DNA of 35,430 nucleotides. It comes from an uncultured Geobacter sp. (lineage in GTDB: Bacteria; Desulfobacterota; Desulfuromonadia; Geobacterales; Geobacteraceae). The stretch is from positions 1 through 35,430 of the forward strand of contig CAIWTU010000111.1 in assembly GCA_903915655.1 (NCBI GenBank). The letters are read 5' to 3'. Both the position numbers and the translations under genes were made by a program. Every line of letters begins with the position of its first letter. The stretch's first letter is position 1. The notes under the pieces are model-generated. The model saw nothing but the letters and a program-made list of their open reading frames with translations. It did no database searches and was not told the DNA's origin. This document shows, in pieces, positions 1 through 35,430 of this stretch.

Positions 1-141
1 AAAATATCGCGAAGAAATGGACCCTGCCGATCAGAGACTGGAAAGCTGCCATGAATCGTTTTTCTATTCTTTTTGAAGACAGAATGCCGAATCTTTAAAA
101 CCGAAACCCAGTACCATTTACACAAAACTATTTACAGGCCC
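1..141 (+). mobile_element. 3' end of an IS256-type insertion sequence (truncated by window edge)
   Basis: The window opens inside a transposase reading frame (3-98), followed by an AT-rich stretch around 112-141 that ends in a motif of the type TTTACACAAAA...TTTACAGGCCC, which resembles an IS256-family terminal inverted repeat. The other end lies outside the window, so the inverted repeat and any target duplication cannot be confirmed. Between this element and base 301 there is no gene, only palindromic repeat DNA. Confidence 0.55.
3..98 (+). CDS. IS256-family transposase, C-terminal fragment
   Basis: The frame starting at base 3 is open from the window edge to TAA at 96-98 and gives about 31 residues containing KKWTLPIRDWKAAMNRF and ending in FEDRMPNL. 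The pattern of a KWT/PI-RDW-KAA motif followed by a phenylalanine-rich tail is typical of the extreme C-terminus of IS256-type (mutator-like, DDE) transposases. The catalytic part would lie to the left of the window. Recognition is from the family pattern only. Whether the complete gene is intact cannot be judged here. Confidence 0.6.
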   Translation, partial: NIAKKWTLPIRDWKAAMNRFSILFEDRMPNL

Positions 142-187
142 GATTATACGGATAAAGGCAGATAAGACAAAAAAGATAATACCTGTA

Positions 188-255
188 ATCCCCGAATGGT
201 TCTATCGGGGATCCACGATTTTAAGGTCTGGATTCCCGATTATACCCTCGGGAAT
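188..255. repeat. Two tandem palindromic intergenic repeats
   Basis: Two short hairpins sit side by side. The first has arms ATCCCCGA (188-195) and TCGGGGAT (205-212). The second has arms ATTCCCGA (232-239) and TCGGGAAT (248-255). Each has a perfect 8-bp stem and an 8-9 base loop. The second unit recurs in inverted orientation at 1566-1592, so this is a dispersed REP-like or MITE-like repeat. It fills the gap between the IS256 end and the DinD pseudogene. Confidence 0.75.
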
Positions 256-301
256 GACAGTCGGCTTTGGTTTCTACAAGAGTCCCGGTCTTAATCCGCC
301 T

Positions 302-715
302 TTATCCATCAGATCCGCTTTTATCCGATAGATCCATGTTCATCCGTTCCATGGAGAGTTCTGGGTTTTCAAGCTCCTCCAGACGCTCGTAACCGACCCT
401 CGCAAGCCACTGCTTAAATGGTTCTGCTTTGGGTGAAGGTATGGATTGGATAATACGAAGGGTTCCTTCAGCGTGGGAGCAGTCCGTTTCCCGTAACTTG
501 CCGTCTGGAGCTTCAAGTTTCAACTGTCGACAGATTGTCGACAGTTCAATTCCGCTGATTTTCTCTCGCTGTTTTATGCGATACCAGTAATCTCAAGGAT
601 TAGGGCTGTCAGTCAAAGCTGACACAACATCAACAACCGAGAAATACCACTTTTGTTCCTTCTCATCCCAAATTGAACGAATTTTATTCGACTCGACCAG
701 TTTAATGTTGCTCAT
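302..715 (-). pseudogene. DinD-like BRO-N domain protein, broken (in-frame TGA and truncated C-terminus)
   Basis: From ATG at 715 (preceded by a GAGAGGGG ribosome binding site) the frame reads MSNIKLVESNKIRSIWDEKE, then WYFSVVDVVSALTDSPNP, a TGA at 595-593, and continues in the same frame as DYWYRIKQREK and later IIQSIPSPKAEPFKQWLARVG. This is the BRO N-terminal domain seen in DNA-damage-inducible protein D and phage antirepressor-like proteins. TGA differs by one base from CGA, and Arg is plausible at this site. After the PELSMERM segment the sequence runs into unrelated repeat-like DNA and stops at 302, so roughly half of the usual protein of about 270-280 residues is missing. The two lesions argue for a dead gene. 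Selenocysteine is unlikely because the rest of the protein is also lost. Confidence 0.8.
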
Positions 716-760
716 GATTCAACCCCTCTCATCTAATCTTCAACGTATGATACTCAATTG

Positions 761-777
761 GTCAGAAGGCTTCTGAC
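761..777. other. 17-base palindrome upstream of the DinD pseudogene
   Basis: GTCAGAAGGCTTCTGAC is an inverted repeat with 8-base arms around a single central G. It lies 46-62 bases upstream of the DinD start codon and 17 bases beyond the stop of the helicase remnant. It could be an old operator of the DinD gene or the 3' hairpin of the helicase gene. There is no T run to make it a clear terminator. Confidence 0.4.
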
Positions 778-1200
778 TTATATAGAGCCTGATTTATTGT
801 ACCCGCCATCGAATAGCAAACAACTTATCCATTTTAATCTGCTGCCGTAGCCGTGCTTCCACCCCTGTAATCAACCATTCTTTCCGGCTGTCAATCTCAT
901 CCTGAGCCTCAAACAGAGTACGGCGTTTGGTGTTGCGCTTTTTCTCCAGCTCCTGGATCTCCTTCTGCGCCTTCAGCTTCTCATCCAGCTTGAGAATCTT
1001 CTTTGATTCAGTCTTCAGATACTTTATATCCCGATCCAGTTCTTTCAACTCATACTCCAGGCCACTCTTCAAGTCATCGGCCCACTTCTCCAGCTTATCC
1101 ATCTCATCATCGAAGAAGAGAGAGTTTCTGGCACTAATCGCCTCAATAATCCGGCTTTGCCCTGAGACAAATATCTGCTTTAGCTGGTCGCAAACGCTTT

Positions 1201-1225
1201 GGGCAGGCGCAAGGCCAGCCCCTAC
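1201..1225. repeat. Palindromic repeat inserted in frame within the helicase remnant
   Basis: The plus-strand sequence begins GGGCAGGCGCAAGGCCAGCC and ends in CCTAC. On the minus strand it is the common interspersed type starting GTAGGGGC, and it encodes GAGLAPAQ in the helicase frame. Arms GGGCAGGC and GCCAGCCC pair imperfectly. It keeps the helicase reading frame open, so insertion may have preceded the stop codon. Confidence 0.55.
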
Positions 1226-1565
1226 AGACCCCGGCAACGGAAACAGCCGCTGTGCCCGTTCATCATCAAGGAGGGTTCCGGCATCAGTAACAGCGGAAAA
1301 GATAAGATGATCCTCTTCCTAGAATGGCTCCACCGACAACCTGGCAAGTGACAGATAACCCGATGCACCTACAAAAGGCTCCAGGATGGAAATCTTCAAT
1401 GGATGACCGGAATAGTCGAAGGCAATTTCTGTTTCTGGTAAATTTTTATTAGTAGCATCGTCCAAGATGTGTTGAGTCAGGGGATGACCAATCCTGAATA
1501 CATGTCCATCCTCCAAATGTCGCCCCATGCGATATAGGCCGAGCGGAATGGCATTCAAATTTGTT

Positions 1566-1592
1566 GTCATTCCCGAAGGTGTAATCGGGAAT
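1566..1592. repeat. Palindromic repeat, inverted copy of the unit at 231-256
   Basis: Arms ATTCCCGA (1569-1576) and TCGGGAAT (1585-1592) flank an 8-base loop. Apart from two bases, the 27-base unit matches the reverse complement of the repeat near 231-256. It lies at the junction between two helicase fragments, where homologues would carry many more residues, so it marks or caused a deletion. Confidence 0.75.
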
Positions 1593-1824
1593 CCATGCTT
1601 TTTTGGGGACGTAGAATCTGAATCCCCGAACGTTTCTCGAAGTCAATACCGGATTCGATACTTCCCAGCACCTCATCACTGGTACCGAAAACGCCAACAA
1701 ACAGGGCAAACTTCTCAGCCAATAATTCATAGACCCTTTGAGTTCTCCGTGATGGATACGGCAAGATCCCTGAAGGCCTCCAGGTCGATAATCTCAAGCT
1801 GTATCGTCTCCCATCAGTCAAACA

Positions 1825-1902
1825 GTGCTGGTATTATGGCTACAGGAGAGCGGACTTATGAGATTCGAAGAAGCCTATGGCGGTTGGTGCGCCGACAGCC
1901 TA
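1825..1902 (+). pseudogene. Scrap of a transposase N-terminus (ISNCY/IS481-like)
   Basis: The plus-strand frame reads LMRFEEAYGGW from about 1855. This matches the start of a well-known group of transposases that opens with an RMRFEEAYGGW motif followed by a helix-turn-helix. After about 10 further residues the match is lost and the DNA becomes the 3' end of the VWA gene on the other strand. Only the first 20 or so residues remain. The short length keeps confidence modest. Confidence 0.4.
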
Positions 1903-3087
1903 TCAGAGCAGGAAACGGACAGCCTTTTCCAGCCCCTCCAGGTTCAGCTCGAACATGGGGATGATTTTCCGGATATGGGTGATGGTCTCGCCGTGGTTCC
2001 AGAGGGACGAGCTAATGGGGTTGAGCCAGGCAGCGTGGCGGAAGGTCGACGCCAGCATCTTGAGCCGTTCGATGCTCGGCAGTCTCTGCCGGTACTCCAC
2101 CTGGATCGAGCCGTCCACCGCCATCAGCTCCTCGGGCGCCATGCTGGCATCACCCACAAAAATAAGACGGGTCTCCGGATCACGGCCGGCAAGATTCTCC
2201 ACCCCCTCCGGACGGCTGCTCCGCTCCGGGTCGCACCAGACCCGGTCGGCTACGGTGTTGTGAAAATACCGGATGGAGAGGTCCTCGAACTGGGAACGGG
2301 CGTAGTGGAACAGGGTTTGAATCGTCTCTACGTAAGGGTCCATGGACCAGCCGCCGTTGTCGATAAGGAGGAGGATCTTGAGGCGGTCGGTCAAGCGGCG
2401 GTCGAAGATGATCTCGATCTCGCCGGCGTTGCGCATGGTCTGGTAGACCGTCTTGTCCACGCTCACGATGTCTCGAGCCCCTTCCGGAACCAGATGCCGC
2501 AGGCGTTTCAGCGCTTCGCCCATCTGTCCCCGGGTCAGGGGAGCGGACCGGGAGTAGTCCTTGTAGCGTCGCTCCATGGCTACCTTGAGAGCGGAGCGGT
2601 TGCGCGAGGCCCCGCCGATGCGCATGCCGCCAGGTCGCTGCCCTGAATGGCCAACCGGCGACACTCCGCCGGTGCCGATCCACTTCCTGCCGCCATGGTG
2701 ATCCCCTTTCTGGTCTTTGAGCCGGTCGAGAAAATAGTGCACAAGCTCCTCTCCGCTCATTTTCCGGACTGTTTCCAGATCCATGCCGAGCGCCTTGGCG
2801 ATCTCCTCCGGCTCCTTCAGCCACTGGTCCAACAGGGCTCGCACCGTGTCGTCGATGGTGAGTCCTTGCAGCGCTTCGGCCTCGGCGCCGGCAAACAGCT
2901 CGGCAAAGAGCCGGTCGTAGGCGTCGAAGTCGCGCTCGCTCTTTATCAGGATGGAGCGGGCAACGGTGTAGAAGTCGTCCAGGGAAACCACCAGGCCGAG
3001 TCCCAGGGCCTTCTGCAGGCGGAGGAAGGCAGTGGGAGTTACCGAAATCCCCCGATCCCGCAGGGCATAAAAGAAAGGTACGAACAT
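1903..3087 (-). CDS. VWA domain protein, CoxE-like partner of a MoxR ATPase
   Basis: A 394-residue cytoplasmic protein without signal peptide or membrane segment. Residues 1-130 are a helical CoxE-like N-terminus, then comes a Gly-rich linker (about 132-160, with GGVSPVG and GGMRIGG), and residues 210-394 look like a von Willebrand A fold. The metal-site loop is DNGGWSMD at 243-250, a variant of the DxSxS MIDAS motif usual for this subfamily. ATG at 3087 is preceded by GGAGG at good spacing. Its stop follows the adjacent AAA+ gene by only 19 bases, so the pair forms one transcription unit. In known MoxR-VWA pairs the ATPase remodels a target and the VWA protein acts as adaptor, for example in CoxD/CoxE metal-centre maturation. 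The target here is unknown. Confidence 0.85.
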   Translation of the reverse strand: MFVPFFYALRDRGISVTPTAFLRLQKALGLGLVVSLDDFYTVARSILIKSERDFDAYDRLFAELFAGAEAEALQGLTIDDTVRALLDQWLKEPEEIAKALGMDLETVRKMSGEELVHYFLDRLKDQKGDHHGGRKWIGTGGVSPVGHSGQRPGGMRIGGASRNRSALKVAMERRYKDYSRSAPLTRGQMGEALKRLRHLVPEGARDIVSVDKTVYQTMRNAGEIEIIFDRRLTDRLKILLLIDNGGWSMDPYVETIQTLFHYARSQFEDLSIRYFHNTVADRVWCDPERSSRPEGVENLAGRDPETRLIFVGDASMAPEELMAVDGSIQVEYRQRLPSIERLKMLASTFRHAAWLNPISSSLWNHGETITHIRKIIPMFELNLEGLEKAVRFLL

Positions 3088-3106
3088 GGGTCAGCCTCCA
3101 GAATGC

Positions 3107-3946
3107 TCAGGCGCCTGCTTGCGCCATTGCCCGCTCCAGGTCGCTACTCTTCTTGAACAGCACCCCCAGGTAGGGGAGAGCCCCGCTCCCCAGGGCCTCG
3201 GTGCGGAAGTCCGGGTCGGCCTTGAGCGCCCGGATCCAGTTAAGGAGCTCGCGGGTAGCGGGCTTCTTTTCCACCCCGTCCAGCTGACGCAGCCGGTAGA
3301 AGGCGTTGAGCGCGGCATGGGCCAAGTCGTCCGACAGGTCCGGGAAGTGGACGGCGATGATGCGGCGCATCATGTCTGGATCGGGAAAGGCGATGTGGTG
3401 GAAGTTGCAGCGGCCCAGGAACGGGTCGGAGAGGTCTTTCTTGGCGTTGGAGGTGATGATCACCACCGGTCGGTAGCGGGCCTTGACCGTTTGATCAATC
3501 TCCATAATATCGAACTGCATCTGGTCAAGGACGTCTAGCATATCATCTTGAAAATCGGTGTCGGCCTTGTCGATTTCATCGATGAGGAGCACCACGCGCC
3601 GGTCGGCAACTAACGCCTGTCCGATCTTGCCCATGCGGATATACTCGGAAATGTTACTCACGTCGCGGGAGGAGTCGCCGAAGCGGCTGTCGTTGAGGCG
3701 GGTCAGGGTGTCGTAATGGTAAAGCGCCTCAACCAGCTTCATGCTCGATTTGACGTTGAGGATCAAGAGCGGCATCTGCAGGCTCTCGGCGATTGCGTGG
3801 GCCAGCATGGTTTTGCCTGTGCCAGGCTCCCCCTTGATCAGCAGGGGCATTTCCAGTGCCATGGATACGTTGACTATCTTTGCCAGTTCGTCATCCAGTA
3901 CGTAGCGGCTGGCCCCACCGAAACGGTGAAAATTCTGTTCCGTCAT
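3107..3946 (-). CDS. MoxR-family AAA+ ATPase (CoxD-like)
   Basis: A 279-residue AAA+ protein. Walker A is GEPGTGKT at 39-46, Walker B is VVLLIDEID at 117-125, and ITSNAKKDLSDPFLGRCNF holds the sensor 1 and arginine-finger region. The ATG at 3946 has an AAGGAG site 8 bases upstream. It precedes the VWA gene by 19 bases, the classical MoxR-VWA arrangement, so it probably works as a chaperone-like ATPase for assembly or metal loading of an unidentified enzyme. A run of 13 G (minus strand) lies 34 bases before the start codon, within a repeat-rich spacer, which could make expression variable. The nearest plausible client by position is the ferredoxin-nitroreductase gene upstream, but nothing in the sequence proves that link. 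Confidence 0.9.
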   Translation of the reverse strand: MTEQNFHRFGGASRYVLDDELAKIVNVSMALEMPLLIKGEPGTGKTMLAHAIAESLQMPLLILNVKSSMKLVEALYHYDTLTRLNDSRFGDSSRDVSNISEYIRMGKIGQALVADRRVVLLIDEIDKADTDFQDDMLDVLDQMQFDIMEIDQTVKARYRPVVIITSNAKKDLSDPFLGRCNFHHIAFPDPDMMRRIIAVHFPDLSDDLAHAALNAFYRLRQLDGVEKKPATRELLNWIRALKADPDFRTEALGSGALPYLGVLFKKSSDLERAMAQAGA

Positions 3947-3980
3947 TCTGGTACTCCTTGTTGCGTGGCGATTTCACTCA

Positions 3981-4060
3981 CCCCCCCCCCCCCTTTGGGG
4001 CACCTTCTCCCTCATGGAGAAGGGATTACCCCCCTACACTCTCCAAGGGGGAGAAGGAGG
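3981..4060. repeat. Homopolymer C13 tract plus palindromic intergenic repeat
   Basis: Bases 3981-3993 are thirteen consecutive C. They are followed by hairpin arms CCTTCTCC (4003-4010) and GGAGAAGG (4016-4023), and a second weaker hairpin at about 4040-4053 with arms TCTCC and GGGGAGA. This looks like the CCCTCTCC-type interspersed palindromic element with an expanded C run. It separates the nitroreductase gene from the MoxR gene, may end transcription of the former, and sits where the latter's promoter or leader should be. Confidence 0.7.
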
Positions 4061-4084
4061 TCTTCGGCCGGGTGAGGTGTAAGA

Positions 4085-4903
4085 TCACCCCCACGTCACT
4101 CGTGCCGGGTTGCGGGTCGGAATCCGGGCATACTCGAACTCCGGGTAGCCGATCATCATCCCTCCGAGCATACGATCTCCCTGCGGCAGCCCCAGGGCGG
4201 TAGCGACGCCATAAGAACTCGCTGCCGCCTGGTGGAGGAAGCCGGCCCAGCACGTTCCCAGGCCGAAGGGGAGGGCTGCCAGTTCAAGGGTGGTCAGGGC
4301 GATCATCGCGGAAGCCGACGTCATGGGGTGATCGGCCGCTCCGTGCGCAATGATCAGCGCCGGAGCTTTGCGGAGGATGGGGTCTTGCCCCAGCTCCCAT
4401 GCCTTCAGCATCCCCTTCCCTCCGTGGACCTGATTGCCTTCCAGGGTGCGCAGCCATTCAATAACGGCAAGAGAAAGGAACTGCACCTCCTGTTCGTCCA
4501 GTATCACCTTCCAGGAAACCGTCTGGGTATTCATGCCGGTTGGCGCGTAACGGACAATGTCCAGCAGCTCGTCTATGACTTGCGGTTCGAGCGGTTCGGG
4601 CCGGTAATTCCTGATGGAGCGGCGCCCCTTGATGAGCTGCCCGACCTGGCCCGGGGTGAGCCGCCAGCCGGCTTCCAGCGGCGGGCACGCTTCAGGCTTC
4701 ATCCCGCGGTGGCTCAATACTCCCGCCGGGCAGGCCGCCACGCAGTGGCCGCAGGTGATGCACCCCTTCTCGATCTTCTCGATCGTGGTCGGGTAACCGC
4801 TGTTCGGGAACCCTTCGCTCAGAGCGATGATCCCCACCGGGCACGCCCTGGCGCAGAAACCGCAACGCTTGCATTTGCTTTCGTCGATTGTGATGAGTCC
4901 CAT
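4085..4903 (-). CDS. Ferredoxin-nitroreductase fusion protein
   Basis: A 272-residue fusion. The N-terminus carries two 4Fe-4S cluster motifs, CKRCGFCARACP and CITCGHCVAACP, within the first 65 residues. The remainder is a nitroreductase-family FMN domain opening with RRSIRNYRPEPL and containing the RYAPTGMN and GLGTCWAGF segments. An in-frame upstream start at 4945 exists, but ATG at 4903 has a GGAGG site at correct distance and begins directly before the ferredoxin domain, so I prefer it. Fusions of this kind are common in anaerobes and are thought to pass electrons from low-potential carriers to flavin for reduction of nitro, quinone or other organic substrates. The substrate is unknown. 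It lies upstream of the MoxR-VWA pair on the same strand, 138 bases away. Confidence 0.9.
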   Translation of the reverse strand: MGLITIDESKCKRCGFCARACPVGIIALSEGFPNSGYPTTIEKIEKGCITCGHCVAACPAGVLSHRGMKPEACPPLEAGWRLTPGQVGQLIKGRRSIRNYRPEPLEPQVIDELLDIVRYAPTGMNTQTVSWKVILDEQEVQFLSLAVIEWLRTLEGNQVHGGKGMLKAWELGQDPILRKAPALIIAHGAADHPMTSASAMIALTTLELAALPFGLGTCWAGFLHQAAASSYGVATALGLPQGDRMLGGMMIGYPEFEYARIPTRNPARVTWG

Positions 4904-5009
4904 GTAGATCCTCCATTGGCAAGCTGTTTTGGCAGCGACGGTCAATCAATCCCCTGTCGCCATCCATTTCGAATCCTGATATCCCTGCATCGGCATCCTC
5001 AGAGTCGAG

Positions 5010-6176
5010 TCATTCGGCTTGCAACCATTCGCCGAACAGTCGTTCTTCTTCCTGCCATTTTTCGCTGAGCCGGATACCGAGGAATGTTGAAAAAAGAGAG
5101 TCAAACAGCTGCAAACCGTTTTCAAGCAGGCAGATCCTTTCAAAAAATACCGCCTCCCGTTCACTCGCAGCATCCACAGTGTTGTCCTTTTCTATCATGA
5201 CAGATGGGGATTTGAGGGAAGCAAAGTGAAAGAGGTCACCCTTCAGAGTCAGCTTCCAGAAAAGCTCATCCTTTTCCAGGTGCAGGGTGGCCTCCACGAT
5301 CTTTTTGCCGTTACTGAGAGCCATGCGAACCTCGCTGAAACGATCCTGGGGACCGGCAACGGTAATTTTCTGGATACCGTTTTCCGATTCGCCCATAAGA
5401 ACCAGGCGGTCATTGAGAAAAGCCGAGAACCCCTCGTTTGCAACGGTCGGCCCCGGCTGGTTGACCCGGTATTCCGAAGTGCCGTTAATCGTCTGGTAGA
5501 GGAGCCAGAGGAGGAAATCCCGACCGAGCCAGAGATTGCTTCGGATGAGGTCTGCTGCGGCTTCGGAAGAAGCCTGATTTGCCTTCTCCAGAGCAGGTCG
5601 CAGGTCGTCACCGACTAACTGCCCGGCTCGGGCGAAGGGGTGTATGGCTACGAGACGGAGTCCCTCAAAACTTTTCTTGAACTGGTTTTCAAATAGCTCC
5701 AAAATGCCAGGAGTCAAAGATGTAAACGATACAAGGTTAGATCTGGTATCCCAGACAGCATCCCATACTGCCGGAACCGGCAGGGTGCGGCCCAGCAGGG
5801 AATTGCGTACCGCTTCCCGCAACTCTTCTCTTTTTTGCTTGGGGACCCTCCGCAACCCAGGATTTTCTGCAAGATACCGGGTTTCGGCTTCCTGCAGGCT
5901 CGACTTCAGAATGGCTGCGGGGATACGTCGCTGATCCCGGCGGAGGGAAAATACCAGGTAATGGTCGCGATAGAAAGTTGCTGGCGAGTCAAAGGCACTT
6001 TCCCTCTGATCATCGACCTCTACCCAGCCGGCTGAAAGCTCATCCGCTCCATCGTCGATGGGTCGGAAGCCATTTTTGGCCAGGCGCTCCGAGGCCCACT
6101 GGAAAAGGTCATTGTCAGGGATTTCACCCGCCACTCTGAAATGACAAATATTTACGGTATTTGAAAGAATGCCCAT
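5010..6176 (-). CDS. rdgC: Recombination-associated protein RdgC family
   Basis: A 388-residue protein beginning MGILSNTVNICHFRV. It contains the family-like central part with KREELREAVRNSLLGRTLP followed by VWDTRSNLVSFTSLTPGILE, and a C-terminal domain with FHFASLKSPS. RdgC of gammaproteobacteria is a ring-shaped dsDNA-binding protein that restrains RecA. This protein is longer than the E. coli one (about 300) and diverges in its C-terminal third. ATG at 6176 has GAGGAG 7 bases upstream. It stands alone, 106 bases downstream of which the ferredoxin-nitroreductase begins. Family membership is fairly clear; identical function is inferred. Confidence 0.8.
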   Translation of the reverse strand: MGILSNTVNICHFRVAGEIPDNDLFQWASERLAKNGFRPIDDGADELSAGWVEVDDQRESAFDSPATFYRDHYLVFSLRRDQRRIPAAILKSSLQEAETRYLAENPGLRRVPKQKREELREAVRNSLLGRTLPVPAVWDAVWDTRSNLVSFTSLTPGILELFENQFKKSFEGLRLVAIHPFARAGQLVGDDLRPALEKANQASSEAAADLIRSNLWLGRDFLLWLLYQTINGTSEYRVNQPGPTVANEGFSAFLNDRLVLMGESENGIQKITVAGPQDRFSEVRMALSNGKKIVEATLHLEKDELFWKLTLKGDLFHFASLKSPSVMIEKDNTVDAASEREAVFFERICLLENGLQLFDSLFSTFLGIRLSEKWQEEERLFGEWLQAE

Positions 6177-6222
6177 TTTGTACTCCTCTTTGGTTTAATC
6201 GTTCATATCCGGTAAGACGCGG

Positions 6223-6565
6223 ATGAGGGAAATATCCGGACAACTGACCCCTCTGATTGAGACCGCGCCAGGGGAAAGACCGTTTTTCGATTTGAACCTT
6301 GTAAATCGCTAAGAAATACCCCTTTTTTGGGAAGAGGGCAAGAAAATTCTGCAGCCTGAACGCCTCAGGCGAGCAGCTCATCTCACATGACAGCTCTCCG
6401 GACCCCTCCAACTGCTGCTTACAGGTTAATACGAACTCTCTGAAGGGAGAAGAAGCTTTTCCCATTGACCTCAGCCTCTCCGTTTCCTATGATGGTTGTA
6501 CGGAAAATCCGAAAAAGAGCTACGACCGCTCGCTAGAGAAATTTGTCAGGGAGAGGAAACGATAA
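6223..6565 (+). pseudogene. Possible decayed small gene upstream of hrpB
   Basis: The 395-base gap between rdgC and hrpB holds protein-like but broken frames on the plus strand. From ATG 6223 one reads MREISGQLTPLIETAPGERP, then FFDLNLVNR, a TAA, and EIPLFWEEGKKILQPERLRR before a TGA. A shifted frame then runs without stops through NTNSLKGEEAFPIDLSLSVS to TAA at 6563-6565, seven bases before the hrpB start. One nonsense change and one frameshift would join them into a protein of about 113 residues. I do not recognise the family, and the region may simply be non-coding. Confidence 0.25.
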
Positions 6566-6571
6566 CAAGGG

Positions 6572-9121
6572 ATGCAGAGACTACCGATAGATACCATTCT
6601 CCCAGAGCTGAAACAAACGGTTGCAGGCGCTTCAAGCTTAGTGCTGCAGGCGCCGCCGGGCGCAGGTAAAACGACCCGTGTCCCCCTGGCGCTCCTCGAC
6701 CTGCCGGAGCTCGGTGGGGGTCGCATTATCATGCTGGAGCCGCGCAGGCTGGCAGCCGTCCATGCCGCGAACCGGATGGCCCGTTCCCTTGGCGAACAGC
6801 CTGGAGAAACGGTAGGGTATACGATCCGTTTCGATCGGCGCATTTCGGTACGGACCCGGATAGAGGTGGTCACCGAAGGGATACTCACCCGTCGACTGCA
6901 GCGTGACCCCTGTCTGGAAGGGGTCACGCTGGTCATTTTCGACGAATTTCATGAGCGAAACCTTCACTCCGACCTGGCCCTGGCTTTCTGTCTCGAGGCG
7001 CAGCGCGTGGTGCGTCCGGATCTGAAGATCCTGGTCATGTCGGCAACGCTGGACTGCGCCCCTGTTGCCGCGCTCCTCGGCAACGCCCCGATCCTGACTT
7101 CTGCCGGGCGCTCCTTTCCGGTCGAGCTCCGCTATTGCGGGGAGGAAAGCCGCACCCGCCTGCCAGAACGGATGTCCGCTCAAATCTGCCGAGCTCTTTC
7201 AGAAACCGAAGGTGACATCCTGGCCTTCCTTCCTGGGTCGGGCGAGATCCGCGCCTGCCGGGAGCTTCTGCAGAAAGCGGCTCATGGCAGAACGGTTGCG
7301 GTTCACTCCCTTTATGGCGACCTCCCGTTCGAGGCACAGGAAAAGGCCCTGCTCCCCTCGCCGCAGCGCAAAATAGTACTCGCCACCAACATTGCCGAAA
7401 CCAGCCTGACTATCGACGGGGTGAGCGTAGTTATCGACAGCGGCCTCTCCCGTATGGTCCGTTATGACCAGTCAAGCGGCATGAACCGCCTGGTTACGGT
7501 CAGAGAATCGAAGGCTTCCGCCGAGCAACGGAAGGGAAGGGCGGGGCGGCTGGGTCAAGGGGTCTGTTACCGCCTTTTCGGCAGTCATACCTTCAACGCC
7601 ATGACCGATTTTTCCCCTCCGGAAATAACCGTCTCTGACCTCTCCTCACTGGTCCTGGAGTTGGCAGTATGGGGCGCCCGGGAACCGGCCGACCTCTCCT
7701 GGCTCACCCCTCCGCCGGAGGCCTCGCTTGCCGCGGCAAGAAGCCTCCTGTCAGACCTTGGTGCGATCGATGTTAACGGGTTGGCTACCGGGAGAGGCCG
7801 GAGAATGGCGGAGCTACCGGTTCACCCCCGCCTGGCCCGGATGCTGGAGCGGGGGATGGAACTCGGCCTTGCGGATGCTGCCTCTTCCCTGGCGGCCCTT
7901 CTCTCGGAGAGAGACATCTTTCGGCGTATTCCAGGGGAAACCGTGCCTGTCAGCGAATCGGACTTGCTGGACCGATACGAGGCACTTCAGGACGGGAGCG
8001 GGGGGAGAGATGGTCATATTCTGGAGGTAGCGGTGAGGAGGGTCGAACGGACCACCTCGCAACTTGTCCGTTTGACGGGGGGGAGTGCAACCCCTGGAAC
8101 GGGGGGCGCAGCAGCCGTGCCACCCCTATTGGGAGTGGATGACCTGGCGCGACTGCTTCTTGCCGCCTACCCGGACCGGATTGCCCGGCAGCGGGAGGAG
8201 GGGAGTGATCGCTATCTCCTGGTCAACGGGCTGGGCGCCAGGCTTTCGCCGAAAAGCGGGGTTCGGAACCAGAACTATATTTTGGCGATACAGGTAGATG
8301 CCGGAACGAAGGGAGAGGGGGTCATCCATCTTGCCAGCGCCTTATCCAGAGCTCTGATCAGGACCGAATGCCTCAACAGGATCAAAACCTGGAGAAAAGT
8401 GACATGGGACAGCGGACTGGAAAGGCTGGTCGCATCGGAGGAGGAGGGGCTCGGTTCAGTAATCCTCTCCCGGCGACCCTCCGTACCAGTCGACGATGAG
8501 GCAATTCCGTTGCTGCTCGCTGCAATCAAAGCTTCAAACCTGGAACTGCTCAATTGGAGCGGTACAGCCCGACAGCTACAGGGGCGGACAAGGCTGCTCC
8601 GGCAGGCCTTCCCTGAGGAGGAGTGGCCGGAGATTGACGACGAATGGCTTCTCATGAATCTTCCTGATTGGCTCGGACCGTTTCTCTATGGGGCGCGGAG
8701 CAAACGGGATGTTTTCGCGATAAACCTGCCAACCGTCTTGAAGGCCCTTTTCTCGCGCAGACAGCTCCTTCTCCTGGAAGAGCGGGCGCCGACACACCTT
8801 ACCGTGCCGAGCGGAAGCCGGATAACTATAGAGTACGGGACGGGGGAGGGTCCGATCCTGGCAGTAAAGCTTCAGGAGATGTTCGGCTCTGCCGAGACTC
8901 CTGTCATCGCCGAAGGAAGGGTGGGACTCTTGCTGCACCTGTTGTCCCCGGCCAGACGACCAGTCCAGATTACCCGGGATCTGAAGGGGTTCTGGGAAAA
9001 CGGATACCGCGAGGTAAAAAAAGAGTTGAAGGGGCGCTACCCAAAACACCCCTGGCCGGATGACCCCTGGAACGCCGCCCCGACCAGGACGACGAACCGG
9101 GTTCCCCGGCATAGGCAATAG
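6572..9121 (+). CDS. hrpB: ATP-dependent RNA helicase HrpB
   Basis: An 849-residue DExH-box helicase, close to the usual HrpB length. Motifs in order are APPGAGKTT (27-35), DEFH at 124-127 (the HrpB variant of DEAH), SAT at 157-159, NIAETSLTIDGV and the QRKGRAGRLG motif VI, then the helicase-associated winged-helix region. The typical HrpB C-terminal domain ends with PKHPWPDDPWNAAPTR. The start ATG lies after a GGGAGAGG stretch. HrpB is a non-essential DEAH/RHA-type protein of uncertain physiological substrate. It appears monocistronic, since the following gene is on the opposite strand. Confidence 0.95.
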   Translation: MQRLPIDTILPELKQTVAGASSLVLQAPPGAGKTTRVPLALLDLPELGGGRIIMLEPRRLAAVHAANRMARSLGEQPGETVGYTIRFDRRISVRTRIEVVTEGILTRRLQRDPCLEGVTLVIFDEFHERNLHSDLALAFCLEAQRVVRPDLKILVMSATLDCAPVAALLGNAPILTSAGRSFPVELRYCGEESRTRLPERMSAQICRALSETEGDILAFLPGSGEIRACRELLQKAAHGRTVAVHSLYGDLPFEAQEKALLPSPQRKIVLATNIAETSLTIDGVSVVIDSGLSRMVRYDQSSGMNRLVTVRESKASAEQRKGRAGRLGQGVCYRLFGSHTFNAMTDFSPPEITVSDLSSLVLELAVWGAREPADLSWLTPPPEASLAAARSLLSDLGAIDVNGLATGRGRRMAELPVHPRLARMLERGMELGLADAASSLAALLSERDIFRRIPGETVPVSESDLLDRYEALQDGSGGRDGHILEVAVRRVERTTSQLVRLTGGSATPGTGGAAAVPPLLGVDDLARLLLAAYPDRIARQREEGSDRYLLVNGLGARLSPKSGVRNQNYILAIQVDAGTKGEGVIHLASALSRALIRTECLNRIKTWRKVTWDSGLERLVASEEEGLGSVILSRRPSVPVDDEAIPLLLAAIKASNLELLNWSGTARQLQGRTRLLRQAFPEEEWPEIDDEWLLMNLPDWLGPFLYGARSKRDVFAINLPTVLKALFSRRQLLLLEERAPTHLTVPSGSRITIEYGTGEGPILAVKLQEMFGSAETPVIAEGRVGLLLHLLSPARRPVQITRDLKGFWENGYREVKKELKGRYPKHPWPDDPWNAAPTRTTNRVPRHRQ

Positions 9122-9237
9122 TGGTGCTTCCGTAAACTCATTTATTGCATAGCGTCAATGATTTAAATTGGTTGCAGTGCTGAGCCCGGATCAGAACCGC
9201 TTCGGGAAGGGGCATTTGTGAACCAACACGGGTCATT

Positions 9238-9789
9238 TCAATCTTCTTTTGCAAGGGTAGGAGGGTCTTTATGGGTACGAATGTATTCATCAAGATTCCC
9301 ATCTCTTTCCTTCTTCGTAGCCCAGTGCTTTACCCCCTTTTCCCTGGTCCGTTCGAAGCGCATTATAGGGAGACTCAAGCCGCAACTGGTTTCTACAGCA
9401 TAGAGATTCAACCTGAACAACTGGCGGACGATAGCCGGGTCAATATCTTGAAACGTTTTTACCAGTTCGCCGAAAACCGGAACCCCCTTATCGATAATTT
9501 CCCCCTTGCAGAAGAGACGGAGGACCTTCGGTTCTTCTGCGAATGAGCAGAACAACAGGGTTATCTCTCCGTCCGCCTCAATGTCTCTCCCCGTGCGATT
9601 ACTGCTACCGGGATAGTCGAGGATCAGCAGCGTCTTGTCGTCAAGAAAGCGGATACTATCATCCCCCTTGGGAGCAAGGTTCACCTCTTTGCCACTCGCA
9701 CTGGCAATAAAGAAAAGCCGTTGCAGGGTGGCAAATTCCATGTCTTTTTTCGTCAAAAATTTATATTGCTTACCCACCTCACACCTCAC
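9238..9789 (-). CDS. Pyridoxamine 5'-phosphate oxidase-related FMN-binding protein
   Basis: A 183-residue protein of the split-barrel flavin-binding superfamily. Visible family segments are VNLAPKGDDSIRFLDDKTL, LDYPGSSNRTGRDI and ITLLFCSFAEEPKVLRLFCKG, which form the FMN-binding barrel, followed by a C-terminal helical region with SCGLSLPIMRF. Members reduce or bind flavin, F420 or heme; the group with the SPKG/APKG signature is mostly uncharacterised. The start is GTG at 9789, and a second GTG at 9777 (GKQYKF) is possible. It is a single gene in the minus direction between hrpB and an unknown gene. Confidence 0.8.
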   Translation of the reverse strand: MRCEVGKQYKFLTKKDMEFATLQRLFFIASASGKEVNLAPKGDDSIRFLDDKTLLILDYPGSSNRTGRDIEADGEITLLFCSFAEEPKVLRLFCKGEIIDKGVPVFGELVKTFQDIDPAIVRQLFRLNLYAVETSCGLSLPIMRFERTREKGVKHWATKKERDGNLDEYIRTHKDPPTLAKED

Positions 9790-9894
9790 AGTCGCTCTCC
9801 GTCCGGAACGCCGGATGAGAACAGCTTGGATTTACTTATAGTGAAAAATTATTTCCTGGGTCAGCTGAGAGAGCCAAACTGACAAGAGCGAAAC

Positions 9895-10371
9895 TTATGC
9901 AATACCGAAATAGCGGACCGTTGCCCGTGGCAGAGCCTTTATTATACTGTCCCGCAGCATGAAAATGGCGGCAATTTCAATTATAGCCGTGGTAATGAGG
10001 GAAGAGATTGCCTGACTGTCGATCGTTTCCTCCGCACAGAGGAATTGTGTCAGTGTGTATAAAATAGTCCCGTCGGGGTGGACGACAATGCGACCCACTT
10101 TAAAACCGGAACTCTGGAATTTCATGAAAAACGAGCTGACCGCTGTCCGCATTTCCTCTGATATTTCCACTGCCATTACCGTAGCGGTGAAATAAAGGAG
10201 CTTGACGTCACCCCCCAACCTGATTCCGCAAGAAATAAATCTGTTCGGCATTTCACGAATGTCCGGCGTCGGCACGACAAGGGAAAACCAGATGGCGTTT
10301 TTTGCCGACATGTCGTACTTGATTCGTTTAACTTTCAGATATTCCTGCAAAGCTTCCAGTGCTGGTTTCAC
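9895..10371 (-). CDS. Hypothetical protein, 158 residues
   Basis: I do not recognise this protein. It begins MKPALEALQEYLKVKRIKYD from GTG 10371, which follows a strong GGAGGGGGG ribosome binding site. It is soluble, with no signal peptide or membrane helix. The alternation of an N-terminal helix, several beta strands (KLLYFTATVMAVEI, VGRIVVHPDGTILYTLTQFL) and a C-terminal helical section recalls YbjN or type III secretion chaperone-like folds, but that is only a resemblance. It lies 86 bases downstream of the cobA-hemD stop on the same strand, so it could be the last gene of the tetrapyrrole operon. Confidence 0.65.
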   Translation of the reverse strand: MKPALEALQEYLKVKRIKYDMSAKNAIWFSLVVPTPDIREMPNRFISCGIRLGGDVKLLYFTATVMAVEISEEMRTAVSSFFMKFQSSGFKVGRIVVHPDGTILYTLTQFLCAEETIDSQAISSLITTAIIEIAAIFMLRDSIIKALPRATVRYFGIA

Positions 10372-10457
10372 CTGATCCCCCCTCCCTGTCCCTGTCTGTC
10401 CAAGTCGAAATGTGACCTTCTGCTATTAAAAACTATCGGTTTTCGAACGGAAACTAT

Positions 10458-12008
10458 TTAAATCAGCAGGGGAGATTGCGCAAAACAGCTGACAATTTCC
10501 TTCGTCAACGCCTCAACTGTATGTTCTGCCGGCTCAATATCGACTTTGAGGCCCAGTTCGCGGCATGCCTTGGATGTTATCGGGCCGATAGAGGCAATTC
10601 TGACCCCTCCCAGAAGATGAAGCAACCGATTATCACCAACCATGGAGGAAAGATTTTCAACCGTGGAGGAAGAGGTGAAGGCGGCGCAATGAATCCGCTT
10701 ATTTTCCAGTGCCTCAAGGACATCATGGGGCATGTCTTCCGGTATGACGTTACGGTAGACAATCGGGGCGCACACTTCCATGCCGAGATTGCACAGACCC
10801 GAGGGGATAACATCACGTGCCCGATCGGCCCGTGGGAAGAGGGCCGTTTTACCTCTCAGGTTGAGAGATTTAAAGGCCTCTACGACCCCTTCAGACTTGT
10901 AGTCGGCAGGAACCAGATCTGCCCTGATGCCATATACGGCAAGGGCCGCCCTGGTCTTGGGGCCGACGGCGCATACCCTGCAAAGAGCCAGCGCACGGCT
11001 GTCAAATTTCAATGCATGGAGCCTGTGAAAGAAATGTTTCACTCCATTGAAGGAGGTAAAGATCAGCCAGTTGAAGCAGTGTAGGGAACTTATCGCCTGA
11101 TCCAGTTCATCGTAGCTTTCCGGAGGAATAATCGATACTGACGGGCACTCAAAGACCCGGCCGCCATGCCCCTCCAGGAGATGGGAAAATTGTCCGGCCT
11201 GTTCCGCCGCACGGGTAACCAGGATTCCCTTGCCGAACAGGGGCCGGTTATCAAACCAGCGGAGCTTTTCGCGCAGGTTCACCACTTCACCTATTATCGT
11301 TACAGCGGGTGGTTTAAAGGCTGCCCTGCGACTCTTATCTGCTATATCGGCCAGCGTTCCTACGAGAACTTCCTGCTCCGGTCTGGTCCCCCAGCGGACC
11401 AGGGCAACCGGCGTCTCGGGTGATCTGCCGTGGACCATCAGATTTTCCACAATATGCGGAAGGTTCTTCATTCCCATGTAGAAAACCAGGGTACCAGTTC
11501 CCATGGAGAGCTTCTCCCAGTCGATCCCCGAGGCCTCCTTTCCATGGCTTTCATGTCCGGTTACAAATGCCACGGAAGTAGAGAAATTCCGGTGAGTAAG
11601 GGGTATTCCGGCATAGGCGGGCGCCGCAACCCCGGCTGTAATCCCCGGCACGATCTCGAAGGGAACCCCGGCGGCGACAAGTGCCTCGCACTCCTCCCCA
11701 CCGCGGCCGAAGACGAAAGGGTCGCCCCCCTTGAGTCGGACGACGATATTCCCCTGTTGCGCTTTGTTCACAAGCAGGTCGTTAATTTGCCTCTGTTCGT
11801 GGTTGTGTGCGCCCCCGATCTTCCCGGCATAGATCAGCTCAGCATCCGGTGGCGCATGCGTCAGCAGGCCATTGTGGGCCAGATAGTCATAGATAATGAC
11901 GTTGGCCCGGCCGATACATTCCAGTCCCTTGACGGTAATCAGTCCAGGGTCGCCGGGACCTGCGCCGACCAGAAAGACAAAACCGTTTTTAGCAGGTTTG
12001 TGAGACAT
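10458..12008 (-). CDS. cobA-hemD: Fused uroporphyrinogen-III C-methyltransferase / uroporphyrinogen-III synthase
   Basis: A 516-residue bifunctional enzyme. Residues 1-245 are the SAM-dependent methyltransferase (SUMT), with VGAGPGDPGLITVKG near 14-28, VVRLKGGDPFVFGRGGEE near 89-106 and FEIVPGITAG. Residues 255-516 are HemD-like, with the VTRAAEQAGQFSHLL start and SSSTVENL segment near the end. HemD closes hydroxymethylbilane into uroporphyrinogen III, and SUMT methylates it at C2 and C7 to precorrin-2, so the fusion covers the heme and siroheme/cobalamin branch point. This fusion is known from Geobacter, Clostridium and relatives. It starts 34 bases after hemC ends, and is co-directional with the operon. 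Confidence 0.95.
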   Translation of the reverse strand: MSHKPAKNGFVFLVGAGPGDPGLITVKGLECIGRANVIIYDYLAHNGLLTHAPPDAELIYAGKIGGAHNHEQRQINDLLVNKAQQGNIVVRLKGGDPFVFGRGGEECEALVAAGVPFEIVPGITAGVAAPAYAGIPLTHRNFSTSVAFVTGHESHGKEASGIDWEKLSMGTGTLVFYMGMKNLPHIVENLMVHGRSPETPVALVRWGTRPEQEVLVGTLADIADKSRRAAFKPPAVTIIGEVVNLREKLRWFDNRPLFGKGILVTRAAEQAGQFSHLLEGHGGRVFECPSVSIIPPESYDELDQAISSLHCFNWLIFTSFNGVKHFFHRLHALKFDSRALALCRVCAVGPKTRAALAVYGIRADLVPADYKSEGVVEAFKSLNLRGKTALFPRADRARDVIPSGLCNLGMEVCAPIVYRNVIPEDMPHDVLEALENKRIHCAAFTSSSTVENLSSMVGDNRLLHLLGGVRIASIGPITSKACRELGLKVDIEPAEHTVEALTKEIVSCFAQSPLLI

Positions 12009-12042
12009 GATAGTTTTTTATCCTCTTGTTCAGAATTTTGAA

Positions 12043-12987
12043 TCAAATCCCTTCACCAGGTTCCCGCCGGTAAAGCTCTCGCAGGATATTTCTTGCGCCA
12101 TCGTTGAGAAGTCTGTCTGCCAGGGCATTTCCCAATTCTTCACACAGGTCGGGAGGGCCGCAAATAGAACCTCGCACAGACCTTTTGCCATCAACGGAGC
12201 CGACAAAACCGCTCAGGTGGAGGCTTCCGTCCCTGATGACCCCGTAGGCGGCGATAGGCGCCTGGCAACCTCCTTCGCACCTCCGGAGCAGGGATCTTTC
12301 CGCCCGCACAGCCTGGTTCGTTTCCTGATGATTGAGAAAGCCGATTGCCTCCATTACCGTCGAATCATTTAGCCTGCATTCTATACCGAGCGCCCCCTGG
12401 CCTACGGCTGGGAGAGAGAGATCTATTGACAGATATTCGCTGATTCTTTCGGTAAAGCCGAGTCGTTTCAGCCCTGCGGTGGCCAGAATTACTCCATCCA
12501 GCAGGTCGCTCTCCAGTTTGTTGATGCGGGTCTCCAGATTTCCTCTGATCATCACCATCTCCAGATCGGGCCGGACCTTCAGCAGTTGCGACTGCCTCCT
12601 GGGTGCGCTGGTGCCGATCTTTGCCCCCAGGGGGAGGGATGCGAAAGTGATGCCGCGTGAGACAAGCGCATCGCGCGGGTCTTCCCGCTCCGTTATACAA
12701 TAGATGCCGAGTCCTTCAGGGGATTCCGTTGGCAGATCCTTCATGCTGTGCACGGCAATATCGACATCGCCACGGAGCATTGCCTCTTCAATTTCCTTTA
12801 CGAAGAGACCTTTCCCCCCGATCTGGGCCAGCGGCAGATCGAGGATCCTATCCCCAGTGGTTTTTATCTTGACCAGCGACACTTTCAAGCCATGGTGCCG
12901 TTTTTCCAGTTCGGACTTAACCCAGTCCGCCTGCCAGAGCGCCAGTCGGCTGGCGCGTGTACCTATTTTAAGCTGCTTGAGCGGCAT
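12043..12987 (-). CDS. hemC: Hydroxymethylbilane synthase (porphobilinogen deaminase)
   Basis: A 314-residue enzyme of normal length. It begins KIGTRASRLALWQADWV and contains VHSMKDLPT, GTSAPRRQSQL, RGNLETRINKL and the cofactor-attachment loop RRCEGGCQAPIAAYG, whose Cys binds the dipyrromethane cofactor. It joins four porphobilinogen units to hydroxymethylbilane. ATG at 12987 has a GGAGAA site 9 bases upstream. It lies between hemA (117-base gap) and the cobA-hemD fusion (34-base gap), and its product is the substrate of the HemD half. Confidence 0.97.
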   Translation of the reverse strand: MPLKQLKIGTRASRLALWQADWVKSELEKRHHGLKVSLVKIKTTGDRILDLPLAQIGGKGLFVKEIEEAMLRGDVDIAVHSMKDLPTESPEGLGIYCITEREDPRDALVSRGITFASLPLGAKIGTSAPRRQSQLLKVRPDLEMVMIRGNLETRINKLESDLLDGVILATAGLKRLGFTERISEYLSIDLSLPAVGQGALGIECRLNDSTVMEAIGFLNHQETNQAVRAERSLLRRCEGGCQAPIAAYGVIRDGSLHLSGFVGSVDGKRSVRGSICGPPDLCEELGNALADRLLNDGARNILRELYRREPGEGI

Positions 12988-13104
12988 ATGTCAGTTCTCC
13001 AATAAAAAATTATCCTTTATATTTCCTGATTGGCACAAGATCGACGTTAATCAACTTTTATTTCATGCAGTCAGCCGTCCGATCGCTATAAAGTGACCGA
13101 ATAA

Positions 13105-14409
13105 TCACTCATCAAGCTCCGGCTCCTCATCCGTATCGTGCAGCGCCGGGTTTAGATCAAACAGCAGCCTCAGGGCATCCACATACAGATCATTTCTGTT
13201 TCCCTGCTGGTTTTGCTTCAGAAGGCTAACAGGGGGATGCAGCAACTTGCCGATAATTGCCGCGGTCAGGGCTTCCAGACGTTTCTCGTCCTCTTTGGGC
13301 AGATCTTTCCAGACGGCAAGGGTCTTGGCCAGTTCCGCCCGCCTGATTTCCTCGAATCTTGATCGGAGTGCCACGATGGTCGGCGTAACTGTCAGCGAGG
13401 AGAGCCAGGCAGAAAACGGGATAATCTCCTGATTTACGATCTCCTCGGCCTTTTCTGCCTCGGTTGCCCTCTGCCGGAGATTGGACGCCACCACTCCCTG
13501 GAGGTCGTCGGTATTGTAAAGGTATATGTTTTCCAGGTCGTTGACCTTCGGGTCGATATCCCTCGGTACGGCAATGTCTATGAAGAACATCGGCTTCATT
13601 TTCCGCCGCCGGATGACCCCTGCTACGTCCGCCGACTTTATTATCTGCTGTGGTGCACCGGTAGAAGAGAGTACTATGTCGGCCTTCTGCAGATGCTCAA
13701 GCAGGTCGTTGAAATCAACCGCCCGGCCATCGAGCTCTTCGGCCAGTTTTTCCGCCCGTTCAAAGGTTCGGTTGGCAATCATCATGGAGCGAATGCCACT
13801 GCTGATGAAATGCCTTGCCGCCAGTTCACCCATCTCTCCCGCACCGATCAGCATAACGGTTTTATCGCTAAGCTCGCCGAAGATCTTTTTTGCCAGTTCG
13901 ACTGCTGCGAATGCCACAGAAACTGCTGAGGATGCTATACGGGTTTCGGTCCGTACCCGTTTAGCAACGGAGAAGGCCTTATGGAGGAAGCGGTTCAGAA
14001 TGATCCCGGATGTCTTATATTCTGCGGCATAGCCGTAGGCGCTTTTGATCTGTCCCAGTATCTGCGGTTCCCCCATGACCAGTGAATCAAGGCTGGCTGC
14101 CACGCGAAAGACATGGCGGATTGCTGCTTCGCCATGATATCCGTACAGATGCGGCTCCAGTCTCTCAAAGGGGAGATGGTGATAGTCGGCCAGAAATCGC
14201 TTGATCCTGGCGATACCCCCCGCAATATCCCGGGTGATGGCATAAACTTCCACCCGGTTGCAGGTGGAAAGTATGATTGCTTCGGCGATGTCCTGCAGAG
14301 CGACGATCTCCCGAAGCGGCTGTTCTATCAGGTGGGGCGCAAAGGCAATTTTTTCTCTGATTTCCAGGGGAGCGCTCTTGTGAGAAAGCCCCACAACAAT
14401 TATGTTCAT
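13105..14409 (-). CDS. hemA: Glutamyl-tRNA reductase
   Basis: A 434-residue NADPH-dependent enzyme that reduces glutamyl-tRNA to glutamate-1-semialdehyde, the first step of C5 tetrapyrrole synthesis. Signatures are [17 protein letters not shown] at the start, the [10 protein letters not shown] motif with the catalytic Cys near residue 50, [16 protein letters not shown], and the NADP-binding [13 protein letters not shown]. The C-terminal dimerisation helices are present and end in an acidic tail. ATG at 14409 lies 13 bases after the ccsA-like gene's stop, suggesting tight coupling. No heme-responsive element is visible. Confidence 0.97.
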
Positions 14410-14422
14410 AGGTCAGGTATCG

Positions 14423-15238
14423 CTATTTATAGCTGTGTAATCCCGGGAGAAAAAAATTCACGCCGAGGAAGGTAAAAAGTAAAACTATAAATCCAGCAAT
14501 GGCAAGGATGGCTGCTCTTCTCCCCCTCCATCCCGTGGTCAGTCTGCCGTGGAGCAGGGCGGCATAGAGAAACCAGGTAATGAGCGACCAGGTCTCCTTG
14601 GGGTCCCAGCTCCAGTAAGAGCCCCATGCCGTTTCCGCCCAGATCGCACCGGTTATTATGGCAACTGTGAAGAGGGGAAACCCGATTGTCAAGCAGTGGT
14701 AATTTATATCGTCAAGGGTATCGAGTGGCGGGAGCTTGTGGTAGAGCGCGCCTAACTTTTTGTACTTGAGATAATGCTCCTGGATGAGGTACATGACGGC
14801 TGCACAGAAGGCGAGCGTAAAGGCGGCGTAGCCGGAGAAGGCAAACGTAGTATGTACCAGTAGCCAGCGACTTTTAAGCACTGGTAACAGGGGGAGGATA
14901 GCGGATGGAAAAGAGAAGGATGCAATCAGTAAAAGGAGCGCTACCGGCAGAACGAAGGCGCCAAGGATCACAACCCGGTATCTCCGTTCGAAAGCAATGA
15001 AGATTCCTACGATCGCCAGGCCGAAGAAAGAAAAAGATTCATGCATATTGGTTATTGGTGTGTACCCCGCTTCGTGATAGCGGAAAAGGGTAAACGCGCA
15101 ATGTAGAATGAATCCGGTTGCTGCGAGCCAATGGGAGAGCCTACCCGTGAAGCTAGCCGGTTTTGCCAGGTAGACCAGGTAGGAGATGGAAGCTGCGCAA
15201 TAGAGGCCCAAGATAACTTTGAAGAGAATTAAATTCAT
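14423..15238 (-). CDS. ccsA: CcsA/HemX-like cytochrome c biogenesis membrane protein
   Basis: A 271-residue integral membrane protein with about eight hydrophobic helices. The Trp-rich motif WGSYWSWDPKETWSLITW, a WWD-type heme-handling signature, lies around residue 210, and conserved His residues occur in TNMHESF and LVHTTFAFSGY. Such proteins bind or export heme for cytochrome c maturation (CcsA, ResC, CcmC), and in Gram-positives a HemX relative affects HemA level. The ATG overlaps the stop of the upstream gene as ATGA, and hemA follows after 13 bases, so it is firmly embedded in the heme operon. The symbol is by family; it could equally be called hemX. No partner ResB is in the window. 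Confidence 0.85.
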   Translation of the reverse strand: MNLILFKVILGLYCAASISYLVYLAKPASFTGRLSHWLAATGFILHCAFTLFRYHEAGYTPITNMHESFSFFGLAIVGIFIAFERRYRVVILGAFVLPVALLLLIASFSFPSAILPLLPVLKSRWLLVHTTFAFSGYAAFTLAFCAAVMYLIQEHYLKYKKLGALYHKLPPLDTLDDINYHCLTIGFPLFTVAIITGAIWAETAWGSYWSWDPKETWSLITWFLYAALLHGRLTTGWRGRRAAILAIAGFIVLLFTFLGVNFFLPGLHSYK

Positions 15239-15909
15239 ACCTGGTCCCTTTTTCCCACCCCGAGTTCCTGCAAGATAAATTCCGGACCGAAAAGCCTCCG
15301 GAGATGGTGGTCGATTTCATCATATGAACGATTCTTTAGCAATTTCGGCAAATCATGGGAAACGAGAAGCTTTAAAAGCCCTTTATTATATTGACGGTTC
15401 TTTTTTCCTGTCAACAGCTTTTCCCGGATTGCCCCCAGGATATCGACGGCTTCTGCATATTCATCCCCGAAACGCTCTTCCAGTTCCCCACGGATTTTTG
15501 CTGCCAGGGCAGGGCTCCTTCCCCCTGTCGAAACGGTAAATAAAAGATCTCCACGGACAACCACGGCAGGGGAAACAAATGTGCTTATTCCGGGTGCATC
15601 CAGACAATTTACCGGGATTCCGAGTTGGACGGCTTCATCGACCAGAGCCCTGTTTGTTTCCCGGCAATTGGTTGCGGCAAAGGCCAGTACGGCGGAGCCA
15701 AGGTCGCCGCTGCGGTATTTTCTCGCCAGATGCTCAATAAGGCCTTCGTTCCGTAACTTTTCGAGAGAATCGACTATCAAAGGGGCAATGACCCTGACCC
15801 GCGCCCCGGCGTTAAGGAGGGTCTGACACTTACGCTCCGCTACCGCGCCTCCGCCGGCTACGACCACTCTCTTGTTGCGAATGTCAAGATGGATCGGTAA
15901 ATATTTCAT
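15235..15909 (-). CDS. Precorrin-2 dehydrogenase / sirohydrochlorin ferrochelatase, Met8/CysG N-terminal type
   Basis: A 224-residue protein equivalent to the N-terminal half of CysG. It begins MKYLPIHLDIRNKRVVVAGG and has the NAD-binding VVAGGGAVAERKCQTLLNAGA, an ATNCRETNRALVDEA segment, and INCLDAPGISTF-like text near VNCLDAPGISTFVSPAVV, where the Asp is expected to serve dehydrogenation and possibly iron insertion. It oxidises precorrin-2, made by the CobA half of the fusion, to sirohydrochlorin, and may chelate iron to siroheme. It is the first gene of the operon, with GAAGAGGAAAAG before ATG 15909, and overlaps the next gene by 4 bases. It lacks the methyltransferase half, which the fusion protein supplies. 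Confidence 0.92.
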   Translation of the reverse strand: MKYLPIHLDIRNKRVVVAGGGAVAERKCQTLLNAGARVRVIAPLIVDSLEKLRNEGLIEHLARKYRSGDLGSAVLAFAATNCRETNRALVDEAVQLGIPVNCLDAPGISTFVSPAVVVRGDLLFTVSTGGRSPALAAKIRGELEERFGDEYAEAVDILGAIREKLLTGKKNRQYNKGLLKLLVSHDLPKLLKNRSYDEIDHHLRRLFGPEFILQELGVGKRDQV

Positions 15910-16063
15910 CTTTTCCTCTTCAGAAGCTGTCTCCTCATACGCTCACTCCCAGCTTTTCATAAAACTTTTGACACTATCAGCGGTCTCTGGAGTGTACTGT
16001 CTCATCCTGTCAATCCCTGCTTCGCTCATTCTAGCTGAATACCGCCCTGGAGGCAATTATTCC

Positions 16064-16091
16064 TTGATTTTTTCGGTGTCTTGTTTATAGT
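16064..16091 (+). promoter_or_regulatory. Candidate sigma-70 promoter of trxA
   Basis: TTGATT (16064-16069), a 16-base spacer and TATAGT (16086-16091) precede trxA, leaving a leader of about 40 bases that includes the GAGGAGAAAGGG ribosome binding region. It lies in the 229-base divergent space between trxA and the heme operon. No equally clear promoter was seen for the heme operon. Confidence 0.5.
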
Positions 16092-16138
16092 CATACTATA
16101 TTTTGCATATATGAGATAGGTGAAGAGGAGAAAGGGTT

Positions 16139-16468
16139 ATGGCCAGCGAAAAAGTTCTAGTTTTTGGAGACACCAATTTTGAAGCAGAGGTATTGAAGTC
16201 AAATGTCCCGGTTCTAGTCGACTTCTGGGCCTCTTGGTGCGCCCCCTGCAAAGCGGTTTCCCCGCTTCTGGACGCAATAGCCGAAGAGTATGATGGGAAG
16301 ATCAGGGTCGGCAAGGTCAATGTGGACGACAACCCTGCAACACCAAGCAAATACGGTGTCAGGGGAATCCCGACTATCATTCTCTTCAAGGACGGAAAAG
16401 AGATGGATCGGGTGGTGGGAGCTGTCCCCAAGGCACAACTCGAAGATCTGATAAAAAAGGCTCTTTAG
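16139..16468 (+). CDS. trxA: Thioredoxin
   Basis: A 109-residue cytoplasmic thioredoxin of standard length. Key parts are VPVLVDFWASWCAPCKAVSP with the redox CxxC near residues 33-36, the VDDNPATPSKYGVRGIPTII segment with the cis-Pro, and LFKDGKEMDRVVGA. The active site is CAPC instead of the usual CGPC, a variant seen in some deltaproteobacteria that should alter the redox potential somewhat. A strong AGGAGAAAGGG site precedes ATG 16139. It is divergent from the heme operon and is followed, after a 163-base structured spacer, by an exported thioredoxin-like gene. Confidence 0.95.
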   Translation: MASEKVLVFGDTNFEAEVLKSNVPVLVDFWASWCAPCKAVSPLLDAIAEEYDGKIRVGKVNVDDNPATPSKYGVRGIPTIILFKDGKEMDRVVGAVPKAQLEDLIKKAL

Positions 16469-16543
16469 CACGGTTTTGAAAACCACCTCGGAGAAGGCTG
16501 GCCGCGATGCGCGCGCAGCGCAGAACCGGGGAGATACCAGCCG

Positions 16544-16597
16544 GAGAGGTTGGGGACGGTCCCTCTGGGCGGTCCGGCTCCTCTCTTCGGCAGTTTT
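16544..16597 (+). terminator. Possible stem-loop terminator between trxA and the TlpA-like gene
   Basis: GAGAGG (16544-16549) can pair with CCTCTC (16580-16585), with an inner GGAC/GTCC and CCC/GGG helix, and TTTTT follows at 16593-16597. The spacer from 16469 also holds the perfect palindrome GGTTTTGAAAACC (16472-16484) and a very GC-rich segment. The T run is 7 bases away from the stem, so this may instead be a leader structure of the next gene. Confidence 0.3.
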
Positions 16598-16631
16598 TCA
16601 ACACCATGTCAAGGTTGCGAGGAAAGCTTTT

Positions 16632-17150
16632 ATGATTTGCCAAAGATTGCAGTCTGCCGTAGTAGTAATTATTTCAGCTTTATTGCTGGCTATGCCTGTC
16701 TCGGCATTTGCCCTGCCGAGGAAAGGGCAACCAGCGCCACCGCTGCAGGTAGTGACAACAACGGGGCAAAGGTTGTCACTGGCCAGTTACAGGGGTTCCG
16801 TGCTGGTCATAGAATTCTTTGCCACTTACTGCGGAGGGTGCAAGGAATCATTCCCGCATTTGATCAGCCTTAACAAGCAGTATGGTAAAAAGGGTTTGCA
16901 GATTCTGGGCCTTGATGTCGGGAAAGGGGACGATATCGAAGATGTCAGGGAGTTCATTGCCCAGAGAAAAATCAACTTCCCGGTTGCCATGGCCGATGAA
17001 AACATCGTGGATGACGGCTACGGAATTCGACTGATTCCGTCTATTTTTATCATTAACAAAAAGGGTATTCTAGTCGAGAAATTCAGCGGCTTTAACGATG
17101 AGACCCGAAAAAGCATTGAGACAGCCCTGATTAAACTCATCGCAGAGTAG
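16632..17150 (+). CDS. Exported TlpA/ResA-like thioredoxin-family protein
   Basis: A 172-residue protein from ATG 16632, preceded by AGGAAAG. The frame stays open further upstream to 16476, but those residues look random and would hide the signal peptide. Residues 1-28 (LQSAVVVIISALLLAMPVSA) form a signal peptide with an A-x-A like cut site. The mature part is a TlpA/AhpC-type thioredoxin fold with GQPAPPLQVVTTTGQRLSLA, the redox site FFATYCGGCKESFP, and RLIPSIFIINKKG with the cis-Pro. The CGGC active site is unusual; WCxPC is normal. It probably acts as a periplasmic thiol-disulfide oxidoreductase, plausibly keeping apo-cytochrome or other cysteines reduced. The role is inference. Confidence 0.85.
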   Translation: MICQRLQSAVVVIISALLLAMPVSAFALPRKGQPAPPLQVVTTTGQRLSLASYRGSVLVIEFFATYCGGCKESFPHLISLNKQYGKKGLQILGLDVGKGDDIEDVREFIAQRKINFPVAMADENIVDDGYGIRLIPSIFIINKKGILVEKFSGFNDETRKSIETALIKLIAE

Positions 17151-17273
17151 CCTCTAAACCCCCGAACCCTGAAAAACGTGAAAAGTGCGTTCCTGCGCGG
17201 GAGATCATTTTTGATCACAATGTTACAATAAATCCCCGGATGTGAGCGAATCGGGCCAGGCCCGGGTGACAGG

Positions 17274-19118
17274 TTATTGTTCATGGAGCGGCGCAGTTTC
17301 CCCGTGATAATGCTCCCATACGGAGGTAGCCGTCCTTCGGTCAAGCCCCGCGACCTCTAGCAGCTCTGCCATCGTCGCCCCCTGCACCCGTTTCAAGCTT
17401 CCAAAGTGCCTCAGCAGCAGTTTCAATCTCTTCTCACCAACACCCTTGATATTCCCGAGCAATGAATGAACCGTCTCTTTTTTGCGCAGTTTTTTATGGT
17501 AGGTGATCGCAAAACGGTGCGCCTCATCCCGTATCCGGGCAAGAAGAAGGAGCGGCGCAGAATTCTGACGCAAGACAACCGGATTTTTTCGCCCCGGCAG
17601 AAAGACCCGTTCATCGCTCCTGATGATTTTCTGTGAGGTCATCTCTCCCATAACCCTGCTTTTGGCAAGAGATGCTGCAGCAACAGCCGTAATTCCGAGT
17701 TCACGTAACACCTCGGTCAGGACATTCAACTGTCCCGGGCCGCCGTCCACGATGATCAGGTCCGGCAGATCAAGACAGGAGGGATCTCCCTTGAACCTGC
17801 GGGACAAAACTTCGTGCATCATACCGTAGTCATCGGCCTGGCTGATGGTTCTTATCCGGTAATGCCGGTAATTCTCCTTGTCGGCCCTGCCGTCGAGAAA
17901 GGCAACTTTACTCGCAACTGCAAGCAGACCCTGGGTATTGGAGATATCGTAGCACTCGATACGGTGCGGAATCCCTTCAAGATGTAAACGCTGCTGCAAT
18001 TCTTTCAGGGTTTGCTCCGAACCTTCTTTGGCTCGGCGCTTCTCCATGGCGGATGTTTCGGCATTTTTATCGGCCAGTTTCACCAGGTCAACCCTCATTC
18101 CCCGGCGGGGAAAAATTACCGTAACCCGTTCGCCCTTCTTTTCCGACAACAGCTCCTCAAAAGCGGTGGGCGCTTCAATCTGAAGGGGCAAAAGGATTTC
18201 TCCTGGAACAAATACATCACGGTTGTAATATTCGCTCAAGAAAGATGAAATCCCCTCTGCGTTGTCCATTTCCCAGCAGAGCGAAAAGGTCCGACTACCG
18301 ATAAGACTCCCTCCTCGGATGAAGAGTACGGCTATCTCCATATCTCCTCCCTCCCTGTAGAGGCCAAGCACATCCCTGTCTCCACCCTGAACGACCATTT
18401 TCTGTCTTTCGACCGTGACCTCGATTGATCGAATCAGGTCGCGAAACCGGGCTGCTTCTTCGTAATTCTCCGCAACTGCCGCTTCCGCCATCCTCCCCTT
18501 GAGAACTTTCAGCAGTTCCCGGTTTTTCCCTTTGAGAAAAAGGATTGCCCCTTCAGCAAGGGTGCCATAATCCTCTTCTGAAATCAGGCCGCAGCAGGGG
18601 GCGGCACACTGAATTATCTGATAAAAGAGGCAGGGGCGGCCCCGTCGACGACAGGTTTCCAGCGGGTAGTGGCGCAGCCGAAACAGTTTGTAAAGCTGCT
18701 TCATCACCTCCCTGGCAGCTGAAGCCGAGCAATACGGCCCGAAATAACTGGCGCCGTCCCTCTGCACCTTTCGGATTATCGTCAAACTGGGGAATTCCTC
18801 TCTCATGTCCATACGGAGGGAGAAATAGGTCTTGTCGTCCCGCAGGTTCATGTTGTAGCGGGGACGATGCGTTTTTATCAGGGTATTTTCAAGAATCAGA
18901 GCTTCCTTCTCGGTGTCGGTGACAATGTATTCAACTCCTGTTACCCTCGCCATAAGAAAGCGGATATGATAGCGGGAGTCGCTGGAACGTGTAAAGTAGG
19001 ATCTGACCCTCGATCTGAGGTCCTTGGCCTTCCCTACATACAGAATCCCTCCGGTCTCATCTTTCATTAAGTAAACGCCGGGAGAGGTGGGGAAATTATC
19101 TATTGTGGAGATTTTCAT
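17274..19118 (-). CDS. uvrC: UvrABC system protein C (excinuclease subunit C)
   Basis: A 614-residue nuclease of normal length. The N-terminal GIY-YIG domain covers residues 1-90 ([20 protein letters not shown], with the second motif arm at YVG 27-29). A Cys-rich segment follows ([18 protein letters not shown]), then a UVR motif near residue 205-235. The C-terminal RNase H-like nuclease has [10 protein letters not shown] and [10 protein letters not shown], and helix-hairpin-helix repeats close the protein. It makes the two incisions in nucleotide excision repair. The start ATG 19118 lacks a ribosome binding site, and a promoter-like sequence ends only seven bases before it, so the mRNA may be leaderless. 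It converges with the TlpA-like gene and diverges from recO. Confidence 0.97.
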
Positions 19119-19125
19119 ACGTGAT

Positions 19126-19154
19126 AGTATATGTCTATAAGCGCGGCTTGAAAA
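19126..19154 (-). promoter_or_regulatory. Candidate promoter of uvrC (suggests a leaderless transcript)
   Basis: Read on the minus strand, TTTTCA (19154-19149), a 17-base spacer and TATACT (19131-19126) fit a sigma-70 promoter. Only seven bases separate the -10 box from the uvrC ATG, so transcription would begin at or next to the A of the start codon. Confidence 0.4.
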
Positions 19155-19260
19155 CTGATTTTTATTCCATCAACCGGTATCCCCCCTCCCCTCCAGAGAG
19201 GGCGGATTTTAAACTGAATCTGCGGAGAGCTGGCCTGCCCGGGAAAGTAAGTCACTTATT

Positions 19261-20007
19261 ATGAGGGAAAACAGGTGTGAAGCCGTCGTTCTGGCTGTCC
19301 TCGACTACGGTGAGGCCGACAAGATTATTACCTTTTTCACGCGAGAGCACGGCAAGATCAAATGCATTGCGCGGAACGCCAAAAATAGCCGGAGACGGTT
19401 CGGAGGTGTTCTTGAACTATTTGCCCGCCTTCGCCTGCAGATTGTCTTGCGGGAAGGCCTTTCCCGCCTGCAAGGGGCAGATGTCGTAACGATCTTTCCG
19501 CATATCCGGGAAGACCTTTCCAAAATTGGCTACGCCGGTTATGCCTGCGAACTGAGCGACCGCATGCTGCCGGAGGCGCAGGCCAATGTCCGGCTTTACC
19601 GGCTTCTGGTCTCTTACCTGGAGCAGCTCGACTCTTTTCCCTGCTCTGCGGATGACCGCCGCTTCTTTGAAGTAAATCTCCTGAACGTAACGGGATACCG
19701 GCCAGCCCTCGAAATCTGCCCCAACTGCGGAGCAGAACTCGTCTCGGCACCGCTCCTTCGCTATTTGCCAACGCAAAGCGGCATTTCCTGCGGTTGCTGC
19801 CGGCAAGCCGGTCGGGAGATTTCACCGTTGACCGTATCCCTTCTCAATGCAGCCCTTCAGTCCGGACGTTTTGGCGCCATACGATTTCCCGGCACTCTCC
19901 TTGATGAGGCAGGCGGGATTCTGGATTCAATCATCGCATCACACCTGAATCGTCCTCTGCACTCCCTCTCGTTTTTACAGGAAGCGCTCCTTGTAGAGGG
20001 TTATTAG
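19261..20007 (+). CDS. recO: DNA repair protein RecO
   Basis: A 248-residue protein. The N-terminal OB fold (residues 1-80) starts with EAVVLAVLDYGEADKIITFF and has the GKIKCIARNAK segment; a helical region follows. A four-cysteine zinc site is formed by CPNC (153-156) and CGCC (177-180), the version found in Thermus and many Gram-positives but not in E. coli. RecO works with RecR to load RecA on SSB-coated single strands. The ATG at 19261 has only a weak GGGAAAG region upstream. It is divergent from uvrC and its stop lies 17 bases before the promoter of the next gene. Confidence 0.93.
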   Translation: MRENRCEAVVLAVLDYGEADKIITFFTREHGKIKCIARNAKNSRRRFGGVLELFARLRLQIVLREGLSRLQGADVVTIFPHIREDLSKIGYAGYACELSDRMLPEAQANVRLYRLLVSYLEQLDSFPCSADDRRFFEVNLLNVTGYRPALEICPNCGAELVSAPLLRYLPTQSGISCGCCRQAGREISPLTVSLLNAALQSGRFGAIRFPGTLLDEAGGILDSIIASHLNRPLHSLSFLQEALLVEGY

Positions 20008-20025
20008 CTCTCACCGCTTCATTTA

Positions 20026-20054
20026 TTGACAAATAACCCCACCTGCTCTATTCT
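20026..20054 (+). promoter_or_regulatory. Strong sigma-70-like promoter of the lipoprotein gene
   Basis: TTGACA (20026-20031), a 17-base spacer and TATTCT (20049-20054) make the best consensus promoter in the window. The start point would be near 20061, giving a leader of about 90 bases before the lipoprotein ATG at 20153. Confidence 0.65.
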
Positions 20055-20152
20055 GTGGCGAATGTCGATGGTCCCGGTGAGGTAGTCCCGGATTTTCCCC
20101 GTCTGGTTGATTGAGGCGGTTTAATAATGAAATATTTTCAGGGAGAGAAATT

Positions 20153-20485
20153 ATGAGAAAAGTCTTGTTTGTTGCGTCGCTTTTTATCTTGTCCGGCTGT
20201 AGTGCGTTTACCGTGAAACAGAGTCCGCTGATCCAGGTTGGTTCCTCGGCAGATGTCAAGGATTGCAAGCTTCTGGAAAGTTTTCCTGGGCCGACCAGCT
20301 ACAGAATGTGGGGAACGCCTTACCTCGGGAATTTCGCTAATGAGGCGATGGCAAAAGCGGAAAAAATCGGGGCAACCCACACCCGCTTGACGGAGGAATC
20401 TTCGTCTATCGGCTCGATTGCGGTTCTTAGGGCATATAAGTGCCCTCCCGACCATAATGCTGTAAAGGAAAAAAGTGAAGAATGA
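20153..20485 (+). CDS. Small outer-membrane lipoprotein, DUF4156-like
   Basis: A 110-residue lipoprotein from ATG 20153, preceded by AGGGAGAG. Residues 1-19 (MRKVLFVASLFILSGCSAF) form a lipoprotein signal with the LSGC lipobox, and lipidation is expected at Cys16. The mature part includes KDCKLLESF, the YLGNFANEAMAKAEKIGATH segment and a late Cys, a pattern shared with the DUF4156/YecR/RcsF-like small lipoproteins, where two cysteines may form a disulfide. Its function is unknown. It has its own consensus promoter and a long stem-loop after the stop, so it is probably a well-expressed single gene. Confidence 0.7.
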   Translation: MRKVLFVASLFILSGCSAFTVKQSPLIQVGSSADVKDCKLLESFPGPTSYRMWGTPYLGNFANEAMAKAEKIGATHTRLTEESSSIGSIAVLRAYKCPPDHNAVKEKSEE

Positions 20486-20502
20486 TGCTGTGTGCTTTCC
20501 GA

Positions 20503-20540
20503 CCAAGAAAGAAGGGGTAATCTCAACCCTTCTCTCTTGG
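20503..20540. repeat. Long stem-loop downstream of the lipoprotein gene
   Basis: Left arm CCAAGAAAGAAGGGGT (20503-20518) and right arm ACCCTTCTCTCTTGG (20526-20540) pair almost fully, with one mismatch and one bulge, around a 7-base loop. The right arm continues into GAGAGGG, as in CCCTCTCC-type interspersed repeats. It begins 17 bases after the stop codon. There is no T run on either side, so it is more likely a repeat or mRNA-stabilising hairpin than an intrinsic terminator. Confidence 0.65.
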
Positions 20541-20714
20541 GAGAGGGTCAAGGCCCGGTTTTAGCGCCAAAACAAAAAAAACCAGACATTGACCCCTTTT
20601 CTACAAAAAAATATTTTCTTCCGGACCTGTTCCAGGCACCCCTCCCCGCTTTCTCTCTTAACCAAAGGCGAAATGCATTGATGTAGCCCCCCAAAGATAG
20701 TATCTTCAACCCTT

Positions 20715-23273
20715 ATGAAACGATTTATTGCCGACGATGCAGTTTTATTGATGCGATTTGAAATCGCTGCCGCAGATGGCAACGAGGTATTTTTTCTCGG
20801 CCGTACCGATGAAGCAAAGGTGGTGGTCGAGGTTGAGCCTTTGGCACGCGGCAACCGTGACGCCGTGCCAGCTATCATGATTGCGGTATCATTCGGTGAT
20901 GTGGTTATTCACAATCATCCTTCGGGTGATCTGGCCCCCTCCATGGCCGACCTGGAAATCGCCTCAATACTCGGCAATCAGGGGGTGGGATTCTACATTG
21001 TCGACAACACTCTCGAGCGTTGCTATCAGGCCGTCGCCCCCTTTGCCCGCAAGAGTGACGAACTCCTCTCCTATCCCGAGATAGAACGTTTTTTCGCCCC
21101 GGGAGGAACCCTGGCGGTGAACCTGAAGGGATATGAATACCGCGATGAACAGACCCGCATGGCCTTTGCCGTGGCGGAGGCCTTCAACGAAGAAAGGGTG
21201 GCGGTGATCGAGGCCGGCACCGGTACCGGCAAATCTCTTGCTTACCTTCTTCCTGCGGTATTATGGGCCTCCCGCAACAAGCAGCGGGTGGTTGTCTCGA
21301 CCAACACCATCAATCTCCAGGAGCAACTAACCAAAAAGGATATTCCCTTTCTGCAGAAAAAAGGGGGACTTGCCTTCAAAGCGGTTCTTGTCAAGGGGCG
21401 CAGCAACTATCTCTGCCGCAGGAAAATCGACTCGATCAAAAGCGAGCCGTCCCTGTTCACGGACGATGCGACCGCCGACCTGCAGGCGATCGTAGCCTGG
21501 AGCGAGGCAACCGACGAGGGGTGCCGCAACGATCTGAGTTTCATCCCCCGAGATGAAACCTGGGAGGAGGTTTGCTGTGAAGCAGATCAATGCGGACGGG
21601 TAAAATGCCCTCGGTATGGGAAATGTTTCTTTTACCGGGCCCGTCGCGAAGCTGCCAGCGCCGATCTGCTGATAGTCAATCATGCCCTTCTGCTCGCCGA
21701 CGTCGCCCTGCGTCGGGAGACAAATTATTCCTCGTCAGCTATACTCCCTCCCTTTGACCGACTCATCTTCGATGAAGGGCATCATCTGGAGGATGTGGCA
21801 ACCAGTTTTTTCTCTTACCGTATATCCCGCACTGGACTATTGAAGATACTGGGAAGGCTTCAGCACCCCCGCAAAAACCAGCGGGGGATTTTGCCCCAGC
21901 TCTCGTCCCGGCTCTCCAAGGAGATTCCCGAGGAACTTGATGCCCTGTACATGGAGATTGCAGCGATTCTTGAGACCACTCTTATTCCCGGGAGGCAGAT
22001 GCTGGCTGATGCAGTCACCCGGGCACTGGATACTCTCGGGACCGAACTGTTTGTCCAGCTGAAAATAACCGGACTGAAGCGAGAGGAACAGAAGCTGCGA
22101 CTGGTTCCGGAGCTCTATGCCTCACCTTTCTGGCAGAAGGCCGAAGAGATGGTGCAGGGTCTGATTAAAAAAATAGCCAGGTATGTATTGGATTTACAGG
22201 AATTTATTGCCTCCTGCGAGCGGTTGCCGGTGAAAATTCTGGAACGGCTTACAGGGAATCTCCTCGACCTGAAGGGGATTAAGGGGCGGCTGGAAGGGGC
22301 TCTCCGGAGTTTAAGCCAGTTTACGATTCGTGAAGAGGGGATTTGCCACTGGTTTGAGGTGAAAAACGGTGCCAAGGGGATGGTTGTGCGGCTCTGCTCA
22401 TCGCCCATCGAAGTAGCCGAGTCGATCAAGTCGGTCATTCTGGACAAGTTCAAGACCGTAGTCGTTACTTCAGCCACCCTTGCCGTTGGAGAACGTTTCG
22501 ATTACCTGGGAAAACGGACCGGTATCAGTCTGCTGGAGAAGCCGAGGTCTACGGAGCTTCTGCTCGCTTCACCCTTTGATTATGCCAGGCAGGCGCTGGT
22601 GGTCATACCCTCCGATATGCCGGAACCTTCCGCCAGGGATTTCGCGACAGCCCTGCAGCAATCTCTCCTGGAAGGGTTGACCATCTCGCAAGGGCGGGCT
22701 TTTGTCCTGTTCACTTCCTATGAACTTCTGACCAGAATCTATGGGGTTTTGGGCAGCTCTCTGGAGCAGCGTGGGCTCACACCGATGCGCCAGGGGGAAA
22801 TAAACCGGCACCTCTTGCTGAGTCGTTTCAAAAAAGAGAAGAATGCCGTACTGTTCGGTACCGATTCTTTCTGGGAAGGTGTCGACGTCAAGGGGAGGGA
22901 CCTGGAAATGGTGGTCATCACCCGTCTCCCCTTCCGGGTGCCTACCGAGCCGATCCACCAGGCGCGGGCCGAGCATATTGCCGCCAGGGGTGGCGATCCC
23001 TTTATGGAATATACGGTGCCGCAGGCGGTAATCAAGTTCAAGCAGGGTTTCGGCCGTCTGATCCGGAGCCGGGACGATCGCGGCGTGGTCCTTATCCTCG
23101 ACAGTCGGGTCCTCTCCAAGAACTACGGCAGGTTTTTTCTCAAATCGCTGCCGCAGGCCCGCGTGCTGAAGGGGGCAGGGGAAGAGGTTTTTCCTGAAAT
23201 GCGCAGGTTCTTCGAGGATCAGGAGAGTTATTCCTGCCAAGGGGATCCAAATGACGGGAGGGTAACAGGTTGA
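20715..23273 (+). CDS. DinG-type iron-sulfur helicase with an N-terminal RadC/JAB-like domain
   Basis: An 852-residue fusion. Residues about 45-110 resemble the RadC/JAB (MPN+) domain: VVIHNHPSGDLAPSMADLE at 63-81 has the HxH, P-S-G and S-x-x-D metal ligands. The rest is a superfamily 2 XPD/DinG helicase with Walker A EAGTGTGKS (166-174), iron-sulfur cysteines C234, C293, C298 and C304 (5/6 spacing as in E. coli DinG), DEGH at 353-356, TSATL, TDSFWEGVDVKG and FKQGFGRLIRS. DinG enzymes are 5'-3' helicases acting on R-loops, G-quadruplexes and damaged forks. E. coli DinG lacks the JAB part; Firmicutes DinG carries an exonuclease there instead. The role of the JAB domain (metalloprotease-like or DNA-binding) is unknown. 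The proposed start is ATG 20715, although its ribosome binding site is weak. Confidence 0.9.
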   Translation: MKRFIADDAVLLMRFEIAAADGNEVFFLGRTDEAKVVVEVEPLARGNRDAVPAIMIAVSFGDVVIHNHPSGDLAPSMADLEIASILGNQGVGFYIVDNTLERCYQAVAPFARKSDELLSYPEIERFFAPGGTLAVNLKGYEYRDEQTRMAFAVAEAFNEERVAVIEAGTGTGKSLAYLLPAVLWASRNKQRVVVSTNTINLQEQLTKKDIPFLQKKGGLAFKAVLVKGRSNYLCRRKIDSIKSEPSLFTDDATADLQAIVAWSEATDEGCRNDLSFIPRDETWEEVCCEADQCGRVKCPRYGKCFFYRARREAASADLLIVNHALLLADVALRRETNYSSSAILPPFDRLIFDEGHHLEDVATSFFSYRISRTGLLKILGRLQHPRKNQRGILPQLSSRLSKEIPEELDALYMEIAAILETTLIPGRQMLADAVTRALDTLGTELFVQLKITGLKREEQKLRLVPELYASPFWQKAEEMVQGLIKKIARYVLDLQEFIASCERLPVKILERLTGNLLDLKGIKGRLEGALRSLSQFTIREEGICHWFEVKNGAKGMVVRLCSSPIEVAESIKSVILDKFKTVVVTSATLAVGERFDYLGKRTGISLLEKPRSTELLLASPFDYARQALVVIPSDMPEPSARDFATALQQSLLEGLTISQGRAFVLFTSYELLTRIYGVLGSSLEQRGLTPMRQGEINRHLLLSRFKKEKNAVLFGTDSFWEGVDVKGRDLEMVVITRLPFRVPTEPIHQARAEHIAARGGDPFMEYTVPQAVIKFKQGFGRLIRSRDDRGVVLILDSRVLSKNYGRFFLKSLPQARVLKGAGEEVFPEMRRFFEDQESYSCQGDPNDGRVTG

Positions 23274-23297
23274 CCTCCCTAACTTACAGGCTATAAT
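23270..23297 (+). promoter_or_regulatory. Candidate promoter of the metal ABC transporter operon
   Basis: TTGACC (23270-23275), a 16-base spacer and TATAAT (23292-23297) overlap the stop codon of the helicase gene. The leader to znuA would be about 150 bases and contains an inverted repeat, GTTAATCC (23350-23357) and GGATTAAC (23397-23404), that could bind a regulator. I could not recognise a specific Zur or MntR box. Confidence 0.55.
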
Positions 23298-23451
23298 TAA
23301 ATTTCATTGAACAGATATGAACTCGTCAATAGCAGGTAAACCGATGGCAGTTAATCCTGTAACCGGCATTCTAACGCTGATTTACATATAAAAAACGGAT
23401 TAACGCCGATAAAGCAATTTGTAAGAGGCTCTTTCATAAGGACTCCGGATC

Positions 23452-24369
23452 ATGAAGCCAGGAATAAAAGTCTCACTCCTTCTATTTATTGCCGTATTCA
23501 TCCTCTCAGGTTCAGCTTTTGCGGCCCCGCAACCGATCAAGGCGGTTGCTACAATCTTCCCCCTTGCCGATCTCGTCAGACAGATCGGTGGAAACAGGGT
23601 AAAAGTTATGACCCTGCTCACCTCCGGGATGAGTGAGCATACCTTTGAGCCGACCCCCGCTCAGATTCGCCAGGTTGCTGAAGTGGCCCTTTATGTACGG
23701 GTTGGCGCTGGAATGGATAGCTGGGGTGATAAGCTGCTTGCCGCGGCAAAGCGCCCGCCGGTTATTGTTACTGCTACGCAGGGGATTACCCTGTTGAGCG
23801 TTGCCGAGCAGGATCTTATGCCGGAAGCTGGGGGAAGAGCGCATCAGCACGAGGGTGACGACCCGCATGTCTGGCTAGACCCGATACTGGTCCGGGATTA
23901 TATTGTGCCGAAGATTACAGCTGCGCTGGTCTCCCTGAGCCCGGGCGATGCCGGTTTTTTCAAGGCAAACGGCTTGCGGTTTGCCAATGAGTTGACCAGC
24001 CTGGACAGGGAGATGAGGGGGAGGATAAAATCCCTTTCGCGGCATGATTTTATCGCCCTCCACGGTGCCTGGCACTATCTGGGTAAAAGGTACGGTTTGC
24101 GGCAGATTGCTGCCGTCGAGCCATTCCCTGGTAAGGAGCCGTCGGCCAAATACATTGCGGCTCTGGTGACTATGGCAAGGAAAAGAGGGGTTGTAACTAT
24201 TTTTGCCGAGCCGCAGCTTTCCGCCAAGACGGCAAATGTTCTGGCATCCGAACTGAAAGGCCAGGTTCTGCTCCTTGACCCCCTTGGCGGTGAAACCATG
24301 CCGGGGAGGAACAGCTACCCGGCTCTCATGCGCTACAATCTGTCGGTTATTTTTCGAGGTATGAAATAA
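23452..24369 (+). CDS. znuA: Metal ABC transporter substrate-binding protein (ZnuA-like)
   Basis: A 305-residue periplasmic protein. Residues 1-25 are a signal peptide ending SAFAAP. The cluster A-I/cluster 9 fold shows the metal ligands in order: His63 in SEHTFEPTP, His139 in DDPHVWLDP, His204/His208 in LHGAWHYLGKRYG, and Asp276 in LLLDPLGG. A short His/acidic loop (RAHQHEGDDPH, 129-139) stands where ZnuA proteins carry a His-rich zinc-collecting loop, though it is much reduced. Three His plus one Asp fits zinc or manganese, so the metal is not certain. The stop overlaps the ATPase start, indicating an operon with the next two genes. Confidence 0.88.
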   Translation: MKPGIKVSLLLFIAVFILSGSAFAAPQPIKAVATIFPLADLVRQIGGNRVKVMTLLTSGMSEHTFEPTPAQIRQVAEVALYVRVGAGMDSWGDKLLAAAKRPPVIVTATQGITLLSVAEQDLMPEAGGRAHQHEGDDPHVWLDPILVRDYIVPKITAALVSLSPGDAGFFKANGLRFANELTSLDREMRGRIKSLSRHDFIALHGAWHYLGKRYGLRQIAAVEPFPGKEPSAKYIAALVTMARKRGVVTIFAEPQLSAKTANVLASELKGQVLLLDPLGGETMPGRNSYPALMRYNLSVIFRGMK

Positions 24370-25142
24370 TGCATAGTCAGAACGCTCCGGTTATCGAGCT
24401 TGATAAAGTAAATGTTTTGATGGACGAATATCTGATTCTGGAGGATATCTCCTTTACCGTGGAGTCCGGCCGGTTTGTCGGCATAATCGGCCCCAATGGC
24501 GCGGGTAAAACCACCCTTCTGAAGGTCATTCTGGGGCTGGTGACGCCAACCTCGGGAGAGGTCCGGCTGTTCGATGCGAAACCGGAGGCAACTCTCAAGA
24601 AGGGGCATTATATAGGTTACGTACCGCAACGCATTGATCTGGATCGGGATCTCCCTTTTTCCGTTATGGATGTTATTCTGATGGGAAGGGTTGGGGCGAT
24701 CGGACCGCTCAAATGGTTTAGCAGGAAAGATCGGGCCGATGCCGAAAAAAACCTGCGACTGGTTGAACTGCAGCAATGTGCGAACCGACCCATTGGCGAA
24801 CTTTCCGGAGGAGAGTTGCAGCGGGTGATGATAGCCCGCGCCCTTTCATGCGGGAGTCCAAAAATGTTGATTCTCGATGAGCCGACCGTGGGTGTGGATA
24901 TTACCCACCAGTATGCGTTTTACGAACTCCTAGCCAGACTGCGGACTGACCTCGGCTTGACAGTTCTCGTGGTTACCCACGAAGTCGGGATAATCAGCAA
25001 ATATGCCGATCAGATGATCTGTCTGAACCGGACCATGCATCTCCACTGCAACCTGGCTGAAGCTATGCGGGACCACGGGTTTGATGAGGCTGCACGTTGT
25101 GCGTTTGAGCAAATGTTCGGTATAGAGAGAGGACAAAATTGA
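24369..25142 (+). CDS. znuC: Metal ABC transporter ATP-binding protein (ZnuC-like)
   Basis: A 257-residue ABC ATPase. Walker A is GPNGAGKTT (41-49), the signature is LSGGELQRV, Walker B is MLILDEPTVGVD and the switch His lies in VVTHEVG. The Q-loop is in YVPQRIDLD. It energises uptake through the permease encoded next. The ATG overlaps the upstream stop by one base and its own stop overlaps the permease start by 4 bases, so the three genes are translationally coupled. The first residues (MHSQNAPVIELDKVNVL) are typical of the zinc/manganese group. Confidence 0.92.
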   Translation: MHSQNAPVIELDKVNVLMDEYLILEDISFTVESGRFVGIIGPNGAGKTTLLKVILGLVTPTSGEVRLFDAKPEATLKKGHYIGYVPQRIDLDRDLPFSVMDVILMGRVGAIGPLKWFSRKDRADAEKNLRLVELQQCANRPIGELSGGELQRVMIARALSCGSPKMLILDEPTVGVDITHQYAFYELLARLRTDLGLTVLVVTHEVGIISKYADQMICLNRTMHLHCNLAEAMRDHGFDEAARCAFEQMFGIERGQN

Positions 25143-25975
25143 TGTTTGTGGAGATGCTTTCCTTTGATTTTATGCAGCGGGCTTTTATCGGCGGGATTAT
25201 CGTCTGTCTTTTATGCTCTTTCCTCTCCTTCTTTGTTGTGCTTAAACGTCTCAGCTTCATAGGGGTGGGGATATCCCACTCGGCCCTTGGTGGCCTGGCC
25301 CTGGGAGTGATGACGGGGTTGAATCCTTTTCTCAGCGCTGGTATTTTTTCCACCCTGATCGCCTGGGCCATCGGCATAACCTCGAAGAAGGGGAAGGTTC
25401 ATGAAGATGTGACCATTGGCATTTTCTTCTCCGCTGCCATGGCCTTTGGTGTTGTCCTGATAAGTCTCTCCAGTGGTTACAAGGCGGACCTCTTTTCCCT
25501 TCTGTTCGGCAATATCCTGGCGATAACGGTCGAAGACCTCTGGGTGCTTGCCGGTTGCGGTCTGGCCGTGACTCTCTTCCTCGTTTTGATGTTCAAGGAA
25601 CTGCTGGCCATTTCCTTCGGTGAAGAGATTGCACGGATCGGGGGGCTCCCCGTGGAGCTTCTCTATTACGGCCTGCTGACTGCCATGGCAATTACAGTGG
25701 TGGCCTCCATCAAGGTGGTAGGTGTTATCCTTGTTGAAGCGCTGCTGGTCATCCCTGCCGCAACCGGTCTTCAACTCTCCATGAATTACCGATGGATGCT
25801 CTTCTTCTCCCTCCTTACCGGATTCCTTTCGGTGATTTTCGGACTTCTGCTCTCCTATGCATGCGATCTGCCGTCGGGTGCAACCATTGTGCTCTGTGCC
25901 GCAGTTCTCTTCGTTCTTGCCTTTCTCTTTTCCCCGCGCAAGGGGCTGCTGGTGAAAATGTTCAGGAAAGGGTAG
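25139..25975 (+). CDS. znuB: Metal ABC transporter permease (ZnuB-like)
   Basis: A 278-residue inner-membrane protein with about eight to nine hydrophobic helices of the ABC-3 family. Family segments are FMQRAFIGGIIVCLLCSFLS, LSFIGVGISHSALGGLALG and a central VGVILVEALLVIPAATGLQL. The ISHSALGG loop contains the conserved His near the channel. It forms the translocation path for the metal delivered by the binding protein. It is the last gene of the operon and converges with prfC after 36 bases. Zinc versus manganese specificity cannot be settled from sequence. Confidence 0.92.
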   Translation: MMFVEMLSFDFMQRAFIGGIIVCLLCSFLSFFVVLKRLSFIGVGISHSALGGLALGVMTGLNPFLSAGIFSTLIAWAIGITSKKGKVHEDVTIGIFFSAAMAFGVVLISLSSGYKADLFSLLFGNILAITVEDLWVLAGCGLAVTLFLVLMFKELLAISFGEEIARIGGLPVELLYYGLLTAMAITVVASIKVVGVILVEALLVIPAATGLQLSMNYRWMLFFSLLTGFLSVIFGLLLSYACDLPSGATIVLCAAVLFVLAFLFSPRKGLLVKMFRKG

Positions 25976-25981
25976 TAAAGC

Positions 25982-26008
25982 AAAAACCTCCCAGGCTCAA
26001 CGCCTTGG
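25982..26008 (-). terminator. Candidate intrinsic terminator of prfC
   Basis: On the minus strand, CCAAGGC, a 5-base loop and GCCTGG form a 6-bp stem with one bulge, followed by GAGG and TTTTT. It begins four bases after the prfC stop codon. On the plus strand it also follows the permease gene but has no T run there. Confidence 0.5.
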
Positions 26009-26011
26009 CTG

Positions 26012-27601
26012 TTACAGAGAGCTGTGCTCCTTGATGGGGTGGAACGTCAGCTCCTTCCAGTTGTCCATGGTGTTTTCGAGTCGCCACTGGCTGCCGGCCA
26101 GGTAAGCCAGATCGCCTTCACCGTCCGTATAAAGGTTCATTGCCTCTTTGCGCTGGAATTCCTCCATGCTTTTTCGGTCGCCGCTTATCCAGCGGGCCGT
26201 TACATAGCTTACCGGCTCGTAGGCGGACTTCACACCATATTCATGCTCCAATCTGTGCATCACCACCTCAAACTGGAGCAGTCCAACTGCACCAACGATC
26301 CAGTCAGCTCCCATAAGAGGCCGAAATACCTGGATTGTCCCTTCCTCTGCTAGTTGTACCAGCCCTTTCTCCAAAGCCTTGGATTTGAGCGGATTCAGCA
26401 GCCGGACTTTGCGGAAGTGTTCCGGGGCGAAATTCGGTATTCCGGTGTACTGCAATTCCTCACCCTGGGTAAAGGTGTCGCCGATCTTTATAGTCCCGTG
26501 ATTGTGTATGCCGATGATGTCGCCGGGGTAAGCCTCTTCTATGTTGGTCCGATCCTGGGCCATGAAAATGGTAGCGTTTGCGATCTGTACCTCACGCTTC
26601 AGGCGAACGTGCCGGACCTTCATTCCTTTGGTGAATTTCCCAGAGCAGATCCGGAAAAACGCGATCCTGTCTCGATGGGCCGGGTCCATATTGGCCTGGA
26701 TCTTAAAGGTAAAACCAGTGAATGGCTCCTCATAGGGGGAGACTTCCCTTGTTGCAGTTTCCCGTGGGAGTGGCGATGGAGCCTGTTCTACAAAGGTATC
26801 GAGCAGCTGCTGAATCCCGAAGGTGTTGATGGCGCTACCGAAGAATACCGGGGTCTGCCGTCCGCTCAGGTAGGCTTCCAGTTCGAACGGGTGAGATGCT
26901 CCCTCCAGAAGTTCTACCTCGCTGCGCAACTCGTCCACCTGTGAGACTAGCAGTTCATCGAGGCGCGGATCGTCAAGCCCCTGTACCGTGACGATTTCAC
27001 CCGTGCCATGGTCCGCTTCGGCATCAAAAAAAACAACCTCCTTGGTATACAGGTGGTAGGTGCCCCGAAACCGTTTGCCCATGCCGATCGGCCAGGTCAT
27101 GGGGGCGCATTGAATGTTCAGGTTTTTTTCGATGTCATCCAGCAGGTCGATAGGTTCACGTCCTTCCCGGTCGAGCTTGTTGATAAAAGTCATGATCGGC
27201 GTGTGGCGCAGTCGGCAGACTTCCAGCAGTTTTTTTGTCTGGCTCTCTACCCCTTTGACCGAGTCGATAACCATCAGTACCGAGTCGACAGCTGTCAGGG
27301 TCCGGTACGTGTCTTCGGAAAAGTCGTTATGGCCGGGGGTGTCGAGCAGGTTTATTTCATGGTCCCGGTAGTTGAATTTCATAACCGAAGAAGTAACCGA
27401 AATGCCGCGCTGTTTCTCCATTTCCATCCAGTCCGAAGTGGCGTGGCGGGCAGCCTTGCGGGCCCTGACTTCACCTGCCTGTTGGATGGCGCCGCCGAAC
27501 AGTAGAAGTTTTTCCGTAATGGTCGTCTTTCCTGCGTCGGGATGACTGATGATCGCGAAGGTTCGCCTTCGTTCTATTTCCTGCTGGTTCTGTTTTTTCA
27601 A
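26012..27601 (-). CDS. prfC: Peptide chain release factor 3
   Basis: A 529-residue translational GTPase of usual RF3 length. G motifs are SHPDAGKTT (19-27), [14 protein letters not shown] and NKLDREGR. The central barrel and C-terminal domain contain [26 protein letters not shown]-like text ([18 protein letters not shown]) and [12 protein letters not shown]3 ejects RF1/RF2 from ribosomes after peptide release. The start codon is TTG at 27601 with AGGAG nine bases upstream; no ATG lies upstream in frame near it. Initiation at TTG may limit its level. It is a single gene flanked by convergent znuB and divergent tatD. Confidence 0.96.
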
Positions 27602-27702
27602 TGGAACTACTCCTGCCCGAAAATATATGCGTTGAAGCGTAGCTTTATCGATCTGCCGGATTACCGCTCATCCGGATTTTGCTCGGAGATCAAGACAAAA
27701 TA

Positions 27703-27727
27703 AAGGCGAAGAGTCTCTCTTCGCCTT
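27703..27727. terminator. Perfect 11-bp hairpin in the prfC-tatD divergent spacer
   Basis: AAGGCGAAGAG (27703-27713), loop TCT and CTCTTCGCCTT (27717-27727) pair perfectly. On the minus strand it is followed by TATTTTG, giving a terminator-like shape for transcripts coming from about 27730-27860, where no gene is known. On the plus strand no T run follows. The 284-base spacer holds nothing else that I recognise as a gene. Confidence 0.6.
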
Positions 27728-27885
27728 CCCTGTGCCACCATAATTACATTTTTACTGTGAGGAGGGCAATAGAAAAGTATTCACTACTGTAATTCGGTAA
27801 AGAGAAACCGCTTCCATTTTTTCAGGACAAGATGATACATTTAAGAACGGGAACGTACGCTGGTTAAATGAATTACGGAGATTCC

Positions 27886-28644
27886 ATGTTTATTGATACC
27901 CACTGTCACCTTGACCATCCTTCCCTGTTGGCTCGTTTGCCTGAGCTGCTCAAGGCTGCGGAGCGGGTAAGGGTAACAAGATATATCATTCCCGGCGTTG
28001 GCCCGGATTGCTGGGAATCAATCTCTGCTCTGGCAGAAAGCCGTGACGGCATATTGCCGGCATATGGGCTGCACCCGATGCTTGCGGATCAGTATCAGGA
28101 TGATCTGATTGAGAAACTTGTGTTTTATGCGAAGGACGCCGTCGCTGTTGGGGAGATCGGACTCGACTATGGGGTGGAGGGTGTCTCCCGCGAACAGCAG
28201 ATTCTCGCGTTGCGCGGCCAGTTGCGGTTTGCGGTTGAAACCGGGCTGCCGGTTTTATTTCACTGCCGGAAGGCTTTTCAGGACCTGCTCAGAATTGCGA
28301 AAGAGGAGAACGTGCAGCGGGTAGGGGGGGTAATGCATGCCTTTTCCGGAAGTATCGAAACTGCCGAAGAGTTTTTAAAACTAGGTCTTTTGATATCCAT
28401 TTCAGGGACGATTACCTACCGTAATGCTAAGCGGCCGATAGCGTTAGTTGATAAGCTTCCACTGGATTGCCTCCTTCTGGAAACCGATGCACCCGATATG
28501 ACCCCCGAACCTTATCGAGGTCGGGTAAACGAGCCAGCTTTTTTGATAGAGATTGCCCGGAAGGTTGCTGAAGTCAAGGGTGTCGAACTGGAAGAAGTGG
28601 CTGAAGTTACCACAAGGAATGCCGGGCTGCTTTTCAGATGCTAG
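27886..28644 (+). CDS. tatD: TatD-family metal-dependent DNase
   Basis: A 252-residue TIM-barrel hydrolase starting MFIDTHCHLDHPS. I choose ATG 27886 over ATG 27868 because CGGAG lies at the right distance and the metal-binding HCHLD then starts at residue 6. Metal ligands are visible in HCHLD, VGEIGLDYG (Glu), FHCRKAF (His), HAFSGS (His) and LETDAPDM (Asp). TatD proteins are 3'-5' exonucleases for DNA/RNA and may act in repair and fragmentation of DNA. It precedes tcdA by 43 bases and is probably cotranscribed with it. Confidence 0.93.
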   Translation: MFIDTHCHLDHPSLLARLPELLKAAERVRVTRYIIPGVGPDCWESISALAESRDGILPAYGLHPMLADQYQDDLIEKLVFYAKDAVAVGEIGLDYGVEGVSREQQILALRGQLRFAVETGLPVLFHCRKAFQDLLRIAKEENVQRVGGVMHAFSGSIETAEEFLKLGLLISISGTITYRNAKRPIALVDKLPLDCLLLETDAPDMTPEPYRGRVNEPAFLIEIARKVAEVKGVELEEVAEVTTRNAGLLFRC

Positions 28645-28687
28645 ATCTACCCTTAATCGCCACCACTGTTAATAAAAGAGGTTTTAT

Positions 28688-29458
28688 ATGTCCGAGCTGC
28701 ATCGTTTCTCCCGTACCGAGCTTCTTGTTGGCTCCCAAAACCTGGAAAAGCTGAAAAATTCCACCGTGGCAGTCTTCGGACTGGGGGGGGTCGGTGGTTA
28801 TGCCGCTGAAGCCCTCTGCCGTTCGGGGGTCGGCCGGATTATCATCATAGACTTCGACGATGTCTGTCTGACAAATATCAACCGACAGATTCATGCCATG
28901 GATGGGACTGTCGGCAAGTCGAAGGCCCTGCTGATGGCCGAACGATTACGGCTGATAAATCCTGCCGCCGATATCGTGCCGTTCCGGGATTTTTACTCCG
29001 CGGAGAACAGCGATTTTCTCCTCTCCGGGGAGTACGACTATGTGCTGGATGCCATAGATCACATAACCAGCAAGCTGCATTTGATAAAAAGCTGTCGGGA
29101 GATGGGAATCCCCATCATATCGAGCATGGGCGCTGCGGCAAAAGTCGATCCGACCAAGATAATGGTCGCGGATATTGCCGATACCAGCAAGTGCCGCATG
29201 GCCAAGGTAGTGCGTAAGTTGTTGAAAAAGCAGGGGGTAGTAGAGGGGGTCAAGGTCGTTTTTTCAACCGAAGAATACCTGGAGCCAATGTTGCATGAAA
29301 ATCATTGCAGGGAAAAATGTATCTGTCCCAATAAAGAGGAGCAGCTTTTTTCCTGCAGGCATCGGAGGGTCGTCCTCGGGAGCAGTTCATTCATTCCCGG
29401 AATTTTCGGGCTGACCATGGCGGGAGTGGTGATTAATGACCTCCTGAAGGAGGGCTAG
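28688..29458 (+). CDS. tcdA: tRNA threonylcarbamoyladenosine dehydratase (ThiF/MoeB-like E1 enzyme)
   Basis: A 256-residue ThiF-superfamily ATPase. It begins RFSRTELLVGSQNLEKLKNS and has the nucleotide-binding VFGLGGVGGYAAEAL (29-43), DFDDVCLTNINRQ and the DAIDHITSKLHL segment. The length, with loss of the C-terminal rhodanese, matches TcdA/CsdL, which cyclises t6A37 to ct6A in tRNA using ATP. The CREKCICPN pair of cysteines recalls the family's region with conserved Cys. It lies 43 bases after tatD. Other ThiF-like roles are possible but less likely. Confidence 0.88.
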   Translation: MSELHRFSRTELLVGSQNLEKLKNSTVAVFGLGGVGGYAAEALCRSGVGRIIIIDFDDVCLTNINRQIHAMDGTVGKSKALLMAERLRLINPAADIVPFRDFYSAENSDFLLSGEYDYVLDAIDHITSKLHLIKSCREMGIPIISSMGAAAKVDPTKIMVADIADTSKCRMAKVVRKLLKKQGVVEGVKVVFSTEEYLEPMLHENHCREKCICPNKEEQLFSCRHRRVVLGSSSFIPGIFGLTMAGVVINDLLKEG

Positions 29459-29540
29459 TGTCAAGGATCAGAGATTTTGTCAAGGTATGTTGAGCCCGGT
29501 TATTTTCGGGTAAACTAATCAATAGGGGAGGGGTTTTGTT

Positions 29541-30038
29541 ATGGGTAAGGAATATACGGTTCAGGAAGCATTGCGAATGGCTATCCGTACGGAGAAGGGG
29601 AGTATGGATTTTTACGAAAAGGCCGCGGCGGTAACCAGAAACGGGAGGGCTAAAAAAGTCTTCAGTCTCCTTGCCGAAGAGGAGGCTGAACATCTTAAAT
29701 CTTTTTTTGAACATTTTGAGGGGGACGAGTTCGGTACCCTGAACTCTTTTGCGGGGTCACCCCCCGACCCTTCTTCGCCAACCTACCTTGCTCTGGCAAA
29801 GGCTGTTGACAGGGATACCCACGAACAGAAGGCCCTTGAGATAGCTCTTCTGGAGGAGATGTCCTGCATCGAATCCTATACCAAGTTTGCAAGGGATATT
29901 GTTGATCCGGTGGTAAGGGCCATCTTCGAGCGGGTCATAAGAGAGACGCGGAAACACTCCGAACTTATAGAGGCGGAATACGCCCATCTGATGCGGATGG
30001 TGCACGAATCAGACCAGGACATCTACGTTAGGGAGTGA
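29541..30038 (+). CDS. Ferritin-like diiron protein (rubrerythrin-related, no rubredoxin domain)
   Basis: A 165-residue four-helix protein. Candidate iron ligands are Glu18 in AIRTEKGSMDFYEKAA, Glu48 and His51 in LLAEEEAEHLKSFF, and a second pair in LEEMSCIESY and ETRKHSELIE, the ExxH arrangement of rubrerythrin and erythrin-type proteins. No C-terminal CxxC rubredoxin domain is present. In anaerobes such proteins remove peroxide or store iron. ATG 29541 follows AGGGGAGGGG. It sits 82 bases after tcdA and could be in the same transcript. The exact activity is unknown. Confidence 0.85.
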   Translation: MGKEYTVQEALRMAIRTEKGSMDFYEKAAAVTRNGRAKKVFSLLAEEEAEHLKSFFEHFEGDEFGTLNSFAGSPPDPSSPTYLALAKAVDRDTHEQKALEIALLEEMSCIESYTKFARDIVDPVVRAIFERVIRETRKHSELIEAEYAHLMRMVHESDQDIYVRE

Positions 30039-30160
30039 TGATAAGGGGACGTTCTTAATTCATTAACTAACCTTTTTGTCTGCGATGGCAGCGAGCTCCG
30101 GACAGTTTTTGATAAGCACTCTTTGAGTCCCCTCGACCGTATTGTGTTGTCAGCACGCCA

Positions 30161-30595
30161 TCACAAAGCATCGTGCATACTGTCTTTCAACGCAGCATCT
30201 TTTTTCTTGATCAGATAGTAACCGATGGAGAGGGCCAGAATGATGGCGGCAATTCCCACCAGAGCAAAGCCTGACAAATCCTTTACATCAAGAATGATAA
30301 CTTTCCGGGCAATTGCGATAATAGCAACGGCCATAACTATCTGAGCATGATCAGTTGATTCACCCATGTAAGTTTTGGCAATGGTATCCAAAAGCTCAAG
30401 GCCAATCAGCACAAGCATAAAGAGGCCGAAAATTTCCAGCAACTCGTCAATTTCCAATATTAAAATTGGTGGAGTTATGATGTCCTTAACAATTACCCAG
30501 GTGAGCTCAACAGTGCTGAGAAGTAGAACTAATGCCATAAGGGCAACGAGAACCCGGATAATTATTTTTTCAAAACTCTTTATTAACGGCAACAT
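30161..30595 (-). CDS. PsiE-family membrane protein
   Basis: A 144-residue inner-membrane protein with four hydrophobic helices and a short charged C-terminus (LIKKKDAALKDSMHDAL). Family features are the FEKIIIRVLVALMALVLLLS start, a central GLFMLVLIGLELLDTI and ARKVIILDVKD. PsiE was named for phosphate-starvation induction in E. coli but its function is unknown. The upstream in-frame ATG codons at 30628/30625 are less likely than ATG 30595, which has GGGGAG eight bases before it. It follows the broken dioxygenase gene closely (stop at 30633), so both may have been one operon. Confidence 0.8.
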   Translation of the reverse strand: MLPLIKSFEKIIIRVLVALMALVLLLSTVELTWVIVKDIITPPILILEIDELLEIFGLFMLVLIGLELLDTIAKTYMGESTDHAQIVMAVAIIAIARKVIILDVKDLSGFALVGIAAIILALSIGYYLIKKKDAALKDSMHDAL

Positions 30596-30632
30596 GCTTT
30601 GTCTCCCCTGTAATGATTTAACCATCAAAAAT

Positions 30633-31151
30633 TCAGCGTCCTAGCGCGTCCCTCGCCTTACCTTCACCCTGCTTCTCCGGTTCTAACACGAGGTCAAGCG
30701 TCGCTCCCTTTTTCCCTTTTTTCGGATAGTGCTGGGTTATCAGACCTTCGAATCCTTTCGCATCGACCAATATGTGAATGTGAGACGGTCGGCGCCCGTA
30801 GGGTGGCGGCGCGCTGGTCTGCAAACGTTAGCGACCGGATCGATCGGAAAAAAGAGTCGCCCGGTGTGCGTCATCATAGGTACCGTCAGGACCTACCTGC
30901 CAGATTTCAATCCGGACATTGTGCAACGGACGACAATCACCCGCAGAACGAACCGTTCCGCTTACAATATAACCTTTTCCTATGCTGGTACGTTCCGGAG
31001 CGTTCGGGCGGTAAAACGGGCCGATTTCATCCCACGGGGTTGGTGAGCATGTCACTGCCAGGGTGTATTCGCTGGTTGAAACTATTAACAGAAGGATAAA
31101 AAGGGCGGTTACATTGTGTCTGCAGATAATGCTTTTCTGAAAATCAATCAT
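30633..31151 (-). pseudogene. Exported intradiol ring-cleavage dioxygenase-like protein with one in-frame stop
   Basis: One continuous frame from ATG 31151 to 30633 encodes 172 codons interrupted only by TAA at 30830-30828. Residues 10-32 (ALFILLLIVSTSEYTLA) look like a signal peptide. Then follow WDEIGPFYRPNAPERT, IEIWQVGPDGTYDD, LFSDRSGR, the stop, RLQTSAPPPYGRRPSHIHIL and QHYPKKGK. The four iron ligands of the protocatechuate 3,4-dioxygenase fold (two Tyr in GTYDD and PPPYG, two His in SHIHI) are all kept. TAA stands where homologues have Tyr (GRY), one base from TAC/TAT. This is either a very recent pseudogene, a sequencing error or a readthrough case. The native substrate is unknown; extracytoplasmic members exist but are poorly characterised. 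Confidence 0.82.
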
Positions 31152-31213
31152 CTGTGCCCCCCTATCTCAGTTATAAATCCTCAAATAAAAATCAGATATG
31201 AGTTTATTCATCG

Positions 31214-33946
31214 TCAGAAACGGTTTCTAATCAATTTGTCAAGCGATATCGCCGGCAGCACGATTGCGCCTGCTGCCATGGCATACAACCAGGCCCGGGC
31301 GTCGAGCGCTGCCGAAGCAAAAAGTGTCTGCAGCGGCGGCAGGTAGATGAAGCATGCCTGGAGCAGCAGCAGCAGGCCGATACCGATAAAGATTGCCGGA
31401 TTGCTGAATACCCCCTGGGTAAAGAGTGAGTCACGCAGGGATCGACAATTGAGCAGATAGAATATCTGGGTGAAGGTGATGCTGGTCACGCAGAGGGTCT
31501 GCGCTTCGGCCAGCGCCAGAGCATGCCGGGCGATCGTCACCGGTTCAGGGCCGATGATCCGGAAGTATTCCCAGAGAAACAGGCCGCAGGCTCCTGTGGA
31601 CATGAGTATGGCCACCAAAATCAGGCGTGCAACAATGAAACCGGAAAAGACCGGCTCGTCGGGAGAACGCGGCATGCGCCGCATGGTGTTTGGCTCCAGC
31701 ACCTCGAAGGCGAGCGGGATCGAGAGCGTGACACTTGCCACCAGGTTGATCCAGAGAGTCTGGCTGGGGGACATAGCCATGAGCAGCTCATTCACCCCGT
31801 CGACCCGCACCGTCGGGAAGAAAAACATTGATGCCGTCAGAGTACAGGCCAGGCCCAGATTGGTGGGGAGCACGAATGCCAGGGACTTTATAAGATTGTC
31901 GTAGACCCGGCGTCCCTCTTCCACCGCTGCGGTGATGGAAGCAAAATTATCATCCATCAGGACAACTTTGGCCGCCTCCTTGGATACCGCTGTGCCGGTA
32001 ATACCCATGGCGATCCCGATATCGGCCCGTTTGAGGGCCGGGGCGTCGTTGACGCCATCGCCGGTCATGGCAACCACGTGGCGCTGGGACTGGAGAGCCT
32101 GCACGAGCTGTATTTTATGTTCCGGCGCCACGCGGGCAAAAACATTGGTACTCATGACAGCCGACTGGAGCTCTATGTCAGAGAGGCCATCCAGGTCGCG
32201 ACCCGTAAGGGCTGACTGCCCATGATGGAGCAGACCGAGCTGTCGACCGATGGCTTCGGCCGTTACGGGATGGTCGCCGGTGATCATTTTGACCGTGATG
32301 CCGGCGCTATGGCAGATCCGGATGGCGTCCATGGCTTCGGTTCGGGGAGGATCAATCATGCAGAGCAGACCGGAAAATTGAAGGTTCATTGCAACGTCAT
32401 CGGGAGAAATCTCTTCTGCGGCAACGTCCCGGCGGTAGGCAAAGGCAATAACCCGCATCCCCTGGCGGGCGTAGGTTGCCATGGCTTCATTCACGGTTTG
32501 CTGCTCCGCCGTCTCCATCGTGCAGCGCTCAAGGACTGTTTCCGGCGCCCCCTTGAGCAGGATACGGTTTTCGCCGTCAATCCGGTTCAGAGTAGCCATG
32601 AATTTGGTGTCCGACTCGAAGGGGATAACGTCAAGGCGTAGGTGACGACTGCGGAATTCGTGGGCATTCAATCCCGCTTTCTGGCCGGCAACCACCAGAG
32701 CGGCTTCTGTCGGATCACCGGTGATATCCCAACCGTCTCCCCCGGGGCGCAGCACGGAATCATTGCAGAGGACGGCAATGGAGAGCAGCTCCTGCAGTGA
32801 TGGAGGAACGGTCGTCAGGCGGACACCATCATGTTCGATTTCGCCTTCCGGTGCGTAGCCGATGCCGGAAAACCGGTATTCGCGCCCTTCCAGCCATGCT
32901 ACCTGGACAGTCATCTCATTGCGGGTCAGGGTGCCGGTCTTGTCCGAGCAGATGACCATTGTTGACCCCAGGGTTTCGACCGCCGGAAGATGACGGACAA
33001 CAGCATGCCGTTCGGCCATGCGCCGGACGCCGACCGCCAGGCAGATGGTAATAACCGCCGGCAGCCCCTCGGGGATTGCCGCCACGGCCAGAGAGACGGC
33101 AACCATGAGGGCTTCGCCCACCGGAGCGCCCTTGATCCAGATGCCGAAAACGATCAGAATCGCCACCACGACCAGAACAGCGATGGTGATGCCGGTAGTG
33201 ACTTTTGCTAATTGCCGCGTCAGCGGGGTCTCCAGCTGTGTTGTCTGATTGAGCAGCGCGTTGATCCGCCCCAGCTCGGTGTTGTTCCCCGTGGCGACAA
33301 CCACGCCGGTGGCCGTACCCTGCACCACCAGGGTGCCACTGTAGGCCATACAAAAACGGTCTCCCAGTTGTGAGTCCGGCTCTGCCGCGTCGGGACGCTT
33401 TGCCACCGGCAGAGACTCGCCGGTCAAGGCGGCTTCCTCGACAAGCAGGTTCTTGACCCGGATCAACCGGAGGTCGGCCGGAACTTTGTCACCGCTCTGC
33501 AGTGTTACCACGTCACCAGGCACCAATCCATCCGCCGACACCGCGATAGACTGGCCGTTCCTCAGGGCTGTAGCTGCTTCAGGAATCATGGCGGCAAGCG
33601 CCTCAATGGCCTTGCCGGCCCGGTATTCCTGGATAAGGCCGATGATGGCATTGATGCCCACCGCACCAAATACAACCGCTGCATCAGTAGGTTTTTTAAG
33701 TGCAACAGCCAGAGCGCCGGCGGCAAGCAGCAGCCAGCCGATCGGGTTATTGATCTGTCGCCAGAAGATGAGCCAGGGGCTGGTTCCTCCGCTCCGGGCA
33801 AGGCTGTTGGCACCGAAGCGTTGTAACCGTTCCGCGACTTCATTGTCATTCAAGCCGTTTGGACGTGTATCCAGACGGACTATGACTTCGTGGTCAGATG
33901 AAGCATGCCACGGAATTTCTTCTGACTGTGGTAGACTCTTCTGCAT
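31214..33946 (-). CDS. Cation-transporting P-type ATPase, Ca2+ (P2A) type
   Basis: A 910-residue P-type ATPase of full length. The N-terminal cation ATPase domain includes LTGESLPVAKR (TGES at 175-178). Helix M4 has AAIPEGLPAVITICLAVG (PEGLP at 292-296), typical of Ca2+ pumps of the SERCA/PMR1 group. The phosphorylation site is DKTGTLT from residue 335, and TGDGVNDAPALK closes the P domain, followed by six C-terminal helices. It should export Ca2+ (or Mn2+) from the cytoplasm. ATG 33946 is preceded by GGAGAGGAG. It lies between two pseudogenes, in the same direction, and looks intact. Metal specificity is inferred from the PEGLP motif only. Confidence 0.92.
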   Translation of the reverse strand: MQKSLPQSEEIPWHASSDHEVIVRLDTRPNGLNDNEVAERLQRFGANSLARSGGTSPWLIFWRQINNPIGWLLLAAGALAVALKKPTDAAVVFGAVGINAIIGLIQEYRAGKAIEALAAMIPEAATALRNGQSIAVSADGLVPGDVVTLQSGDKVPADLRLIRVKNLLVEEAALTGESLPVAKRPDAAEPDSQLGDRFCMAYSGTLVVQGTATGVVVATGNNTELGRINALLNQTTQLETPLTRQLAKVTTGITIAVLVVVAILIVFGIWIKGAPVGEALMVAVSLAVAAIPEGLPAVITICLAVGVRRMAERHAVVRHLPAVETLGSTMVICSDKTGTLTRNEMTVQVAWLEGREYRFSGIGYAPEGEIEHDGVRLTTVPPSLQELLSIAVLCNDSVLRPGGDGWDITGDPTEAALVVAGQKAGLNAHEFRSRHLRLDVIPFESDTKFMATLNRIDGENRILLKGAPETVLERCTMETAEQQTVNEAMATYARQGMRVIAFAYRRDVAAEEISPDDVAMNLQFSGLLCMIDPPRTEAMDAIRICHSAGITVKMITGDHPVTAEAIGRQLGLLHHGQSALTGRDLDGLSDIELQSAVMSTNVFARVAPEHKIQLVQALQSQRHVVAMTGDGVNDAPALKRADIGIAMGITGTAVSKEAAKVVLMDDNFASITAAVEEGRRVYDNLIKSLAFVLPTNLGLACTLTASMFFFPTVRVDGVNELLMAMSPSQTLWINLVASVTLSIPLAFEVLEPNTMRRMPRSPDEPVFSGFIVARLILVAILMSTGACGLFLWEYFRIIGPEPVTIARHALALAEAQTLCVTSITFTQIFYLLNCRSLRDSLFTQGVFSNPAIFIGIGLLLLLQACFIYLPPLQTLFASAALDARAWLYAMAAGAIVLPAISLDKLIRNRF

Positions 33947-34093
33947 CGTATGACAACTCCTCTCCGGTTATCCCGGCAAGTGGGGGCTAACACAAATCCT
34001 TAGATTGTCTACGCAATAGATATCATGAGCAGGTTATTGCCGATAAACATTTTGAGGTTGTCGTAAATGTACTCAATGCAGCCCCATTAGCTA

Positions 34094-34483
34094 TTATTTT
34101 AAGGAGAGTACGTACGAGGTAAGGGCTTCCAAATCTTCCTGTGAATATAAATGCCCGACAGCCGACATACCGTTGAGACGCCCATTGCGGATACTCTCCA
34201 TTACCGCCTCACGGGTTCGGCCATATTTGTAGTCTGGTCGTTTCAAGGACGGCCCTTTCCTGCTTCCAAATCCGTTACCCTCACTGCCATGGCACGTGTG
34301 ACAGGCCCGGTGAAACAGTGAATAGCCGGTCGGTGCAGCCGTACTCGCTGTCCCGGAGGTTGTAGCAGGCATTTTGCCCGGTTGCGGCGTGCTGACGGCA
34401 GGTTACTCTTTTCCGGTGCAGCCTGCCACCACCCAGATCAGAAGAGCCGCCATACAGAATGACGTACAATTACGTTTTTTCAT
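34094..34483 (-). pseudogene. Lipoprotein c-type cytochrome with one in-frame stop
   Basis: From ATG 34483 the frame reads MKKRNCTSFCMAALLIWVVA then GCTGKE, a TAA at 34405-34403, and continues in the same frame as PAVSTPQPGKMPATTSG to the end at 34094. The first part is a lipoprotein signal (VVAGC lipobox); the second is a single-heme class I cytochrome with CHTCH, a GMSAVGHLYSQEDLEALTSY segment offering the axial Met, and the usual C-terminal helix. A single base change would restore about 129 codons. An internal restart at MPATTSG would lack the export signal and so could not mature as a cytochrome c. Most likely a recently inactivated electron carrier. Confidence 0.8.
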
Positions 34484-34545
34484 CACGTTGTCTCCGGTTC
34501 TGAGATGATTGATTTCATTACAGGTTCCCTTCTTAGTGCCTGACG

Positions 34546-34836
34546 TTATTGCCTGAAGCGGGCTCTGGCCGAATCAATAGCTTCACCGATGGCAGTCCTG
34601 GCTAGCTCGATGCCGGCTTTCAGGTCTTCCCAGGCGCTTTCCCCGGCCTGCTGAAGTTCCTGGATCTTCTGCCGCGCAGCTGCCTGTTTTGTCTTCAGTG
34701 ACGCAATCTGCTCGTTGTATTCACTCCTGACATCTGCCGATACTTCGCTGGCCTTGGCCGTAAGCGAGTCGATATCGGTGTTCCACTCTTCCAGTTTTGC
34801 CTGCATCTTTTGGATGTACTCGTCTCTGCTGCTCAT
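34546..34836 (-). CDS. Small coiled-coil protein, 96 residues
   Basis: A highly charged, fully helical protein starting MSSRDEYIQKMQAKLEEWNT and ending AIGEAIDSARARFRQ. Residues 8-90 show heptad-like spacing of Leu/Ile/Ala with the ASLKTKQAAARQKIQELQQA segment, so a coiled-coil rod is expected. There is no signal peptide or Cys. The length and composition recall small stress-linked coiled-coil proteins found beside HtpX, CsbD-like or sigma-factor genes in Geobacteraceae and other proteobacteria. ATG 34836 has GGAGA at good distance. It lies between the broken cytochrome gene and the mini-HtpX gene, all in the same direction. No function is assigned. Confidence 0.75.
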   Translation of the reverse strand: MSSRDEYIQKMQAKLEEWNTDIDSLTAKASEVSADVRSEYNEQIASLKTKQAAARQKIQELQQAGESAWEDLKAGIELARTAIGEAIDSARARFRQ

Positions 34837-34952
34837 AAACTGTCTCCTTTTTTGTGTGATAATTCCGGGTTATCTTCCTGTATTTAGATCAAAATGTCAA
34901 AACGATCTGCGTAGCATTAACCCCGCACAGCACGTTGTTATTGAAGGTCAGA

Positions 34953-35204
34953 TCAGATATCGCGCTTGAGGGCTGAGATGCGCTCTTCCAGAGGTGGGTG
35001 GGTCATGAACAGATTGGAGATAGCCAGCGAGATCAGGGAGCCGCCGAAGCCGAAGACCGCTGCGAAGAGGATCAAATTGGTGAGGTCGAGGCCCATTCCC
35101 TGCTCGTCCAGGATGCGGCCGACCCCCAGCAGGTTCAGCACAATGCCGAGCACAAAAACGATTGCCAGGTTGGTGATAAGAAACAGCATGATCCTCTTTA
35201 ACAT
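34953..35204 (-). CDS. htpX: Internally deleted HtpX (mini-HtpX), 83 residues
   Basis: The first 62 residues (MLKRIMLFLITNLAIVFVLG, then the second helix ending FGFGGSLISLAIS) match the N-terminal membrane hairpin of HtpX. The last 20 (LFMTHPPLEERISALKRDI) match its extreme C-terminus. About 200 residues in between are absent, including the HExxH zinc site and the remaining membrane helices, so it cannot be a protease. The join keeps the reading frame, and the AGGAGG site before ATG 35204 is strong. Either an in-frame deletion left a short membrane peptide, or it is a decayed gene that happens to remain open. A 17-base near-palindrome GGAGATAATTATTCTCC lies upstream at 35270-35286. Confidence 0.8.
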   Translation of the reverse strand: MLKRIMLFLITNLAIVFVLGIVLNLLGVGRILDEQGMGLDLTNLILFAAVFGFGGSLISLAISNLFMTHPPLEERISALKRDI

Positions 35205-35430
35205 GTATATCCTCCTCTTCTTAGGTAGTATTGGGGACCCCCTCCAGTTATTAAGTTATTGCTCGATAAGGAGATAATTATTCTCCCGCGCAACCATTTC
35301 TCCCCTTTCAACCGAATAACTAACGGCTGGCACGCTGATCCCTAGTTGTCTGGCTCATTCCGTATGGGAAACCCCCGACTCACGTGATACCCAATAACAA
35401 AACAAGCTCCTTCCCTTTACTTTGCTCTTC
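35205..35430. other. Non-coding end of window upstream of mini-HtpX
   Basis: No gene was recognised. The region holds the ribosome binding site of the mini-HtpX gene and a near-palindrome GGAGATAATTATTCTCC (35270-35286), 66 bases upstream of its ATG, which could be an operator. I could not identify a convincing sigma-70 or sigma-32 promoter. Confidence 0.4.

What the first reader, a model, noticed from the sequence alone, without database searches (positions are those of the whole stretch)
34953..35204. In-frame internally deleted HtpX retaining a strong ribosome binding site
The ORF joins the N-terminal membrane hairpin of HtpX to the last 20 residues of the family (LFMTHPPLEER...), missing the HExxH catalytic core. 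The frame is preserved and the AGGAGG site is intact. A membrane peptide that mimics part of a quality-control protease could be a dominant-negative regulator of a full HtpX elsewhere in the genome, or only a relic.
Basis: partly seen in the sequence, partly recalled or inferred. Interest (0 to 1): 0.6.

Follow-up and report, generated by a model that had tools for sequence, protein, structure and literature searches.

The report
Deleted HtpX remnant beside a transposon
A membrane-protease gene has lost its catalytic middle in one bacterial genome and lies at a contig edge next to a repeated, transposase-like element; it is most likely an ordinary gene relic.

Summary
Window 34953-35204 (- strand) encodes 83 residues: the first 64 of an E. 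coli-type HtpX joined in frame to the last 19, without the HExxH core. Against the commonest full-length form (295 aa) this is an in-frame loss of about 636 bases. AGGAGG lies 6 bases before the ATG. The regulator reading is not supported. The short form was seen once: in the class search the other 42 matches were long frames (37) or cut by a contig edge (5); 26 of 26 other phylum matches had long frames; 80 of 80 kept named loci reach a normal C-terminus with the core in place. A repeat, probably the 3' end of a transposase gene, begins about 11 bases upstream of AGGAGG and runs to the contig end, so no native upstream region is seen. The genome keeps two intact HtpX paralogs of another subgroup, which match only the peptide's tail in the search made. 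The retained codons carry no stop or frameshift, so the deletion is probably young; selection tests are too short to decide. Best reading: a recent deletion relic at a mobile-element edge. Misassembly at this contig end cannot be excluded without reads.

The parts
34953..35204 (-). 83-aa ORF, in-frame internally deleted htpX (E. coli type)
35013..35204 (-). codons 1-64: N-terminal membrane hairpin; codon 64 (AAT) is at the junction, where 102 of 102 aligned full-length homologs have Lys
   Evidence: 83% to L114 at 35013-35204; codons; column 64 is K in all others
34956..35012 (-). codons 65-83: C-terminal tail LFMTHPPLEERISALKRDI
35211..35216 (-). AGGAGG, ribosome-binding site, 6 bases before the ATG
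35227..35430 (-). right end of a repeated element, probably the 3' part of a transposase gene reading towards htpX; frame broken by TGA in this copy

Best explanation
This is a relic of an htpX gene. Shown: an in-frame loss of about 636 bases relative to the usual gene has removed the catalytic core, and a multi-copy repeat sits about 11 bases upstream of the ribosome-binding site. Inferred: the repeat is the end of a transposon whose insertion separated the gene from its own upstream region; the deletion arose by one illegitimate recombination event in this lineage, not long ago; two intact HtpX paralogs made the loss tolerable; and the gene is now drifting. If any peptide is made, for instance by read-through from the element, it would be a catalytically dead membrane hairpin that is probably degraded. 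The order of insertion and deletion is unknown.
For: Short form seen only here: class search, 37 of 42 other matches with open frames of 295 aa or more and 5 cut by contig edges; phylum sample, 26 of 26 others with frames of 294 aa or more; 80 of 80 kept named loci reach a normal length. Upstream repeat with 8 other copies at 96-99% identity. Two intact paralogs with HELAH. Nonsynonymous excess against the nearest relative, weak.
Against: No stop or frameshift within the retained 83 codons and an untouched ribosome-binding site. Retained residues look normal: 2 private residues of 80 columns, within the 0-3 range of the 103 rows. The nearest relative, G023, is itself cut by a contig end, so its state is unknown. 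The genus is represented by one other genome, which lacks the gene.
Confidence: 0.78

Rival explanations
1. Assembly artefact: the true gene is full-length, and the 636-base gap was created by the assembler near a contig end that stops inside a repeat.
For: The ORF starts 226 bases from the contig end and the contig ends in a multi-copy repeat. The form is a singleton.
Against: The gap is exactly in frame, and no loose htpX core or second E. coli-type copy was found elsewhere in the assembly. In relatives the two flanks of the gap share only a few bases, so there is no obvious long repeat for an assembler to collapse; the ancestral sequence of this genome is unknown.
Confidence: 0.13
2. A functional small membrane protein, for example a dominant-negative modulator of HtpX-type proteases.
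For: Frame and ribosome-binding site intact; two hydrophobic segments retained; conserved residues retained apart from the junction; intact HtpX paralogs exist as possible targets.
Against: Not seen in any other genome examined. No intact protease of the same subgroup found. The paralogs matched only the tail of the peptide. No promoter-like site found, though the scan is uninformative (0 found, 0.6 expected by chance). Nonsynonymous excess against G023, weakly controlled.
Confidence: 0.07

Closest known systems
Protease HtpX, E. coli type (NCBIfam NF003965 / PRK05457; peptidase family M48, Pfam PF01435)
   Same: Residues 1-64 and the last 19 align with full-length members.
   Different: About 212 codons with the HExxH core are missing; far below the NF003965 cut-off (70.8 of 245 bits) and below the PF01435 cut-off (18.7 of 20.3).
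Ordinary deletion pseudogene next to an insertion element (general knowledge, no call)
   Same: Truncated copy seen once, repeat adjacent, intact paralogs elsewhere.
   Different: The frame happens to be kept across the deletion and the ribosome-binding site is untouched.

Membership tests
HtpX protease (NF003965) | HExxH zinc-binding catalytic motif | tested here: not met
   absent from the 83 residues; present in 108 of 111 held homolog loci, 2 of the 3 others being cut short
HtpX protease (NF003965) | Score above the curated whole-protein cut-off | tested here: not met
   70.8 bits against 245; control L114 scores 441.7
HtpX protease (NF003965) | N-terminal membrane hairpin and C-terminal tail | tested here: met
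Y1 (REP-associated-like) transposase, for the upstream repeat | Y1_Tnp domain (PF01797) in the same protein | tested here: inconclusive
   The longest copy (209 aa, contig C108) starts at the contig's first base and has only a sub-threshold DnaA_C-like helix-turn-helix match; no copy was seen with its own Y1 domain. A 36%-identical stretch on C89 lies directly behind a Y1_Tnp match.
Functional small protein | Conservation of the short form in relatives | tested here: not met
Functional small protein | Expression of the peptide | not testable with these tools
   needs ribosome profiling or proteomics

The most novel reading that the evidence does not exclude
A catalytically dead HtpX hairpin, brought under read-through transcription from a transposase gene, was recently captured as a small membrane protein that modulates membrane-protein quality control in this one lineage.
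Probability: 0.05. Interest if true: 0.5.

Novelty: new member of a known kind. Interest (0 to 1): 0.12.

Why it matters
Mainly as a caution: an open frame with a good ribosome-binding site can still be a fresh relic, and the deciding facts (seen once, repeat immediately upstream, contig edge) lie outside the ORF. If the peptide were made, it would be a natural test of whether an HtpX hairpin without a protease domain has any effect.

Tried and rejected
Dominant-negative action on an HtpX of the same type: set aside because no intact copy of that subgroup was found in the genome.

Second short forms: four named loci (L037, L043, L047, L062) matched beyond residue 70 and looked like further short forms; reading them showed full-length proteins. 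Short frames at G023, G271, G275 and G182 (C224) run to contig ends; for G023 and G271 I read the frame to the end, for G275 and G182 I rely on coordinates and contig lengths. G182 C341 (279 aa) begins at base 5 of its contig.

Repeats at the deletion ends: the ancestral sequence is unknown. In relatives the flanks share only a few bases, so no long flanking repeat explains the deletion.

RNA element in the upstream repeat: one match with E up to 5 in the four loci, not in the repeat's window copy and far below its cut-off; none in the window at gathering threshold.

Selection test: pairwise counts on 43 codons were made without gap handling, so several low-divergence pairs with very high nonsynonymous values are probably misaligned. 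My comparison pool of 8 pairs (62 synonymous, 19 nonsynonymous; Fisher p 0.005 against 6 and 10) was picked by hand from the 36 pairs after seeing them. It leaves out pairs such as L073-L077 (10 and 11), L048-L099 (10.3 and 11.7) and L043-L137 (11 and 12) whose ratios come near that of the window pair. I treat it as weak. Of 9 residue differences with G023, the window's residue occurs among the 102 homologs in all 9 and G023's in 8, so they do not tell which lineage is relaxed.

Literature: three searches of the paper library (HtpX + truncated + membrane protease, 12 of 12 listed; HtpX + transmembrane + proteolytic activity + FtsH, 12 of 16 listed; HtpX + pseudogene, 15 of 29 listed). I saw listings and abstract beginnings only and read no paper; no listed title or abstract beginning describes a short HtpX of this kind.

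Not used: structure prediction, viral-contig scans.

Full report
What is there. The ORF at 34953-35204 on the - strand encodes 83 residues. Its first 64 residues are the N-terminal membrane hairpin of the E. coli-type HtpX: NF003965, E 1.2e-19, up to 84% identity with full-length relatives. Its last 19 are the family's C-terminal tail; the relative L114 aligns to the window in two pieces only, residues 1-64 and 274-293. HExxH is missing. In full-length homologs the spacing between ...SK and LFMTHPP is 204-215 codons, most often 212 (47 of 98; the DNA of 64 rows is), and 295 aa is the commonest length (31 of the 102 loci counted there). So 83 residues is what would remain of a 295-residue protein after an in-frame loss of 636 bases. 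Hydrophobic averages peak near residues 7-25 and 43-61.

The surroundings. The window is the whole of contig C111 (35,430 bases) of a genome of 3,362,580 bases in 171 contigs, listed as 100% complete and 1.66% contaminated. The ORF starts 226 bases from the contig end. AGGAGG is at 35211-35216. From about 35227 to 35430 the sequence is a repeat: 8 other places in the genome match parts of it over 56-207 bases at 96-99% identity; the copies on C118, C45 and C138 lie within two bases of a contig end. The eight aligned copies that reach it (window included) share the right end up to about ...CCCCAATACT and then diverge, which marks an element boundary about 11 bases upstream of AGGAGG. The repeat codes for the C-terminal part of a protein that reads towards htpX; the window copy and the C163 copy have a TGA inside. 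The longest copy gives 209 aa, open at the contig's first base, with a sub-threshold DnaA_C-like match. A 36%-identical stretch on contig C89 lies directly behind a Y1_Tnp domain (that copy has a stop inside). I infer a Y1-type transposase gene; this is not proven, because no copy was seen with its own Y1 domain. A scan of 34400-35430 found no sigma-70-like promoter, with 0.6 expected by chance, so it says little.

Other HtpX in the genome. Two intact HtpX paralogs of 286 and 285 aa with HELAH are on contigs C7 and C28; both pass the cut-off of NF002826, another HtpX model. They are 33% and 37% identical to L114 over residues 40-291 and 11-291, and only residues 60-80 of the short ORF matched them. 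A third M48 protein, on C12, follows a gene that looks like LemA (the LemA label is recalled). No second copy and no loose core of the E. coli-type gene was found.

Relatives. In the class, 39 of 277 genomes (this one included) have a match at E <= 1e-8. Of the 43 match rows 1 is the window, 37 have open frames of 295 aa or more, and 5 meet contig ends (G023; G182 C224 and C341; G271; G275). In the phylum sample 27 of 395 genomes match, and the 26 others have open frames of 294 aa or more (5 of these 26 genomes were also in the class search; their DNA was not read again). Of 111 held loci with the N-terminus (80 named and 31 unnamed, some the same record twice) 108 have HExxH, 1 (L073) is full-length with QEVAH, and 2, both unnamed, run off the locus; 80 of 80 named loci reach a normal C-terminus, one of them (L068) lacking its start at a contig edge. 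Plasmids (E <= 1e-5) and phages (E <= 0.01) gave no match. G001, the one same-genus genome seen, has no match at E <= 1e-8 and only distant M48 proteins. The short form was therefore seen once.

Selection. In 80 comparable columns against 102 distinct full-length homologs the window has 2 private residues, one of them at the junction; the 103 rows range from 0 to 3, median 0. It departs from one strongly conserved column, the junction Lys; the rows range from 0 to 4. Its terminal branch, 0.108, is the 78th shortest of 103 (median 0.056). Against the nearest relative by synonymous change, G023, there are 10 nonsynonymous and 6 synonymous differences over 43 codons. That leans to relaxed constraint on one of the two lineages, but the controls were hand-picked and the stretch is short. 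A young deletion fits these results; a long-standing function of the short form is neither shown nor needed.

Mechanism. Shown: the loss, the kept frame, the adjacent repeat, the intact paralogs. Inferred: transposon insertion upstream of the gene, illegitimate recombination within it, tolerance through the paralogs, decay. A misassembly at this repeat-ended contig remains possible (0.13). A functional peptide is possible but has little support (0.07).

Organism.

Noticed in passing
window 35227-35430; also contigs C163, C84, C108, C118, C13, C45, C91, C138 of G000: Right end of a multi-copy, probably transposase-encoding repeat with a small palindrome (GGAGAATAATTATCTCC) shortly before its end; at least three copies break contigs.
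   Followed up: partly
window 34546-34836, - strand; L138:1107-1391, L007:1005-1289, L043:6478-6762: A 96-aa protein of the sll1863 stress-response family (NF052504, E 1.8e-32) lies next to or near E. coli-type htpX in the window and in 3 of the 163 loci (62-78% identity; most loci have short flanks), in differing arrangements: a possible stress-gene neighbourhood.
   Followed up: partly
L073 (Gallionella MAG, JAUSAO010000125.1), htpX homolog: A full-length HtpX whose catalytic HExxH reads QEVAH; single MAG, so a sequencing error is possible.
   Followed up: no
class search: E. coli-type HtpX is patchy in this class: 39 of 277 genomes have a match, and in the window's family only G000, G023 and G029 are listed with one.
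   Followed up: no
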